Shown here: in pieces, positions 1 to 64,000 of the stretch
How positions within the stretch are numbered: the first letter of the stretch is position 1
How the letters are laid out: every line of letters starts with the position of its first letter
Origin: Leptotrichia sp. oral taxon 847
Lineage (GTDB): Bacteria > Fusobacteriota > Fusobacteriia > Fusobacteriales > Leptotrichiaceae
Assembly: GCF_001553645.1 (NCBI RefSeq)
Contig: NZ_CP014231.1
Span: forward strand, 1,612,001-1,676,000
Reading direction: 5' to 3'
Length of the DNA stretch: 64,000 nucleotides
The notes under the pieces: model-generated
Databases searched by the model: none
Told to the model about the DNA's origin: nothing
The model's input: the letters and a program-made list of their open reading frames with translations, nothing else
Made by a program: the position numbers and the translations under genes

Positions 1-1
1 C

Positions 2-1309
2 TGCGTTGAGATAAGTAAAGGGATTTCTATGGATATGGTGGAAATTGATGCAGCGTCCAATCGTGGAATTGACGAAATTAGAGAGTTAAAAGAAAAAATA
101 AATTATAGACCCGTAAAGGGAAGAAAAAAGATTTATATAATTGATGAGGTTCATATGCTCACAAAAGAGGCATTTAACGCACTTTTAAAGACATTGGAAG
201 AACCGCCGTCACATATAATATTTATTTTAGCGACAACTGAAATTGATAAAATTCCAGATACGGTTATTTCGAGATGTCAAAGGTATGATTTTTTGCCAAT
301 TAATAAAAAAGATATAACAAAATTGTTAAAGACGGTGGCTTTTAAAGAAGATATTGAAATTGATGAAAAAAGTCTGGACTTGATATATCAGAAATCTGAA
401 GGAAGTGCAAGGGACAGTTTTTCGATTTTTGAGCAAGTTGTGTCAAATTATCCGGGAGAAGCAATTGATATTTTAATGACGCAAAAGGCATTAGGAGTTG
501 TGCCAGAAGCTCTTTTAAAAGAATTTTTGGATTTGATTTTGCTCTCAGATAAGGAAAAGCTTATTGATTTTGTTGATAAAATTTGGGAAGATGGAGTTGT
601 AATCGAAACTTTTTTGAAAGATTTTTCTTATTATTTAAAAGAGCAGTTTAGAAAAGAAAGTAACATTGAAGTAAATTTTTTGCTTGATACGATAAGTTCG
701 ATATACGCTACATTAAATGAATTTAAGTATGAAGAGGACAAACGATTATTAGGATATGTTTTAGTTCATGAATTGTATAAAAATAATAAGTCGGTTAAAG
801 ATAATATAGAAAACGTCCAAAGTTTTGATTTTGACACAAAGGAAATTTCTAATTCTATTTATCGAAAAGTGATGAATGAAATTTCGTTAAAAGATTTTGA
901 AAAAGCTCAAACAAAGAATGATTTTAATGAAGACAAAAAGAAGAAAGCTTTTATAGAAAGTTCAAATTTAGAAAAAGAAACTGATATTTCTGTTTTTAGA
1001 AATAATTGGAGAAAAATAATTTCTGGATTAGAAAAAGTAAATATAGCTTTTCAGGTTTATTTTCAAAATGCAAAACTTTTAGAAGTGAAAGATAATGTTT
1101 TATATATAGCTGTTGAAAGTAATTTTAGCGCAAAGATGATTATGGAAAAAAACAAAAAAGAAATAGAGGAAATTGTAAATAAAATTTGTAAAACTGACAT
1201 TGAAATAAAGGCTTTGGTTTTAAAAAATAAAGTTAAAAGTGAAAGTAAAAAATTTTTAGATAAAATGACGGAATTTTTTGAAGGGGAAATTTTGGAAAGT
1301 AAATATTAA
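2..1309 (+). CDS. dnaX: DNA polymerase III gamma/tau subunit (5' truncated by window edge)
   Basis: Clamp-loader AAA+ ATPase that loads the beta clamp and tethers polymerase cores in the replisome. The frame is already open at base 2 (C-V-E-I-S-K-G, probably including the last zinc-binding Cys), so the ATG at 29 is an internal Met and the Walker A part lies to the left. Visible are Walker B (IIDEVHML), sensor 1 (ATTE), the arginine-finger region (SRCQRYDF) and sensor 2 (SARDSFS), then the collar domain and a charged C-terminal tail. No slippery heptamer of the E. coli dnaX type is seen in frame, so a separate gamma form is not predicted. rplI follows 35 bases later. Confidence 0.95.
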   Translation, partial: CVEISKGISMDMVEIDAASNRGIDEIRELKEKINYRPVKGRKKIYIIDEVHMLTKEAFNALLKTLEEPPSHIIFILATTEIDKIPDTVISRCQRYDFLPINKKDITKLLKTVAFKEDIEIDEKSLDLIYQKSEGSARDSFSIFEQVVSNYPGEAIDILMTQKALGVVPEALLKEFLDLILLSDKEKLIDFVDKIWEDGVVIETFLKDFSYYLKEQFRKESNIEVNFLLDTISSIYATLNEFKYEEDKRLLGYVLVHELYKNNKSVKDNIENVQSFDFDTKEISNSIYRKVMNEISLKDFEKAQTKNDFNEDKKKKAFIESSNLEKETDISVFRNNWRKIISGLEKVNIAFQVYFQNAKLLEVKDNVLYIAVESNFSAKMIMEKNKKEIEEIVNKICKTDIEIKALVLKNKVKSESKKFLDKMTEFFEGEILESKY

Positions 1310-1344
1310 AAAATACTAGAGATGAAAAGGAGATTTTAATAAGT

Positions 1345-1797
1345 ATGAAAATTAAAGTAATTTTAACAGAAACAATTAAAGGTATAGGAAAAAAAGATGA
1401 AATTATAGAAGTAAAAGATGGATATGCAAATAATTTTTTATTAAATAAAAATAAGGCAGTTTTGGCTACACCTGAAAATATCAATAAGTTGCAGAAAAAA
1501 AATGAAAAAATAAAGAAAAATCATGAAAGAGATGTAAAAGAAGCGAATGAATTAAAAGATATACTTGCAAAAAAAGAAATTGTATTAAAAGTTAAAGCTG
1601 GAGAAAATGGAAAAGTTTTTGGTTCAATTGGAGCAAAAGAAATTGCTGAAGCAATAAAGGATCAATTAAATATAGAAATTGACAAAAAGAAAATCTCAAG
1701 TAATACAAGAGTAAAAGATTTGGGACTTCATAAAGTTGAACTAAAACTTCATTCGGAAGTAAAAGGAAGCATAAAAGTAAAAGTGGAAGCAAAATAA
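1345..1797 (+). CDS. rplI: 50S ribosomal protein L9
   Basis: L9 binds 23S rRNA near the L1 stalk with its N-terminal domain and holds a second domain away on a long helix. The 150-residue length is the family norm. The N-terminal domain has the family pattern (GIGKKDEIIEVKDGYANNFL, residues about 14-33), followed by a very Lys-rich connecting helix (residues about 50-75) and a C-terminal domain ending in KGSIKVKVEA. An AAAGGAG ribosome site precedes the ATG. It sits between dnaX and dnaB; rplI-dnaB adjacency is common in bacteria and supports both calls. Confidence 0.97.
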   Translation: MKIKVILTETIKGIGKKDEIIEVKDGYANNFLLNKNKAVLATPENINKLQKKNEKIKKNHERDVKEANELKDILAKKEIVLKVKAGENGKVFGSIGAKEIAEAIKDQLNIEIDKKKISSNTRVKDLGLHKVELKLHSEVKGSIKVKVEAK

Positions 1798-1820
1798 ATT
1801 TATTAGAATAAAGGGAAAAG

Positions 1821-3263
1821 ATGGATACAGATAACTTAAATTTGACCGACGAGACAGTGGATAATTTAACTGAAAAAACGTATAGTATAAAGTCTGAAGA
1901 AGCGCTAATAGGTTCAATTTTTTTAAAGCCGGAAATTATGTCTGATGTTCTGGAAGTCATAAATGAAGAGGACTTTTATAAAGGAAATCACAAAATATTA
2001 TTCAATGAGATGAAAAAGGCTCATGAAAGTGGAAAAATTATTGAAGTTCTTGTAATTGTCGAACTTTTGAAAAAAAATAATTTGTTGGAAGAAGTCGGAG
2101 GAAAAGATACAATTTACGATTTTACAGAAGTAGTTCCAACAGCGGCAAATGCGATGACTTATGCCAGAATAATAAAAGAAAAATCAATTCAAAGACAGCT
2201 TATCGGTGTCGGAGAAGATATTGTGAAGCTGGCAGGGAATGGATATGAAGATATAGAGTCGATTCTTGATAAGGCTGAAAAGAAAATTTTTGAAATCTCA
2301 AAAAAAAAGCAGCATCAGGAAATTATACAAGTTGGAGAATTAGCGGACAAAAAATTATATTTGTTGGATAAATATCAGGAATCTAAGAGTGAACTTAGTG
2401 GAATTCCTACGGGATATGCAGCTTTGGATCATATGACAAGCGGACTTCACGGATCTGATTTAATGATTCTTGCGGCTAGACCTGCTATGGGGAAAACTGC
2501 ATTTGCACTAAATTTAGCAATAAGTGTCGCAAAACAAAATAAACACGTTCTGGTTTATAGTTTGGAAATGGGAAATGAGCAATTATTTGACAGAATTTTA
2601 TCAATTGTTGCAAAAATAAGATTAAAAGCGTTAAAAGATAATATGCTCTCAAAAAAAGAAATGAATAAGATGGGGGATATTTTTGGCGAGCTTACTGAAA
2701 TGCCTCTCTACATTTCAGATTCTTCAAGTGTGAATATGCTAGAAATAAAGTCGACAGCTCGTAGATTGAAGTCGGAAGGGAAATTAGACTTTCTTCTGGT
2801 GGATTATTTGCAGCTAATAAGTCCACAGGAAGGCTATAGAAAAAGCAGAGAACAGGAAATATCGGAAATCTCACGTTCACTAAAACTTCTTGCAAAAGAG
2901 CTAAATATACCGATTTTAACTTTGTCACAGCTTTCTCGGGGAGTGGAGCAAAGAAATAATAAAAGACCGATGTTATCTGATTTGAGAGAATCTGGGGCAA
3001 TAGAGCAAGATGCGGATATAGTAATGTTTTTATATCGAGACAGTTATTACAAAAAAAATAATTTAGATGAAGAAGAAAGCAGTGACAACAATAATAGTAA
3101 TAATGACAGTGGTAAAGAAGAAGATGAAAAAGCTGAAGAAGTAGAATTAATTATTGGAAAACATAGAAGTGGACCGGTGGGAACTGTAAAATTAGCATTT
3201 GAAGCTTCATATCAACGATTTTTAAACATAAAAGACGACAAATATTTACCAGCTTTTGAATAA
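1821..3263 (+). CDS. dnaB: Replicative DNA helicase DnaB
   Basis: Hexameric 5'-3' helicase that unwinds DNA at the fork and recruits primase. The N-terminal collar domain is followed by a linker and the RecA-like motor domain with Walker A (ARPAMGKTAFALN, about residue 217 on), Walker B (FLLVDYLQLIS) and the arginine region SDLRESGAIEQDADIV. At 480 residues it is slightly longer than most DnaB proteins because of a low-complexity Asn/Ser/Glu insertion (about residues 413-440) just before the conserved KHRSGPVG motif. Start ATG with AAAGGGAAAAG upstream. It lies 23 bases after rplI and is probably co-transcribed with it. Confidence 0.97.
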   Translation: MDTDNLNLTDETVDNLTEKTYSIKSEEALIGSIFLKPEIMSDVLEVINEEDFYKGNHKILFNEMKKAHESGKIIEVLVIVELLKKNNLLEEVGGKDTIYDFTEVVPTAANAMTYARIIKEKSIQRQLIGVGEDIVKLAGNGYEDIESILDKAEKKIFEISKKKQHQEIIQVGELADKKLYLLDKYQESKSELSGIPTGYAALDHMTSGLHGSDLMILAARPAMGKTAFALNLAISVAKQNKHVLVYSLEMGNEQLFDRILSIVAKIRLKALKDNMLSKKEMNKMGDIFGELTEMPLYISDSSSVNMLEIKSTARRLKSEGKLDFLLVDYLQLISPQEGYRKSREQEISEISRSLKLLAKELNIPILTLSQLSRGVEQRNNKRPMLSDLRESGAIEQDADIVMFLYRDSYYKKNNLDEEESSDNNNSNNDSGKEEDEKAEEVELIIGKHRSGPVGTVKLAFEASYQRFLNIKDDKYLPAFE

Positions 3264-3309
3264 AAAGATTTGATAAAAGAAGAAAAATTAAAAAATTTAA
3301 GGAGAAGAG

Positions 3310-4578
3310 ATGGAAAAGAGAAAAAGAGTAGAATTATTGGCGCCTGCTGGAAATATGGAAAAGTTAAAAAGTGCTTTTCATTTTGGAGCGGATGCTTGTT
3401 TTATTGGAGGAAATGCCTTTAATTTAAGAGGGATGTCCTCTAATTTTAACAACAAGGAATTGAAACAAGCCATTGATTATGCTCACAGCCTGGGGAAAAG
3501 AGTCTATGTTACATTAAATATTTTTGCTCACAACGCAGAAATTGAATATATGCCAAGATTTATAAAAAAACTGGAGGAATATGGTGCAGATGCAGCTATT
3601 GTAGCGGATCTTGGAGTATTTCAGCTAGTTAGGGAGTATGCTCCAAACTTAAAAATACATGTCAGCACACAAGCCAATAATACAAACTGGATGAGTGTCA
3701 AAACTTGGAAAGAGATGGGAGCTAAAAGGGTTATTTTGGCAAGAGAAATGTCGTTAAATGAGATTAAAAAAATTCGTGAAAAAGTGCCAGATGTTGAAAT
3801 AGAGGTGTTTATTCATGGAGCAATGTGCATGACTTACTCAGGAAGATGTTTACTTAGTAACTATTTTACCGGAAGGGATTCCAACCGTGGAATTTGTGCA
3901 CAGGATTGCCGTTGGAACTATAAAGTCATTGCTGAAGGACATGAAGAAACGGGAGTGCATGACATTATAGAAAATGAAGATGGAACATTTATGTTTAATG
4001 CAAAAGATTTGTGTACAATCGAATTTATTGATAAAATTATTGAAGCAGGGGTGGATTCACTAAAAATTGAGGGAAGAATGAAAAGTATTTACTACAATTC
4101 AACAGTAGTAAAACAATATAAAAGAGCGTTGGATTCTTATTATTCGGGAAATTATAAATTTGATGAAGATTGGTTAAAGGAACTTAAAACAATTAGTCAT
4201 AGACAATATTCAAACGGATTTTTCTTGGGGCCTACGACTGAAAAAGATCAAAATTACAAAACTGGACTTTCATACAGTCAAACTTACAGATTGGTTGCAA
4301 ATGTACTGGAAAAAGTTGATACGAATAAATATAAAATTCAAATTAGAAATCAAGTTTTTGCAACGCAGGAATTAGAACTTGTAAGACCAGAATCAGAAGT
4401 TGTAAAATTTAAAGTAAAAAATTTTTATAATACCAAAAAAGAAGAATATGAAGATTATGTAAATCCTAATACTATTGCAATTATTGAAACAGATGTCGAA
4501 ATGGGACCGATGGATTTACTTAGAATAAAACTTCCTGAAGGAAAATCGGACAGTGATATGGACAAAGAGAATTTTTAA
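3310..4578 (+). CDS. trhP: Peptidase U32 family protein (TrhP/YegQ-like tRNA hydroxylation protein)
   Basis: U32-family protein of 422 residues. It begins with the family signature ELLAPAGNMEKLKSAFHFGAD and has the cluster-binding segment C-M-T-Y-S-G-R-C ... G-I-C-A-Q-D-C-R-W, whose Cys residues in YegQ-type members are thought to bind an Fe-S cluster. YegQ/TrhP is involved in prephenate-dependent 5-hydroxyuridine formation at position 34 of some tRNAs; other members are collagenase-like or act in rRNA or ubiquinone hydroxylation. The family is clear; the tRNA role is inferred from the motif arrangement. Strong ribosome site (AAGGAGAAGAG). It lies 47 bases after dnaB and may end the dnaX-dnaB transcription unit. 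Confidence 0.8.
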   Translation: MEKRKRVELLAPAGNMEKLKSAFHFGADACFIGGNAFNLRGMSSNFNNKELKQAIDYAHSLGKRVYVTLNIFAHNAEIEYMPRFIKKLEEYGADAAIVADLGVFQLVREYAPNLKIHVSTQANNTNWMSVKTWKEMGAKRVILAREMSLNEIKKIREKVPDVEIEVFIHGAMCMTYSGRCLLSNYFTGRDSNRGICAQDCRWNYKVIAEGHEETGVHDIIENEDGTFMFNAKDLCTIEFIDKIIEAGVDSLKIEGRMKSIYYNSTVVKQYKRALDSYYSGNYKFDEDWLKELKTISHRQYSNGFFLGPTTEKDQNYKTGLSYSQTYRLVANVLEKVDTNKYKIQIRNQVFATQELELVRPESEVVKFKVKNFYNTKKEEYEDYVNPNTIAIIETDVEMGPMDLLRIKLPEGKSDSDMDKENF

Positions 4579-4711
4579 AATTAATTTTTTGTAATCTTTT
4601 TTTAACTAAAAGTTTAATAAAGTGAAAGTAAAGTTTGTAAAAAAACAACTATCTTAATCTATTTATAATTATTTTTTATCTAAAAATTATTGTAAAAAAA
4701 AGATAAAAGGG

Positions 4712-4740
4712 TATACAAATTTTAAAAAATAAGGTATAAT
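4712..4740 (+). promoter_or_regulatory. Promoter for the two-component operon
   Basis: A perfect -10 (TATAAT, 4735-4740) is preceded at 17 bases by TATACA (4 of 6 matches to TTGACA). It sits in the 223-base AT-rich gap after the U32 gene and drives the response regulator gene. No operator was recognised. Confidence 0.7.
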
Positions 4741-4801
4741 AATTAGTACAAATTGAAAATTTTTTTAAATTTTCAACAAATTAAAATAAAAGTGGTGATA
4801 A

Positions 4802-5485
4802 ATGATGAAAGAAAAAATACTAGTAGTGGAAGACGATCCTAAAATTTCAAGACTTCTTGAAATTGAATTAAAATTTGAAGGTTTTGATGTATTTTTTGCA
4901 TACGATGGTAAAGAAGGGTTAAATATGGCAAAATATGGTTCATATGACTTGATTTTACTAGACGTAATGCTTCCAAAAATGAGTGGAATGGAAGTTTGTA
5001 AAAGGGTAAGAGAAACTTCTCAAGTACCTATAATTATGCTTACAGCTAAAGATGAAATTAGTGATAAAGTAGTTGGATTTGATTATGGAGCTGACGACTA
5101 TATGACTAAACCGTTTTCAAACGAAGAATTGCTTGCAAGAATAAAAGCTTTATTGAGAAGAACGAAAAAAGCGGTTGATCACAAAGGATTATTTGAATTT
5201 GAAGATTTGACAATAAATTATTCGACTTATGAAATTTTTAGAGGGTATGGAAAAGACTTGATTCAGTTGTCAAAAAGAGAATTTGAGTTACTTGACTTTT
5301 TGGTGTTAAATAAAGGAATTGTTTTATCGAGAGACAAGATATTGGAAGAAGTTTGGGGATTTGATTACATCGGAAATGATAACATTTTGGATTTGTACAT
5401 CAAATATTTAAGAGATAAAATTGACAGACCTTACGAAAGAAAATTTATTCAAACCGTGAGAGGAATTGGATTTATCTTTAAATAA
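4802..5485 (+). CDS. OmpR/PhoB-family DNA-binding response regulator
   Basis: Two-component response regulator, 227 residues. The receiver domain (1-120) has the acidic pair E10/D11-D12, the phospho-acceptor Asp54 in LLDVMLP, Thr in LTAKDE and the conserved Lys in MTKPFS. A winged-helix output domain (about 130-227) ends with the typical RDKIDRP...IQTVRGIGFIF. The sensor kinase gene starts 12 bases downstream, so the two form a pair. Start: the ATG at 4802 or the adjacent ATG at 4805; the difference is one residue. The target genes and signal cannot be read from the sequence. Confidence 0.95.
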   Translation: MMKEKILVVEDDPKISRLLEIELKFEGFDVFFAYDGKEGLNMAKYGSYDLILLDVMLPKMSGMEVCKRVRETSQVPIIMLTAKDEISDKVVGFDYGADDYMTKPFSNEELLARIKALLRRTKKAVDHKGLFEFEDLTINYSTYEIFRGYGKDLIQLSKREFELLDFLVLNKGIVLSRDKILEEVWGFDYIGNDNILDLYIKYLRDKIDRPYERKFIQTVRGIGFIFK

Positions 5486-5497
5486 GGAGCCAAATTT

Positions 5498-7093
5498 ATG
5501 AAAAATTTAAAATTAGAAGATCGTATTTCTTTGAATTATGTTCTTCTATTTTTGGTATTGATATTATTTTCAAATATTATTTTAGTGTATTCACTTCAAA
5601 GACAGTCAAAAAAAAATTTAGTGTCTTTGGCGCAAAATAAAATAGAAGATATAAACAGTTTTTTGGACAAAGTTACGGTGTTTTCACGTAAGACAAATGA
5701 ACTTACATTTGATTTTAACCCACAAGTCGTGGAGGGTAAAAGAATTATTTATTTAAAGCCTTTTAATCCAGGGGAAGAAAGTTACTTGTATGTTCTTGAA
5801 ATGAAAAGAAATAATAGCAGGGTAATTCCGATAAATACAATCGGTGGGACTGATACAGAAGAAGCAAATGCAACAAACGAAGAAGTTGTAGGAATGCTGG
5901 AAAAGTTTAATTTAAAGGAAAACGACGCAAATGGGAAAACTATTGATTTAGGAAGTGAAAATAAATATTTTGCTTTTAAAGTCGCAAGAAATATAAAACA
6001 TTACGATTTCAATGTCTATGTGTTAAAAAATATTTCACAGGAAAATAAGATTTACAAGAGATTGGAATATCTTGTAATTTTATTTACAATAATGGGAGCA
6101 GTTCTTACGTTAATTGTATCAAAAGTAGTCAGCAGAAGAATACTAAAACCTATTAAAAGTGTAATAAAGACGGCAAAAAGTATCACAAGTGAGGATTTGA
6201 GCCAGAGAATAGAAGTTCCGAAAAGTGAGGATGAGCTTCAAACATTGACTTTAATTATAAATGAAATGTTAGATAGAATTGAAATCTCTTTTGGAAATCA
6301 GAAAAAATTTGTGTCGGATGCGTCGCATGAGCTTAGAACGCCGCTTGCAATAATAAAAGGTTATGCGGAAATAATTAAAAAGCGTAGACTTACAAATGAA
6401 GAAATTTTTGAAGAATCAATTGATTCGATTATAAATGAAACTGATAATATGAGAAATTTAATTCAAAAGCTGTTATTCTTGGCAAAAGGTGAAATTACAA
6501 AAATTAATACAAAATTTGTTGAAATTGATGCAAATGAAATGGTTAGGCAGATTTATTCGGATACAAAAGTTTCAACCAAAACTCACAAAATTCATCTAAA
6601 AGAGGGTGAAGATTTTAAAATAAACGGTGATGAAACTTTGCTTCAGCAGGCAATTAGAGCGATAATTGAAAATGCGACAAAATATTCAGAAGAAAATACG
6701 AATATTTATATTGAGTCAGAAATAAAAAATGGACATGGTGTAATTTCAGTTCGTGATGAAGGTGTTGGAATTTCAAAAGAAGATGCGCAAAGAATTTTTG
6801 ATAGATTTTATAGAGTTGATTTATCAAGAACTAAAGCAACAGGTGGAACAGGACTTGGACTTGCAATTGTAAAAAGAATAATTGAAATTCATAGCGGTAA
6901 AATAGAAATTGATTCTGAAATGGGAAAAGGAACTAAAATATCGATAGTTTTGCCAATAGATGGGAAAAAAATTGCTGGTGGAAATGAAAAAATCAGTAAA
7001 AAAGTTAAAATAAAAGAAAAATCAAGTTCAATTTTTAAATTTTGGAAAAAGAAAAATAAAAAAGAGATAACGAAAGTAAATAAAAGTAAATAA
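5498..7093 (+). CDS. Two-component sensor histidine kinase
   Basis: Membrane sensor kinase (531 residues), partner of the upstream regulator. Order: TM1 (about 14-32), extracytoplasmic sensor region (about 33-185), TM2 (about 188-208), HAMP, then HisKA with the phospho-His277 in SDASHELRTPLA, and HATPase_c with the N box (ENATKYS), G1 (DEGVGIS) and G2 (GTGLGLAIV). The tail is unusually long and Lys-rich (last ~35 residues) and contains a WKKK patch, perhaps membrane or nucleic-acid contacting (inference). glmM follows after 21 bases, so the kinase operon may also carry cell-wall precursor synthesis. Confidence 0.95.
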   Translation: MKNLKLEDRISLNYVLLFLVLILFSNIILVYSLQRQSKKNLVSLAQNKIEDINSFLDKVTVFSRKTNELTFDFNPQVVEGKRIIYLKPFNPGEESYLYVLEMKRNNSRVIPINTIGGTDTEEANATNEEVVGMLEKFNLKENDANGKTIDLGSENKYFAFKVARNIKHYDFNVYVLKNISQENKIYKRLEYLVILFTIMGAVLTLIVSKVVSRRILKPIKSVIKTAKSITSEDLSQRIEVPKSEDELQTLTLIINEMLDRIEISFGNQKKFVSDASHELRTPLAIIKGYAEIIKKRRLTNEEIFEESIDSIINETDNMRNLIQKLLFLAKGEITKINTKFVEIDANEMVRQIYSDTKVSTKTHKIHLKEGEDFKINGDETLLQQAIRAIIENATKYSEENTNIYIESEIKNGHGVISVRDEGVGISKEDAQRIFDRFYRVDLSRTKATGGTGLGLAIVKRIIEIHSGKIEIDSEMGKGTKISIVLPIDGKKIAGGNEKISKKVKIKEKSSSIFKFWKKKNKKEITKVNKSK

Positions 7094-7114
7094 AAATAAA
7101 CGAAAGGAATAAAA

Positions 7115-8476
7115 ATGGCTAGAAAATATTTTGGAACAGATGGAATGCGTGGAGAAGCCAACAAGGATTTAACTATTGACTTAGTTGGAAATTTGGGACT
7201 TGCTCTTGGATATTATTTAAAAAAACATAGAAAAAAAGCGGGAAAACCAAGAATTATCTTGGGAACTGATACAAGAATTTCAGGATATATGATAAGATCA
7301 GCACTATCTGCTGGATTAAATTCAATGGGGGTGCACATTGATTTTGTCGGAGTGCTTCCAACACCAGGTGTTTGTTATTTGACAAGAAAATTAAAGGCTG
7401 ATGCGGGAATCATGATTTCTGCTTCACACAATCCAGTAAAAGATAATGGAATTAAAATTTTTAGCTCAAATGGTTATAAACTTCCCGATAAAGTTGAAGA
7501 AGAGATAGAAGCGCTTATGGAAGACAGAAAAAAACTGCTAAAACATCAAATTGCTGGTGATGATTTAGGAAGATTTAAGTATGTTGAAGACGATATGAGA
7601 ATTTATTTGGACTTTTTGGCGTCAACTGTAAAAACAAATTTTAAAGGCTTAAAAATTGTCATTGATGCGGCAAATGGCGCAGCTTACAGAGTAGCTTCAA
7701 AAATTTATCAAAAATTAGGAGCGGACATTATCGTAATAAACAACATCCCAAATGGGAAAAACATAAATGTAAATTGTGGTTCAACTCATCCAGAGCTTTT
7801 ACAGGAAGTTGTAAAAGTATATAAAGCTGACTTGGGACTTGCGTTTGATGGAGATGCGGACAGACTTATTGCGGTCGATCACGAAGGAAATGTAATCAAT
7901 GGAGATTTAGTAATAGCTATAATCGCTGGGTACTTCAAAAAACGAGGACTTTTAAATGACAATAAAGTAGTTACAACAGTTCTAAGTAATATGGGATTTG
8001 AAAAATATCTGGACGAGCAGGGAATTGGATTAATTAGAGCAAATGTCGGCGATAGATATGTTCTTGAAAAAATGAAAGAATATGGTCTAAATGTCGGTGG
8101 AGAGCAATCTGGACACATTTTGATGCTGGATTACAACACGACTGGAGATGGAGTTTTATCTTCAATTCAGCTAGTTGCAGCAATTTTGGAAAGTGGAAAA
8201 ACATTAAATGAATTAGTAAAAGATATAAAATTATGGCCACAGGATTCTAAAAATATAATGGTTTCTAAAGAGAAAAAAGCAACTTGGGAAACAAATAAAG
8301 AATTGACGGATTTTATAAGAGAAAAACAGAAAGAAATTGCTGGAAAAGGTAGAATTTTAGTGAGAGCTTCTGGAACAGAATCGCTTATTAGAGTGATGGT
8401 TGAAGCAGAAAAACAAGAAATTGTGGATAAATATATCAAAGAGTTGACAAAAAAAGTTGAAGAAGTTTTGGGATAA
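7115..8476 (+). CDS. glmM: Phosphoglucosamine mutase
   Basis: Converts glucosamine-6-phosphate to glucosamine-1-phosphate on the way to UDP-GlcNAc for peptidoglycan and LPS. The 453 residues match the family. Start motif KYFGTDGMRGEAN, active-site phosphoserine loop MISASHNPVKDNG (catalytic Ser104), metal loop DGDADR (about residue 246), sugar loop GGEQSGH and C-terminal phosphate-binding loop RASGTESLIRVM. Ribosome site GAAAGGA. It follows the sensor kinase closely and is ended by a hairpin terminator at 8499. Confidence 0.96.
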   Translation: MARKYFGTDGMRGEANKDLTIDLVGNLGLALGYYLKKHRKKAGKPRIILGTDTRISGYMIRSALSAGLNSMGVHIDFVGVLPTPGVCYLTRKLKADAGIMISASHNPVKDNGIKIFSSNGYKLPDKVEEEIEALMEDRKKLLKHQIAGDDLGRFKYVEDDMRIYLDFLASTVKTNFKGLKIVIDAANGAAYRVASKIYQKLGADIIVINNIPNGKNINVNCGSTHPELLQEVVKVYKADLGLAFDGDADRLIAVDHEGNVINGDLVIAIIAGYFKKRGLLNDNKVVTTVLSNMGFEKYLDEQGIGLIRANVGDRYVLEKMKEYGLNVGGEQSGHILMLDYNTTGDGVLSSIQLVAAILESGKTLNELVKDIKLWPQDSKNIMVSKEKKATWETNKELTDFIREKQKEIAGKGRILVRASGTESLIRVMVEAEKQEIVDKYIKELTKKVEEVLG

Positions 8477-8498
8477 GTTAGTTGAATTATGGGAAATA

Positions 8499-8528
8499 GG
8501 CTAGATAAAATTCTAGTCTTTTTCTTTA
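8499..8528 (+). terminator. Rho-independent terminator after glmM
   Basis: A 7-bp stem (GGCTAGA / TCTAGTC with one G-T pair) with a 6-base loop is followed by TTTTTCTTT. Confidence 0.75.
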
Positions 8529-8603
8529 ATAAAATAAAAAAAAGTAAAAAAATAAGTTTAGAGTGATTAATTATCCTAGATTTAGAAAGGATTATGGGTT
8601 AGA

Positions 8604-8864
8604 ATGATTAAAAAAATTTTTGAGTACATAAAATCTAATGAATATATATATTTTTCTTTATATTCATTAACAAGTCTAATTCTAATATATTTTTTTTATA
8701 AATTAAAATTATTTAGAAAATTCGATGATTTAAGAATTGTATTTTTATGGTATTTAATGTTTTTTGGTATTTATGGACCATATAAAAAATTAAAGATCAA
8801 AAATTATTTGGTTAGATTTGTTATATCAATGTTTATTTTAATTATAGTTATAATAGGAGTTTAA
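8604..8864 (+). CDS. Small membrane protein, unknown
   Basis: Unrecognised 86-residue protein, rich in Ile, Leu, Phe and Tyr. Two or three membrane helices are visible (about 17-35, 45-58, 68-86), with the basic patch KKLKIKN between the last two. First gene after the glmM terminator, upstream of another small hydrophobic ORF whose ribosome site lies inside this gene's last codons. The base composition is even more AT-rich than the neighbouring core genes, fitting an accessory origin. No function can be given. Confidence 0.55.
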   Translation: MIKKIFEYIKSNEYIYFSLYSLTSLILIYFFYKLKLFRKFDDLRIVFLWYLMFFGIYGPYKKLKIKNYLVRFVISMFILIIVIIGV

Positions 8865-8867
8865 GAT

Positions 8868-9092
8868 ATGAAAATATCAAAAATAAAAATATTAACTGTA
8901 CTAATTTTTTATTTAAGAATATTTATTTTAGTCAAATTACTTTTTTTTACATCTTTGGATACTTCAAAAGAATACGAAATATGGACATATATGAAATTTA
9001 TAGATTTTGAATATCTATTATTAATTTTTTGGGATAAAAAAAATAAAGTATTAAATTTAATTATAAATTTATTTTTTTCTTTTGGGTTTTAA
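8868..9092 (+). CDS. Small hydrophobic protein, unknown
   Basis: Unrecognised 74-residue ORF starting 3 bases after the previous stop, with a good ribosome site (ATAGGAG) overlapping the upstream gene's end; this suggests translational coupling. Two hydrophobic stretches (about 8-28 and 44-72) flank a short polar part (DTSKEYEIW). It may form a membrane pair with the preceding protein. Function unknown; a chance ORF is possible given the AT content, but the ribosome site argues for expression. Confidence 0.45.
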   Translation: MKISKIKILTVLIFYLRIFILVKLLFFTSLDTSKEYEIWTYMKFIDFEYLLLIFWDKKNKVLNLIINLFFSFGF

Positions 9093-9149
9093 AAATATAT
9101 TTTTGTTAATATAAAGTTTATATTAGAGTATGAAAGAGAGAAGAGAAAA

Positions 9150-10097
9150 ATGAAAGTAAATTTTTTTTATAGTCAAATAAATAAAAAAATAGGAATATAT
9201 CATTTGGAAGATAGCATACTTTCGATTGGTAAAATAATTAAGGTTTCTGAAAATTATTTATTTTTGAAATCATATGGAACAGATAATTTGGAAGATGGAA
9301 TAAAAATTTTTTTAATTGAAAAAATTAAAAGAGTTATTTTGGAAGCTGATTATATTAAGAAATTGGAGAATGTAAAAAAAATTACACAACATTTTGAAAA
9401 ATTAAGTGAAAAAATAAATTCATTCGAAGATGTATGCGAAGAAATTATAAAAAGAAAATATCTAATTTTACTAAATTTAAAAGATGGAGATATCGAGGAA
9501 GGATATTTAGTAAAAAAAGAGAGTGATTACTATTATTTTGAAATAGTAAATCAAGAGTTAGAAGTGGTTTCTAAAGAAATTTTTGATGTGAATTACATTG
9601 AAAAAATAAAAATTTTTGTACATGGCACAATTATTAATGAAAAAAATTATAGTCCTTTTAGCAAAATAGAATTATTTTCAGGAGAAATTTTTAGAGGAAA
9701 TTTGCTAGATAGAAGAAAGAAAATTATTATTTTTAAGGAAATAAAAGAATTTTCTAATGATAGCTATATTTCAATAGTGAGAAAAGAGGATATCAAAGAG
9801 ATAACAGAAATTTGTGGGAAAGAAAAAATTAAATATATGAATATAGAAAAATATTTTCAAAATATATCTAATATAAGTTTCTTGGATATTTTAGAAATTT
9901 GTATGAGATTTAAAATATTTATTTTTATTGACAATGTTTATTTTGATGAAACTAAAGTTGGAATTGTTGAAAAAATATTTGATGAATATATTTATTTGAA
10001 AATGTTGGATGAAAATTATCATTTTATTGAAAAAATAAAAATAGAAATTTCTGAAATTGATATTTTGAGAATCAAAAATTATGTTTTAGAAATTTAA
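9150..10097 (+). CDS. Unknown cytoplasmic protein with four SH3/Sm-like beta repeats
   Basis: Not a family I recognise. The 315 residues contain four diverged units of roughly 50 residues (about 15-65, 106-156, 170-222 and 255-312). Each follows the pattern: a short strand ending in Gly or an equivalent turn, a strand with Tyr/Phe-rich 'yyyfe' or 'yiylk' text, then a loop and a closing I-x-x-I-x-x-I strand (e.g. IEKIKRVI, VNYIEKIKIF, REDIKEITEI, ISEIDILRIK). This resembles small beta-barrels such as Sm/SH3-like folds (inference from pattern only). There is no signal peptide or membrane helix. DUF7336-type genes follow 20 bases later. Confidence 0.6.
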   Translation: MKVNFFYSQINKKIGIYHLEDSILSIGKIIKVSENYLFLKSYGTDNLEDGIKIFLIEKIKRVILEADYIKKLENVKKITQHFEKLSEKINSFEDVCEEIIKRKYLILLNLKDGDIEEGYLVKKESDYYYFEIVNQELEVVSKEIFDVNYIEKIKIFVHGTIINEKNYSPFSKIELFSGEIFRGNLLDRRKKIIIFKEIKEFSNDSYISIVRKEDIKEITEICGKEKIKYMNIEKYFQNISNISFLDILEICMRFKIFIFIDNVYFDETKVGIVEKIFDEYIYLKMLDENYHFIEKIKIEISEIDILRIKNYVLEI

Positions 10098-10117
10098 AGT
10101 AATGGAGATAGAAAAAA

Positions 10118-10345
10118 ATGAAAATTAATGAAATAAAAAAAGTATATATGTTATATCATAGGACAAAACAGGGAGATGAAATACTAATTGGATTTTTTTC
10201 AACAAAAGAAAAAGCGAAAGAAATTATGGAAAAAAGGAAATTGGATAAAGGTTTTAAGGATTTTCCAGAAGGATTTAAAATTAGAACGATGATTGTCGGA
10301 AAAGATTACTATACAAAAGGTTTTATATCGAAATGTTTGAAATAA
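10118..10345 (+). CDS. DUF7336-like single-domain protein
   Basis: A 75-residue protein with the layout V-Y-M-L-Y-H ... E-I-L-I-G-F-F-S-T-K-E-K-A-K ... G-F-K-D-F-P-E-G-F-K-I. This resembles the short DUF7336 domain found in many Firmicutes and Fusobacteria; the role is unknown. The same pattern occurs twice in the next gene, so these are local paralogues. Ribosome site ATGGAGATAG. It lies 20 bases after the four-repeat protein and is probably in the same transcript. Family assignment is from memory of the motif, not a search. Confidence 0.6.
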   Translation: MKINEIKKVYMLYHRTKQGDEILIGFFSTKEKAKEIMEKRKLDKGFKDFPEGFKIRTMIVGKDYYTKGFISKCLK

Positions 10346-10378
10346 ATTTATTTAACAAGAGTTTTGGGAAGTGAAAAA

Positions 10379-10846
10379 ATGGAAGTCTGGATTTTGTCGC
10401 ATGGCTATGAATATGGAGATGTTTATGATAAATATAAATGGGAGGAGGAAACTAGATTTTTAGGTGCATATTGTACGAAAAAAGAAGCGATGAAAGCATT
10501 GCTGAGATATAAGAAAATAGGGGGATTTTGTTCTCATTTGGACGGATTTTATATAGGAAAATATACGCTTGATAAGTATTCACAGTGGGAGGGTGGTTAT
10601 ACGACTTATTACAAGAAAAATGAAGAAAAACATATTAAATCAAATAATCGAAAATTGTATTTGCTTTCACATTTTTATTATATAGTTGGTTTTCAAGAAA
10701 AAGAAAAACATAGAATTTTAGGTGTTTATCTGTCAAAGTTGGAAGCTAAAAGAAAAATAAAGAAATATCAGAAAATAAAAGGATTCTCTTCACATATTTC
10801 TAATTTTTATATTGAGGAATTTATTTTGGATGAATATAAAGAATGA
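10379..10846 (+). CDS. Tandem DUF7336-like protein
   Basis: Two copies of the domain seen in the previous gene: residues about 3-65 (V-W-I-L-S-H ... R-F-L-G-A-Y-C-T-K-K-E-A ... G-F-C-S-H-L-D-G-F-Y-I) and about 88-155 (L-Y-L-L-S-H ... R-I-L-G-V-Y-L-S-K-L-E-A ... G-F-S-S-H-I-S-N-F-Y-I). Each domain ends in an acidic L-D-[EK]-Y strand. The ATG at 10379 is chosen over an in-frame TTG at 10364 because TTTTGGGAAGTG serves as its ribosome site. It arose by duplication of the single-domain neighbour or vice versa. Function unknown; likely a small cytoplasmic adaptor (guess). Confidence 0.6.
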   Translation: MEVWILSHGYEYGDVYDKYKWEEETRFLGAYCTKKEAMKALLRYKKIGGFCSHLDGFYIGKYTLDKYSQWEGGYTTYYKKNEEKHIKSNNRKLYLLSHFYYIVGFQEKEKHRILGVYLSKLEAKRKIKKYQKIKGFSSHISNFYIEEFILDEYKE

Positions 10847-10953
10847 TATGATAGAAAAACTAAAAGGTTAAAAAAAATATAAACTAAGAAAAAACAAATG
10901 TGGGAGGGTATAATTAAACAAAATATAAATAGCATTGAGAGAGGTGATTTACT

Positions 10954-11055
10954 ATGTCAAAATATAAAGATGATGATGAAACTAAAGTAGTAACCGATGA
11001 TGATTTGACTAATTTCTTAGGAACTGATTTGAATCCAAATGATCCAGATGATTAA
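10954..11055 (+). CDS. Acidic 33-residue ORF, probably a 47-codon gene with an in-frame TAA
   Basis: A short ORF with an excellent ribosome site (GAGAGGTGA, 7 bases before the ATG). It encodes MSKYKDDDETKVV... and ends at TAA 11053-11055. The same frame then continues for 13 more sense codons (SELEDRIEDWFSK) to a second TAA at 11095-11097, just before a terminator at 11119. The continuation is amphipathic and acidic like the first part, so the ancestral product was probably 47 residues. A weak promoter (TATAAT at 10909-10914) lies upstream. Either a nonsense-mutated small gene or a truncated functional peptide; unrecognised. Confidence 0.5.
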   Translation: MSKYKDDDETKVVTDDDLTNFLGTDLNPNDPDD

Positions 11056-11118
11056 TCCGAGCTTGAAGATAGAATTGAAGACTGGTTTAGCAAATAATTT
11101 TTAGTATTATTGAAAGAA

Positions 11119-11155
11119 ATACTCTGTTTATTTTATTATGAACGGAGTATTTTTA
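11119..11155 (+). terminator. Terminator after the acidic small ORF
   Basis: A long hairpin (ATACTCtGTTtA pairing with TgAACgGAGTAT) with a short loop is followed by TTTTTATTATA. Its position, right after the second in-frame stop, supports a real small transcript here. Confidence 0.75.
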
Positions 11156-11212
11156 TTATATAATATTATCATTAAATTTCTCAACTTCAACATATTTTTT
11201 ACTAAAATTTTG

Positions 11213-11221
11213 TGCTATAAT
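11213..11221 (+). promoter_or_regulatory. Extended -10 promoter for the methyltransferase
   Basis: TGCTATAAT: a perfect -10 with the TGn extension. No convincing -35 at 17 bases (TATTTT). Confidence 0.5.
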
Positions 11222-11260
11222 ATACTTAAAATTTAAAAGAAAAAATGAAAGGTGAAAAAT

Positions 11261-12007
11261 ATGGAGCATAAAGAATTCGCAGGAATTTATGATGTATTTA
11301 TGAAATATGTGGATTATGATAGCTGGTATAGGTTTCTTAGGAGTTTTATTAAGGAAAAGGGAACTTTATTAGATTTGGGATGTGGAACTGGTGAGTTTTT
11401 GGTTCGTTTCTTGAAAGACGGATTCTCTGTGGTTGGAGTTGATTTGTCGGAGAAAATGCTGGAAGTTGCGAGGAAAAAAATAATTGATAAAAAACTTAAG
11501 AACTGTGATTATAAACTTATAAGAGAAAATATTGTAAATTTTGAGAATACTCTTGAAAATGGGAAAATTTGCGAAGTTGACAATATTGTTTGTAATTTTG
11601 ACACGGTAAATTATTTGAAGAATGAAAAGGAATTTAAGAAGCTTTTGGAAAAATGTTCTAAAAATTTGAAAAGAGATGGATTTTTGATTTTTGACGCTGT
11701 TACAGAAGATATTTTTTCTGAAATTTTTGAAAATGATATATTTTTGGATGAAGAGCCTGAATATACAAGTATTTGGCGCCATGAAAAACTTTCACAAAGA
11801 AAACATCTTGTGGAAATAGATTTATTTGTCAGAGAAAATCTAAATGATAATTTATTTAGAAAATATAACGATATTCAGTACAAATTTATTTATGATTTAG
11901 AATGGATAGTTAAAACTGCTAAAAATTATGGATTTGAAGTATTTGACACGGCAAGTAATCCTGAATTTGGAGAGAGTAGAATATTTTTTGTATTTAAAAA
12001 AATATAA
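11261..12007 (+). CDS. Class I SAM-dependent methyltransferase
   Basis: A 248-residue Rossmann-fold methyltransferase. Motif I is LLDLGCGTGEFLVRF (about residues 36-50), then VVGVDLSEKML (motif II), DNIVCNFDTVNYL (motif IV) and the post-motif DGFLIFDAVTE. Similar proteins are annotated only as generic methyltransferases, so the substrate is unknown. The ATG at 11261 is chosen over a GTG at 11252 because GAAAGGTG (11247-11254) is its ribosome site. It precedes the ATP synthase genes by 12 bases and probably shares their first transcript. Confidence 0.85.
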   Translation: MEHKEFAGIYDVFMKYVDYDSWYRFLRSFIKEKGTLLDLGCGTGEFLVRFLKDGFSVVGVDLSEKMLEVARKKIIDKKLKNCDYKLIRENIVNFENTLENGKICEVDNIVCNFDTVNYLKNEKEFKKLLEKCSKNLKRDGFLIFDAVTEDIFSEIFENDIFLDEEPEYTSIWRHEKLSQRKHLVEIDLFVRENLNDNLFRKYNDIQYKFIYDLEWIVKTAKNYGFEVFDTASNPEFGESRIFFVFKKI

Positions 12008-12019
12008 GTTAGGGAGAAA

Positions 12020-12394
12020 ATGAATATGTTAGAAAATAAAAAAAGTACAGATACAGATAAAAATATGAATGGAAAAAATATAGAGAAAGAAAATATTGAC
12101 GAAGAAGAAAAAAGAAAAAAAAGAATTTATGAAATTGAAAAAAAACTTGGACGTCACAATGAAAATGAGAAAAAAAATCGAAAAAGAAATAATAAAATTA
12201 TAAAATATTTTGCACTAGCTACAAATATGGTTTATATTTTATCAGTGCCTGTACTTCTTATGCTAGGGTTTTATATGCTTTTAAAAAAGTTTTTATTTAA
12301 AACTGATCAGCCGATAGTATTAGTTATATTGCTTGTGATAGGCGCAGTTTCTGGATATTGGTCTTTGATTAAACAAATTAATAATATAAAGTGA
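12020..12394 (+). CDS. AtpZ-like small membrane protein
   Basis: 124 residues: a charged, Lys/Glu-rich N-terminal half (about 1-60), then two membrane helices (about 64-88 and 97-118) ending in GYWSLIKQI. The two-helix layout, the length and the position right before atpI match AtpZ, a putative Mg2+/Ca2+ channel partner of AtpI in ATP synthase operons. The long basic N-terminus is more extended than usual. Ribosome site GGGAG. Call rests mainly on context plus topology. Confidence 0.6.
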   Translation: MNMLENKKSTDTDKNMNGKNIEKENIDEEEKRKKRIYEIEKKLGRHNENEKKNRKRNNKIIKYFALATNMVYILSVPVLLMLGFYMLLKKFLFKTDQPIVLVILLVIGAVSGYWSLIKQINNIK

Positions 12395-12403
12395 GGAGTA
12401 AAA

Positions 12404-12793
12404 ATGTTTGAAAATATGCCTTGTGAGATAAAAAGAAATTATAAACTTTCAATTTATATTACAATAATTGCATTTTTTATTGGACTTATTTTTAGAATTG
12501 TGGAACTTTACTTTGGTTTTTTTGTTGGGGGAATAATTTCACTAATAAATGTTAGACTTCTTATCTCGGGAATAAATAAGATTTTGTACTTTAAAAATAG
12601 TCCCAAACTGCGTGGAAATTTTGAACTTTGGAAAAGGCTCTTAGTTTTTTGCGTTGGAATGTTTATTGTTGGAAAAGTCAGCCAAAGATATTTTATGGGG
12701 CATGTCTTGACAAACCTTTTATTTACTGGAATTGGATCGACAAATTATAAAATTACGATTATTTTGAATAATTACTTAAAAAAAAAGAAATAA
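12404..12793 (+). CDS. atpI: ATP synthase subunit I
   Basis: A 129-residue protein with four predicted membrane helices (about 16-36, 36-55, 76-96, 98-118), the layout of AtpI, an assembly factor that helps c-ring formation. The conserved-type Gly-rich turn (FFVGGIISLINVRLL) is present. It starts 9 bases after the AtpZ-like gene (GTGAGGAG ribosome site) and is followed by a 240-base gap holding a new promoter for atpB. Confidence 0.75.
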   Translation: MFENMPCEIKRNYKLSIYITIIAFFIGLIFRIVELYFGFFVGGIISLINVRLLISGINKILYFKNSPKLRGNFELWKRLLVFCVGMFIVGKVSQRYFMGHVLTNLLFTGIGSTNYKITIILNNYLKKKK

Positions 12794-12930
12794 TAATTAT
12801 TTTTTATATCAATAAAACACTGTGTTATTTTTTAAAATATAGATTAAAAATATTTAGATTAGAAGATTTTGGAATGATGTAAACTTAATAAAATCAAGTA
12901 AAAGTGAAATTTTAAATTAAAGAATAAAAT

Positions 12931-12959
12931 TTGCAAAAAAAAAAAAATTGGAGTATAAT
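12931..12959 (+). promoter_or_regulatory. Main promoter of the ATP synthase operon
   Basis: TTGCAA (4 of 6), a 17-base spacer and a perfect TATAAT (12954-12959), about 75 bases before atpB. The rest of the gap 12794-13030 is AT-rich with no other recognised feature. Confidence 0.75.
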
Positions 12960-13034
12960 GAGTGTACGAATGAAGTTTTTAATCTTTTTACTCCAAAAAT
13001 AAAAAAGAACTCTTAGAAGAAAGGAGGAAAATTG

Positions 13035-13940
13035 ATGAAAAATAAAGTTTTTAAATTTATTGGACTCTTATTTCTTATGATGGTGATCGTAAATGTTATT
13101 TTGGCAATTATAAGTACAGTTTTGCCGATTAATTTTGTATCACCGAGTTCAGTTGTAGAACCACCACATTATTTTAAATTTGTCGTCGGGAATTTTAAGT
13201 TTTCACTGAGTCAAACGGTGTTAAATACTTGGGTTTTAATGCTTGTAATAATGTTTATTGTAAATTTGGGGACAAAAAATGCTAGTGTAAAAAATCCAAG
13301 CAGAATGCAAATTATAATGGAAGAATATTATAATTTTATTGAAAATACGTTTCTTACAACTTTTGGAAAATATAAAAAGAAATATGTCCCGTTTTTTGCG
13401 GCGCTGTTTGCTTTTATAATGTTTTCAAATTTATGCGGTTTTTTATTTCCGTTTGTAGTAATGTTCTTAAAGGGACAGAGTGGAATGGAGATAAAACCAT
13501 TTTTTAGAACGCCAACGGCCGATCCGAATACGACAATTGGATTGTCACTTGTAGTAATTGTCCTTTTTTTAACAGTCTCTATAAGAAAAGGCGGATTTAA
13601 AGCGTATATAAAATCATTATTTGAGCCAATGTGGTTTATGTTTCCACTAAATATAGTCGACATTTTTTCAAAAGTTTTGAATACATCAATGCGTCTATTT
13701 GGAAATATGCTTGCAGGATTGGTAATTGTGGGACTTTTATACAGTCTTGTAGGACATCAGTTGTTCCAGACTGTAACGAATAATTTGTTGAAAGGAAACT
13801 TTTCGTTCGCGGTAGGTTGGACGATGATTCTACAACTATATTTGGATTTATTTATAGGAATTGTTCAAGCGTTTGTCTTTACAGTGTTGTCATCCGTTTA
13901 TATTGGCGAAGGATTGGGCGAAGAAGGAGAAGACGAATAG
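13035..13940 (+). CDS. atpB: F0F1 ATP synthase subunit a
   Basis: Membrane stator subunit forming the ion half-channels against the c-ring. About 301 residues with an N-terminal helix (7-30) and five further helices. The essential Arg lies in NTSMRLFGNMLAG (about residue 220), and the last helices carry the conserved Gln/Asn face (YLDLFIGIVQAFVFTVLSSVYIG). The ATG at 13035 is chosen over TTG at 13032 because AAGGAGG is spaced correctly. First gene of the main atp operon. Confidence 0.95.
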   Translation: MKNKVFKFIGLLFLMMVIVNVILAIISTVLPINFVSPSSVVEPPHYFKFVVGNFKFSLSQTVLNTWVLMLVIMFIVNLGTKNASVKNPSRMQIIMEEYYNFIENTFLTTFGKYKKKYVPFFAALFAFIMFSNLCGFLFPFVVMFLKGQSGMEIKPFFRTPTADPNTTIGLSLVVIVLFLTVSIRKGGFKAYIKSLFEPMWFMFPLNIVDIFSKVLNTSMRLFGNMLAGLVIVGLLYSLVGHQLFQTVTNNLLKGNFSFAVGWTMILQLYLDLFIGIVQAFVFTVLSSVYIGEGLGEEGEDE

Positions 13941-14019
13941 TTAAATAAATCTTAATATCAGAAGAGTACAAAGAATAAAAAAACTAATAAAAAAATAAAA
14001 AAAAACAGGAGGATTTAAA

Positions 14020-14265
14020 ATGGCAGCAACAGCAGAAATCATTAATGCAGCAGCATTGTTAGGAGCAGGGATAGCAGCAATAGGAGGAGTTGGAGCAGGA
14101 CTTGGACAAGGGATTGCAACAGGATATGCAGTAGAAGCTATTTCAAGACAACCTGAAGCAAAACAGGACATTATGCAAACGTTGATTACAGGATTGGCAA
14201 TTACTGAATCATCAGCAATTTATGCGTTAGTAATTGCGTTCTTATTGATTTTCTTAAAAGGATAG
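14020..14265 (+). CDS. atpE: F0F1 ATP synthase subunit c (Na+-type signature)
   Basis: 81-residue two-helix c-ring subunit. Helix 1 carries Gln30 in GLGQG, the polar loop is RQPEA, and helix 2 carries Glu63 followed by Ser64, with Tyr68 four residues on (AITESSAIYAL). Gln in helix 1 plus Glu-Ser and the Tyr in helix 2 are the residues that coordinate Na+ in Ilyobacter tartaricus (Q32, E65, S66, Y70), so Na+ rather than H+ coupling is predicted. The position equivalent to V63 there is Ile61, which coordinates through its backbone. Strong ribosome site (CAGGAGG). Confidence 0.95.
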   Translation: MAATAEIINAAALLGAGIAAIGGVGAGLGQGIATGYAVEAISRQPEAKQDIMQTLITGLAITESSAIYALVIAFLLIFLKG

Positions 14266-14289
14266 TTTTTATATTTGTAAAGAAAGGTT

Positions 14290-15717
14290 GTGAGTGTCAT
14301 AGATTTAAAAAAAATAGCAATAGGACTATATTTAATAACATTTTTCAATATATCTTTTGGAGCTGTGTCAAATAACAACAAAACACAAAAAAAAACTGAA
14401 ACCACAAAAGTGAAAACTACTGCTCCAAACAAAGGAACGGTCGCACCAAAAAAAGATGCAGGCGGTAAATCAACAAAAACAAAATCGGTAAATAAACAGG
14501 CGACTTCAGACAAAACAGCTGGAAGTGTACAAAAAAATGAAAAAAAAGTAAATGAAAAAAAAATCACAAAACCACCACAAAAAAGCTCATCTGCAGAAAA
14601 GCCGACATCTGTTAAAACACCAGCAAAAACAGTTGATAAGAAGAAAGAAGTAAAACCAGCATCAAAAAGTGTAACTCCGGCAAGTAGTAAAAAAACTCCA
14701 AAAACAACGGAGAAAAAAGTGGAAACAAAACCAGCACAAAAAAAGTTAAATGACAATAAAAGTACAACTAAACCTTTAGATAAGGGAACTTCTGATAAAA
14801 AAAAACCAGAAAACAAAAAAACCGAAAGTAAAAAAAATGATAATAAGTCGTCTGTAAAAAAAACGACTGAAGGAAAGCCAAATTCTAACAGTGTAAATAA
14901 ATCACCTAGTGTTAAAAATTTGAGCGATATTGAAAAAGATATAAATAAAACTAAGGTTTCAGTTGAAAATGGACTTTCTAATAAAAAAGAAAATGTAAAA
15001 CTTTTAGAAAAATCAAAAAAAATGGTAGATGATAAAATTGAAAAAGACAAGCAAGTTGACAGAGTAAAAATAGATAAAATAACAAAAATGAATTCTGAAA
15101 AGATATTGTCTTTTACTAAAAATTCAGAAGAAATTTTAGCTAGTGCAACTACGGTGTCAACTGAAAATTATAAAATTTTATTTACCGGAGTTAATGAAAT
15201 TAACTCTAGCGAGAATAGTGAAATTACAAAGGCTACTAGATTGGATACAAGTTTTATTGCTGGATTTCAGGTGAAAAATCCGGAAATTGAGCTAGAAAGT
15301 GTAAAAGTTTATTTAGTTTTATCTGAAAAAAGTGAAAAGTTGCTGATTTCGTCAAAAGTTCCAGATAGCAGAGTGAAAAAGGAAAAAGGTAAACCTTTTG
15401 TGGAAGAATGGGCAACAGAAGTTGGTAAAAGTTCTAAAATAAAAGGATTCGGAAGTGAAAAAGACAAAAATCCTATCAGTTGGAACGGAGAATCAGATAT
15501 TGTTGGTTCGGTCAGCTTAAAAAGTTTATTAAAAGATAATAAAATTGATTTAGAAAAAGTTAAAATTTCTGAATTAAAAGATTTATTTGCATTAAGTGAT
15601 AGAAAATATCGCTATTTATTTAAATTTGTGATAAAAGCAAAAGGAAAAGAAGAGGAAGTTATTTTTCAACCTGGTATTTTAAATATAAAATTAACAGGAG
15701 CTAAAAATATAAAATAA
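14290..15717 (+). CDS. Secreted Lys/Thr/Ser/Pro-rich protein inside the atp operon, unknown
   Basis: Unrecognised 475-residue protein between atpE and atpF, where no ATP synthase subunit belongs. GTG start with AGAAAGG just upstream. N-terminal signal peptide (Lys-Lys, then a hydrophobic core IAIGLYLITFFNISFG, likely cut near Gly23-Ala). Residues about 28-215 are a low-complexity region of Lys, Thr, Ser and Pro repeats with very few hydrophobics. A probable helical part follows (about 215-265), then a folded beta-rich C-terminal domain (about 275-475) with text such as ESVKVYLVLSEKSE and YLFKFVIKAKGKEEEV. The basic tract could bind a polyanion such as cell wall or LPS (inference). A large minus-strand ORF over the same region is a shadow of the Lys codons. 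Confidence 0.75.
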   Translation: MSVIDLKKIAIGLYLITFFNISFGAVSNNNKTQKKTETTKVKTTAPNKGTVAPKKDAGGKSTKTKSVNKQATSDKTAGSVQKNEKKVNEKKITKPPQKSSSAEKPTSVKTPAKTVDKKKEVKPASKSVTPASSKKTPKTTEKKVETKPAQKKLNDNKSTTKPLDKGTSDKKKPENKKTESKKNDNKSSVKKTTEGKPNSNSVNKSPSVKNLSDIEKDINKTKVSVENGLSNKKENVKLLEKSKKMVDDKIEKDKQVDRVKIDKITKMNSEKILSFTKNSEEILASATTVSTENYKILFTGVNEINSSENSEITKATRLDTSFIAGFQVKNPEIELESVKVYLVLSEKSEKLLISSKVPDSRVKKEKGKPFVEEWATEVGKSSKIKGFGSEKDKNPISWNGESDIVGSVSLKSLLKDNKIDLEKVKISELKDLFALSDRKYRYLFKFVIKAKGKEEEVIFQPGILNIKLTGAKNIK

Positions 15718-15746
15718 AAAATAGTTCTAAAAAATAAGGAGAAAAA

Positions 15747-16241
15747 ATGAATGAAGGAGCAAAATTAGTAAATATTGATTTTACAATGGCTATTCAGATA
15801 ATAAATTTTTTAGTATTAGTCTATTTTTTCACACGGGCATTTTCAAAAAAGATTGGACAAATTTTGGAAGACAGAAAAAAAATAGCGTTATCAGAAATGG
15901 AAATCGTCGAAAATGAAAAAGAAAAATTGGAAGAAAAAAAGAAAAATATCGAAAAATTAAAAAAAGAATCCAAAAGACGTGCTAATGACATTTTGATAAA
16001 AGCTGAAAGACAAGCTGATGAAAGAAAAGATCAAATCATAAATTTAGCTATGAATAACCGTGAAAGAATGATGATGAAAGCAGAAGCTGATATTGAAAAA
16101 ATGCGGCAAAAAGCTAAATTTGAGTTGCAAAAGGAAGTCGGAGAAATGGCTGTGGACCTTGCAGAAAAAATTATTAAAGAAAATATTGATAAAAATCAAG
16201 ATAAAACGATTGATAAATTTATTGATGGATTAGGAGATTAA
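15747..16241 (+). CDS. atpF: F0F1 ATP synthase subunit b
   Basis: Peripheral stalk subunit, 164 residues: one N-terminal membrane helix (about 13-33, with TMAIQIINFLVLVYFF), then a continuous charged coiled coil (about 40-130) rich in Lys, Glu and Arg, ending in a delta-binding segment (VDLAEKIIKENIDKNQD). Ribosome site AAGGAGAA. It resumes the canonical atp order after the inserted secreted-protein gene. Confidence 0.93.
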   Translation: MNEGAKLVNIDFTMAIQIINFLVLVYFFTRAFSKKIGQILEDRKKIALSEMEIVENEKEKLEEKKKNIEKLKKESKRRANDILIKAERQADERKDQIINLAMNNRERMMMKAEADIEKMRQKAKFELQKEVGEMAVDLAEKIIKENIDKNQDKTIDKFIDGLGD

Positions 16242-16245
16242 AGTT

Positions 16246-16770
16246 ATGGAAGACGAAATCGCAAGAACATATGCAGCGGCCATTTATGATGTAGCAAAAT
16301 CTTCTAATAAAATTGATGAAGTTCGAGAAGTACTTAATATTTTGATTGAAAAATATTCGGAAGAAGAACAGTTTAGAAGAATTTTAGAAGATCCGATGAT
16401 TAAGTTTTCTGAAAAAGAAAAATTTTTACAAAAGTCTTTTAGTTTTGCTAGTGCAGAATCAATTAAAGTAGTAAAATATATTGTTAAAAAGAATAGAATA
16501 TCTTCGGTAGCGGAAATAAAAGCCAAGTTTTTAGAAATTTATTATAAAGAAAATGATAAACTTCCAGTAAAGGCTATATTTGCAAAAGAGTTATCGAATG
16601 AACAAAGAAAGAACTTGACAGAAAAATTAGAAAAAAAATACAATAAAAAAATTGTATTAAATCTGATTGTGGACAAAAGTATAATTGGTGGAGGAATCAT
16701 CAAAGTAAAAGATGAAATAATTGACGGTTCAATAAAAAATCAAATAAATGATATGAAAAAAATTTTTTAG
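16246..16770 (+). CDS. atpH: F0F1 ATP synthase subunit delta
   Basis: 174-residue OSCP/delta subunit linking F1 to the peripheral stalk. The N-terminal helical bundle begins [14 protein letters not shown]; the C-terminal part has the family motif [20 protein letters not shown] (about residues 150-169). It starts 4 bases after atpF, as expected in this operon, and atpA's ribosome site overlaps its end. Confidence 0.93.
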
Positions 16771-16787
16771 AAATGGAGGTGCTTTTT

Positions 16788-18293
16788 TTGAAAATTAAAC
16801 CAGAAGAGGTAAGTAAAATAATTCGTAGCGAAATAGAAAATTACAAAAATAAAATTGATATCTCCAACACTGGAACAGTTCTGGAAGTTGGAGATGGAAT
16901 TGCTAGAATTTATGGATTAAGTGATGCTATGTCTGGGGAACTGCTAGAATTTGAAAATGGCGCAACCGGAATGGCTTTAAATTTGGAAGAAAGTAACATC
17001 GGAGCAGTTATTTTTGGAGAAACAGTTGGGATTAAAGAAGGAAGCTTGGTAAAAGGAACAGGAAAAGTTGCACAAGTGCCAGCTGGAGAAGAATTACTTG
17101 GAAGAGTTGTAGATGCATTGGGAAATGCTATTGACGGAAAAGGTGAAATAAAAGCTAGTAAATATATGCCAATAGAAAGACAGGCTTCTGGAATAATAGC
17201 GAGAAAACCTGTAAGTGAACCGCTACAAACTGGGATAAAAGCAATTGACGGAATGTTTCCAATTGGAAAGGGACAAAGGGAACTTATAATTGGAGATAGA
17301 CAAACTGGAAAAACTGCAATAGCAATTGACGCAATAATAAATCAAAAAGAAAATGACACAATTTGTATTTATGTTGCAATTGGACAAAAAAGATCGACAG
17401 TTGCACAAATTTATAGAAAATTAGAGGAAACAGGAGCTCTTGATTACACTATAATTGTGGCGGCAACAGCGTCAGAATCTGCACCGCTTCAATATTTGGC
17501 ACCATATGCGGGAGTGGCAATGGGAGAATATTTTATGGATAATGGAAAAAGTGTTTTGATAATTTATGACGACTTGTCTAAACACGCTGTCGCTTATCGT
17601 GAAATGTCCTTACTGCTTAAAAGACCACCAGGAAGAGAAGCTTTCCCTGGAGATGTATTCTATTTGCACTCAAGACTTCTTGAAAGAGCTGCAAAATTAA
17701 GTGATAAATTGGGTGGTGGCTCAATTACGGCGCTACCGATTATTGAAACAAAAGCTGGAGATATTTCGGCGTATATTCCAACAAATGTAATTTCGATTAC
17801 AGATGGACAGATTTTCTTGGAAACTGATTTATTTAATTCAGGATTTAGACCAGCAATAAATGCGGGAGTTTCTGTATCAAGGGTCGGTGGATCAGCACAA
17901 ATAAAAGCGATGAAACAAGTTGCTTCAAAAGTAAAATTGGAACTTGCACAATATAATGAGTTACTTGCGTTTACACAATTTGGTTCAGATTTGGACAAAG
18001 CGACAAGAGACCAGTTGAATCGTGGTTCTAAAATTATGGAAGTGCTAAAACAAGGGCAGTATAGTCCATATAAAGTGGAAGAACAGGTAATTTCATTTTA
18101 CTGTGTAACAAATGGATTTTTTGACGATGTTCCAACGGAAAAAGTTCGACAGTTTGAAAGAGAATTAATTGATGCACTTTCAAGCAAAACGATTATTTTG
18201 AAACAGATTTTGGAGAAAAAACAGATTGATGATGAAATTAAAAATTCTTTAAATGACTTTATTCAAGACTTTAAAGAAGAGTATGTCTGGTAA
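16788..18293 (+). CDS. atpA: F0F1 ATP synthase subunit alpha
   Basis: Regulatory, nucleotide-binding F1 subunit, about 501 residues. Walker A ([13 protein letters not shown]), Walker B-like ([11 protein letters not shown]), the catalytic-site arginine region ([17 protein letters not shown]) and the C-terminal helical domain are all present. The start is read as TTG at 16788: GGAGGTG at 16775-16781 is an ideal ribosome site for it and the product then begins MKIKPEE like other AtpA proteins. The ATG at 16773 would place the start inside its own ribosome site. Confidence 0.95.
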
Positions 18294-18307
18294 GTAGGTG
18301 AAAAAAT

Positions 18308-19168
18308 ATGGCTGCAAATATGAAAGAAATAAAAGAGAGAATTGACAGTGTAAAAAATACAAGTCAAATCACAAATGCGATGAATATTGTTTCTTCTACA
18401 AAATTTAAAAAATTTCAAGTATTGACGCTAAAATCTCGTAGTTATGCGCAGACACTGGATATAGCGTTTGATAATTTAGTTGCGGGATTAAAAGGTAATA
18501 AATTTGTAATATTCGACGGAAAAGCTCAGGTAAAAAAAGTTGGAATTATTGTTATGACTTCAGATAGAGGACTTTGTGGAAGTTTTAATTCGAATACGCA
18601 TAGAAAGCTTGAGGAAATGAAAAAGAAATTTCAAAAAGAAAATAAAGAAGTTTCCGTGATTACAATTGGAAAAAAAGCGAAAGATTATTGCAAAACGAGA
18701 AATATAGATGTCGACAGTGAATACACACAAATGATACCTGAAACTATGTTTGAAAAAGCAAAAAAAATAAGTGAAGATGTTGTACAGTTTTATTTGGATG
18801 ACTACTATGACGAGGTTTATTTGATTTACTCAAAATTTGTGTCAGCGGTCGAATATAATATTCAGACAGAAAAGTTACTTCCAATTGAAAAAAAGGAAGG
18901 GCTTCCAACAAAAGAGTATATGTTTGACCCGTCGGAAGATGAAGTGCTAAATGCGTTTATTCCACAAGTTTTAAACATAAAATTGTATCAGGCCCTTTTG
19001 GAAAATTCTGCAAGTGAACATTCAGCCAGAATGTCAGCAATGAAGCAAGCCAATGACAATGCCTCAGATATGATAAAAAAATTGGAAGTGCAGTACAACA
19101 GAGAACGTCAAGGACTTATAACACAGGAATTAACCGAAATAATCGGAGGTTCATCAGGAGTACAATAA
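18308..19168 (+). CDS. atpG: F0F1 ATP synthase subunit gamma
   Basis: Central rotor shaft, 286 residues. The N-terminal helix MKEIKERIDSVKNTSQITNAM and the C-terminal helix (MKQANDNASDMIKKLEVQYN ... ELTEIIGGSSG) form the coiled coil that turns inside the alpha-beta hexamer; the Rossmann-like middle contains MTSDRGLCGSFN. Ribosome site TAGGTG, 14 bases after atpA. Confidence 0.95.
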   Translation: MAANMKEIKERIDSVKNTSQITNAMNIVSSTKFKKFQVLTLKSRSYAQTLDIAFDNLVAGLKGNKFVIFDGKAQVKKVGIIVMTSDRGLCGSFNSNTHRKLEEMKKKFQKENKEVSVITIGKKAKDYCKTRNIDVDSEYTQMIPETMFEKAKKISEDVVQFYLDDYYDEVYLIYSKFVSAVEYNIQTEKLLPIEKKEGLPTKEYMFDPSEDEVLNAFIPQVLNIKLYQALLENSASEHSARMSAMKQANDNASDMIKKLEVQYNRERQGLITQELTEIIGGSSGVQ

Positions 19169-19207
19169 AAATTAAAATTTATATGACGGAAAGGAGAGCG
19201 ACATTAA

Positions 19208-20608
<1,401 letters not shown>

Positions 20609-20618
20609 AATGTGGAAT

Positions 20619-20643
20619 AGGAGTATTAGTGTGCTCCTTTTTC
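20619..20643 (+). terminator. Intrinsic terminator or attenuator between atpD and atpC
   Basis: An 8-bp stem (AGGAGTAT with GTGCTCCT, two G-T pairs) and a 4-base loop, followed by TTTTTC. It lies within the operon, so it probably trims rather than stops transcription into atpC; epsilon is needed in one copy per enzyme. Termination strength is not known. Confidence 0.6.
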
Positions 20644-20680
20644 GTATTTATAAAATTTTTTAGTTGTTAAAGGAGGGAAA

Positions 20681-21070
20681 ATGGCACAAGAATTTATTTT
20701 AAAAGCAGTAACTCCAGAAGGTCTTGTATTTGAAAAACCTGTTACTTTTGTAAAAGTTAGAACAGAAAATGGAGATATCGGAATTCTTGCCAAACATATA
20801 AATTTTATTTCTCCAATTGGTGCTGGAGAAATGTTAGTCAGAGAAAATGGAAAAGAAGAAGTTACATATTATTTGGAAGGCGGATTTTTAGAAGTGAGAC
20901 AAGATAAAGTTGTAATTTTGGGAGAAACTTTAATTGAGTCGACAAAAGCTGAGGCTGTTAAAAGAGCAAGAAACGCTGCAATTGAAATTGCAAAAAAACA
21001 TAAAATTCAAGAAGAACGGGATATTTTAGGAACTAAAAAACGAATTCAAAGTAATTTGACAAGAAAATAA
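20681..21070 (+). CDS. atpC: F0F1 ATP synthase subunit epsilon
   Basis: 129-residue regulatory rotor subunit. The N-terminal beta sandwich (MAQEFILKAVTPEGLVF ... GDIGILAKHINFISPIG) and the C-terminal helical hairpin rich in Lys/Arg (TKAEAVKRARNAAIEIAKK) are both present. Ribosome site AAAGGAGGG. Last atp subunit; expression may be reduced by the upstream hairpin. Confidence 0.94.
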   Translation: MAQEFILKAVTPEGLVFEKPVTFVKVRTENGDIGILAKHINFISPIGAGEMLVRENGKEEVTYYLEGGFLEVRQDKVVILGETLIESTKAEAVKRARNAAIEIAKKHKIQEERDILGTKKRIQSNLTRK

Positions 21071-21121
21071 ATTTGAGGTAAAATATAAGTGTAAAAAAAA
21101 TTTATGGAAGGCGGTGTCATC

Positions 21122-22126
21122 ATGGTGCAAAAAAATTGTAAAACAAAAAGAACACATTATAGAAATTATGTAAATAAAAAAATTATGATGAATGAAAAAG
21201 CATCAAAAGAATTAAAAAAAGTATTAAAATTTGTTCCATTTGAAATAATAGAGCAAATGATGATAGTAAAATTTTTAAAAAATATTTTTGAAATAAAAAG
21301 AAGTAAAATTTTTTATAGAAATTTTATAAATAAAAAATTGATAGGAAATTTAGGTAAAAAATACAGAAAAATTTTAAGGGAAATTTCTTTTAATTATGAA
21401 GGTATGACAGTTGAGCAAATAAAGAAGAGATATGTTGAAACAGAGATAAATCGTTCAAAATTTGCGATAGGAACAGAATTTGATGGAAATTCCAATCATG
21501 AAGATATTTACTTTGATAAATCACCACTTCCATCATCATATTTTGTAGATGAAATAGTACTTATGCCAAAAAATCCGACAACATTGTTTGCTTATTGGGA
21601 AATTAGGGAAGACACATTTAGAAGATTGTCTAATGATAACGGTATAGTTGATAATATAATTATCAAATTGTTTAAAGATGGACAGGAATACAGAAAAATC
21701 GTAAGACATGAAAGAATTGGATCACACTATATCACAGATGTTGATGTCAACGAAAATTACGAAGTTTCGATTGGATATGAAGATGTCTATGGAAACTTTT
21801 CTGAAGTAGCTCACTCTGTCAAAGTTATTTCGCCAAATGATAAAATATCTGATAATTTAGATTTGTTGTGGGGAACTGTAAAAGAAGACAAAAATACAAA
21901 CCAACTTATAAAATACATAAATGTTCCTGTGATGACACCGGAAAATAGAGAATTTTTGGAACTTTCTGATGAATTTAAAGATGCACAGGATGAATTTGTT
22001 TACGAAATAATAAGAAGATTGAGAAAAGTAGGTTCATCTGAAGTCTTTATTGAAGAAGAAGTAAAAGGAAGAAAAATAACATCAAAACCAGATAGGCTTG
22101 ATATGAGTGGAGCTAGAAGTAGTTAA
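21122..22126 (+). CDS. DUF4912 domain protein
   Basis: 334-residue cytoplasmic protein. The N-terminal region (about 1-125) is basic and helical. The middle (about 140-235) matches DUF4912: YFVDEIVLMPKNPTTLFAYW followed by an Ig-like beta fold (GSHYITDVDVNENYEVSIGY). The C-terminal region is acidic and helical. DUF4912 proteins have no firm role; some occur with glycogen or polysaccharide genes. The ATG at 21122 is preferred over 21104 because GGAAGGCGGTG is its ribosome site. It lies 50 bases after atpC and is probably read from the same transcript; a clear terminator follows. Confidence 0.75.
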   Translation: MVQKNCKTKRTHYRNYVNKKIMMNEKASKELKKVLKFVPFEIIEQMMIVKFLKNIFEIKRSKIFYRNFINKKLIGNLGKKYRKILREISFNYEGMTVEQIKKRYVETEINRSKFAIGTEFDGNSNHEDIYFDKSPLPSSYFVDEIVLMPKNPTTLFAYWEIREDTFRRLSNDNGIVDNIIIKLFKDGQEYRKIVRHERIGSHYITDVDVNENYEVSIGYEDVYGNFSEVAHSVKVISPNDKISDNLDLLWGTVKEDKNTNQLIKYINVPVMTPENREFLELSDEFKDAQDEFVYEIIRRLRKVGSSEVFIEEEVKGRKITSKPDRLDMSGARSS

Positions 22127-22140
22127 GGACAATTAATTTT

Positions 22141-22170
22141 TGAGAGAATAAATGTTCTCTCATTTTTTTT
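22141..22170 (+). terminator. Terminator ending the atp/DUF4912 transcript
   Basis: Perfect 8-bp stem TGAGAGAA / TTCTCTCA with a 6-base loop and an 8-T tail. Confidence 0.9.
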
Positions 22171-22198
22171 CGATTAAATTGTGAATAAAGGAGCAAGT

Positions 22199-22939
22199 AT
22201 GGAAAATCTAGAAAAAATAAACCAATTGAGAAAAATAATAAATGAAAGTAAAAAAATTGTATTTTTTGGTGGCGCAGGAGTTTCTACGGAGTCGGGAATT
22301 CCTGATTTCAGAAGTGCAAATGGAATTTATAGTAAAAAGTTAAATAGGCATTTTTCACCTGAAGAGCTGATTTCACATACCATGTATTTAAGATATCCAA
22401 AGGATTTTTATGATTTTTATAAAAAAAATTTAATTTATAAAGATGCCAAACCTAATTTTGCACACTTTTATTTGGCTAAACTGGAAAAGGAAGGGAAATT
22501 AAGTGCTGTCATAACTCAGAATATTGACTGCTTACATGAGATGGCTGGAAGTAAAAATGTTTTGAAAGTACACGGTACAATTGACAGAAATATTTGTACA
22601 AAATGTGGAAAAGTCTATAATTTGGATGAGTTTTTAAATTTTTGTAAAAAAGAGGAAGTTCCGCATTGTCCTGACTGTGGTGGAGTTATAAAGCCAGATG
22701 TAACTCTTTATGAAGAAGGGTTAAATATGGAAATTTTTTCAGAAGCAATAAGACAAATTTCAAGTGCGGATACTTTAATTATTGGTGGAACATCATTAAT
22801 TGTTTATCCAGCAGTTTCGCTAATTCAATATTTTAAAGGAAAAAATCTTATTTTAATCAATAAGAGCTCAACTGATAAAGATTATTTAGCAAATTTAGTC
22901 ATTCACGACAAAATAGGAGAAGTTTTTAAAAAATTATAA
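22199..22939 (+). CDS. cobB: NAD-dependent protein deacylase, sirtuin family
   Basis: Removes acyl groups from lysine using NAD+. About 246 residues with the NAD loop (GGAGVSTESGIPDFRSANGIY), the catalytic His in VLKVHGTID, TQNIDCLHE, and a zinc module with two Cys pairs (C-T-K-C and C-P-D-C, about residues 128-156). The ATG at 22199 is preferred over GTG 22181 because AAAGGAGC sits ahead of it. Located between the atp operon and the mevalonate genes. Confidence 0.92.
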   Translation: MENLEKINQLRKIINESKKIVFFGGAGVSTESGIPDFRSANGIYSKKLNRHFSPEELISHTMYLRYPKDFYDFYKKNLIYKDAKPNFAHFYLAKLEKEGKLSAVITQNIDCLHEMAGSKNVLKVHGTIDRNICTKCGKVYNLDEFLNFCKKEEVPHCPDCGGVIKPDVTLYEEGLNMEIFSEAIRQISSADTLIIGGTSLIVYPAVSLIQYFKGKNLILINKSSTDKDYLANLVIHDKIGEVFKKL

Positions 22940-22967
22940 TTGACAAAATATATTAAAGTGGTAAAAT
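22940..22967 (+). promoter_or_regulatory. Promoter for the mevalonate-gene cluster
   Basis: Perfect TTGACA (22940-22945), a 16-base spacer and TAAAAT (22962-22967), about 40 bases before the kinase ATG. Confidence 0.75.
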
Positions 22968-23008
22968 AATATAAACATTTTAAATTTTTTAGAAAGTGAA
23001 AATTATAG

Positions 23009-24030
23009 ATGGAAAATGAAAAAATAAGTGTGAAAACTTGTGGGAAACTTTACATCGCTGGAGAATATTCCGTGCTGAAATGTGGAAATAGTGCTATTAT
23101 AAAAAATGTTGATATCTTCATGAGGGCACGAATAAATTTTTCTAAAACTTCAGAATATCATATATTTTCGGATATGTTCGATTATTCAGCTACACTTGAA
23201 TACGATAAAAATTATTTATTAATTCAGAGTACAATAAAAAATGTAAATGATTTTTTGATTTTAAATGGAATCGATCCTGAAGCAATTGACTTAGAAATAA
23301 CAGGAAAAATGGAAAAAAATGGGAAAAAATACGGAATTGGCTCAAGTGGAAGTGTCGTAGTTTTAGTGATAAAAGCTATGTTTGAGCTGTATTGTAAAAA
23401 ATCGGGGGGGAATTTTTTTCAAAAGAGACAATTTTTAAATTGGCAGCTTATACGTTGTTAAAATTGGGAGATAACGGCTCAATGGGAGATTTAGCTTGTA
23501 TTTCTTACGAAAGTATGATATTTTACACATCTTTTGACAGAAAAAAAATTAAAAAATTTATTGACAAAAAAGATTTAAAAAAAATTTTGAAAATGGATTG
23601 GGGGTACAAAATAGAAAAAATAAAATGCGGAATAAAATGTGAATTTTTAGTTGGGTGGACAAAAAAACCGTCAATTTCAACTGAAATGATTAAAATTGTG
23701 AAATCTTCGATAGATGAAAAATTTTTAAATGAGGTTCAAAATATTGTAAATAATTTAAAAGTGGCCATTGTCAATGGAGAAAAAGAAAATATGAAAAAAT
23801 TAATTACAGAAAATGGAAATATTTTAAAAAATTTAAATAAAAATATTTACAGTCCAGAATTGATAAAACTTGTCAAAGCTTCAGAAGGACTTGATGTGTG
23901 CGCCAAAAGTAGCGGTTCAGGAGGTGGCGACTGTGGAATTGCGTTTTCTTTTGACGAGAATGACAGCAGAGAATTAACTAAAAGATGGGAAAAACTAGGA
24001 ATTGAGACGATATTTCTGGAAAAATTGTAA
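23009..24030 (+). pseudogene. mvaK2: Phosphomevalonate kinase, frame broken at a G7 run
   Basis: GHMP-family kinase that phosphorylates 5-phosphomevalonate in isoprenoid synthesis. The first frame (23009-23461) has the start motif CGKLYIAGEYSVL and the GHMP ATP loop YGIGSSGSVVV. The second frame (to 24030) carries KLGDNGSMGDLAC, VGWTKKPS and the C-terminal GSGGGDCGIA loop. The two overlap in the -1 relation at GGGGGGG (23404-23410). Reading one base back there restores a continuous product (S-G-G-E-F-F-S-K-E-T-I-F-K-L-A-A). All catalytic motifs are intact, so this is a recent or phase-variable change, possible -1 slippage on G-GGG-GGG, or a sequencing error. The mevalonate kinase and decarboxylase genes are not in the window. 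Confidence 0.85.
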
Positions 24031-24062
24031 AAAATAGAACAGAGAAAGGAAAAATTTAATTA

Positions 24063-25067
24063 ATGAAGAGAAAAGATGACCACATTAAGTTTTCATTGCA
24101 ATATGAAAGTGATTATAATAGCTTTGACGATGTTCAGTTGGAACACAGTTCGCTGCCAAAATACAATTTGGAAGAAATTGACTTATCAACAACTTTTGCA
24201 GGACACAATTTTAAATTTCCATTTTTTATTAATGCGATGACTGGCGGGAGTGAAGCTGGGAAAAATATTAACCAAAAGTTAGCTAAAATTGCAAATGAAT
24301 GTGAGATTTTACTTGTAACTGGCTCATATAGCGCAGCGCTAAAGAAACCAGACGATAATTCTTTTAAAGTTGTAAGAGAAAATAATAAAAATTTATTACT
24401 TGCGACAAATATTGGAATTGATAAAGATTTTGAAAGTGGACAAATAGCGGTAAATGAATTAAATCCATTATTTTTACAAATTCATGTAAATCTTATGCAA
24501 GAGCTCATAATGCCTGAAGGAAGTCGTAATTTTAACGAGTGGGAAAGTAATTTAAGAAGTTTTGTAAAAAATATAAAAGTGCCGTTAATCTTAAAGGAAG
24601 TCGGCTTTGGAATGGACAATAAAACTATTGAAAAAGCGATAAAGTTGGGAATAAAAACTGTGGATATAAGTGGTCGTGGTGGTACAAACTTTGCCTACAT
24701 CGAAAATATGCGCCGTAAAAATCATTTTGAATATTTGAATGATTGGGGAAAAACAACAGTTCAAGCGCTTTTAGATGCAAAAAAATTTGAAGAAAAAGTT
24801 GAAATTATTGCAAGCGGTGGTGTGCGAAATCCTCTCGATATAATAAAATGCCTTGTCTTAGGTGCAAAAGGTGTCGGAATTTCGGGAACAATTTTGAAAT
24901 TTTTAACTAAATATTCGACAGAAGAAATCATAGAAATTTTAAATAGCTGGAAAAATGAATGTAAAATGATAATGTGCGCTTTAAATGTGAAAAATGTAGA
25001 TGAACTAAAAAATATAAAATATTATTTATACGGAAAAACTATGGAATTTTATAGAAATTTATGCTAA
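24063..25067 (+). CDS. fni: Type 2 isopentenyl-diphosphate delta-isomerase (FMN)
   Basis: Interconverts IPP and DMAPP using reduced FMN. 334 residues in a TIM-barrel. The start motif is RKDDHIKFSLQYE; the phosphate/FMN motifs are NAMTGGS, TGSYSAAL, DISGRGGTNF and ASGGVRNPLDIIKCLVLGAKGVG, the last in two parts typical of the FMN-dependent oxidoreductase barrel. It directly follows phosphomevalonate kinase, matching mevalonate operons in Gram-positive cocci. Ribosome site GAAAGGAAAA. Confidence 0.93.
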   Translation: MKRKDDHIKFSLQYESDYNSFDDVQLEHSSLPKYNLEEIDLSTTFAGHNFKFPFFINAMTGGSEAGKNINQKLAKIANECEILLVTGSYSAALKKPDDNSFKVVRENNKNLLLATNIGIDKDFESGQIAVNELNPLFLQIHVNLMQELIMPEGSRNFNEWESNLRSFVKNIKVPLILKEVGFGMDNKTIEKAIKLGIKTVDISGRGGTNFAYIENMRRKNHFEYLNDWGKTTVQALLDAKKFEEKVEIIASGGVRNPLDIIKCLVLGAKGVGISGTILKFLTKYSTEEIIEILNSWKNECKMIMCALNVKNVDELKNIKYYLYGKTMEFYRNLC

Positions 25068-25077
25068 GGAGTGATTT

Positions 25078-25740
25078 ATGAAAAAAAATTTAATTGTATA
25101 TGATTTTGATAAAACGATTTATAGCGGAGAAACTGGTGTCGATTTTTCGGTATTTTATTTGAAAAAATATCCGTTAAAGTCCATTTTGTTTTTAATTGCT
25201 TATTTTAGATACTTAGTTTTGTATCTTTTGAAAATTGTAAATTTAGCAAAAGTAAAAGAAAAATATTTCAAATTTTTGGAATCTCATACGAAGCAGGAAA
25301 TACAAGATTTGATTGACGAATTTTGGGAAAGCAAAAAAGATGAAATTTATCCATGGGTAAAAGAGGAATTGCAAAAGAATAAAAAAGAAGCTGATTTTGT
25401 CATTGTAACTTCGGCAAGTCCTTTGTTTTTAATCGAAAAATTTTTAATTTCGCTAGGCTTTGACATTGTTTTTGGAACAAAATTCGTGGGAGATAACCAA
25501 AAGAGATTTGTTGCTCAAATTAATGGAAAAAATAATAAAGGTGAAGAAAAAGTAAAAAAATTAAATAGATGGGCAAAAAAAAATAATTATGAGTATGAAA
25601 TAGTTAAATTTTACTCTGACAGTCTTGCTGATAAGCCTTTATACGATATTGCGAAACAAAAGTTTTGGATAAAAAAAGGCAAGATTTCATCTGGAATGCC
25701 AACAAAAAAAACTTTAATTGATAAGTTATTTTGGAATTAA
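25078..25740 (+). CDS. HAD superfamily subfamily IB phosphatase
   Basis: 220-residue phosphatase with HAD motif I DFDKT (Asp9, Asp11), motif II Ser/Thr in VTSASP and motif IV near YSDSLADKPL. A hydrophobic stretch (about 36-56) in the cap region suggests membrane contact, as in PgpC/SerB-like lipid-phosphate phosphatases. Starting 11 bases after fni, it could act on an isoprenyl or lipid phosphate, but this is only suggested by position. Ribosome site AAGGAG. Confidence 0.8.
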   Translation: MKKNLIVYDFDKTIYSGETGVDFSVFYLKKYPLKSILFLIAYFRYLVLYLLKIVNLAKVKEKYFKFLESHTKQEIQDLIDEFWESKKDEIYPWVKEELQKNKKEADFVIVTSASPLFLIEKFLISLGFDIVFGTKFVGDNQKRFVAQINGKNNKGEEKVKKLNRWAKKNNYEYEIVKFYSDSLADKPLYDIAKQKFWIKKGKISSGMPTKKTLIDKLFWN

Positions 25741-25762
25741 AGAAATAAAAATATAAAAAATA

Positions 25763-25795
25763 AAAAATTGTTCTAATTGTGGAGCAATTTTTTTA
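25763..25795. terminator. Bidirectional terminator between converging units
   Basis: A-rich/T-rich hairpin (AAAAATTGTTC / GAGCAATTTTT, one T-G pair). A-run on one side and T-run on the other let it serve the HAD phosphatase gene on + and perhaps back up alr on -. Confidence 0.7.
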
Positions 25796-25804
25796 TAAAA
25801 AAGT

Positions 25805-25840
25805 AAAAATAAAAAAGGATTAATTTAATAAAATCAATCC
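25805..25840 (-). terminator. Terminator after alr
   Basis: On the minus strand: a 10-bp stem (GGATTGATTT / AAATTAATCC, one G-T pair) with a 4-base loop and a TTTTTTATTTTT tail, just past the alr stop. Confidence 0.8.
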
Positions 25841-25863
25841 CAATTAATCATAAAAATTTCTTT

Positions 25864-26997
25864 TTAATCAATTTTAAAGTTAGTTAAAACATCATCTTGT
25901 ATAGTATTTGCCCATTTCGCTATCTGTCTTAATATTACTTTATTTTTCCAATTTTTCTTATTTCCAACGATCAAGACTTCATCTCCAATTTTTACATTTT
26001 TGATGTCAGTTAAATCTATAAAAATCATATCCATACATATTTCACCCAAAATATTTGCTTTTTTGTCATTTACAAGTACATATGCACAGTTTTTTTTACT
26101 TTCGATTTGTTTCGGAAGCCCATGTGCGTAACCTATTGCGACAATTCCAACTTTTGTATCTCTTTTTAAAATTCCTTTATTTCCATATGAGACTTTTTCG
26201 CCTTTTTTCACTTCTCGTATATTTATAATTTTTGATTTTACTAAAACAGCGCTTTCCAAGCCAACATCGTAAGAAAGTGGTTCCAAACCGTAAATTGCCA
26301 TTCCGACACGGCAAAAGTCATAGTTATATTTTTTTCCGTATTTAAATAGTAACGGACTTGCCTGTAAATGCTTATATTTATATTTTATCTTATTGTCATC
26401 AAAAATTTTTAAGATTTTTTCAAATTTTTTGATTTGTTTTTCTGTTTCAATTTCGTTTTCAGCGTCAGAGATATGAGAAAAAATCGAAACAATATCCAAT
26501 TTTAATTTTTTATTTTTCAAAAAATTATTATTTAGTTTTTTTATTTCTTTTATTATTTCAAAAACTTCATTTTCATCAAATCCAAGCCGATTCATTCCAC
26601 TGTTTATTTTTATGTGAATTTTTAGACAGACATTTTTTTTAAAATTATTCAAAATATTGATATAATCGTAAAATTGCTTTTTACTAAAAATTGTTATTTC
26701 AAATCTATTTTTAATCGCTATTTCTAATTTTTCTGGCTCCACATAATTAAGCGTCATTATATTACAAGTATTTTTTTTCTTTAATTTTTTTAAAATCTCG
26801 CAAACTTTCATAGCTTCTTCAAAATAAGCTACTGCAAAATAGTTACAGTCATTTTTTATTAAAACTGGCAAAATTTTTTCTATTTTAAGTCCGTAGGCGT
26901 CATCTTTTATCACACAAATTATATTTTCATTAATTGAGCGAATCTTTTCTAAATTTTTTTTTATACTGGAGTTATTTATTTTCAAATTAACTAACAT
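25864..26997 (-). CDS. alr: Alanine racemase
   Basis: PLP enzyme making D-alanine for peptidoglycan. 377 residues, Fold III barrel. The PLP lysine is Lys31 in VIKDDAYGLK; the usual family text is VKANAYGHG, so two flanking residues are atypical. GMNRLGF, RVGMAIYGL and the Tyr-bearing SYGNKGILKR segment are present, as is a C-terminal beta domain (CMDMIFIDLTD). Many Asn/Lys codons make it look longer than standard. It overlaps the rdgB stop by one base in the minus operon recA-recX-plsC-rdgB-alr. Confidence 0.92.
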   Translation of the reverse strand: MLVNLKINNSSIKKNLEKIRSINENIICVIKDDAYGLKIEKILPVLIKNDCNYFAVAYFEEAMKVCEILKKLKKKNTCNIMTLNYVEPEKLEIAIKNRFEITIFSKKQFYDYINILNNFKKNVCLKIHIKINSGMNRLGFDENEVFEIIKEIKKLNNNFLKNKKLKLDIVSIFSHISDAENEIETEKQIKKFEKILKIFDDNKIKYKYKHLQASPLLFKYGKKYNYDFCRVGMAIYGLEPLSYDVGLESAVLVKSKIINIREVKKGEKVSYGNKGILKRDTKVGIVAIGYAHGLPKQIESKKNCAYVLVNDKKANILGEICMDMIFIDLTDIKNVKIGDEVLIVGNKKNWKNKVILRQIAKWANTIQDDVLTNFKID

Positions 26998-27593
26998 TAT
27001 TTTTTACTTTCCAAAATTTTTGATTCAATTAATTTTTTAAAGGCTTTCCCCCTATGGCTCACAGCTTTTTTTTCATCAGGTAAAGCAACTCCAAAACTTT
27101 TTTTCAAATCGTACGAATAAAATAGCGGATCATATCCAAATCCACCATCTCCACAATTCTCGAATAGTATTTCTCCGTTGGCTCTGCCGGAAAAAGACTT
27201 GACTTTACCATTTGGAAAAGCAATACTTACAACTGATATAAAATGTGCTGTTCTTTTTTCTTTTGGCACATCTTTTAAATTTTGTAAAAGTTTTTCGTTA
27301 TTTTTTTTATCATTTCCATCTTCTCCAGCGTATCTCGCTGAAAAAATTCCAGGCTCTCCATTTAATGCGTCAACACACAACCCTGAGTCGTCTGAAATTG
27401 TTGTAATTTTTATAAATTTAGAAATTTCAATCGCTTTTTTTTGTGAATTTTCTTTAAAAGTTTTTCCGTCTTCCACTACATCCGGTATTTCAATGTCATC
27501 CAGAATTGACAAAACTTCAAGATTCATTCCTTCGGTCAACTTTTTAAAATCTTTTATTTTTCCTTTATTTTTTGTAGCTAGAAATATTTTCAT
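26997..27593 (-). CDS. rdgB: XTP/dITP diphosphatase (RdgB/HAM1)
   Basis: Removes non-canonical purine triphosphates. About 198 residues with the start motif MKIFLATKNKGKIKDF, TISDDSGLCVDALNGEPGIFSARYAG, GFGYDPLF and AVSHRGKAF, all family signatures. The ATG at 27593 is chosen over the upstream in-frame ATG (27647) because TAGGAGAAAAC precedes it and the protein then starts at the conserved strand. Same operon as recA. Confidence 0.94.
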   Translation of the reverse strand: MKIFLATKNKGKIKDFKKLTEGMNLEVLSILDDIEIPDVVEDGKTFKENSQKKAIEISKFIKITTISDDSGLCVDALNGEPGIFSARYAGEDGNDKKNNEKLLQNLKDVPKEKRTAHFISVVSIAFPNGKVKSFSGRANGEILFENCGDGGFGYDPLFYSYDLKKSFGVALPDEKKAVSHRGKAFKKLIESKILESKK

Positions 27594-27649
27594 TTTGTTT
27601 TCTCCTAAAAACTGCTCTTTATATTTGTAAATTTTTGTGTTTATCAAAT

Positions 27650-28393
27650 TTAATTTTTATATTTTTTCAAATTGTCTTTTATTATGTCGTTTACAATTTT
27701 ATGAATATTTTTTTGTTCTTGAATTGGTAAAGTAGTGAGATCAATGGGTTTATCGACTATTACTTTAATATTTTTGTTGCCTTTTACTTTCAAGCTTTTT
27801 TTGCTTTGGACTGCATAAGTTCCAGAAATTGTTATTGGCAGAATTCTCACTTTTGTATCTGTCGCAAGTTTAAAGCTTCCCTTTTTAAATTCACCAACTT
27901 CTCCAGTTTCTGTTCTGCTACCTTCTGGAAAGATTACGTAAGAGTAACCGTCCTTTACTTTTGACATCGCATTTTTCATGTCTTTCATTCCCTGACGAAC
28001 ATTTTTTCTATCCAAAAAAATACAGTTTAGTGCTTTCATCCAGCCACCAATTAGAGGCCAAGTTTTCATTTCCTTTTTTGCAATAAAAGCAAAGTCGAGT
28101 GGTAAATACCCAAGAAGCGTTGGAATATCCAGATTGCTTTGATGGTTTGAAATTAGAATGACAGGTTCTTTAGTTTCTTTTATTTTTTTAATTTCTCTTT
28201 CACAGTCATTCTCATAAATGACTTTCACTTTACTTCCTGATGCCCAAACTAAATTTTTTCCCCAGTTTGTTCCAACTTTACGAGCAAAATTGTGAGCGTC
28301 TCGCCCCTTTTTAAAAAGTAACGCTGGAGCTCTAAAAATCATTCCGTACAAAAATGTTCCCACAAGTATAAAATGGTAAAATATTGTTCTCAT
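27650..28393 (-). CDS. plsC: 1-acyl-sn-glycerol-3-phosphate acyltransferase
   Basis: Adds the second acyl chain in phospholipid synthesis at the inner membrane. 247 residues: N-terminal membrane anchor (about 5-25), catalytic H-x4-D box (SNHQSNLD), FLDRKNVRQG and the substrate motif FPEGSRTETG (about residues 153-162). It lies between recX and rdgB; the gap from recX is 29 bases, so co-transcription is likely. Confidence 0.92.
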   Translation of the reverse strand: MRTIFYHFILVGTFLYGMIFRAPALLFKKGRDAHNFARKVGTNWGKNLVWASGSKVKVIYENDCEREIKKIKETKEPVILISNHQSNLDIPTLLGYLPLDFAFIAKKEMKTWPLIGGWMKALNCIFLDRKNVRQGMKDMKNAMSKVKDGYSYVIFPEGSRTETGEVGEFKKGSFKLATDTKVRILPITISGTYAVQSKKSLKVKGNKNIKVIVDKPIDLTTLPIQEQKNIHKIVNDIIKDNLKKYKN

Positions 28394-28422
28394 TTTTCAC
28401 TCTCCCTAATTAATTTTTTATT

Positions 28423-29037
28423 TTAAAAATCTGATTTATATTCTTTAATTTTTTCAAATATTTTGTCCAGTGAAAATCCTTGTCTTGCTAAAAATTGTAT
28501 AAATTTTTGTTCTTCTTTTAGTTGTTTTAAGTATTCATCTTTTTTTAAGTCAGAATTTTTGTAAACCAATTTTTTTTCATTTTTTTTAATTAAATTTTCA
28601 AGTCTTTTGTCATCAATACTTCCCTCAGTTTCTAACTCTTCATATGCAAGTTCTACTATTTTTTTCTCAATGCCTTTTTGTGTCAAATTGTAAATAATTC
28701 TATTTTTTCCATATTTTTTATTTTTTATGTAGGAAATTGAGTAGTCTAAGTCATTTAAATATCCCAATTCCTCTAATTTTTTTATCGCTTTTTTTATCGC
28801 ATTGTTATTCTGATATTTTTCTTCTAATTTTTTATAAAGTTCTTTTTTAGTTCTGTCTTTTAAAGAAATCAAAAAAATCCCTTTTTCTAAAGCAGCCTCA
28901 TACGAAATATTATCATAGAGGCTAGAAATATCATCGTTTACTTTTAATCTGTATTTTTGTCTTAAAAATGGACTTATATCCATTATTTCTTCTGTCGACA
29001 AATATAATTTATTTCTTGCTATTTTTTTTATTACCAT
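28423..29037 (-). CDS. recX: Regulatory protein RecX
   Basis: Modulator of RecA filaments; 204 residues built of three-helix repeats (e.g. LKDRTKKELYKKLEEKYQ, IKKLEELGYLNDLDYS, KYGKNRIIYNLTQKGIEK). The start codon overlaps the recA stop by one base (TAATG), so the two are translationally coupled. The RecX repeat text GYLND and the KGI motif are clear. Ends near ARQGFSLDKIFE. Confidence 0.88.
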   Translation of the reverse strand: MVIKKIARNKLYLSTEEIMDISPFLRQKYRLKVNDDISSLYDNISYEAALEKGIFLISLKDRTKKELYKKLEEKYQNNNAIKKAIKKLEELGYLNDLDYSISYIKNKKYGKNRIIYNLTQKGIEKKIVELAYEELETEGSIDDKRLENLIKKNEKKLVYKNSDLKKDEYLKQLKEEQKFIQFLARQGFSLDKIFEKIKEYKSDF

Positions 29038-30152
29038 TAGTCTTCCATTTCGTTGGAATCATTAGAATTACTTTGGTCTTCTGGATTTTCAATGTTTTTA
29101 GTATTTTCATCTTTGGCATTAAGTCCCAATTTTTCTCTTATTTTTTCCATTACTTGAGTTTCAATTCGAGAAAATAATTCTGTGTTTTCTTTTAACATTT
29201 TTTCAACATTAATTCGACCTTGTCCCAGTTTTTCATCGCCATAAGCAAACCAAGAACCACTTTTTGAAATAATTCCAAAATCAATTCCAGCGTCTAATAT
29301 TTCACCAATTTTTGAAATTCCTTGCCCATACATTACATTAAATCTAGCTTCTTTAAACGGTGGAGCAACTTTATTTTTAGTAACCTTTACTAAAACTTCA
29401 TTTCCAATCATTTCGTCCCCTTGTTTTACTGAACCAACTCTTTTCACTTCCATTCTTACAGTTGCAAAAAATTTTAATGCACGACCTCCTGAAGTAGTTG
29501 TCTGAACTCCAGGAACAAACGAAAATCCACCAATTTTTTCCCTTATCTGATTGATAAAAATCATAACTGTATCAGATTTTGCAATACTTCCCGTCAATTT
29601 TCTAAGCGCTTTTGACATAAGTCTTGCTTGAAGTCCCATTTGCTGATCTCCCATTTCACCTTCAATCTCCGCTTTTGGAACAAGAGCTGCAACTGAATCC
29701 ACAACAATTACATCCATAGCCCCACTTCGTACAAGCATATCAGCAATTTCAAGAGCCTGTTCCCCTGTGTCAGGTTGAGAAATTAAAAGTTCGTCAATGT
29801 TTACTCCCAGTGCTTTAGCATAAACAGGATCCAGTGCGTGTTCCGCGTCAATAAAACCAACAACTCCTCCCTCTTTTTGTGCTTCCGCAATAATATGAAG
29901 TGCAAGCGTCGTTTTCCCAGAGGATTCCGCTCCATAAATTTCGATGATTCTTCCTCTTGGAACTCCTCCTACACCAAGTGCTATATCTAAATTTATACTC
30001 CCAGTAGAAATGGCTTTTATGTTCATTTTATGATTTTCTCCAAGTTTCATGATAGCACCTTCACCATAGTCCTTTTGTATTTGTTTCAGTGCCAAATCTA
30101 ACATTTTTTCTTTATTTTCTTTATTTTTTTCGTCAATTTTTTTCTTAGCCAT
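29037..30152 (-). CDS. recA: Recombinase RecA
   Basis: Strand-exchange ATPase of recombination and SOS. 371 residues with Walker A ([13 protein letters not shown]), Walker B ([10 protein letters not shown]), DNA loops L1 ([12 protein letters not shown]) and L2 ([24 protein letters not shown], in part), and a C-terminal tail rich in Asn/Asp/Glu. Ribosome site AAGGAGAGG. First gene of the minus operon; transcribed divergently from dapB with a 470-bp repeat element in between. Confidence 0.98.
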
Positions 30153-30188
30153 TATAACCTCTCCTTATTTTTGATTTTTTCAATTTAT

Positions 30189-30194
30189 ATTATA
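30189..30194 (-). promoter_or_regulatory. recA -10 box
   Basis: TATAAT on the minus strand, 37 bases before the recA ATG. The -35 is poor (TTATAA at 17 bases). No obvious LexA-type palindrome was seen. Confidence 0.5.
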
Positions 30195-30234
30195 TCATAA
30201 ATTTAAAATTTTTATAAATTTATTTTTGTCTTGA

Positions 30235-30704
30235 GATGGTTTAAAAATTTTAGGGGCAGATTTTTTAATTTCAAATTTTTTAGCTTATTTTTGATTACAA
30301 GATGTTATTTTGTTTAATATTATTTTTTTATTTTTTTACATAAGGGGAAAGGACCGCCATTTCCCCTTATAATCCCCACGCTCGTCTAAGAATTTTTTTG
30401 AAGCAAAGCCGAAACTCGCACTAAACGTGCTCAAACAGTCGTCTTTACTCCAAAAAAATCACAACACCTTTTGTATAATAGTAAAATTTAAACCGTCGGA
30501 GCATTTTTATGTGTTGACAAAACTGTCTGAGCGTAAGCGAGTTTTTTGGCAGTGCATAAAAATGTCGAAGACTAGCCGGGGTGCAGGGGTGCGGCGATGA
30601 GCACTTCTGCTTAAAAAAGAAAAAATTATTTTAGTAACTTTCTGGATTGAATGAAAAACTTAAAATAAGATTTTTTATTTACCCCTAACTATTTTACTCT
30701 GTCT
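30235..30704 (+). repeat. Structured 470-bp interspersed element, copy 1
   Basis: Fills most of the 635-base recA-dapB gap. It matches copy 2 (38015-38483) with seven substitutions and one single-T indel, about 98% identity. The first 22 and last 22 bases are imperfect inverted repeats (15 of 22 match, both carrying TTAGGGG at the inner side). Inside are a stem ATAAGGGGAAA / TTTCCCCTTAT (30340-30370), a larger A/T-anchored hairpin (30393-30458) and a hairpin with 10-bp arms CATTTTTATG / CATAAAAATG (30502-30564). The interior is far more GC-rich than its surroundings (GCCGGGGTGCAGGGGTGCGG). No coding frame is evident. No clear target duplication flanks this copy. Confidence 0.9.
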
Positions 30705-30720
30705 TCAAAATTAACCGACT

Positions 30721-30748
30721 GTACAAAACATTAAAAATCTAGTATAAT
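30721..30748 (+). promoter_or_regulatory. dapB promoter
   Basis: TGTACA (4 of 6), a 16-base spacer and a perfect TATAAT (30743-30748), starting 17 bases outside the repeat element, which therefore supplies the upstream flank. Confidence 0.65.
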
Positions 30749-30787
30749 ATAGTAAATACTTTTTTATTAAAAGAAAGGGAGAAAACA

Positions 30788-31531
30788 ATGAAAATAGTAG
30801 TTTATGGTGCTGGGGTGATGGCACACCATGTAAAGGAATCTATAATAAATAGTAAAAATGAATTTGTGGGTTTTGTTGATCCACTTGGGAAGGGAGATTT
30901 TACTAATTTAAAAGGAGAAAATTTAAATGTGGAATATGATGCAATAATTGATTTTTCACATTTTACCTTAATTGACGATGTCTTGGAAGCGGGAATTGCA
31001 AAGAAAGTACCAGTTTTAGTGGCAACAACTGGACATACACAAGAGCAGTTGCAAAAAATTGAAAAGGCAGCAGAAATAATTCCTATAATTAAAGCTACTA
31101 ATACTTCAGTAGGCGTAAATATTGTAAATGAGATAGTTGCGTTTGCAACAAAATTATTAAAAGATTTTGACATTGAAATTGTGGAAAAACATCACAACAG
31201 AAAAATTGACGCTCCGAGCGGGACAGCTTCAACACTTTTAGAAATTGTAAAAGAAAATTTGAATGACGGAAATGATTACAGAACAGTTTACGGAAGAGAA
31301 GGACACAGTAAAAGAGCTGAAAAAGAAATAGGAGTTCATTCAATTCGAGGTGGAAATATTGTTGGAGAGCATAGCGTTATTTATGCTAAAAATGATGAAA
31401 TTATTGAAATTAAACATGAAGCGTTGTCAAGAAAGATGTTTTCTGATGGTGCGGTAAAAGCAATAGAGTTTTTAAGTGGTAAAAATGCTGGAAAATATAC
31501 TATGAGAGATGTTTTGGGAATTAATAAATAA
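30788..31531 (+). CDS. dapB: 4-hydroxy-tetrahydrodipicolinate reductase
   Basis: NAD(P)H-dependent step of the lysine/diaminopimelate pathway. 247 residues with Rossmann motif VYGAGVMA (the usual GxxGxMG is altered at the second Gly), ATTGHT, and the catalytic EKHHNRKIDAPSGTA with the His pair and Lys. This short form is typical of Fusobacteria and Clostridia. Ribosome site AAAGGGAG. Next gene dapH begins 100 bases on with its own promoter. Confidence 0.92.
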   Translation: MKIVVYGAGVMAHHVKESIINSKNEFVGFVDPLGKGDFTNLKGENLNVEYDAIIDFSHFTLIDDVLEAGIAKKVPVLVATTGHTQEQLQKIEKAAEIIPIIKATNTSVGVNIVNEIVAFATKLLKDFDIEIVEKHHNRKIDAPSGTASTLLEIVKENLNDGNDYRTVYGREGHSKRAEKEIGVHSIRGGNIVGEHSVIYAKNDEIIEIKHEALSRKMFSDGAVKAIEFLSGKNAGKYTMRDVLGINK

Positions 31532-31539
31532 AATATTTG

Positions 31540-31568
31540 TTGTAAAATTTACGAAAAAATGGTAAAAT
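31540..31568 (+). promoter_or_regulatory. dapH promoter
   Basis: TTGTAA, a 17-base spacer and TAAAAT (31563-31568), 65 bases before the dapH ATG. Confidence 0.6.
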
Positions 31569-31632
31569 AGACACAAAATTGTAATAAGATGAAAGTTAAA
31601 TTTAAAAAATATTTGAAAAATTTGGAGGTAAA

Positions 31633-32331
31633 ATGACAGAATTTGAAAAATCAAAAGCTATTATTCAATATATTGCTGATGCCAAAAAGACAACTCCAGT
31701 GGAGCTTTATACAGATGAAGAAATAAAAAATTCTTATTCTTGCAAAGTCATTGGAAAAGATGGATTAAAAGTTGTTTTTGGGGATTGGAAAGAAATAGAA
31801 AAAATCATAAATGAAAATAACTTACAAAATTATTATTTAAAAAATGATAGAAGAAATTCTGGAGTACCAATGCTTGATATAAAAAATATTAATGCAAGAA
31901 TTGAGCCAGGAGTATTTATCAGAGATAAAGTTAATATTGGGGACAGAGCCGTAATAATGATGGGAGCAGTTATAAATATTGGTGCTGAAATTGGTGAAGG
32001 AACAATGATTGATATGAACGTTGTTTTAGGTGGAAGAGCCAAGGTTGGAAAAAACTGTCATATTGGAGCAGGAGCAGTGCTTGCAGGAGTTATTGAACCA
32101 CCTTCAGCAGACCCTGTCATAATAGAAGACGACGTAATTGTGGGAGCAAATGCTGTAGTTCTGGAAGGAGTAAAAATTGGAAAAGGTTCAGTGGTTGCGG
32201 CAGGAGCAATAGTTACTCAAAATGTCCCAGAAGGTGTCGTAGTTGCAGGAACGCCAGCTAGAATTATAAAAGGAGTGGATGCTAAGACAGCTTCAAAAAC
32301 TGAATTGGTAAATGCTTTAAGAAATTTATAA
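31633..32331 (+). CDS. dapH: Tetrahydrodipicolinate N-acetyltransferase
   Basis: Acetylates tetrahydrodipicolinate, the acetylase branch to diaminopimelate. 232 residues: N-terminal helical part (1-70), then left-handed beta-helix hexapeptide repeats (about 85-210, e.g. [22 protein letters not shown] in part, [16 protein letters not shown]). The family mark is [26 protein letters not shown]. Together with dapB it supplies the diamino acid used by MurE, also in this window. Ribosome site TTTGGAGG. Confidence 0.9.
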
Positions 32332-32425
32332 AAAATATTTAAATTTAATTTTTTGTTTAATTTACAAAAGAAAATAGAACATAATTTAAAAACTTTTAAT
32401 ATAATGTGTTTAAAATAAAAAAATT

Positions 32426-32453
32426 TTGACAATACAATTTTTGAATGTAGTAT
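32426..32453 (+). promoter_or_regulatory. Promoter for the secreted TPR protein
   Basis: Perfect TTGACA (32426-32431), a 16-base spacer and TAGTAT (4 of 6). The leader to the ATG is about 50 bases and AT-rich. Confidence 0.55.
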
Positions 32454-32511
32454 TAAATTATGTATAAATATTTATCATTTATATAGATAAATTAAAATTT
32501 AGGAGGAAATT

Positions 32512-33654
32512 ATGAAAAAATTATTACTAATAGGAGCAATCTTAGTAACAGGAGCTTTATCATTTTCAGATTCAAAAGCTGATTATGAAAAAGCAAGAAC
32601 TTTAGCAGCACAAAAGAAAACAGCAGAAGCTGTTAAAATTTTGGAAACACTTTCAAAAACAGGAGATGCAGAATACAAACAAAGAGCAAATTTGGAATTA
32701 GGTTCTTATTATTTGCAACAAAATCAAATAACAAAAGCAAAACCTTATTTGGAAACAGCTTTTGACGGTGGAAAAGTTGTAAATGGGTACAGTGCAGAAG
32801 CTGCAAGATTATTATATTTGGTAGGAATCGCTCAAAAAGATAAAAAATCAGCCGAAAAATATATTCTTTGGACAGATGAAAAAACTCAAGGAAAAGATGC
32901 AGATATCGTTTCAAGCTTAATCATTTTCTATTTTGACAACAACGAACAATCAAAAGGGACTACAAGATACAATCAAGCAATGAAATCAACTGATAAAGCT
33001 TTCGTTGCCGAAGTAAACTACAATGTAGGTCAATACTATTTGACAAAAAATAACAAATCACAAGCTAAGACATACCTACAAAAAGCATATACAGGTGCAC
33101 CGCAAAAAGTAAATGGAGCAGGAATCTTACTAGCTGAAATAGCTATGTCAGAAAAAAATACAGCACAAGCTGAAAAATATTTAACTGAAATGAATACAGC
33201 AGCAGGTGGAAAAAATTCTCAAATTTTAGGAATGCTTGGAACTTTCTATTTACAAAAAGGAGATGCAACAAAAGCTGAACAATATTTATCAAAAGCAGTT
33301 GCTGCAGAACCTAAAAATGTAGAAGCAAAAGTATTGTTATTAGGAATTTATGAAATGCAAAAAAATACAGCAAAAGTAAATTCAACATATAATCAGTTAA
33401 AATCTGGAACACCAAAAGTAACTAATGCTCAAATTGGTACTTATTTTGCGCAAGCAGGTGCAGGGGATTTAGCTGTTAAATATTTACAAAAATCAATTTC
33501 AGAAGATAAAAATAACGAAGCAAAAGTTTTATTAGGACAAGTGTATGCAGCTGCAGGTAAAAAAGCAGAAGCCGTAAAAATTTTACAAGAAGCTGTAAAA
33601 AGTAATGTAAGAGGCGCATCAGACGTTTTAAAACAAGTTCAATCAATGAAATAA
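32512..33654 (+). CDS. Secreted tetratricopeptide-repeat protein
   Basis: 380 residues with a clear signal peptide (MKKLLLIGAILVTGALSFSD, cut near Ser/Asp). Then about ten TPR-type helix pairs cover the rest: e.g. AEAVKILETLSKTGD, TKAEQYLSKAVAAEPKNVEAKV, AEAVKILQEAVKSNVRG. Rich in Ala, Lys and Gln, no enzymatic motif. Likely a periplasmic scaffold for protein-protein contact. Very strong ribosome site (TTAGGAGGAAAT) and promoter suggest high expression. Partner unknown. Similar TPR secretory proteins are common in Fusobacteria. Confidence 0.85.
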   Translation: MKKLLLIGAILVTGALSFSDSKADYEKARTLAAQKKTAEAVKILETLSKTGDAEYKQRANLELGSYYLQQNQITKAKPYLETAFDGGKVVNGYSAEAARLLYLVGIAQKDKKSAEKYILWTDEKTQGKDADIVSSLIIFYFDNNEQSKGTTRYNQAMKSTDKAFVAEVNYNVGQYYLTKNNKSQAKTYLQKAYTGAPQKVNGAGILLAEIAMSEKNTAQAEKYLTEMNTAAGGKNSQILGMLGTFYLQKGDATKAEQYLSKAVAAEPKNVEAKVLLLGIYEMQKNTAKVNSTYNQLKSGTPKVTNAQIGTYFAQAGAGDLAVKYLQKSISEDKNNEAKVLLGQVYAAAGKKAEAVKILQEAVKSNVRGASDVLKQVQSMK

Positions 33655-33672
33655 TAAATGTGATTAATTAAG

Positions 33673-33710
33673 AAAAAAATAGTGAGATTAAAAAATTTCA
33701 CTATTTTTTT
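33673..33710. terminator. Bidirectional terminator
   Basis: AAAAAAATAGTGA / TCACTATTTTTTT with a 12-base loop, between the TPR gene (+) and the next minus gene. Confidence 0.85.
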
Positions 33711-33860
33711 GTTATAACTAAAACTCTGACTCGCTATATCACAAAATTTTTATTCTGAACAATTTTTAGTGAACTGATTCCAATCTGTATGAAAGTGAGA
33801 GTTTTATCAAATTTTATTAAACTAATTTTTTAAATGATTCATTTTACAAACTAAAAAAGG

Positions 33861-34277
33861 TTATTTTTTTGTAGGTGCAGTTGTTGTAGTCTTATTTTCT
33901 ATTAAATCCTTTGGGTATGATTTGTCATTTGTAAAAGCCCAAGAACCGTTGTAAAAATAGTTACCATCGTTATTGACTAAATTTTTTCCAGCTTTTAAGT
34001 GCATAAATTTATATTTTTTTAAATAGCTTTCAACTTTGTCTTTATCTTGAATTAAGATTCCAATTTTAACATTTTCATAGTTTTCACCATCAAATACGCA
34101 GTTTTCAAAGTCAATATCAACACGGCTGTCTTTTTCATTAATTTTTTTATAATCTCCATGTGATTTTGGGACTTTACAGTAAGAATTTTTTTCCAATTTT
34201 GCAGTTTTTTCATGATTCTTTTCAGCGAAAGTTGCAAAAGAAAATAAAATTAACATTGCTAATATACCTTTTTTCAT
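33861..34277 (-). CDS. Small secreted protein, unknown
   Basis: 138 residues. Signal peptide MKKGILAMLILFSFATFA, then a mature Lys-, Asn- and Asp-rich protein with two Cys (in NSYCKVPK and FENCVFDG), which could form one disulfide. The C-terminus is Thr/Lys-rich (NKTTTTAPTKK), like an unfolded tail. A TGT-extended TATAAT (34310-34315, minus strand) lies about 35 bases upstream of the ATG. No family recognised. About 210 bases separate it from the convergent TPR gene; they hold a terminator and AT-rich sequence only. Confidence 0.7.
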   Translation of the reverse strand: MKKGILAMLILFSFATFAEKNHEKTAKLEKNSYCKVPKSHGDYKKINEKDSRVDIDFENCVFDGENYENVKIGILIQDKDKVESYLKKYKFMHLKAGKNLVNNDGNYFYNGSWAFTNDKSYPKDLIENKTTTTAPTKK

Positions 34278-34403
34278 TTTAAAATTCCTTCTTTCTTTGT
34301 AGATTTTTTATTATAACATCTGTTATATATGTAATTATATCAAATTTTTCAGGTATTTGCAATGATAATTTAAAAAAAGAAAAAAATAAGATGAAATCAA
34401 TAA

Positions 34404-34444
34404 AAAAATAGTAAAGACAATATTAATTTATCATTACTATTTTT
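34404..34444 (-). terminator. Terminator after hcp
   Basis: Minus-strand hairpin AAAAATAGTAA / TTACTATTTTT with an 18-20 base loop and a T-rich tail, 8 bases past the hcp stop. Confidence 0.7.
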
Positions 34445-34451
34445 GAACTTT

Positions 34452-36110
34452 TTAACTGAAAAACAGCTGTAAATCGTTTTCAACGGTAGTTATACCAGTT
34501 AACCCAAATTGCTCGTTTAATAAACTTGCAACATTTTTTGAAATAAATGCTGGTAAAGTCGGACCGATGTGAATGTTCTTAACACCTAAATAAAGTAACG
34601 CAAGTAACACAATTACGGCTTTTTGTTCGTACCATGCGATATTAAATTCAATTGGTAAATCATTTATATCGTTTGCATTAAAAATTTCTTTTAATTTTAG
34701 TGCTACGACTGCCCAAGAATAAGAATCGTTACATTGCCCGGCGTCAAGAACTCTAGGTATACCATCAATATCTCCCAGATTTAATTTGTTATATCTGAAT
34801 TTTGCACATCCTGATGTTAAAATTACGACATCTTTTGGTAATTTTTTTGCAAATTCAGAATAATATTTTCTTGTTGTATGTCTGGCATCGCATCCACTCA
34901 TAACTATGAATTTTTTGATCGCTCCTGATTTTACTGCATTCACAATTTTGTCAGCAAGGGCAAATACTTGTCCGTGTGCAAATCCACCTGTGATTGTTCC
35001 ATTTTCAATTTCAGTCGGTGCTTTACATTTTTTTGCTAATTCTATAACTTCGCTAAAATCAATTTTTCCATTTTTGTCGGCTTTTAATTTTTTCCAGCCT
35101 GGTAGTCCTGTTGCGTTTAATGTAAATATCCTGTCGTTGTATGTTGCATTTTTTTTAGGGGGAACCAAACAGTTTGTGGTAAATACGACGGGACCGTTGA
35201 ATGTTTCAAATTCTGTTGTCTGATGATACCAGGCATTTCCATAATTTCCTACTAGATGTTTGTATTTTTTTAATTCAGGATAGTAATGAGCTGGCAGCAT
35301 TTCCGAATGAGTGTAAACATCAATTCCAGTTCCTTTGGTCTGTTCCAAAAGCTCTTTTATGTCTTTTAAGTCGTGTCCAGAAATCAAAATTCCAGGATTT
35401 TTTCCAACTCCTATATTTACTTTTGTCATTTCAGGCGTTCCAAAAGCTGAATTGTTCGCTCTGTCTAAAAGTGCCATCACATCTACGCCAAATTTTCCTG
35501 TTTCAAAGACAAGATTTGTAAGTTCTTCGGCGCTTAAGTCGTTATCTTCGGTCGCAACTAGTGCTCTTTCAAAAAAGTCATAAATTTCATTACTTTCAAA
35601 TTTTAAGTTTAGTGCATGAAAGCCATAAGCAGAAAGTCCTTTTAAGCCATATAGAATTATTTCTCGGAGTGAACGGATATCTTCATTTTCTGTTCTTAAA
35701 ACGCCAACTTCACGAGCTAGGTCTACTAAATCACTGCTTTCATCGAATTCAAAAGTGGCAAGTTTTGAGCCTTCAAATTTAGAATCAAATGGAATTTTTG
35801 AATTTTCCAATTCTTTTGCTAAAAATTTTCTTAATTTTATACCTTCATGAATGTATTCCTTGATTTCTTCTCCATCAAAGTTCGCATTTGTTATAGTTGA
35901 AAAAAGTGCACGATATAAATATTCGTTTACATTTTTGTAAATCTTTTTATTTTTTCTGAGTTTATTAGAATAAAGTGCAACTCCTTTTACAACAAAAATA
36001 AGCACGTCCTGTAAGTTTGAAACTTCGTCATTTTTCCCGCAGACTCCCATAACTGTGCAACCTTGATTTCTACTTGTTTCCTGACATTGAAAACAAAACA
36101 TATTATTCAT
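34452..36110 (-). CDS. hcp: Hybrid cluster protein (hydroxylamine reductase type)
   Basis: 552 residues. N-terminal Cys motif C6-x2-C9-x8-C18-x5-C24 ([13 protein letters not shown]...GVC), the pattern for the Fe4S4 cluster of anaerobe Hcp. Hybrid-cluster ligands are visible in [22 protein letters not shown] and GQCNDSYSW. Hcp reduces NO (or hydroxylamine) and acts in nitrosative stress; the in-vivo role here is inferred. Single-gene unit with a CRP/FNR-type operator centred 41.5 bases before the predicted transcription start. Confidence 0.95.
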
Positions 36111-36198
36111 AATTTTCTCTCCATTTATATTTTTTTGAAATATTTAATTTTAAAATCTCCACAATTTTTAAAATTAATTTTTTTATTTCAACAAAAAA

Positions 36199-36204
36199 AT
36201 TATA
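36199..36204 (-). promoter_or_regulatory. hcp -10 box
   Basis: TATAAT on the minus strand; predicted start near 36192. No -35 match, as expected for an activator-dependent promoter. Confidence 0.65.
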
Positions 36205-36225
36205 CTACAAATAATTAATAAATTC

Positions 36226-36241
36226 TGTAACTTATATCACA
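36226..36241 (-). promoter_or_regulatory. CRP/FNR-family operator upstream of hcp
   Basis: TGTGATATAAGTTACA: half-sites TGTGA and TTACA separated by 6 bases, a near-palindrome of the CRP/FNR class (HcpR, a CRP-family regulator of hcp genes, uses this kind of site). The gap to the -10 is 21 bases, giving a centre at about -41.5, the class II activation position. The same arrangement occurs before the DUF1858-type operon at 54995. Confidence 0.7.
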
Positions 36242-36308
36242 CTTTTTAAATTTTTTAGAAAATATGTATTTTTAGATATGTTTGATAGCCAAAGTTTTTT
36301 TATTTTAA

Positions 36309-36327
36309 AAAGGGGGTACCCCCCTTG
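36309..36327 (-). terminator. Terminator after murE
   Basis: Minus strand: AAGGGGGGTACCCCCTTTTT, a very GC-rich tight hairpin with a T-run, 10 bases past the murE stop. The rest of the gap to hcp (36111-36308) holds the hcp promoter. Confidence 0.8.
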
Positions 36328-36335
36328 CTTAATAA

Positions 36336-37832
36336 TTATTTTTTTAAATATTTTTTTACAATTTCTCTGTCATCGAAATGAATTTTTTCTTTTCCAATTA
36401 TTTGATAAGTTTCATGTCCTTTTCCAGCGATTAAAAGGCTGTCCCCTTTTTGAAGCATTCCAATACCTCTTTTTATCGCTCTTTCTCTATCAGCAATAAT
36501 CAAATATTTGTCAAACGGGTAGTCGATTTGAACAAGTCCCTTTTCAATTGCAGCTAAAATTGAAATCGGATTTTCTGTTCTAGGGTTATCGGAAGTCAAA
36601 ATTATAAAATCACTGAATTTAGCGGCAGCTTTTGCCATTTTAGGTCTTTTTTCGTGATCTCTATCACCACCAGCACCAAAAATTGTAATTACTTTGTTGT
36701 CGGTAATTTTTTTCAAAGTTTTTCCAACATTTAAAAGTCCATCATCTGTATGAGCAAAATCTACAACAATTCTGGCTTGTAAATTGTTTTTTATTGTTTC
36801 AAATCTTCCCGGAATTGAAGAAATGCTTGACAATTTTTCTAGAATGTAGTTGATATCAATCCCCATTGATAAAAGGACGGCAACGCACCCTAAAATGTTG
36901 TAAAGGTTGTAATCTCCAATTAGACTTACTTCTACTGTGTATTCTGTTTCTTGCAAGACAGAATTGATTTTTTCAAAATAATTTTTTACATCAATTTTTA
37001 TTTTCATTCCATCATTTGTGTAATTGATAATTTCTCCGTAAACATCGGCATTTTTATCGTTTTTTGAAAATGTAATATAACTTCTTCCCCGATTATCTTC
37101 AAATATTCTTTTTCCATATTCATCGTCAATATTTATAATTCCAGCACCATCATCTCTTAACAACGTAAATATTTTTTTCTTGGCATTAAAATAGTTTTCC
37201 ATAGTTTTGTGAAAATCCAAGTGATCTTGAGTTAAATTTGTAAAAATTGCACCATCAAATCTTAACATATCCACCCGTCCAATTTGAAGAGCGTGAGAAC
37301 TGACTTCCATTATAAAGTACTTTGCTCCCATTTTCACACTTTTATCTATTAATTTTATTAATTCAAGTGATTCTGGAGTTGTGTTTACAGTTGGGAAGTT
37401 TTCGTTTAAAATACGGTTTCCAGTAGTTCCTATTCGAGCGGTTTTTTCTAGGATATTTTCCAAAATGAAACTTGATGTAGTTTTTCCGTTTGTCCCAGTG
37501 ACACCAATTATTTTTATTTTATTTTGTGGAAAATCATAAAAATTTGAAGCAATAATTCCCAATTTTTTTCTTATATTTGAGATGAAAACAAAAGTAACAT
37601 TTTTTGAATTTTCATATCTTTCAGGATTTACCATTTTTTCAACAACAATCATTTTTGCACCTTTATCAATAGCACTTTGAATAAATTCGTGACCGTCAGT
37701 AGCGCTTCCAATCATAGCGATAAAAACAAAGTCATTTTCTATTTTTCTGGAATCATATTCTATACCTTTTATTTCAAAAGTTTCACCTTCATGAAAAATT
37801 TTGTAGTCTACATTTTCAAAAATTTTATACAT
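36336..37832 (-). CDS. murE: UDP-MurNAc-tripeptide synthetase
   Basis: Adds the third residue of the peptidoglycan stem peptide. 498 residues: N-terminal domain, central ATPase with GVTGTNGKTTSSF and NLTQDHLDFH, and C-terminal domain with SDNPRTENP. The DNPR motif is the mark of diaminopimelate-adding enzymes (Lys adders have D[DN]P[NA]); lanthionine-using Fusobacterium enzymes also carry it. Supported by dapB/dapH in the same window. Minus-strand -10 (TATAAT, 37884-37889) is visible upstream but has no convincing -35. Divergent from pepT. Confidence 0.93.
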   Translation of the reverse strand: MYKIFENVDYKIFHEGETFEIKGIEYDSRKIENDFVFIAMIGSATDGHEFIQSAIDKGAKMIVVEKMVNPERYENSKNVTFVFISNIRKKLGIIASNFYDFPQNKIKIIGVTGTNGKTTSSFILENILEKTARIGTTGNRILNENFPTVNTTPESLELIKLIDKSVKMGAKYFIMEVSSHALQIGRVDMLRFDGAIFTNLTQDHLDFHKTMENYFNAKKKIFTLLRDDGAGIINIDDEYGKRIFEDNRGRSYITFSKNDKNADVYGEIINYTNDGMKIKIDVKNYFEKINSVLQETEYTVEVSLIGDYNLYNILGCVAVLLSMGIDINYILEKLSSISSIPGRFETIKNNLQARIVVDFAHTDDGLLNVGKTLKKITDNKVITIFGAGGDRDHEKRPKMAKAAAKFSDFIILTSDNPRTENPISILAAIEKGLVQIDYPFDKYLIIADRERAIKRGIGMLQKGDSLLIAGKGHETYQIIGKEKIHFDDREIVKKYLKK

Positions 37833-38004
37833 TTATTATCATCTCCTATGTTTATTTTGTTCAAAAATCTTAATTCTGCTTTTATTATACCACTTTTATT
37901 TATTTTTTTTAAGTTCAAAAATTTTTTTCTTTTAATTGAAGTAAAATATTAAAAAAAGTCAAATTATATCATTTTATTTATTTTGTAGTTTTTTTATTAA
38001 TTTT

Positions 38005-38014
38005 TTTATATTTC
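38005..38014. repeat. Target-site duplication, left flank of element copy 2
   Basis: TTTATATTTC immediately before the element; an identical 10-mer sits immediately after it (38484-38493). Confidence 0.75.
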
Positions 38015-38483
38015 GATGGTTTAAAAATTTTAGGGGCAGATTTTTTAATTTCAAATTTTTTAGGTTATTTTTGATTACAAGATGTTATTTTGTTTAATAT
38101 TATTTTTTTATTTTTTTACATAAGGGGAAAGGACCGCCATTTCCCCTTATAATCCCCACGCTCGTCTAAGCATTTTTTTGAAGCAAAGCCGAAACTCGCA
38201 CTAAACGTGCTCAAACAGTCGTCTTTACTCCAAAAAAATCACGACACCTTTTGTATAATAGTAAAATTTAAACCGTCGGAGCATTTTTATGTGCTGACAA
38301 AACTGTCTGAGCGTAAGCGAGTTTTTTGGCAGTACATAAAAATGTCGAAGACTAGCCGGGGTGCAGGGGTGCGGCGATGAGCACTTCTGCTTAAAAAATA
38401 AAAAAATATTTTAGTAACTTTCTGGATTGAATGAAAAACTTAAAATAAGATTTTTTATTTACCCCTAACTATTTTACTCTGTC
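38015..38483 (+). mobile_element. Structured interspersed element, copy 2 (MITE-like)
   Basis: 469-bp copy of the element at 30235-30704, about 98% identical and in the same orientation. It fills most of the 720-base murE-pepT gap, again between divergent genes. A perfect 10-bp direct repeat (TTTATATTTC) flanks it, and the ends are imperfect inverted repeats whose TTAGGGG cores lie at the same distance from both edges. This is the layout of a non-autonomous transposable element. Same internal hairpins as copy 1. No transposase in it. Confidence 0.85.
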
Positions 38484-38493
38484 TTTATATTTC
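38484..38493. repeat. Target-site duplication, right flank of element copy 2
   Basis: TTTATATTTC, identical to the left-flank 10-mer at 38005-38014. Confidence 0.75.
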
Positions 38494-38555
38494 TTTTTTA
38501 TTGAAAAATAATAAAAAAAATTGTAGAATATGTTAAACGAAGAAGGAGAAAATTT

Positions 38556-39803
38556 ATGAATTATGAAAAATACAAAACTTTAAAAGAAAGATTTCTTAAA
38601 TATATAAAATTTGAAACAAGATCAGATGAAAATAGTTTTTCTATTCCGTCAACACCTTCTCAAATTGAATTTGCAGAAATGTTAAAAACTGAGTTAGAAA
38701 AAATAGGACTGGAAGATGTTCACATAGATAAAGCCTGTTTTGTGATTGCAAATCTTCCATCTAATACTAATAAAAAGGTATCAACAATAGGGTTTATCGC
38801 TCATATGGATACAGCGGATTTTAATGCAAAAAATGTAAATCCCCAAATTTTTAAAAATTATGACGGAAATGACATTTTGCTAAATGAAAATTTGCAAATA
38901 ACTTTATCGCCAAAAGAATTTCCAAATTTGAAAAATTATGTGGGAAAAACTTTAATTACAACTGATGGAACAACACTTCTGGGAGCGGATGACAAAGCTG
39001 GAATAGTTGAAATCATTGAAGCTATGAAATTTTTGATTGAGAATCCCCAAATTAAGCATGGAAAAGTAAAACTAGCTTTCGGACCAGATGAAGAAATAGG
39101 TCGAGGAGCGGATAATTTTGATGTAAAAAAATTTGGAGCAGATTATGCTTACACGATGGATGGAGGACCTGTTGGAGAACTTCAATACGAATGCTTTAAT
39201 GCGGCACAGGCAACTTTTGAAATAAAAGGAAAAAGTGTACATCCAGGAACGGCAAAAAATAAAATGATCAATGCAAGTCTTGTGGCAATGGAAATTGCAA
39301 ATAGTTTTCCAGAAGAAGAAGTGCCTGAAAAAACAGAAGGTTATGAGGGATTTTATCTGCTTGAAAAAATGACTTCAAATATTGAAGAAGCAAAAATGTC
39401 ATATATTTTGCGTGATCACGATAGTAAAAAATTTGAAGCAAAAAAAGAATTTGTAAAAGAGGTTGCAAAAAAAATAAATGAAAAATATGGCAACAAAATT
39501 GTAGAAGTTAAGATAAAAGATCAGTATTATAATATGCAAGAAATTATAAAAAATCATATGAATGTTGTAGAAATCGCTCAAAAAGCTATGAAAAATGTTG
39601 GAGTTGAGCCAGTGATTGAACCAATTCGTGGGGGAACAGATGGTTCAAAAATCTCGTTTATGGGACTTCCAACTCCGAATATTTTTGCAGGTGGAGAAAA
39701 TTTTCACGGAAAATATGAATTTGTTGCACTTGAGAGCATGATTTTGGCGACTGATGTCATTGTGGAAATCGTCAGATTGAATGGAGAAGGGGGAATAAAT
39801 TAA
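38556..39803 (+). CDS. pepT: Peptidase T (tripeptidase, M20)
   Basis: Zinc aminotripeptidase that frees the N-terminal residue of tripeptides in the cytosol. 415 residues with metal motifs HMDTADF, TTLLGADDKAG, FGPDEEIGRGAD and the catalytic domain's GGTDGSKISFMGLPTPNIFAGG. The dimerisation lid is in the middle (about 205-315). Ribosome site AAGGAG. Its promoter must lie just after the repeat element, within 70 bases of the ATG. Confidence 0.94.
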   Translation: MNYEKYKTLKERFLKYIKFETRSDENSFSIPSTPSQIEFAEMLKTELEKIGLEDVHIDKACFVIANLPSNTNKKVSTIGFIAHMDTADFNAKNVNPQIFKNYDGNDILLNENLQITLSPKEFPNLKNYVGKTLITTDGTTLLGADDKAGIVEIIEAMKFLIENPQIKHGKVKLAFGPDEEIGRGADNFDVKKFGADYAYTMDGGPVGELQYECFNAAQATFEIKGKSVHPGTAKNKMINASLVAMEIANSFPEEEVPEKTEGYEGFYLLEKMTSNIEEAKMSYILRDHDSKKFEAKKEFVKEVAKKINEKYGNKIVEVKIKDQYYNMQEIIKNHMNVVEIAQKAMKNVGVEPVIEPIRGGTDGSKISFMGLPTPNIFAGGENFHGKYEFVALESMILATDVIVEIVRLNGEGGIN

Positions 39804-39840
39804 ATATAGTAAAATTTTAATTTAGTTAATAAAAAAAATA

Positions 39841-39870
39841 TTGAAATTCTGGTAAAAATTGTGATAAAAT
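39841..39870 (+). promoter_or_regulatory. guaB promoter
   Basis: TTGAAA, an 18-base spacer and TAAAAT preceded by TGA (extended -10). About 60 bases before the guaB ATG. No purine riboswitch was seen. Confidence 0.55.
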
Positions 39871-39928
39871 AATATAATATAAAAAATAGGACAAATCGTG
39901 ATGAATTAAAAGTAGGAGGAAAGAAAAA

Positions 39929-41404
39929 ATGGATAAAAAAAACAAAATTGTAATTTCTGAAGGATTGACATTTGACGATGTACTTCTCATTCCACAAGCG
40001 TCAGAAGTAGCGCCTAATCAAGTTGTGTTAAAGACAAAGCTGACTAAAAGTTTGGAATTAAATGTGCCAATTTTGAGTGCCGCTATGGATACTGTAACAG
40101 AATCAAAGCTTGCAATTGCTATTGCAAGAGAAGGTGGAATCGGGTTTATTCATAAAAATATGACGATTGAAAGACAAGCTGAGGAAGTGGCAAGAGTCAA
40201 AAGATATGAGAGCGGAATGATTACAAATCCTGTTACATTGCGTCAAGATGCCATTTTGGAAGATGCTAATAAACTTATGAGAGAGTATAAAATTTCAGGA
40301 CTTCCAGTAGTTGATGGCGAAGGGAATTTAAAAGGGATTATTACAAATAGGGATTTAAAATATAGAGAAGATTTGTCATCTAAAGTTACAGAAATTATGA
40401 CAAAAGAAAATTTAATAACAGCGCCAGTTGGAACTACACTAGATGAAGCAAAAACAATATTGCTTCAACATAGAATTGAAAAATTGCCAATTGTGGAAGG
40501 AACAAAACTAAAAGGATTAATCACGATAAAAGACATTGACAATGTAATAAATTATCCAAATGCCGCAAAAGACAGTCAAGGACGACTTCGTGTGGGAGCG
40601 GGAGTTGGTGTTGGACCTGATTCTGTAAGAAGAGTTCAAGCTTTAGTTGAGGCGGGAGTTGATATAATTGCGGTGGATTCAGCTCATGGGCATTCAAAAG
40701 CGGTTATAAATAAAATTAAAGAAATTAGAGAAGCTTTTCCAAAATTGGACATTATCGGTGGAAATATTGTTACGAAGGAAGCCGCACTTGATTTGATTGA
40801 AGCTGGAGTAAATGCAGTAAAAGTTGGTGTTGGACCTGGCTCAATCTGTACGACGAGAGTTGTGGCAGGAGTAGGAGTTCCACAAATTTCAGCAGTTATG
40901 GATGTTGCCGAAGTTTGTAGTGAAAAAGGAATTGGAGTAATAGCAGATGGTGGAATTAAATTGTCTGGAGACGTGGTAAAAGCAATTGCAGCTGGAGCGG
41001 ATTGTGTAATGCTTGGTGGAATGCTTGCTGGAACTGATGAAGCGCCGGGAGAAGAAATCTTGTACAACGGAAGAAAATTCAAAACTTATGCTGGAATGGG
41101 ATCACTTGCGGCTATGAAAAGAGGAAGTAAAGATAGATATTTTCAATTGGAATCAGCCACAGAAAAATTAGTTCCAGAAGGAATAGAATCAATGGTTCCA
41201 TATAAAGGTGCCTTAAAGGATACAGTTTACCAAATTTGTGGAGGACTTCGTTCAGGAATGGGATATTGTGGGACACCAACAATTGAAGATTTGAAAAAAA
41301 ATGGAAAATTTGTGAAAATAACAGGAGCAGGACTTAAAGAAAGTCATCCTCATGATGTAATTATCACAAAAGAAGCACCAAACTATAATAATTCAAATAA
41401 ATAA
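39929..41404 (+). CDS. guaB: IMP dehydrogenase
   Basis: Oxidises IMP to XMP, first committed step of GMP synthesis. 491 residues: TIM barrel interrupted by two CBS domains (about 93-205; GMITNPVTLRQDAILEDANK and LITAPVGTTLDEAK). The catalytic Cys loop is GPGSICTTRVVAGVGVPQ, the flap is AAMKRGSKDRY, and the K+ site region follows. Strong ribosome site AGGAGG. Monocistronic, with a hairpin downstream. Confidence 0.96.
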   Translation: MDKKNKIVISEGLTFDDVLLIPQASEVAPNQVVLKTKLTKSLELNVPILSAAMDTVTESKLAIAIAREGGIGFIHKNMTIERQAEEVARVKRYESGMITNPVTLRQDAILEDANKLMREYKISGLPVVDGEGNLKGIITNRDLKYREDLSSKVTEIMTKENLITAPVGTTLDEAKTILLQHRIEKLPIVEGTKLKGLITIKDIDNVINYPNAAKDSQGRLRVGAGVGVGPDSVRRVQALVEAGVDIIAVDSAHGHSKAVINKIKEIREAFPKLDIIGGNIVTKEAALDLIEAGVNAVKVGVGPGSICTTRVVAGVGVPQISAVMDVAEVCSEKGIGVIADGGIKLSGDVVKAIAAGADCVMLGGMLAGTDEAPGEEILYNGRKFKTYAGMGSLAAMKRGSKDRYFQLESATEKLVPEGIESMVPYKGALKDTVYQICGGLRSGMGYCGTPTIEDLKKNGKFVKITGAGLKESHPHDVIITKEAPNYNNSNK

Positions 41405-41411
41405 AATAACA

Positions 41412-41447
41412 TAGACTGTCTTAGCCATAATTTTTTAAGATAGTCTA
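41412..41447 (+). terminator. Hairpin after guaB
   Basis: 12-bp stem (TAGACTGTCTTA / TAAGATAGTCTA, one G-T pair). The T-tail is weak (AAAATTT), so it may mainly protect the 3' end. Confidence 0.5.
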
Positions 41448-41483
41448 AAATTTAAAGCTAGAGAAAATTTTGAAAGGAAAAAA

Positions 41484-42070
41484 ATGAAAAGATTAAAAAA
41501 TTTAGTTGTTTTTTTAGTGATAGTTTTTGGAATGAGTAGACTTTCTTATTCTTATGAAGATTATTACGAAAAAGTTTACACTGTAAAAGTTTCCAAAGGA
41601 GATATTTTTAAAAAGTTGAATGCAACAAAAAAGCAACAGAAAAAATTAGAAAAAATATTTGACAAATATCAAAATAAAGCAAAAGACGTTGAAAAAGAGT
41701 TAATAACATTTGAAGAAAAAAAGAAAAAATTGGGAAAATTGAAACACAAAGATATGAAGAAATCGCAAAAATATTGACAAATGAGCAGTTAGAAGAATAT
41801 AATTCTTACATAAATTCAAAAAAACAGTCTTTTAATGAAAAAATTGACAGAATTAAAAAGCTCGAAGACAATGTAAATTTATCAAATGAACAAAAAGCGA
41901 AAGTGTTAAAATTTGAACGTGATTTTAAAAGAAATGTAGAAAAATTAAAGAATGACAGATTAAGTTTAGAAATGTTTACACAAAAGTATGAAGAGTTAAA
42001 ACAAAAAAGAAATGAGCAAATTCGTTCAGTTTTGACAGATGAGCAAAATAAATATTTTAGTGAAAATTAA
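41484..42070 (+). pseudogene. Spy/LTXXQ-like periplasmic protein, frame broken at A7-G
   Basis: A signal peptide (MKRLKNLVVFLVIVFGMSRLSYS) leads a helical, Lys/Glu-rich chain in one frame to 41777. The rest continues in the -1 frame (to 42070) with the family text KILTNEQLEEY and SVLTDEQNKYF, i.e. LTxxQ motifs of Spy/CpxP-like chaperones. The overlap contains AAAAAAAG near 41716-41723, with the heptamer A-AAA-AAG in the right phase for -1 slippage. Slipping there gives the smooth join K-I-G-K-I-E-T-Q-R-Y-E-E-I-A-K-I-L. Either a programmed or transcriptional slip, a mutation, or a sequencing error; total length would be about 195 residues. Confidence 0.7.
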
Positions 42071-42079
42071 AAAATAACG

Positions 42080-42112
42080 GAGTAGATTTAAAAAATTTAC
42101 TCTATTTTTTAA
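42080..42112 (+). terminator. Terminator after the Spy-like gene
   Basis: 10-bp stem GAGTAGATTT / AAATTTACTC (one G-T pair), 3-base loop, then TATTTTTT. Confidence 0.8.
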
Positions 42113-42184
42113 TTTAATTAATATTTTCACAAATTCTGCTGTCATTTAATTGAGGATTCAGTTTTAAAAAAAATAAAAATAATC

Positions 42185-42213
42185 TTGATTTTTTTTATTG
42201 TATTTGATAAAAT
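42185..42213 (+). promoter_or_regulatory. Promoter for cupin-TraX unit
   Basis: TTGATT, a 17-base spacer and TAAAAT with a TGA extension. Confidence 0.6.
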
Positions 42214-42244
42214 CAAAGTATGAAAAAAGTATTGGAGGGATTTT

Positions 42245-42526
42245 ATGGTTGGAAATGTAAAAAGTGAAATTGGAGTATTATTTTCAAAAGATAATTTCAT
42301 GTTAGTTAAAAAAGAATTAAAAAAAGGTGAGAAAGTTGAAAAACATAATCATGAAAATGAAGAAGTTGTTTTTACAGTTTTAAAAGGAAAAGTGGAAGTA
42401 TTTTTAAACGAAAAAGAAAATCATATTTTGGTACCGGGAGAAATTTTGCAATTTGATGGAATAAACTTTATAAATGTAGTTGCAATAGAAGATTCTGAAT
42501 TCAGTGTTACGCTTATAAAAAAATAG
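42245..42526 (+). CDS. Small cupin protein
   Basis: 93-residue single cupin barrel. Motif 1 is visible as KVEKHNHENEEVVFTVLKGKVEVF (His-x-His-x4-Glu-like metal site, about residues 37-60), and motif 2 as PGEILQFDGINFINVVA, where the usual His is replaced by Asn. Substrate unknown. It ends exactly where the TraX-like gene begins, implying coupled translation. Ribosome site GGAGGG. Confidence 0.75.
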   Translation: MVGNVKSEIGVLFSKDNFMLVKKELKKGEKVEKHNHENEEVVFTVLKGKVEVFLNEKENHILVPGEILQFDGINFINVVAIEDSEFSVTLIKK

Positions 42527-43198
42527 ATGGATTTATTTTGGATAAAGATAATTGGTATAATAACAATGTTTATTGACCATTATCACTATGTGATTGGTGG
42601 AAATCAAATACTTAACGTAATTGGAAGAATTGCTTTTCCAATATTTGCATTTTCTCTTAATGAAGGTTACTTTCACACAAGTAATTTAAAAAAATATTTA
42701 GTAAGATTATTTACTTTTGCAGTAATTATACAAATTCCTGCAATTTTATTTAATCTTTATTATCCTGTAAATATATTTTTTACTTTATTTTTTGGATTAC
42801 TTGCGGTTTCTATTGTAAATTTAAAAAATAAATTTAAAATTCCAGTATATGCTTTTATTTTATTAAAAATATTTTTAATATTTTTTATTTTTTACGTAAC
42901 TAAAAAATTCGATTTTGATTACGGAATATACGGAATTTTATTAATTTTGGTTTTTAATATTTTTAGAAACAATAAATTATTTTTGCTTTTAGCGTTTTTT
43001 TTATTAAATTTGGCAGTTATAATTTTTCCAAATGTTTTCGGACTATTTAAAATACAGTTTTTTTCAATATTTTCATTGATTTTCATATTTTTTTACAATG
43101 GAAAAAGAGGCAAAAGTTTAAAATATTTTTTCTATTTATTTTATCCGATACATTTTTTAATTTTAGAAGGAATAAATTTCTTTCTTAAGAAGTTGTGA
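42527..43198 (+). CDS. TraX family membrane protein
   Basis: 223-residue polytopic protein (six to eight helices). The N-terminal family pattern is IKIIGIITMFIDHYHYVIG and GRIAFPIFAFSLNEGYFHT. TraX of F acetylates pilin; chromosomal relatives are uncharacterised acyltransferase-like proteins. Directly adjacent to the cupin stop (TAGATG) and upstream of nth. The C-terminal half is very rich in Phe and Ile. Confidence 0.75.
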   Translation: MDLFWIKIIGIITMFIDHYHYVIGGNQILNVIGRIAFPIFAFSLNEGYFHTSNLKKYLVRLFTFAVIIQIPAILFNLYYPVNIFFTLFFGLLAVSIVNLKNKFKIPVYAFILLKIFLIFFIFYVTKKFDFDYGIYGILLILVFNIFRNNKLFLLLAFFLLNLAVIIFPNVFGLFKIQFFSIFSLIFIFFYNGKRGKSLKYFFYLFYPIHFLILEGINFFLKKL

Positions 43199-43235
43199 TA
43201 TGAAAAGTGAAAATTGAAATAAATAAGGTGGTAAA

Positions 43236-43880
43236 ATGACAAAAAAAGAAAGATTTGACAAAATATTTCCAATATTGAAAAAAAAATTTGGTACAGTAAA
43301 GGCTGTGTTAAATTACGAAACACCATTTCAGTTTATGATAGCTGTTATACTTTCAGCACAATGTACGGATGCAAGAGTAAACATTGTTACAAAAGAATTA
43401 TTTAAAGTGATAAAAAATCCTTGCGACGTTAGGAAAATGGATATTAAAACGCTGGAAGAGTATATTAAATCAACGGGATTTTTTAGAAATAAAGCCAAGA
43501 ATATAAAATTAAATGCTCAAATGTTGAAAGAAAAATATAACGACAAGTTACCAAAAACGATGGACGAGTTGTTAGTTCTTCCAGGTGTTGGGAGAAAGAC
43601 AGCAAATGTCATATTGGGAGATTTGTGGAATATAAGGCAAGGAATTGTCGTAGATACACATGTTAAAAGACTTTCAAATTTAATTGGATTTGTTGAAAGC
43701 GATAATCCAGAAATAATTGAAAAGGAACTCGTAAAATTTATTCCAAAAAAATATTGGTTTGAATACTCGCACTATTTGATTTTGCACGGTAGAGATAAAT
43801 GCGTAGCCAGAAGACCAAAATGTTTGGAATGTGAAATAAATAAATATTGTAAACATGGACAAAAGTTAATTAATAAATAA
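43236..43880 (+). CDS. nth: Endonuclease III
   Basis: DNA glycosylase/AP lyase for oxidised pyrimidines. 214 residues with the HhH-GPD motif LPGVGRKTANV containing the catalytic Lys, the Asp in VVDTHVKRL and a C-terminal 4Fe-4S loop C-x6-C-x2-C-x5-C (CVARRPKCLECEINKYC). All key residues present. Ribosome site AAGGTGG. It follows TraX by 37 bases. Confidence 0.96.
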   Translation: MTKKERFDKIFPILKKKFGTVKAVLNYETPFQFMIAVILSAQCTDARVNIVTKELFKVIKNPCDVRKMDIKTLEEYIKSTGFFRNKAKNIKLNAQMLKEKYNDKLPKTMDELLVLPGVGRKTANVILGDLWNIRQGIVVDTHVKRLSNLIGFVESDNPEIIEKELVKFIPKKYWFEYSHYLILHGRDKCVARRPKCLECEINKYCKHGQKLINK

Positions 43881-43911
43881 AGATTGATAAATAAAAAAAG
43901 AAAGGAAAGTA

Positions 43912-45375
43912 ATGTTTAGTAAAACAAAAAAAATTTTAATTTTAACAATATTTTTTGCAGTTCTGTTGTATGGGGAAGGAGAAGGAACGAGTGAAAAGCA
44001 GGACAGCGGTAGTAGTAAAAGTGAAGCAGTAAAGGTGGTGAAAAGTAGTTTAGATGAAATAGAGCAAGCAACAAATCGTGGAAACAGCACTCATAAGTAC
44101 TCAAAAAAATCATCAAAACATAATAAAAAACATAAAAACAAAAGTGAGTGGAATTCCAAAAATTCTAAAAATACATCTTCGAAAGTATCAGATACATTAA
44201 ATGGCAAAGGTAAAAACTCAAAATCCCAGACAGATTCTTTGACAAAATCGAAAAAAAATGTGAAAATTGTAAAAGCGGTAGAAAAAGAAAAAGAAGGGGA
44301 GTCAAAGTATAACGGAAAAGTCCTAAAATTTATAGCAACAACAGATGGAAAAGTGATAAAAGATGAAGCTTCAAGACAAAAGCATCCAATTGCTTCGCTT
44401 ACAAAAGTTATGAACATTATGGTTGCACTTGACCAGATTGACAAAGGAAAGGTGAGTCTGAATGATAAAGTTTGTTTTACGCCTGATATAGTAAATACAG
44501 GCGGAAGTTGGTTAAATGCAAAAGCGGGGGATTGTTTTTCATTAAGAGATTTACTTCGTGCGGAAATAGTTTACTCTGCCAATAACGCAGCTTATATGGT
44601 TGCTTATCATATTGGAAAAGGAAATCTTGACAATTATGTGAAACTTATGAATGAAAAAGCAAAAGAATTTGGAATGAAAGATACCCAGTATTTCACGCCA
44701 GCAGGACTTCCGACTTCGATGACAAAAAAACAAATGGATATGTCAACAGCGCATGATATGTATTTATTAGGGCGACAAGCGATTAAAGATGAAAGACTTA
44801 GAGAATGGATGAGTGAAAAAGAGCTTGACTTATTAAATGACAAAGGTGAGGAAGTTGTTTATAACAATCGTAATCATTTGCTGGGTCAATTTGGAGTTTT
44901 TGGACTTAAAACAGGATTTCATGAACAAGCTGGATATAATATGATAGTTTCCAGTAAGATAGGAAATCTTGAAATAATTTCAGTTTCGCTTGGAAATAAG
45001 AGTGATGTTGAGAGAACAGAAAGTCAGAAACAGGAATTTTATGCGATAGAAAAAAATCTTGTGCCAATTTACAAGGCGGGACAAGTTGTAGCAAACAAAT
45101 TTAAAATAAAAGATGCTGTAAAGAAAGAAATTACTGGAATTTTAGCTGAAAATGTGTATCAATTGGGAAATACGGACTATAAATTTGAAGTAAAAGATTT
45201 AAAAGTTACGGCAGAAAAAGATGGAATTTCAAAAGGAGATGTAATCGGGAAATTACAAGTTTTGTCAAATGATAATAAAGTTGTAAATACAATTGATATA
45301 GTTGCAACCAATAATTACAAACAGTTGTCATTACTTGGGAAAGTTTTAAGATTTGTAACTTTTGGAATGGCATAA
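43912..45375 (+). CDS. D-alanyl-D-alanine carboxypeptidase (S11)
   Basis: Trims pentapeptides of peptidoglycan; periplasmic. 487 residues: signal peptide (about 1-22), a 100-residue Ser/Lys/Asn-rich linker (about 25-125), then the S11 domain with Ser162-x-x-Lys165 (IASLTK), Ser222-A-Asn224 (YSANNAAY) and the K-T-G box (GLKTGFHEQAGY). A C-terminal PBP5-like beta domain and a hydrophobic end (LLGKVLRFVTFGMA) that may anchor it to the membrane. The basic linker resembles the low-complexity tract of the atp-operon secreted protein. Start ATG with AAAGGAAAG. Confidence 0.9.
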   Translation: MFSKTKKILILTIFFAVLLYGEGEGTSEKQDSGSSKSEAVKVVKSSLDEIEQATNRGNSTHKYSKKSSKHNKKHKNKSEWNSKNSKNTSSKVSDTLNGKGKNSKSQTDSLTKSKKNVKIVKAVEKEKEGESKYNGKVLKFIATTDGKVIKDEASRQKHPIASLTKVMNIMVALDQIDKGKVSLNDKVCFTPDIVNTGGSWLNAKAGDCFSLRDLLRAEIVYSANNAAYMVAYHIGKGNLDNYVKLMNEKAKEFGMKDTQYFTPAGLPTSMTKKQMDMSTAHDMYLLGRQAIKDERLREWMSEKELDLLNDKGEEVVYNNRNHLLGQFGVFGLKTGFHEQAGYNMIVSSKIGNLEIISVSLGNKSDVERTESQKQEFYAIEKNLVPIYKAGQVVANKFKIKDAVKKEITGILAENVYQLGNTDYKFEVKDLKVTAEKDGISKGDVIGKLQVLSNDNKVVNTIDIVATNNYKQLSLLGKVLRFVTFGMA

Positions 45376-45387
45376 AACAAAAAAATC

Positions 45388-45437
45388 ACACTTTTAAGAA
45401 TTAATTTAAATTTAATATTCTTGAGAGTGTTTTTTTG
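45388..45437 (+). terminator. Terminator after the carboxypeptidase gene
   Basis: 14-bp stem (ACACTTTTAAGAAT / ATTCTTGAGAGTGT, two G-T pairs), 15-base loop and TTTTTTG tail. Confidence 0.85.
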
Positions 45438-45592
45438 TGCAAATTATTAAAAAATATGATAAAATTATAGTGCTATTTTTCATATTGAATAGTAAATTTT
45501 TTATCAAGGGGACAAGACTCTTTGTCATAAGTAAAGTATAGTTTTTATCTATTAAATGAGTTTTTAGTATAAATTAAAAAAGGGAGAAAAAT

Positions 45593-46339
45593 ATGAAGAT
45601 ATTGGGAGTGATACCAGCAAGATATGCTTCTACAAGATTTGAAGGCAAGCCATTAAAAGATATAAATGGAAATCCAATGATTGAATGGGTTTATAAGCGA
45701 GCAAAAAATGCTAATATTGATAAATTAACTGTTGCAACTGACGATAAAAGAATATTTGATGCAGTTAAAAAATTTGGTGGAAATGTGGTTATGACTTCAA
45801 ACAATCACAAAAACGGGACTTCGAGAATAATTGAAGTTATAAATAGAGAAAAATATAAAGATTTTGATTTTGTAATAAATATTCAGGGGGACGAGCCTTT
45901 AATAGATATTAAGTCTATAAATATTTTGGCTGATAATTATAGAAGCCAAAAGTCTGAAATTATTACATTAAAGCAAGAAATTATTGAAAAAAGTGATATT
46001 TTAAATCCGAATGTCGTAAAAGTTATTACGGATTTTTATGATAATGCAATTTATTTTAGTAGACTTCCAATTCCATTTGAGCGGGGAAAAATACAAAATT
46101 TTAAATATTATCGACATATTGGGATTTATGGATATACGACAAAATTTTTAAATGAACTTAGTAATTTGAAAGATGGAATTTTGCAAAGAATGGAGTCGCT
46201 TGAACAGTTAAAATTTATGGAAAATGGTTATAAAATAAAAGTTTTAGAAACGGATTCCAAAGTTATTGGAGTTGATACAAAAGAGGACTTGGAAGAAGTT
46301 ATAAAGTTTGTTAAAGAGAATAACATTGTTTTAAAATAA
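45593..46339 (+). CDS. kdsB: 3-deoxy-manno-octulosonate cytidylyltransferase
   Basis: Activates KDO as CMP-KDO for LPS inner core, so the cell has an LPS-type outer membrane. 248 residues with IPARYASTRFEGKPL (CTP loop), FVINIQGDEPLID and the KDO-binding YYRHIGIYGYT. The preceding 155-base gap has an extended -10 (TGATAAAAT, near 45457-45465) and an unexplained short dyad near 45510-45525. Confidence 0.93.
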   Translation: MKILGVIPARYASTRFEGKPLKDINGNPMIEWVYKRAKNANIDKLTVATDDKRIFDAVKKFGGNVVMTSNNHKNGTSRIIEVINREKYKDFDFVINIQGDEPLIDIKSINILADNYRSQKSEIITLKQEIIEKSDILNPNVVKVITDFYDNAIYFSRLPIPFERGKIQNFKYYRHIGIYGYTTKFLNELSNLKDGILQRMESLEQLKFMENGYKIKVLETDSKVIGVDTKEDLEEVIKFVKENNIVLK

Positions 46340-46427
46340 AGTAATTTATTGACTAAATTATAGATTTTAAAAAAATTGTTGCGTTTAGTGTTGTAATTTA
46401 TAAAATAAGAATTTGGAAGTGGTAAAT

Positions 46428-47876
46428 ATGTTAAATGGAGTAATGATACAATATTTTGAGTGGAATTTAGCTGATGATGGAAAACATTGGGAAAGACTAA
46501 AAAATGATGCCGCTCATCTAAAAGAAATTGGAGTTTCAGCAGTTTGGATTCCTCCTGCCTATAAAGGGACTTTTTCAGGAGATGTTGGATACGGTGCTTA
46601 TGATTTGTGGGATTTGGGAGAGTTTAATCAAAAAGGAACTGTGCGTACAAAATACGGAACAAAAGAAGAACTCATTGATGCGATTAATGAACTTCATAAA
46701 TATGGAATAAATGTCTATTTGGACGCTGTACTTAATCATAAAGGAGGTGCTGACGAAACAGAAAGATTTTCGGTAATAGAGGTGGATCCTGAAAATAGAA
46801 ATGAAGAAATTTCAGAACCAAAAGAGATTGAAGGATGGACAAAATTTACTTTTCCTGGAAGAAATAAGAAGTATTCTGAATTTGAATGGAACCATACTCT
46901 TTTTAGCGGAGTTGACTATGATAATTTGACAGGAAAAAATGCAATTTATAAAATTGTTGGAGAAAATAAAGGATGGGCAGAAAATGTAGATTCTGAACTT
47001 GGAAATTATGACTATCTTATGAATGCCGATGTGGATTATTCACACCCTGAAGTGAGAAATGAAATTATAAACTGGGGAAAATGGGTCGTGAATGAATTAA
47101 ATCTCGATGGATTCAGAATGGACGCTGTAAAACATATAAGCGGAGATTTTATCAAAGAATTTTTAATTGAAGTAAGAAAAGTTTATGGAGAAGAATTTTA
47201 TTCTGTCGGAGAATATTGGAAAGATGACTTGGATACTTTAAAAACTTATTTGGAAAATATAGGATATGAAACTGATTTATTTGACGTGGGACTTCATTTT
47301 AATTTTCACAAAGCTTCGGTGGAAAAAGAAAATTATGATTTGACAACAATACTGGATAATTCAGTGATGCTTATGGATCCAATTAAAGCGGTAACATTTG
47401 TGGATAATCACGATTCGCAAAAAGGAAGTGCTCTGGAATCTGAAATAGAAAGTTGGTTTATTCCACACGCCTATGCGATAATATTACTTTCTGAAAAAGG
47501 TTACCCATGCTTATTCTACGGAGATTATTACGGCGTAGGAAACAATAAAAGTCCGCACGGATGGGTGATAGATAAACTTCTTTATGTGAGAAGAAATAAT
47601 GCCTATGGAGAACAGATAAATTATTTTGATGATCCAAATATAATCGCCTTTTACAGAAAAGGTAGAGAAAATGAAATAAATACAGGATGCGTGGCTGTTT
47701 TGTCCAATAATGAAGCTGGAGAAAAAGTAATTGAAGTTGGAAAAGATAGAATAGGACAAGTTTGGGAAGAAGTTACAGGAAGTGGATTTGAAGACGTGGT
47801 AATTGATGAAGATGGAGCTGCCGTATTTCGTGTTGAAGCACAAAAAATTTCAGTTTGGGTACCGAAAAAACAATAA
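46428..47876 (+). CDS. Cytoplasmic alpha-amylase (GH13)
   Basis: 482-residue glycoside hydrolase without signal peptide, like the GH13_5 intracellular amylases. Begins MIQYFEWNLADDGKHW. Catalytic residues: nucleophile Asp in DGFRMDAVKHIS, general acid Glu in SVGEYW, and the third Asp in FVDNHDSQ. Region I is VYLDAVLNHKGG. It would release malto-oligosaccharides from internal glycogen or imported dextrins. The ATG at 46428 is chosen over the upstream TTG (46413) because GGAAGTGG lies ahead of it. Confidence 0.92.
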   Translation: MLNGVMIQYFEWNLADDGKHWERLKNDAAHLKEIGVSAVWIPPAYKGTFSGDVGYGAYDLWDLGEFNQKGTVRTKYGTKEELIDAINELHKYGINVYLDAVLNHKGGADETERFSVIEVDPENRNEEISEPKEIEGWTKFTFPGRNKKYSEFEWNHTLFSGVDYDNLTGKNAIYKIVGENKGWAENVDSELGNYDYLMNADVDYSHPEVRNEIINWGKWVVNELNLDGFRMDAVKHISGDFIKEFLIEVRKVYGEEFYSVGEYWKDDLDTLKTYLENIGYETDLFDVGLHFNFHKASVEKENYDLTTILDNSVMLMDPIKAVTFVDNHDSQKGSALESEIESWFIPHAYAIILLSEKGYPCLFYGDYYGVGNNKSPHGWVIDKLLYVRRNNAYGEQINYFDDPNIIAFYRKGRENEINTGCVAVLSNNEAGEKVIEVGKDRIGQVWEEVTGSGFEDVVIDEDGAAVFRVEAQKISVWVPKKQ

Positions 47877-47927
47877 GAAATATGAAAAAATATAAAATAA
47901 AAAAATAAAATTAAAGGAGAAAAAATT

Positions 47928-48146
47928 ATGAAAAAAATAAAATTAGTACTAATGTTGTCAATATTAGTCGGAGTAATTAATTCATGTACAGCGGTTGCAC
48001 TTGGAGCTGGAGCTGTTGCTGGAGGATATACTTGTACGAAAACGAATATTTGTAAAGATTTAATAAATAAAAAAAATAATACTAGAAATATTCAAAGTAC
48101 TCAGCCAAAACCAAAATCGTCAGGTACAAATGAGAGTGGATTATAA
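47928..48146 (+). CDS. Small predicted lipoprotein
   Basis: 72 residues: signal peptide MKKIKLVLMLSILVGVIN with lipobox I-N-S-C (Cys at about 20), then a Gly/Ala-rich segment (ALGAGAVAGGYTC) and a polar tail. Two further Cys follow. Glycine-zipper-like text suggests outer-membrane association. Function unknown. Strong ribosome site AAAGGAG. It is followed by a hairpin leading to proB. Confidence 0.65.
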   Translation: MKKIKLVLMLSILVGVINSCTAVALGAGAVAGGYTCTKTNICKDLINKKNNTRNIQSTQPKPKSSGTNESGL

Positions 48147-48185
48147 AACTACAGAAAGGAGAAGTTACAAAAAATGTAGCTTTTT
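48146..48185 (+). terminator. Hairpin with T-run in the proB leader
   Basis: Stem AAACTACA / TGTAGCTTT (one bulge) with a T5 tail that ends 5 bases before the proB ATG. The loop contains AAAGGAG followed by ATG-TAG at 48174-48179. It may end the lipoprotein transcript or act as a proB leader switch. Confidence 0.5.
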
Positions 48186-48190
48186 AAAGT

Positions 48191-49339
48191 ATGAAAAAAC
48201 AGAATAAAAGAGAAGAAATTTTAGAAGATATACAAAGAATAGTAATAAAAGTGGGAACTTCTACGTTAACTGATGAAAATGGACAGCTGGATTTGCAAAA
48301 AATGAAAAAAATAGTTGTAGAAATCAGTAATCTTCAGGATAAAGGATTTGATGTGATACTCGTTTCATCTGGAGCAGTTGGAGCTGGAATGGGTCTACTT
48401 GAAATTGAAGAAAGACCAAAATTACTCTCAGAAAAGCAGATGTTATCAGCAGTTGGACAAGTGACACTTATGCAGGTGTATCAGACTTTTTTTAAAAAGT
48501 ATGACAAGCTCATTGGACAACTGCTTTTGACTAAAGAAGAATTTTCAGACAGAAAAAGATATTTGAATGTAAGAAATGTGTGCAATGCTTTTTTAGATAG
48601 GAAAATAATTCCCGTCATAAACGAAAATGACGCAATTGTTTCGGATGAATTGAAATTGAAAGTGGGAGATAATGATACGATGTCAGCGTTAGTTTCAGGA
48701 TTGATTGATGCGGATCTACTCATTATTTTGTCAGATATCGACGGTCTTTATAACAAAAATCCTAGAAAGTATGAAGATGCCAATTTAATTGAAATTGTTG
48801 GTGATATAAGCGAAGATATAAAAAATATGGCTGGTGAAAAAGGCTCAAAATTTGGGACAGGTGGAATGATTACCAAAATAATGGCTGCGGAAATGGCAAC
48901 AAAAATTGGGACAAATCTTGTGATTGTAAATGGAGACGATCCAAGAAATATCTCAAGAGTTGTGGAAAAAGAAAACATTGGAACGTTATTTGTGAGAAAG
49001 AATAAAAAAATTAGCGCTAAAAAATACTGGCTTGCTTATGGACCAGATAAAAAAGGTGAAGTTGTAATTGATGAAGGAGCGGAAAAAGCTTTACTTTCAG
49101 GAAAAAGTTTACTTCCAATAGGAATAAAATCAGTTTTTGAAACATTTGACAGAGGTGGAGTTTTGGAAATAAAAAATTCTAAAAATAAAATTATTGCAAA
49201 TGGAATTTCAAATTATTCGTCGGATGAAATCGAGCTGATAAAAGGTCAAAAAAGTGAAGATATTGAAAAGATATTAGGTCATAAATATGACAACGTAGTG
49301 ATTCATGCGGACAATATTGTTCTGATTGAAAATGTATAA
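48191..49339 (+). CDS. proB: Glutamate 5-kinase
   Basis: First enzyme of proline synthesis. 382 residues: amino-acid kinase domain (VIKVGTSTLTDENG, SSGAVGAGM, NENDAIVSDE, GTGGMITKIMAA) and a C-terminal PUA domain (about 285-382). The ATG at 48191 has almost no ribosome site (it follows TTTTTAAAGT), and the nearest AAAGGAG lies 34 bases upstream inside a hairpin loop, so translation may be controlled. Then proA, TPR gene and proC follow in order. Confidence 0.93.
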   Translation: MKKQNKREEILEDIQRIVIKVGTSTLTDENGQLDLQKMKKIVVEISNLQDKGFDVILVSSGAVGAGMGLLEIEERPKLLSEKQMLSAVGQVTLMQVYQTFFKKYDKLIGQLLLTKEEFSDRKRYLNVRNVCNAFLDRKIIPVINENDAIVSDELKLKVGDNDTMSALVSGLIDADLLIILSDIDGLYNKNPRKYEDANLIEIVGDISEDIKNMAGEKGSKFGTGGMITKIMAAEMATKIGTNLVIVNGDDPRNISRVVEKENIGTLFVRKNKKISAKKYWLAYGPDKKGEVVIDEGAEKALLSGKSLLPIGIKSVFETFDRGGVLEIKNSKNKIIANGISNYSSDEIELIKGQKSEDIEKILGHKYDNVVIHADNIVLIENV

Positions 49340-49456
49340 ATTTAATTTTAAAAAATTTATTAATATTTAGATATTAAAAAATTTTTGGGGTCAGAATAAA
49401 ATGACTTTGAATAATTTTTAAAAAATTATTAATAAATTGAAATGGGAGAAAAAATT

Positions 49457-50716
49457 ATGAATGAATATATTGAAGAAATGGGTAAAAAAGCAAAAATTGC
49501 ATCACAAAAACTTTTGACACTTGATACAAAAACTAAAAATAATGCGCTTCGTGCCATTGCGGATGAAATAATTGAAAAAAAAGAAGAAATAAAAGCGGAA
49601 AATAAAATTGATTTGGAAAATGGGAAAAAGATGGATCTTAGTTTTGCGCTACTTGACAGAATGGAATTGACAGACGCTAGAATTGAAGGGATGGCGCAAA
49701 GTTTGAGAGAAATTGCAGCATTTACCGATCCGATTGGAGAGATTTTAACTGGATGGAATCACAAAAATGGGATGTCGATTGCGAAAAAAAGAGTCCCACT
49801 TGGCGTGATTGGAATGATTTATGAATCAAGACCAAATGTTACGATTGATGCGGCAGGGCTATGTTTAAAATCTTCAAATGCAGTAATTTTGAGAGGTTCT
49901 GAAAATGCAATAAATTCAAATATTTATTTGAATAAGTTATTTAATGAAGTTGGGAAAAAAGCGGGAATTCCTGAAAATTCAGTTCAGTTGATTGAAAAGC
50001 CAGAACGGGAATTGGTAAAAGATATGATAACTTTAAATGAATATATTGATGTTTTGATTCCAAGAGGTGGAAAAGGTTTAAAAAAATTTATGATTGAAAA
50101 TGCGACAATTCCTGTAATTGAGACAGGAGCTGGAGTTTGTCATATTTTCGTTGATGAAAGCGCAGATATTGAGATGGCTTTACCAATAATTGAAAACGCA
50201 AAAACTCAAAGACCAAGCACTTGTAATTCGATTGAAACGGTTTTGGTTCACAAAAATATTGCAAATAAAATATTGCCAAAATTGACGGATATGCTGATAA
50301 AAGATAAAGTAGAGCTTAGATACAGTAAAGAAGCTCTTGACATTGTGGGAAACAGAAATGATGTGAAATTGGCTCAAGATGAAGATTTTGGGGCGGAATA
50401 CTTAGATATGGTGATGTCGCTAAAATTGGTGGACAATGTGGAAGAAGCAATCCATTATATCAATGAATACGGTACACATCACTCGGATTCGATTATCACC
50501 AAAAATATTGAAAATGCTGAAAAATTTTTGAATGAAGTGGATTCAGCAGCGGTTTATTTGAATGCGTCAACTAGATTTTCTGACGGCGGAGAATTTGGAT
50601 TTGGTGGAGAAATCGGAATTTCTACACAAAAATTACACGCTCGTGGGCCTATGGGAGTGAGAGAATTGACTACGACTAAGTATGTAATTCGTGGAAATGG
50701 GCAAATTAGAGAATAA
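49457..50716 (+). CDS. proA: Gamma-glutamyl phosphate reductase
   Basis: Second proline step, NADPH-dependent reduction of gamma-glutamyl phosphate. 419 residues with the aldehyde-dehydrogenase fold: RVPLGVIGMIYESRPNVT, LRGSENAINSN, and the catalytic Cys in AKTQRPSTCNSIETVLV (Cys about 260), then FGFGGEIGISTQKLHARGPM. The ATG at 49457 is preferred over 49442 because GGGAGAAAA precedes it. About 115 bases after proB. Confidence 0.94.
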   Translation: MNEYIEEMGKKAKIASQKLLTLDTKTKNNALRAIADEIIEKKEEIKAENKIDLENGKKMDLSFALLDRMELTDARIEGMAQSLREIAAFTDPIGEILTGWNHKNGMSIAKKRVPLGVIGMIYESRPNVTIDAAGLCLKSSNAVILRGSENAINSNIYLNKLFNEVGKKAGIPENSVQLIEKPERELVKDMITLNEYIDVLIPRGGKGLKKFMIENATIPVIETGAGVCHIFVDESADIEMALPIIENAKTQRPSTCNSIETVLVHKNIANKILPKLTDMLIKDKVELRYSKEALDIVGNRNDVKLAQDEDFGAEYLDMVMSLKLVDNVEEAIHYINEYGTHHSDSIITKNIENAEKFLNEVDSAAVYLNASTRFSDGGEFGFGGEIGISTQKLHARGPMGVRELTTTKYVIRGNGQIRE

Positions 50717-50814
50717 AAAATTTTTTGTGTAAAATATTGAAGTCAGAATATAAAAAATTTTGATTATTAAAAGTTTAGATTTTGTAATTAAGAATTATGA
50801 AAAAGGAGATTATT

Positions 50815-51687
50815 GTGAAAAATAAGTATTTTAAAATTTTGATTTTGTTAGCTTTTTTTATGTTAACTTTTGAAATTTTTGCTGAAAGTCAAGAAGAAAT
50901 TATGAGAGTTACAAGGCAAGAATTAAAAGATTTGAAGATAAATGAAAAATCACTTGAAAAAACTTTTGAAGGAATTAAAATGCAGGAAGTAGATTTTTCT
51001 AAGTCAAAAAAACCATTTGAAGAAGCAGTTCAATTAGATGGGAAAAATTATCTTGCAATGCTTTATATTGGAACATACGAAAGAATGATTAATAAAGATA
51101 GTAAAAAAGCAATCGAATATTATCAAAAAGCAATAAAATTAAATCCAAAAAATCCTAGACCTTATAATAATATGGCAATCGCATATGCGTATTTAGGTGA
51201 TAAGAAAAAATCTAACGAAACAATTCAAAAAATTATGTCGTTGTTTCCTGAATATCCAGAAGGTTATTATCAATGGGCTTTGAAATTGGCAGATGAAAAG
51301 AAATATTCTGAAAGTACTGAATATATGAAGAAAGCAATTGAAAAATATAACAAGATAAAAAAACTTGATTATTGGTATATAACTCAAGATGCAAAAGAAC
51401 ATTATATTATGGATGCACAGAAAATAATCATATATAATTATTTAGATCAAAATAAATTAACTGATGCAATAGACTTTTTCAAAGATGATATTTTCTTTAA
51501 AATGAAAGAAAATGGATATCCCGATGTAGATAAGTTATTGGTTGCGATGTATGACAAAAATGAGAAACTTTATAAAAATAAAAATTCTAAATTGTATAAA
51601 GAAAATTTTGAAAAATTAAAATCTATTGAATTTACAGGGCTTTTGATTAAAGCATACGATGATATGAAAACTAAAGACAAAAAATAA
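50815..51687 (+). CDS. Secreted or membrane-anchored TPR protein
   Basis: About 290 residues. GTG start at 50815 with AAAAGGAGA ideally placed; the upstream ATG (50797) would overlap that site. N-terminal signal peptide or anchor (ILILLAFFMLTFEIFA), then TPR units (YLAMLYIGTYERM..., KAIEYYQKAIKLNPKNPRPYNNMAIAYAYLGD, SESTEYMKKAIEKYNKI). The gene sits between proA and proC, but nothing ties it to proline synthesis; a generic periplasmic scaffold is likely. Confidence 0.8.
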   Translation: MKNKYFKILILLAFFMLTFEIFAESQEEIMRVTRQELKDLKINEKSLEKTFEGIKMQEVDFSKSKKPFEEAVQLDGKNYLAMLYIGTYERMINKDSKKAIEYYQKAIKLNPKNPRPYNNMAIAYAYLGDKKKSNETIQKIMSLFPEYPEGYYQWALKLADEKKYSESTEYMKKAIEKYNKIKKLDYWYITQDAKEHYIMDAQKIIIYNYLDQNKLTDAIDFFKDDIFFKMKENGYPDVDKLLVAMYDKNEKLYKNKNSKLYKENFEKLKSIEFTGLLIKAYDDMKTKDKK

Positions 51688-51732
51688 TATGTGAAAAGTT
51701 AAATTTATCATAAATAAAAAAAGGAGCAAAAG

Positions 51733-52539
51733 ATGAAAATAGGATTTATTGGAACAGGAAATATGGGAAGTTCGATAATTAAAGGAATTTTGTCTTCAAA
51801 ATTTGAGAAAAATGAAAATATAAATATTTTCGATTTGGACAAAGACAAAGTGAATAATTTAGTCAAAGAATATGGAGTAAATGCCGTAAATAGTGAAAAA
51901 GAGCTGGCAGAAAATAGTGATATTATTGTTTTGTCAGTAAAACCCCATATAATTCCTGTCGTTTTGAAAAATTTGAGCGAAAATGTGAAAAAAGATACGA
52001 TTATTTTGACAATTGCGGCTGGAATAAGTATTTCTGTGATTGAAAATGCTTTGGGAGAGGATAAAAAAGTTGTTAGAACAATGCCAAATACTCCTGCTCA
52101 GGTACTTTCAGGAATGACGGCAGTTACATTTAATAAAAATATTGAAAATTCTGAAAAAGAGATAATTTTTAATTTTTTAAACAGTTTTGGAAAAAGTGTG
52201 GAAATCGAAGAAAAATTAATGCACGCATATACAGGAATTAGCGGTTCACTTCCAGCGTATGTCTACATGTTTATGGAAGCACTGGCTGACGGTGGCGTAC
52301 TTTGTGGAATGCCAAGAGATAAAGCATATAAAATAGTAGCACAAGCTGTGGCAGGTTCAGCAAAAATGCTATTAGAAACTGGAAAACATCCAGGACAGTT
52401 AAAAGACGAAGTATGCTCTCCAGCGGGAACAACAATCGAAGCCGTTAGAGTTTTGGAAAATGGAAATTTTCGTGGAAATGTAATTGGAGCAGTTGTGGCT
52501 TGTACAGAAAAGTCGAAAGAAATGGCAGGAGAAAAATAA
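51733..52539 (+). CDS. proC: Pyrroline-5-carboxylate reductase
   Basis: Last enzyme of proline synthesis. 268 residues: Rossmann motif IGFIGTGNMGSSIIKGIL, VRTMPNTPAQVLSGMT, and the family signature LKDEVCSPAGTTIEAVRVLE. With proB and proA nearby, the complete glutamate-to-proline route is present. Ribosome site AAAGGAG. A 14-bp hairpin (terminator) follows. Confidence 0.95.
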   Translation: MKIGFIGTGNMGSSIIKGILSSKFEKNENINIFDLDKDKVNNLVKEYGVNAVNSEKELAENSDIIVLSVKPHIIPVVLKNLSENVKKDTIILTIAAGISISVIENALGEDKKVVRTMPNTPAQVLSGMTAVTFNKNIENSEKEIIFNFLNSFGKSVEIEEKLMHAYTGISGSLPAYVYMFMEALADGGVLCGMPRDKAYKIVAQAVAGSAKMLLETGKHPGQLKDEVCSPAGTTIEAVRVLENGNFRGNVIGAVVACTEKSKEMAGEK

Positions 52540-52546
52540 ATTTTAT

Positions 52547-52583
52547 AAAGGAAAACTGAATTTTTTGTTTAGTTTTTCTTTTT
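52547..52583 (+). terminator. Terminator after proC
   Basis: AAAGGAAAACTGAA / TTTAGTTTTTCTTT, two G-T pairs, 7-base loop. Confidence 0.65.
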
Positions 52584-52696
52584 ACTAAGTTGAAAAACTT
52601 TCTACTTATATATTATGAATAGTATTTGGTGAAAAAAATTATGGATTTTTATTATACTTAATAATTAATAAAAAAAATTATACAAGATATTTTAAT

Positions 52697-52736
52697 GGGA
52701 GAAAAGCCTTTGTTGTAAAGGAATCTCCCTTTTTTT
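52697..52736 (+). terminator. Second hairpin with T7 tail downstream of proC
   Basis: Nested stem GGGAGA / TCTCCC enclosing CCTTT / AAAGG, then TTTTTTT, 110 bases past the proC terminator and just before the priA stop. With an AT-rich stretch upstream it could end a short + strand RNA. Confidence 0.6.
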
Positions 52737-54909
52737 ACATCATATTAACAGGATCAACATCAACTGTAATTCTCACATTGCTGTCATTAAATTTAGCCAA
52801 ATATTTTTTTATAATTTTTTTTATTTTTGGTATATTTTCTTTGTTAAATTTAAAATAAATTTGGTAGCGAAATCTTGAATTTATTTTAAAAATTGGAGCA
52901 CGAAAAGGCTCTGAAATAAATTCGTTTGCGGATATTTTTATATTTTTATTTACAGTTTTGGAAATATATTTATAAAAAATATTTGCTTTTTCACATGCTA
53001 AATTTTCTTTTGTAGAAGAAATTACAATAACAATAAGTCGTCCAAAAGGAGGATAATTAAAAGATTTTCGCAAAAATAGCTCATTTTTGTAGTAACCTTC
53101 ATAGTTGTTTTCAATAGTTTTCGTTATGACATCGTTATTTTCGTTAAATGTCTGAATTATGACTTTTCCATCTTTTGAACCTCTTCCCGCTCGTCCAGAA
53201 GCCTGTGTCAACAGCTGAAAAGTTTTTTCTCCGGCACGAAAATCTGGAAGATTTAAAATTATGTCAGCATTAATAATTCCGACCAAAGTAACATTTGGGA
53301 AGTGTAATCCTTTTGCAATAACTTGAGTTCCTAGCATTATATCATATTTTTGATTTTTAAAGTCATTGTAAATTTTTTCGTAGTCGCTTTTAGTTTTCAT
53401 CGTTTCAGAATCTACTCTTATCATTTTTGCATTTGGAAAAAATTCTTTCAATTCTTCTTCAACTTTTTCAGTTCCGGTTCCTATCTGCTGCATTTTCTTA
53501 GAACCGCATTCCTTGCAAAATCCACTAAAATGTTCTTCGTATCCGCAGTAATGACATTTTAATTGATTTGTTTTTTTATAATAAGTTAGCGAAATACTGC
53601 AATTTGGACAAGTTGGAATATTTTGGCAATTTTTGCATTTTAAAAAGTTTGAAAACGCTTTTCTATTTAAAATTAGTATAATTTGCTCTTTTTTTTGCAA
53701 AGTTTGAGATATTTCTTTTAACAGTTTTTCTGAAAAATTTTCTGTTGTTTCGTTTAAATTTACAATTTCATATTCTGGAATTTTAGAATTTTGAAATCTA
53801 TTTTTTAGCTCAATTAACTGTATATCGCCTTGATTTGCTTGATAAAAACTCTCAAACGATGGAGTTGCTGAGCCTAAGATAACTTTGACTTTTGTATTTT
53901 CATTTAAAAGCGCTCTTTTTATTGCGACATTTTTTGTGTGATAACGGGGATTATTTTCCTGCTTGTAAGTATTTTCATGTTCCTCGTCAACAATTATGTA
54001 TTTTAAGTTTTGAACAGGCGCAAAGATGGCAGATCTTGCTCCGATTACGATTTTTTTCTCCCCATTTCTAATAAAAGTCCATTCTTCTCGCTTTTCTTTA
54101 TCGCTAAGTTTACTGTGCAAAATAGCAACTTCATCTAAAAATTCTTCTTCCAGTCGCTCTATCATCTGTGTTGTTAGTGAAATTTCTGGCACCAAAAATA
54201 TGCTTCCATATCCATTTTTTAGCGCTTCCTTTATAAGATTGATATAAATCTCAGTCTTTCCAGAACCAGTAATTCCTTTTAGTAGGAAAATTTGTTTTTT
54301 ACTATTTTTTATAGTATTTACAGCATTTTGCTGTTCTTCGTTCAAAGTTATCTTTTTTTCAACAATTTTTCCTGTATTTTTTCTTTTATTCGAAATTTTA
54401 GAATTTAAAATAACTTTTTTTTCAACTGAAATAACTTTTTGTTTTATAGCTTTTTCAATAATTTCTTCTGAAAAATTTTTCTTTAAAGTGATTAATGTAA
54501 CTTCTAATTTTTTTTTCATATATTTGTTAAACTTATTCACTTCCAAATTTTCCAAATTTTTGTCAAAATCTTTCAGATAAATAGCTTTTTTCGAATAATT
54601 TAATTTTAATGTTCCTGGATAAATGGTTTTAAAAACACTAAAAAAATCGCTTAAGTAATAGTTTTTTATCCATTTTGCAAGTTTCATTATTTCAAGTGGA
54701 ATCGAAAGAACGGGAGCAGCGCAAACGATAGACTTTAATTTTTTTTGGTCAAAGTCAATTTTTTCTTCTTTTACAATATTTACAATTAATCCCATTTTAT
54801 CGTGGTTTACAAAATTAACGATACACCATTGTCCAATTTCATACTTTTCGTTAGATTTGTACGTAAAAAGTCTCACATTATTTTCCACATAAATTTCGTA
54901 ATAATACAT
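52735..54909 (-). CDS. priA: Primosomal protein N' (PriA helicase)
   Basis: Restarts stalled replication forks. 724 residues: N-terminal DNA-binding domain, Walker A (KGITGSGKTEIY), DEEH box (VDEEHENTYKQE), and four Cys pairs between the helicase lobes (CKNCQNIPTCPNC ... CHYCGY ... CKECGS) that bind two Zn2+. The C-terminal motif GRAGRGSKDGKVIIQT is also present. Minus strand, alone; the upstream 293-base gap holds the divergent operator and promoter of the DUF1858-type operon. Confidence 0.96.
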   Translation of the reverse strand: MYYYEIYVENNVRLFTYKSNEKYEIGQWCIVNFVNHDKMGLIVNIVKEEKIDFDQKKLKSIVCAAPVLSIPLEIMKLAKWIKNYYLSDFFSVFKTIYPGTLKLNYSKKAIYLKDFDKNLENLEVNKFNKYMKKKLEVTLITLKKNFSEEIIEKAIKQKVISVEKKVILNSKISNKRKNTGKIVEKKITLNEEQQNAVNTIKNSKKQIFLLKGITGSGKTEIYINLIKEALKNGYGSIFLVPEISLTTQMIERLEEEFLDEVAILHSKLSDKEKREEWTFIRNGEKKIVIGARSAIFAPVQNLKYIIVDEEHENTYKQENNPRYHTKNVAIKRALLNENTKVKVILGSATPSFESFYQANQGDIQLIELKNRFQNSKIPEYEIVNLNETTENFSEKLLKEISQTLQKKEQIILILNRKAFSNFLKCKNCQNIPTCPNCSISLTYYKKTNQLKCHYCGYEEHFSGFCKECGSKKMQQIGTGTEKVEEELKEFFPNAKMIRVDSETMKTKSDYEKIYNDFKNQKYDIMLGTQVIAKGLHFPNVTLVGIINADIILNLPDFRAGEKTFQLLTQASGRAGRGSKDGKVIIQTFNENNDVITKTIENNYEGYYKNELFLRKSFNYPPFGRLIVIVISSTKENLACEKANIFYKYISKTVNKNIKISANEFISEPFRAPIFKINSRFRYQIYFKFNKENIPKIKKIIKKYLAKFNDSNVRITVDVDPVNMM

Positions 54910-54994
54910 TTTACCAAATTCCTTTTTTATAAATTATATTTATTTTACATTTTATTTATAAAAAAATCAATTGATTTTTTTTAAATAGTAATTT

Positions 54995-55010
54995 TGTAAT
55001 ATATATTACA
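54995..55010 (+). promoter_or_regulatory. Perfect CRP/FNR-type palindrome of the DUF1858-type operon
   Basis: TGTAATATATATTACA, a perfect 16-bp palindrome (TGTAA-N6-TTACA). Centre is 41.5 bases before the predicted start near 55044, with 21 bases to the -10, exactly as at hcp. Confidence 0.7.
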
Positions 55011-55028
55011 GATTTTTTTTACAAAATA

Positions 55029-55037
55029 TGGTAAACT
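55029..55037 (+). promoter_or_regulatory. -10 of the DUF1858-type operon
   Basis: TGG-TAAACT: 4 of 6 to TATAAT with the TGn extension. No -35 box, consistent with activation from the palindrome upstream. The leader to 55203 is about 160 bases, AT-rich. Confidence 0.5.
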
Positions 55038-55202
55038 TCTATTCGAAGAGCAAATATTTTACAAAATTTATTACTTTAAAAGGACTTGTTTAGTAACTTT
55101 GATTTTTGAAAAAAATAAATAATCAAAAATTTTTTCTAGAAAAAATTATCAGAGGTTATAAACAAGTCTAAAACTAATTTTTGAGATGTGAAAGGGAAGA
55201 TT

Positions 55203-56441
55203 ATGGAGAATTTGTTGAATAAAACGCTGTATGATATTATAAATAGCAATCCAAAAATGTATGATTTTTTTATCGCAAATGGATTTGACAATCTTAAGAA
55301 TAAAAAAATGTTGCAAATTATGGGTAAAAATATAAAATTGGGAATGGCACTGAAGTCGAAAAAAATTAATCCAGAATTGTTTTTGGAAAAAGTTAATGCT
55401 TTTTTGGAAAAAGATGGGGATGTTGATATTTCTTTGGAAGAAAATAAAATTAGTGAGAATGAGGTTGACACACAAAAAGATGTTTTGATTGAAGGTGTTT
55501 TGCCTTGTCCGATTAGAATTCCGCTACTTGAAGGTATTAAAAAGTGGGTTGACGAACAAAATAAAAAAAATGATTATTTGGTTAAATATGAATTACAATC
55601 TGCTAATTTGGGACTTGATTGGATTATTGAAAAAGTGAAAACTGGGGATGTTAATAAAGTTCCTGATGTTTTGTTATCAGCTGGATTTGAACTTTTTTTT
55701 GATAAGAATTTGATGGGACAATATATGGAAAATGGAGTTTTTGAAACGCATTTAGAAAATATGAATAAAGATTTTTACAATGAAAATATTGATTTACATG
55801 ATCCTAAAAAAAGATATGCGATAATGGGAGTGGTTCCCGCGGTGTTTTTGGTAAATAAAACGGCTTTGAAAAATAGAAAAATACCGCAAACTTGGGATGA
55901 TATTTTAACTGATGAATTTGAAAATTCAGTTGCGCTTCCAATGGCAGATTTAGATTTGTTTAACGCTTTAATTGTGATGGTTTACAAAGAGTATGGAGAT
56001 GATGGAATTAAAAAGCTTGCAAAAGTTTACCAAAAAAATCTTCATCCAGCACAGATGGTGAAAACAAAAACAAAATCAAATGAAGCACCTGCAATAAGTA
56101 TCATACCTTACTTTTTTTCACAAATGGTAAATGGAGCAAGTGATCTAAAAGTTGTATGGCCAAAAGACGGAGCACTTTTAAGTCCAATTTTTATGATTAC
56201 AAAAAAAGAAAAAGCGGATAAAATTAAACCATTTTTAGATTTATTTTTATCAGAAAAAATTGGAAATTTATTTTCGGCAAATGGGAAATTTCCTACAACA
56301 AATCCAAATGTTGACAATCACTTGGAAAAAAGTCAAAATTTTAAGTGGGTTGGCTGGGATTTTATTTACAAGAATAACATAGGAGAAGTTATTAGAAACA
56401 GTGAAAAATTATTCAATGAGGAAATAAAAAAATATTTTTAA
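55203..56441 (+). CDS. DUF1858-like domain fused to a periplasmic-binding-protein fold, cytoplasmic
   Basis: 412 residues. The first ~60 residues (LLNKTLYDIINSNPKMYDFFIANGFDNLKN) resemble DUF1858, a domain also known as the hybrid-cluster-protein-associated domain, but without its Cys pair. From about 95 the protein looks like an ABC substrate-binding protein of the Fe3+/spermidine type (VLLSAGFELFFDKN, MGVVPAVFLVNKTALKNRKIPQTWDDILTDEFEN, ALPMADLDLFNALIVM, FKWVGWDF). It has no signal peptide or lipobox, so it should be cytosolic, odd for this fold. The ATG at 55203 is chosen over 55188 because AAAGGGAAG precedes it. First gene of a three-gene operon. Confidence 0.8.
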   Translation: MENLLNKTLYDIINSNPKMYDFFIANGFDNLKNKKMLQIMGKNIKLGMALKSKKINPELFLEKVNAFLEKDGDVDISLEENKISENEVDTQKDVLIEGVLPCPIRIPLLEGIKKWVDEQNKKNDYLVKYELQSANLGLDWIIEKVKTGDVNKVPDVLLSAGFELFFDKNLMGQYMENGVFETHLENMNKDFYNENIDLHDPKKRYAIMGVVPAVFLVNKTALKNRKIPQTWDDILTDEFENSVALPMADLDLFNALIVMVYKEYGDDGIKKLAKVYQKNLHPAQMVKTKTKSNEAPAISIIPYFFSQMVNGASDLKVVWPKDGALLSPIFMITKKEKADKIKPFLDLFLSEKIGNLFSANGKFPTTNPNVDNHLEKSQNFKWVGWDFIYKNNIGEVIRNSEKLFNEEIKKYF

Positions 56442-56459
56442 TAAAATTGGGAGAAAATT

Positions 56460-57161
56460 ATGAATTTAGTTATATTTTCAGGACCGCCGTCTTCAGGAAA
56501 AACAAGTGTTATCTTGAAAACGGTTGATGCACTAAAAAAACAAAAAATGTCAGTTGGTGTGGTAAAATTTGATTGTTTGTATACAGATGACGACAAACTT
56601 TATGAAAAAGCAGGAATTCCAGTGAAAAAAGGGATTTCGGGAGCTTTATGTCCAGATCACTTTTTTGTGTCAAACATCGAAGAAGTCGTGCAATGGGGAA
56701 AAAAGTTGGGGCTAGCAATTTTAATTACGGAATCTGCGGGTTTGTGTAACCGTTGCTCACCGTACATTAAAGATATAAAAGGAATCTGTGTAATTGATAA
56801 TTTGTCGGGAATTAATACGCCTAAAAAAATTGGTCCAATGTTGAAATCAGCTGACATTGTTATTATTACAAAAGGAGATATTGTTTCACAGGCGGAAAGG
56901 GAAGTTTTTGCATCAAGAGTTAATTCAGTAAATCCTACTGCGGTAACGATGCACGTAAATGGCTTGACTGGACAAGGAGCTTACGAATTGAGCACATTGC
57001 TGTATGAGAAAGAAAAAGAAATTGAGACAGTTCAAGGGAAAAAACTTAGATTTCCAATGCCATCAGCACTTTGTTCGTATTGCTTAGGTGAAACAAGAAT
57101 TGGTGAAAAATATCAAATGGGAAATGTCAGAAAAATGAATTTAGGTGATATGAATGAATAG
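56460..57161 (+). CDS. G3E-type P-loop GTPase (HypB/CobW-like)
   Basis: 233 residues. Walker A is GPPSSGKTS (Gly8-Ser16), then VVKFDCLYTDDD, a Cys motif ESAGLCNRCSPYI, DNLSGI, and a TKGD guanine-type loop (IITKGDIVSQAE). C-terminal C-S-Y-C-L-G pair. G3E GTPases insert metals or cofactors into enzymes (Ni, Co, Zn); the Cys pairs suit metal binding. It begins 18 bases after the binding-protein gene and overlaps the ATPase gene by 8 bases. The substrate cannot be told from sequence. Confidence 0.8.
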   Translation: MNLVIFSGPPSSGKTSVILKTVDALKKQKMSVGVVKFDCLYTDDDKLYEKAGIPVKKGISGALCPDHFFVSNIEEVVQWGKKLGLAILITESAGLCNRCSPYIKDIKGICVIDNLSGINTPKKIGPMLKSADIVIITKGDIVSQAEREVFASRVNSVNPTAVTMHVNGLTGQGAYELSTLLYEKEKEIETVQGKKLRFPMPSALCSYCLGETRIGEKYQMGNVRKMNLGDMNE

Positions 57162-58176
57162 AAATTTGGTCGATAGACTGACAATGAATGAATTATTGGA
57201 AAAATATCCATTTGCAGAAAATTTTTTTGTCGAAAACAATATAATTATTGAGGGTTATAAAGACAAAACTTTTAGTAATTTTTTGAAGATATTTACTGAG
57301 GAACAAAAAGAGGACATGGCGTTAGATACTGAAAAAATTGAGGAATCATTGATTGAGTATATTGAGCAGATGAAACTGTTTTTGGGGATGGAAGATGAAA
57401 CAGGAGTTGAAACACTGACAATTTTAGCAGGACAAGATAAAATGGGAAATGCGGAAGGTTTTGGGAAATTGGATATTCATAAATCAGAGGTAATTTCGAT
57501 TGTAGGTCCTACAGGTTCTGGAAAATCACGACTTTTGGCTGATATTGAGTGGACAGCGCAAAAAGATACACCAACTCAAAGAGAAATTTTGATTAATAAC
57601 CAATCACCTGATAAAAAGTGGAGATTTTCTTCAAACAATAAATTGGTCGCTCAATTATCGCAAAATATGAATTTTGTAATGGATTTATCTGTTAAGGAGT
57701 TTTTAGAATTGCATGCAAAAAGCCGAATGGTTGAAGATGTGGAAGCGGTAACTGAAAAAATAATTTTAGAAGCAAATAAATTGGCGGGCGAAAAATTTAA
57801 TTTGGATACAGCGATTACAGCTTTGAGCGGAGGACAGTCGAGAGCTTTAATGATAGCCGATACAGCAATTTTAAGTTCGTCACCAATCGTTTTAATTGAC
57901 GAAATAGAAAATGCCGGGATTGACAGGAAAAAAGCTTTGGAATTACTAGTTTCAGCGGATAAAATTGTTTTGATGGCAACTCACGATCCAACACTAGCTT
58001 TAATCGCAGATAAAAGGGTTATCATAAAAAATGGTGGAATTGCAAAAATTATAGAAACAAGTTCGGAAGAGAAAAAAATTTTAAAAGAATTGGAAAAAAT
58101 GGATGCAAAAATTCAAAAGATGAGAGCAGATTTGAGAAATGGGGAAATCTTGAAATTGGAAACTTTAAAATTATAA
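57154..58176 (+). CDS. Soluble ABC-type ATPase with a DUF1858-like N-terminus
   Basis: 340 residues. N-terminal 45 residues (TMNELLEKYPFAENFFVENN) again resemble DUF1858, a linker runs to about 105, then an ABC ATPase: Walker A GPTGSGKSRLL (about 118), Q-loop, signature LSGGQSRALM (about 224), Walker B IVLIDEIENAGI and the switch His in MATHDPTLAL. No membrane segment and no permease gene next to it. Start overlaps the GTPase stop by 8 bases (ATGAATGAATAG). It probably works as an ATPase on a soluble target rather than in import. Confidence 0.8.
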   Translation: MNRNLVDRLTMNELLEKYPFAENFFVENNIIIEGYKDKTFSNFLKIFTEEQKEDMALDTEKIEESLIEYIEQMKLFLGMEDETGVETLTILAGQDKMGNAEGFGKLDIHKSEVISIVGPTGSGKSRLLADIEWTAQKDTPTQREILINNQSPDKKWRFSSNNKLVAQLSQNMNFVMDLSVKEFLELHAKSRMVEDVEAVTEKIILEANKLAGEKFNLDTAITALSGGQSRALMIADTAILSSSPIVLIDEIENAGIDRKKALELLVSADKIVLMATHDPTLALIADKRVIIKNGGIAKIIETSSEEKKILKELEKMDAKIQKMRADLRNGEILKLETLKL

Positions 58177-58187
58177 ATTATAAATAA

Positions 58188-58228
58188 AAAAATATATTGC
58201 TAAAATTAAGTGCAATATATTTTTATTT
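58188..58228. terminator. Bidirectional terminator
   Basis: Perfect 13-bp stem AAAAATATATTGC / GCAATATATTTTT, 11-base loop, between the convergent ATPase and ybaK genes. Confidence 0.9.
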
Positions 58229-58237
58229 TAAAAACTT

Positions 58238-58732
58238 TTATTTTTCTTCAGTCATCACAAGTTCTGCAAGTTTTCCATCCACAACTTTTATCAATTCTTC
58301 AGTTTTAACTTCCATTTGAAGTCCTCGCTTTCCAGCGGAAACAACTATTTTATCAAACATTTTTGCTTCTGTATCAAAAAAAGTCTTGTATTTTTTCTTC
58401 ATTCCAACGGGAGAACATCCTCCACGAATGTAGCCAGTATTTTTTTCAAGCTCAGAAAGCGGAAGTAGATCAATATTTTTTTCACCACAGGCTTTTGCCA
58501 CTTTTTTTAAATCCAAATGTTTTTCACTTTGAATGACACAGACAAAAAGCTCTTTACTTTTCCCTTTTAGCACAATCGTCTTAAAAATTCTGTCGGCTAA
58601 TTCTGGAAAATGATTGCCAACTTCAGCTCCTATATGTTTATCTTCATTCCATTCATAAGTGTGAATATCATAATGAATTTTTTGTTTGTCCAAAATTCTA
58701 AGTGCATTTGTTTTCGGTATTTTATGTTTCAT
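58238..58732 (-). CDS. ybaK: YbaK-type Cys-tRNA(Pro)/Cys-tRNA(Cys) deacylase
   Basis: Hydrolyses mischarged Cys-tRNA(Pro). 164 residues with the family marks KTNALRILDKQKI, FKTIVLKGKSKELFV, LKKVAKACGEKN and GGCSPVGMKK, and the Lys near residue 55 used for catalysis. Single gene on the minus strand. The 200 bases upstream (58733-58931) are AT-rich with one GC-richer stretch near 58868-58890; no feature identified. Confidence 0.92.
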   Translation of the reverse strand: MKHKIPKTNALRILDKQKIHYDIHTYEWNEDKHIGAEVGNHFPELADRIFKTIVLKGKSKELFVCVIQSEKHLDLKKVAKACGEKNIDLLPLSELEKNTGYIRGGCSPVGMKKKYKTFFDTEAKMFDKIVVSAGKRGLQMEVKTEELIKVVDGKLAELVMTEEK

Positions 58733-58931
58733 ATTTGTCAGTCTCCTAATAATAAAATCTCTTATTTTTTATATTAATATTATAACAAAAACTTTTTTAT
58801 TTTTAAACAAAAAAATAATCTTCTACAATTGGTCTTTTACAAAAATGCACTATTTTTCTCTAAACAGGATGATGAGGGTGTCATTCTGGTTTGTTATGTT
58901 TTACTTACATCTTAACATCTCACTTTACTTT

Positions 58932-59339
58932 TCAATTTTCTACTAAACTTATTCTTTTTACTGCTAAGAAGAGATTTATAAAAAAACTAAAAAATATATA
59001 GATCACTATAAAAAATAAGCAATTAAAACCAGATGAAAAAATAGTAAAAGCTATCATACATATCAAAATATACATAATAAAATTAATTATATCTAAAATT
59101 AAACTAAATAAATTTAATTTTAAAGATAAACTCAATACTTCTTTGTTTTTACAATTGATGTATATTTTTTTACTTTTTCTTGAAAAAATAGCATATACAA
59201 TTTCTATTTTCTCATCCGTGTTTAAAATATTTTTAGTAATTTCAAAATTATATTTTAAATTATATTTTTCTTGATTAATCCATATCGTAATATAATCGTA
59301 ATTCATTAAAAAAATATTATTTTTTATTTTTAATTGCAT
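58932..59339 (-). CDS. Small membrane protein, putative toxin-tail partner
   Basis: 135 residues, not recognised. A beta-rich N-terminal half (YDYITIWINQEKYNLK, TDEKIEIVYAIFS) precedes two long hydrophobic helices (about 78-100 and 104-126). A paralogue lies at 60087-60485 (IWID-G-K-x-x-x-LK start). Each copy sits directly after a Lys-rich tail of an adhesin/toxin-like ORF, an arrangement typical of immunity genes. This is an inference from context. Confidence 0.5.
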   Translation of the reverse strand: MQLKIKNNIFLMNYDYITIWINQEKYNLKYNFEITKNILNTDEKIEIVYAIFSRKSKKIYINCKNKEVLSLSLKLNLFSLILDIINFIMYILICMIAFTIFSSGFNCLFFIVIYIFFSFFINLFLAVKRISLVEN

Positions 59340-59347
59340 AATAGTAT

Positions 59348-59452
59348 TTACCTTTTTCCTTTCTTTTTAAAAAGTTTCTCAATATCTTTTTTATGTCCTT
59401 TTAAATATTTCATTGCTTCGTTAGTAAGTCCTGTTAAATTGTAATCATGAGT
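59348..59452 (-). pseudogene. C-terminal fragment of a polymorphic-toxin-like protein
   Basis: An open frame of 34 codons, T-H-D-Y-N-L-T-G-L-T-N-E-A-M-K-Y-L-K-G-H-K-K-D, ending in F-K-K-K-G-K-R. There is no start codon or ribosome site; it begins next to an IS-end-like sequence at 59449-59476. It looks like the severed tail of a secreted effector. Parent domain cannot be named. Confidence 0.45.
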
Positions 59453-59476
59453 TTACACAAAATTTTGGACACTCTC
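59449..59476. mobile_element. Possible IS256-type terminal sequence remnant
   Basis: The text GTTTACACAAAATTTTGG followed by ACACTCTC resembles inverted-repeat ends of IS256-family elements as I remember them. It shares a 15-mer (one mismatch) with 62642-62656. No transposase is present between or beside them, so these would be solo remnants. Confidence 0.35.
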
Positions 59477-60028
59477 CCAAAAAAAACTATCAATCTTATT
59501 CTTTATTTCCATAATATCCTTAATTTCATCAACAATATAATTATCAGATAATATATCTTCGTAAGGCAAACTTATCATTATATCATCAACTATTTTTTTA
59601 TTTTTATATTTTTGGAAAAATATATCAATATTTCCATCATCAAACAAATATCTACCTGAATACTTATCTTCTTCATATTTAAAATCCAAATTTTTATTAT
59701 ACTTTCTCAAAATTTTTTTTATTTTGGAAAGAACGGTTCTTAAATCATCACCAATTTTTATATTTAGTCTTTCGTCTAAATATAATTTTTTTAATACAAA
59801 TGTTAAGAATTGACTTTCAGGAACACTAGTATCTTTAACCGAGAAAATTAATGAATACAGTATAGACAGCTCATCATAAAGTAATTTTATATCTAATGTT
59901 ATTTTATTAATATCCAATAGTATTTCTACATCTTTTGGGTAAGAAAAAATTTCAATAATTTTTTTTAATGAAATTTTATTTATTCCATTGATTCCTTGTG
60001 TTTTATTTAAAACATATTTTTTTCCCAT
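59453..60028 (-). CDS. Cytoplasmic protein, unknown, in the toxin zone
   Basis: 191 residues from the ATG at 60028, chosen because GGGAGAT precedes it (a longer in-frame form to 60121 overlaps the upstream gene). Charged and Leu/Ile-rich, e.g. LLDINKITLDIKLLYDELS. No signal peptide or membrane segment. Not a family I recognise. Its C-terminus (FFWESVQNFV) runs into the IS-end-like sequence, so the true end could be altered. Confidence 0.5.
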   Translation of the reverse strand: MGKKYVLNKTQGINGINKISLKKIIEIFSYPKDVEILLDINKITLDIKLLYDELSILYSLIFSVKDTSVPESQFLTFVLKKLYLDERLNIKIGDDLRTVLSKIKKILRKYNKNLDFKYEEDKYSGRYLFDDGNIDIFFQKYKNKKIVDDIMISLPYEDILSDNYIVDEIKDIMEIKNKIDSFFWESVQNFV

Positions 60029-60086
60029 TTTATCTCCCTCTCCCTCTACTATTCCCTCCTTCTTTACTAGCTTAAAATAAGTAATT

Positions 60087-60485
60087 CTATTTAATTTCTT
60101 TAACTTCAATTCCAATTCCAAAAAATAAAATCAAAAAATTTTGTAAAATTATAAAAATCATATATAAAATGATTAAATAAAAAATACTTATTTTTAATAA
60201 AATTAAAATTGAAATTATAAACATATTAACTATAATAATAGAAAATAGAGGTTTCATATTATTTATTATTTCTATTTCGATATTTTTATTTTCTGATAAA
60301 TTCAATATTAACTTTTTAGATTTAAAATATGTTGTAGAAAAATATAAAACATTATTTTTAATATTTTTTTTATTTATTTTTATTTCTGACTTTGGCTTTA
60401 ATTCAATAATTTTACCATCTATCCATATATTAATATTATGATATATCCCCATTCTCATTTTATCCTTTATTATTACATAGCACAT
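60087..60485 (-). CDS. Small membrane protein, paralogue of 58932-59339
   Basis: 132 residues: beta-rich start (YHNINIWIDGKIIELKPKSEI), then two adjacent hydrophobic segments (about 82-101 and 102-125). Its ATG overlaps the stop of the Lys-rich adhesin tail upstream (TAATG), hinting at toxin/immunity-type coupling. The shared Y-x-x-I-x-I-W-I-[ND] start with the 58932 gene shows the duplication. Function unknown; immunity role is inferred. Confidence 0.5.
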   Translation of the reverse strand: MCYVIIKDKMRMGIYHNINIWIDGKIIELKPKSEIKINKKNIKNNVLYFSTTYFKSKKLILNLSENKNIEIEIINNMKPLFSIIIVNMFIISILILLKISIFYLIILYMIFIILQNFLILFFGIGIEVKEIK

Positions 60486-60486
60486 T

Positions 60487-61053
60487 ATTTTTTACCTTTC
60501 TTTCCTTTAAATTTATTTCCTAATACATAAATTCCTAAATTAATACCGCCTTTTACAATTCACCTACTTCCGCTTTTGGTTCTAAATAAATTGCAATATC
60601 TCCAACATTAGTCTCCAGCTTGCTAGTATCGATCTTCCCATCAGATACATAAGTCATGCCTTGCTTACTATCCTTATATTTCTCCTTAAAGTAAGCATTT
60701 GCAGCGCTTCCTGTACTTTCAAGTACTCTTTCTTCAATTCCAGTCGCTATCTGTCTTCCTGCCACTCCATTTACAATATGACTCGCTTCTTCCGCAAGTG
60801 TTCCAATCAATCCTGCCTTTGTTGAGTTCCCTTCTGCATTTATGTTGCTTACTATCGTATGAACACCATCTTTTGAAATGTATGCTGTTCCGCCTTGTGC
60901 CTGCGTCCCCTGATAAGTTATGTTGTTTACGTTGTTGTAAGTTATACTTGAATTTTCATTCATTGGTTTCATTGTTGTAACTACAGCACCTTCAGTATGA
61001 GAGCTTGAATTAATTCTTGAACTTTTAAATCCAGCGTTTACTCTAATATTCAC
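60487..61053 (-). pseudogene. Fragment of a large hemagglutinin/CdiA-type adhesin
   Basis: The frame (60553-61053) carries SSRINSSSHTEGAVVTTM, ITYQGTQAQGGTAYISKDGV and GTLAEEASHIVNG, resembling the C-terminal region of filamentous-hemagglutinin-like exoproteins. It has no proper start. One base missing near 60555 would join it to a further tail (V-K-G-G-I-N-L-G-I-Y-V-L-G-N-K-F-K-G-K-K-G-K-K) that ends at 60487 overlapping the next ATG. So it is a 5'-deleted, frame-broken remnant. The EEASH text is like a degenerate zinc motif, but no HExxH is present. Confidence 0.6.
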
Positions 61054-61148
61054 TAGAGAAATTAAAAATTTTTCTAAAAATATTAATAAAATAGTGAAAA
61101 AATTTTTTATTTAATTATTCAAGATTTTAATTATCTTCTAATCAAAAA

Positions 61149-62411
61149 TTACATATATTGCTCTAAACTTTTTAAATACACTATCAAATCTTTAATTTCT
61201 TGATTTTGATATAAATTTTCATCTCCCACTAATTTAAACATATATCCTCTATACATTATCTCATAAATTATTGGATTTTTTATTTCTTTTTCATTAAACT
61301 TGATAATTTTAGGATTTTTTGATTTCGTCATTTTACTACTTGTGACATATTTTTTAGAATTTTCAAATTCTTTATCATCTATTTTATCTTTTGATATTGA
61401 TAATATCGCCTCTTTAGATAATTCTATTTTTTTTGACTTTTCTAAATTGACGTCTTCAAAAATAACTAAATTAATTCCTAATATTTTTTGAATTTTTTTT
61501 AAATTTATCACATTTTCATCACTTATATTAATTTTTGATATATTGTAATATGAATTATCTATAAAATTTTTACGATTAATTTGCATTCCTAGTGAATAAT
61601 TTTTTAATTTTATCTTATTTGATTTTTTATTATTCACTTCTTCAAAAGGTATATAAAATGCTGTTTTTGTTGAACATTGTCCATTATTTGAATGAATTTC
61701 CTCACCTTTGTAAGAATAGCATATATCATTTTGGGAATTCCAAGTAATATCTTTAAATTTTCTTTTTTCTTTTCTTGAAAAAATAATATTTTGTAAATTT
61801 GAAATAAAATCTTTTGCATTATTATCTAAATTTTCTCCTAATTTATTATCAAGAATAAAATTTTTATTTCCATAATCTACATCATATACTATATCAGAAG
61901 ATAAATTGTATTTAAAATAATCTGATGGTTTATTTCCTTCCATTATCCACCCTATAAAAGAATAAGGCGGAATTACATTTAATTCTTCATAGCTCATATT
62001 CATATACCGTATTTCATTATCTTTTACTATTTCTGGATTCAACTTGTCAAAAAATCTTTGCTTGGTTTTGGATAATTTATAAGTTTCTGTCTCTATCTCG
62101 TAAAGATTATAATTAATTTTTTTTGGATAAAATATTTCCACTAAACCATTTTCATAATAATCCAACATTATCGTAGTTGTTTCAAACATTTTTAATCGTT
62201 CTTCCGGCGATTTTGAACAATAATCATCATCATTGTCAGGAATTACTAGTCTACAAGTGAATACTAAAATTTCATCTGGCATGTATTTTAAACTATCTTT
62301 ACTTTTTGTTTTAATAGAAAATATTTTTTTACTTATCGTGTTATTGTTCTTAAAATTACCAAAAAGAAACACAGAAAAAATAAAATGTATAAAGATTAAA
62401 AGTATTTTCAT
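61149..62411 (-). CDS. Secreted protein, unknown
   Basis: 420 residues. Signal-peptide-like start (MKILLIFIHFIFSVFLFGNF), then a polar, Asn/Lys/Asp-rich chain with Cys in VFTCRLV, DDYCSKS, NDICYSYKG and NGQCSTKTA, perhaps two disulfides. Tyr and Ile rich. No recognised domain. It starts adjacent to the stop of an upstream fragment (TAAATG, 62412), suggesting that the region is a gene string with overlapping ends. In the minus-strand accessory zone. Confidence 0.6.
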   Translation of the reverse strand: MKILLIFIHFIFSVFLFGNFKNNNTISKKIFSIKTKSKDSLKYMPDEILVFTCRLVIPDNDDDYCSKSPEERLKMFETTTIMLDYYENGLVEIFYPKKINYNLYEIETETYKLSKTKQRFFDKLNPEIVKDNEIRYMNMSYEELNVIPPYSFIGWIMEGNKPSDYFKYNLSSDIVYDVDYGNKNFILDNKLGENLDNNAKDFISNLQNIIFSRKEKRKFKDITWNSQNDICYSYKGEEIHSNNGQCSTKTAFYIPFEEVNNKKSNKIKLKNYSLGMQINRKNFIDNSYYNISKINISDENVINLKKIQKILGINLVIFEDVNLEKSKKIELSKEAILSISKDKIDDKEFENSKKYVTSSKMTKSKNPKIIKFNEKEIKNPIIYEIMYRGYMFKLVGDENLYQNQEIKDLIVYLKSLEQYM

Positions 62412-62656
62412 TTATTTTCCTCCGTTTCTCTCAAAATAATCATGTAATTCTTCTAAAGTATCGAATTCTAGTCTGTATTCTTCCATATTGTCTCTGTAGT
62501 AAAACCTTCTATTTTCAGGTCTTTTCCCAAAATCTTGATCATTTACCATTTTTTCAAAAATTAAAGTAGTAGATTCATCCTGATAAAAAGGTTGAACTAT
62601 ATAAGCTGCTGATTTTAAAAAATATTTTGAGAATATCCATAATTCTGGACACTCTC
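62412..62656 (-). pseudogene. Severed C-terminal fragment of an unknown protein
   Basis: An open frame of about 80 codons, E-C-P-E-L-W-I-F-S-K-Y-F-L-K-S-A-A, then FYQDESTTLIFEKM and EEYRLEFDTLEELHDYFE, ending in GGK. The stop TAA is at 62412-62414, directly before the next ATG, and its last codons hold that gene's ribosome site (GGAGG). No start: the 5' end runs into the IS-end-like 15-mer at 62642-62656. Confidence 0.5.
62640..62656. mobile_element. Second IS-end-like remnant
   Basis: AATTCTGGACACTCTC, nearly the same as 59461-59476 and in the same orientation. No transposase is present. Confidence 0.3.
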
Positions 62657-62666
62657 AAATACTCTC

Positions 62667-63334
62667 TTACTCATTTATAAGTTCAAATTCTGGTCGTCTT
62701 ACATAATGCACAATTGACGGTAGTTTATCCTTAAATATTTCAATCACTTTTTCATAAAGTTCTTTATAATTTCCTGAAATTCCTATATTTGAACCAAAAT
62801 ATTTTATTTTTCTTGTTATAATTGCAATATTTTCTTTCGGTATAGTTGTATGTTTTATCTTTGGAACTGGATATTCTTCTTCATCGATTCTTTCTATAAT
62901 TCTTTCAACTTCAGATATTTTTCTTCTATTACCCTCTCTAAACATTTTTACTTTTAATTCGTTAGTTTTTTCGTCAATGAAATATAATTTCAAAGTTAAA
63001 TATTCTCCTTCAAGATTTATTCTACCATATAAAAAATCAAGAGTAGTATGGTCTGAAAAATAATCTCTTAAACTTTCCTCTTCCATAAATTTTTCATATA
63101 GCTGAGTTTTTTACTCATATCTCTAAATAAATCTTCTCTGACATAAACAAATATATTAACAGTAAAATATAAAATCATTTTTGAAGACATTCCATAATTT
63201 GGTGATTCGAATAAAATTTCCATATAGTCACCAGGTGGCATGTATTCATCATGAACTTTAGAATTATCCTCTTCTGAATAAGCAATCTGGCTAAAAAATA
63301 GCAAACAAATAAAAAAAACTTTTAAAAAAAACAT
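62667..63334 (-). pseudogene. Secreted protein, frame broken at an A6 run
   Basis: The 5' frame (63068-63334) has a signal peptide (MFFLKVFFICLLFFSQIAYS) and runs to KRKV; the 3' frame (62667-63086 and upstream to about 63110) continues K-T-Q-L-Y-E-K-F-M-E-E-E-S-L-R-D-Y-F. One extra A in the AAAAAA run near 63104-63109 would fuse them into a protein of about 220 residues with a beta-rich middle (GRINLEGEYLTLKLYF). Family unknown. Third homopolymer-linked break in this window. Confidence 0.6.
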
Positions 63335-63336
63335 TT

Positions 63337-63615
63337 TTACTTACCTCTTTCCATTTCTTTTAATAATTGTTTTATCCTTTTTTCTCTTTGCTTTTCTTCT
63401 TCTATACTAAAATTATCAAATATTTTATTACTATCATAATTTGCCCTTAAATTTAAATTATGTTCCTATCTTATCATATTTTCTGTTATATCTCCATCTT
63501 CTTGAAAATCTCCTGTTACACCAAATTTTGTTTCTGTATACTCCGAAATAAAAATATTGTTTTCGTAATAATTATACAAATAAATATCTTGAAAAATTTT
63601 TATTTTTTTATACAT
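63337..63615 (-). pseudogene. Small gene with an in-frame TAG
   Basis: ATG at 63615 with a strong ribosome site (AAGGAG). 49 codons (MYKKIKIFQDIYLYNYYENN...ENMIR), then TAG at codon 50 (63466-63468), then 42 more sense codons (EHNLNLRANYDSNKIFDNFS ... LKEMERGK) to TAA at 63337. The continuation is well-behaved protein text and its end overlaps the ribosome site of the next gene, so this is one 92-residue gene with a nonsense change. Not recognised. Confidence 0.55.
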
Positions 63616-63661
63616 TAATATTCTCCTTGTAATGTATCATTTTTGAATCTTTAGACTGACA

Positions 63662-63765
63662 TGGGGATTATAAGGGGAAAGAGTGGTACTTTCTCCCTTA
63701 TGTAAAATAAAAAATATTAAACAAAATAACATCTTGTAATCAGGAATAAATTAAAAAATGTTGAT
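63662..63765 (-). repeat. Inverted, diverged fragment of the 470-bp element
   Basis: Reading the minus strand: GATTACAAGATGTTATTTTG, the AT run, then a stem ATAAGGGAGAAAG / CTTTCCCCTTAT with a new loop, and TAATCCCCA. This matches the first third of copies 1 and 2 (up to 30378 / 38158) with scattered changes. The rest is missing. Flanks: decayed small ORFs. Confidence 0.75.
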
Positions 63766-63775
63766 TCTGACATCT

Positions 63776-64000
63776 TCAATTTTCTCTACGACAATTTTTA
63801 AGTTTTAAAGTCCCTATAGTCAAATCATTTTTATCTGAAACTGTCGCAATACTTGTAATATACCCTTTAGAAACTAATTTATTAGTAAGCTGAAAAATTA
63901 ATAATTACTAGGAAAAAAATTAGTATCGTTATATATTTTTTATATTTTTCACCTAATGCTAATATAAATTGAATAATTTTAACATAAATTAAAAGAAAAG
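63776..64000 (-). pseudogene. Decayed ORF at the right edge
   Basis: Minus strand, entering from the right edge: F-L-L-I-Y-V-K-I-I-Q-F-I-L-A-L-G-E-K-Y, then a hydrophobic helix (ITILIFFLVIINF). A frame change at the T5 run near 63891 leads to K-L-V-S-K-G-Y-I-T-S-I-A-T-V-S-D ending in CRREN (stop 63776). A membrane-anchored protein with a broken frame; its 5' end is outside the window. Weak evidence. Confidence 0.35.

Follow-up and report, generated by a model that had tools for sequence, protein, structure and literature searches.

An exported protein with a lysine-rich tract, encoded inside the ATP synthase operon of some Leptotrichia species, as a candidate envelope-held passenger

The genes for AtpI and an AtpZ-like protein are those that atp operons usually carry besides the genes for subunits. 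Both genes are present in the window, that is, the whole 64,000-nucleotide stretch of the genome of Leptotrichia sp. oral taxon 847 (NZ_CP014231.1) that we analysed. Here, the AtpZ-like "gene 1" (12020-12394; PF09527, E 1.3e-05, just under the cut-off) and atpI (12404-12793; PF03899, also under the cut-off) are the first genes of the operon and encode small membrane proteins; they are found in all 13 Leptotrichia species. Gene X, the subject of this study, is likewise a non-subunit gene co-localised with atp genes, but its product resembles neither of these proteins in sequence or architecture. Our search of the available literature on atp-operon insertions and on the ATP synthase of Leptotrichia found nothing relevant.

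Gene X is an open reading frame on the forward strand (14290-15717, with a GTG start) that encodes an exported protein of 475 residues, and our analysis confirmed exactly these coordinates. It lies between atpE, which encodes subunit c (14020-14265, forward strand; PF00137), and atpF, which encodes subunit b (15747-16241, forward strand; PF00430), and it is separated from them by only 24 and 29 nt, respectively, with all three genes on the same strand. Upstream, the order is gene 1, atpI, atpB and atpE; downstream, atpF and atpH are recognised by Pfam, and atpA, atpG, atpD and atpC are evident from the sequence. No forward-strand terminator was found from atpE to atpF, and promoter-like hits across the atpE-X-atpF region come at about the level of shuffled sequence. 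Thus, the placement of the gene within the operon, with no promoter or terminator of its own, is as the initial annotation described it. The ribosome site that it credited to the gene is a more qualified matter: a weak Shine-Dalgarno-like AAAGG is present (14283-14287, forward strand) and is the same in two related species, referred to here as G005 and G007, but it is poorly spaced. Given that it lies just 2 nt before the GTG, translation initiation of X is probably weak; the ribosome site of atpF is an AAGGAG at 15736-15741 (forward strand). The GTG is the sole standard start between an in-frame stop at 14278-14280 and the signal peptide, and G005 and G007 hardly differ from the window around the start; the orthologue in a further species, G001, starts with ATG. 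Elsewhere in the window, at 23009-24030, two overlapping open reading frames in different frames together resemble a single kinase, which we take to be of the GHMP type (phosphomevalonate kinase-like); this arrangement suggests a frameshift or a sequencing error.

The product of gene X has three parts, of which the first, a signal peptide (residues 1-24; 14290-14361, forward strand), was read from the sequence as MSVIDLKKIAIGLYLITFFNISFG followed by A at the predicted cleavage site, with cleavage predicted after ISFG or one residue further on. It is conserved in G005 and G007, and G001 has an analogous one. It is followed by a basic low-complexity tract (residues 28-273; 14371-15108, forward strand), which is present as first proposed but is about 246 residues long rather than about 190. 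This tract is 28% lysine, has a net charge of +39 and lacks phenylalanine, tryptophan, tyrosine and cysteine; among the orthologues, it varies in sequence as well as in length (164 to 246 residues). In a 464-kb sample consisting of the window and twenty 20-kb stretches of the genome, a simple hydropathy rule classed 67 of 380 open reading frames as non-membrane proteins with signal-peptide-like starts, and the X tract is the most extreme of these 67 in basicity. The same genome also encodes, at about 423.5 kb (stretch L117, 3479-4225), a 249-residue protein that is mostly rich in lysine, asparagine and glutamate after a signal-peptide-like start and has no Pfam match. The translation of X contains no cysteine and hence no lipobox.

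The third part is a folded C-terminal domain of about 200 residues (residues 274-475; 15109-15714, forward strand), which, like the signal peptide, had been anticipated by the initial annotation. It has no significant sequence match in Pfam, NCBIfam, PHROGs or the PDB. Its AlphaFold model is rich in beta strands (pLDDT 74), as is that of a related Fusobacterium lipoprotein (pLDDT 71); these models are of moderate confidence and were based on 5 to 7 sequences. The structure prediction yields a putative immunoglobulin-like beta-sandwich but no specific fold match: the best matches are mostly immunoglobulin-type domains, none of them significant (best E 0.003, none in the PDB with E < 0.001, and TM-scores below 0.5). 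The MSCRAMM adhesin domains of SdrD, SdrE and UafA appear among these matches, amid generic immunoglobulin folds. They could be taken to mean that X is a surface protein facing the host or neighbouring cells, with its basic tract carrying an adhesin-like domain to the cell surface, and such a role would agree with X being a fast-evolving accessory gene whose distant relatives are lipoproteins that may be surface-exposed. However, the TM-scores to these adhesins are below 0.4, and no outer-membrane anchor, LPXTG motif or autotransporter barrel was seen in the sequence of X, and we consider this role unlikely.

The domain nevertheless has relatives. It contains a motif, Y-L-F-K-(F/Y)-x-I-K ... 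E-x-x-I-(Y/F)-Q-P, that is common to a protein of L. hongkongensis and to lipoproteins of other Fusobacteriota. Searched against 98 genomes across the phylum, a five-sequence profile picked out short proteins from two Fusobacteriaceae genomes (loci L098 and L099), and L099 and L098 match profile A1, in which neither is contained, at E-values of 7e-7 and 9e-6, respectively. A decayed 3' remnant of the family was also found in genome G021, away from the atp operon. Candidates in five other genomes (G080, G059, G064, G056 and G023) were rejected as weak matches (E of about 0.001 to 0.006). From sequence comparison, X and its relatives form a small, unnamed family of putative envelope-protein domains in the Fusobacteriota.

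To place the gene in a wider context, we compared its surroundings with atp regions from 12 further Leptotrichia species, 20 further family members and three members of the order; contig ends cut a few of these regions short. X occupies the atpE-atpF junction in 4 of the 13 Leptotrichia species: the window genome (G000), G005, G007 and G001, with orthologues of 443, 393 and 390 residues in the latter three. The initial annotation would have counted against itself a recent insertion, absent from the atp operons of all close relatives; the gene is present at the same place in three further species. X was not found at the junction in the other nine species, nor in the other family and order genomes inspected, all of which keep the neighbouring atp genes. 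Without X, atpE and atpF are 54 to 170 nt apart in the nine Leptotrichia species and 18 to 63 nt apart in the four outgroup genomes measured, and in the four X-less species tested, these spacers hold no remnants of X above shuffled controls.

A FastTree phylogeny of AtpB, AtpF, AtpH and AtpA (842 columns) groups G000, G005 and G007 in one clade, clade A, and places G001 in clade B beside G002-G004, with weak support (0.345). Between G001 and clade A, the C-terminal domains are 53-55% identical. Together with the shared site and architecture, this identity suggests a single entry of X in the ancestor of Leptotrichia, followed by several losses, the number of which is uncertain because the position of G001 within clade B is weakly supported. 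As for the source of the gene, we found no match to X in phage or plasmid records or in viral contigs, no significant PHROGs family, and no convincing terminal repeats at its ends that would point to a mobile element. The two clades also differ in where atpI and the AtpZ-like gene lie. In clade A and in several other genera of the family, these two head the atp operon, whereas in the ten species of clade B (G001-G004, G006 and G008-G012), they lie together but apart from the main operon, for instance at 1.87 Mb versus 0.70 Mb in G001; from this gene order, the operon was split in clade B.

The comparison of rates, performed by NG86 within clade A only (G000, G005 and G007), gave dN/dS values of 0.14-0.18 for the C-terminal domain and 0.34-0.40 for the half containing the signal peptide and the tract, in which large and numerous indels separate the three species. 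From these values and the large indels, the domain is constrained, and the tract is kept mainly for its composition. Given that orthologues occur at the same place in three species and that selection is purifying, X is a real gene with a C-terminal domain under purifying selection. This also bears on the idea that X does little and persists as a passenger because a clean deletion within an essential operon is rare. Its absence from 9 of the 13 species and the decayed relative in G021 would fit such a history, but the reading frame is intact in four species even though the sequences that encode the lysine-rich tract hold 7 to 13 runs of at least seven A, and this, added to the selection on the domain, makes a nearly functionless X improbable.

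The position of the gene naturally raises the question of whether X belongs to the ATP synthase. Subunit c from the window aligns with the Na+ c-ring of Ilyobacter (1yce) at E 5.5e-20, and given that, in our reading of this alignment, the Gln and Glu-Ser of the Na+-type motif are in register, the enzyme is probably of the Na+ type. X could be a clade-restricted periplasmic accessory that stabilises or regulates the enzyme by docking on the periplasmic side of its c-ring or subunit a; were that so, a rotary Na+ motor would have a regulator in the periplasm. In favour of such an accessory, four species from across the genus encode X between the genes for subunits c and b, and no terminator intervenes. 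Nevertheless, a conserved subunit or accessory is expected to be always present with its enzyme, and X is not; the nine species without it have an AtpB 77-79% identical to that of the window, and as X is absent from the junction in these nine and in all other relatives inspected, the ATP synthase does not need it. Furthermore, the domain occurs elsewhere away from atp genes, and X evolves faster than its neighbours: between G000 and G005, the dN/dS of its C-terminal domain is 0.14, versus 0.04 for atpF, 0.06 for atpB and 0.10 for atpH (atpI gives 0.13). The patchy presence, the homologues outside atp operons and the faster evolution thus all argue against an obligate role in the ATP synthase, and we regard an accessory role as very unlikely. 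The more detailed version, a new lineage-specific accessory of the Na+ F-ATP synthase whose immunoglobulin-like domain reaches the c-ring or subunit a from the outer side of the membrane, with a polycationic arm holding it to the wall, is just as hard to credit. The housekeeping function tied to the ATP synthase that was initially suggested is therefore not borne out, and the alternative offered with it, that the position is a conserved accident, agrees better with these data.

Patchy presence and relatives elsewhere suggest, rather, an envelope protein that rides on the operon. The explanation that we favour, with a probability of roughly 55%, is that X is a lineage-restricted periplasmic protein held at the wall or envelope, a passenger of the operon that is not part of the ATP synthase. 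X would leave the cytoplasm through Sec and lose its signal peptide; the polycationic and probably disordered tract would keep it on anionic polymers of the wall or envelope and, reaching across the periplasm, display the beta-sandwich domain, which may bind an envelope partner or ligand. Having presumably entered the atpE-atpF gap in the ancestor of Leptotrichia and been lost from most species, the gene may have been kept in the operon for steady co-transcription combined with modest translation from its weak GTG start. A counterpoint to a mere passenger is that X has been kept in the atp operon in both Leptotrichia clades since they diverged, something that pure accident would not require. 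X would thus be an accessory envelope gene that has long been lodged in a highly conserved operon without joining the enzyme, and it serves as a caution that operon position alone does not give function.

The closest systems for comparison are the relatives of the domain, which would make up a small, Fusobacteriota-restricted periplasmic family defined by its immunoglobulin-like C-terminal domain. The protein of L. hongkongensis JMUB5056 (NZ_AP019846; genome G008, locus L057, 3735-4400, reverse strand; 221 residues) has a signal peptide, as X does, and a homologous C-terminal domain (36-37% identity), but it lacks the basic tract, and its gene lies between fba and yebC rather than in the atp operon; in six other Leptotrichia genomes, fba adjoins yebC with no such gene between them, and the remaining genomes have a different neighbour there. 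More distant are the lipoproteins of a Fusobacterium metagenome-assembled genome (L099, 1906-2502; 198 residues) and of an uncultured Cetobacterium (L098, 4860-5408; 182 residues), which share the domain at 26-32% identity and, unlike X, are not encoded in the atp operon. These two alone have a lipobox (LLTSC, LISSC), where X has a plain signal peptide and a basic tract, and a lipid anchor would thus stand in for the tract. For the tract itself, the best parallel is the S11 DD-carboxypeptidase encoded in the same window (43912-45375; PF00768), which has the second most extreme basic tract of the 464-kb sample, after X. It shares with X the order of signal peptide, basic tract and periplasmic domain, with a tract rich in lysine, serine, asparagine and histidine before a catalytic domain that is unrelated to the C-terminal domain of X, and it is found nearly at full length, tract included, in all 13 Leptotrichia species, as opposed to four for X. 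Given that a peptidoglycan enzyme uses a basic spacer in front of its periplasmic domain, we infer by analogy a similar tethering or spacing role for the tract of X, through which the protein is probably associated with the wall.
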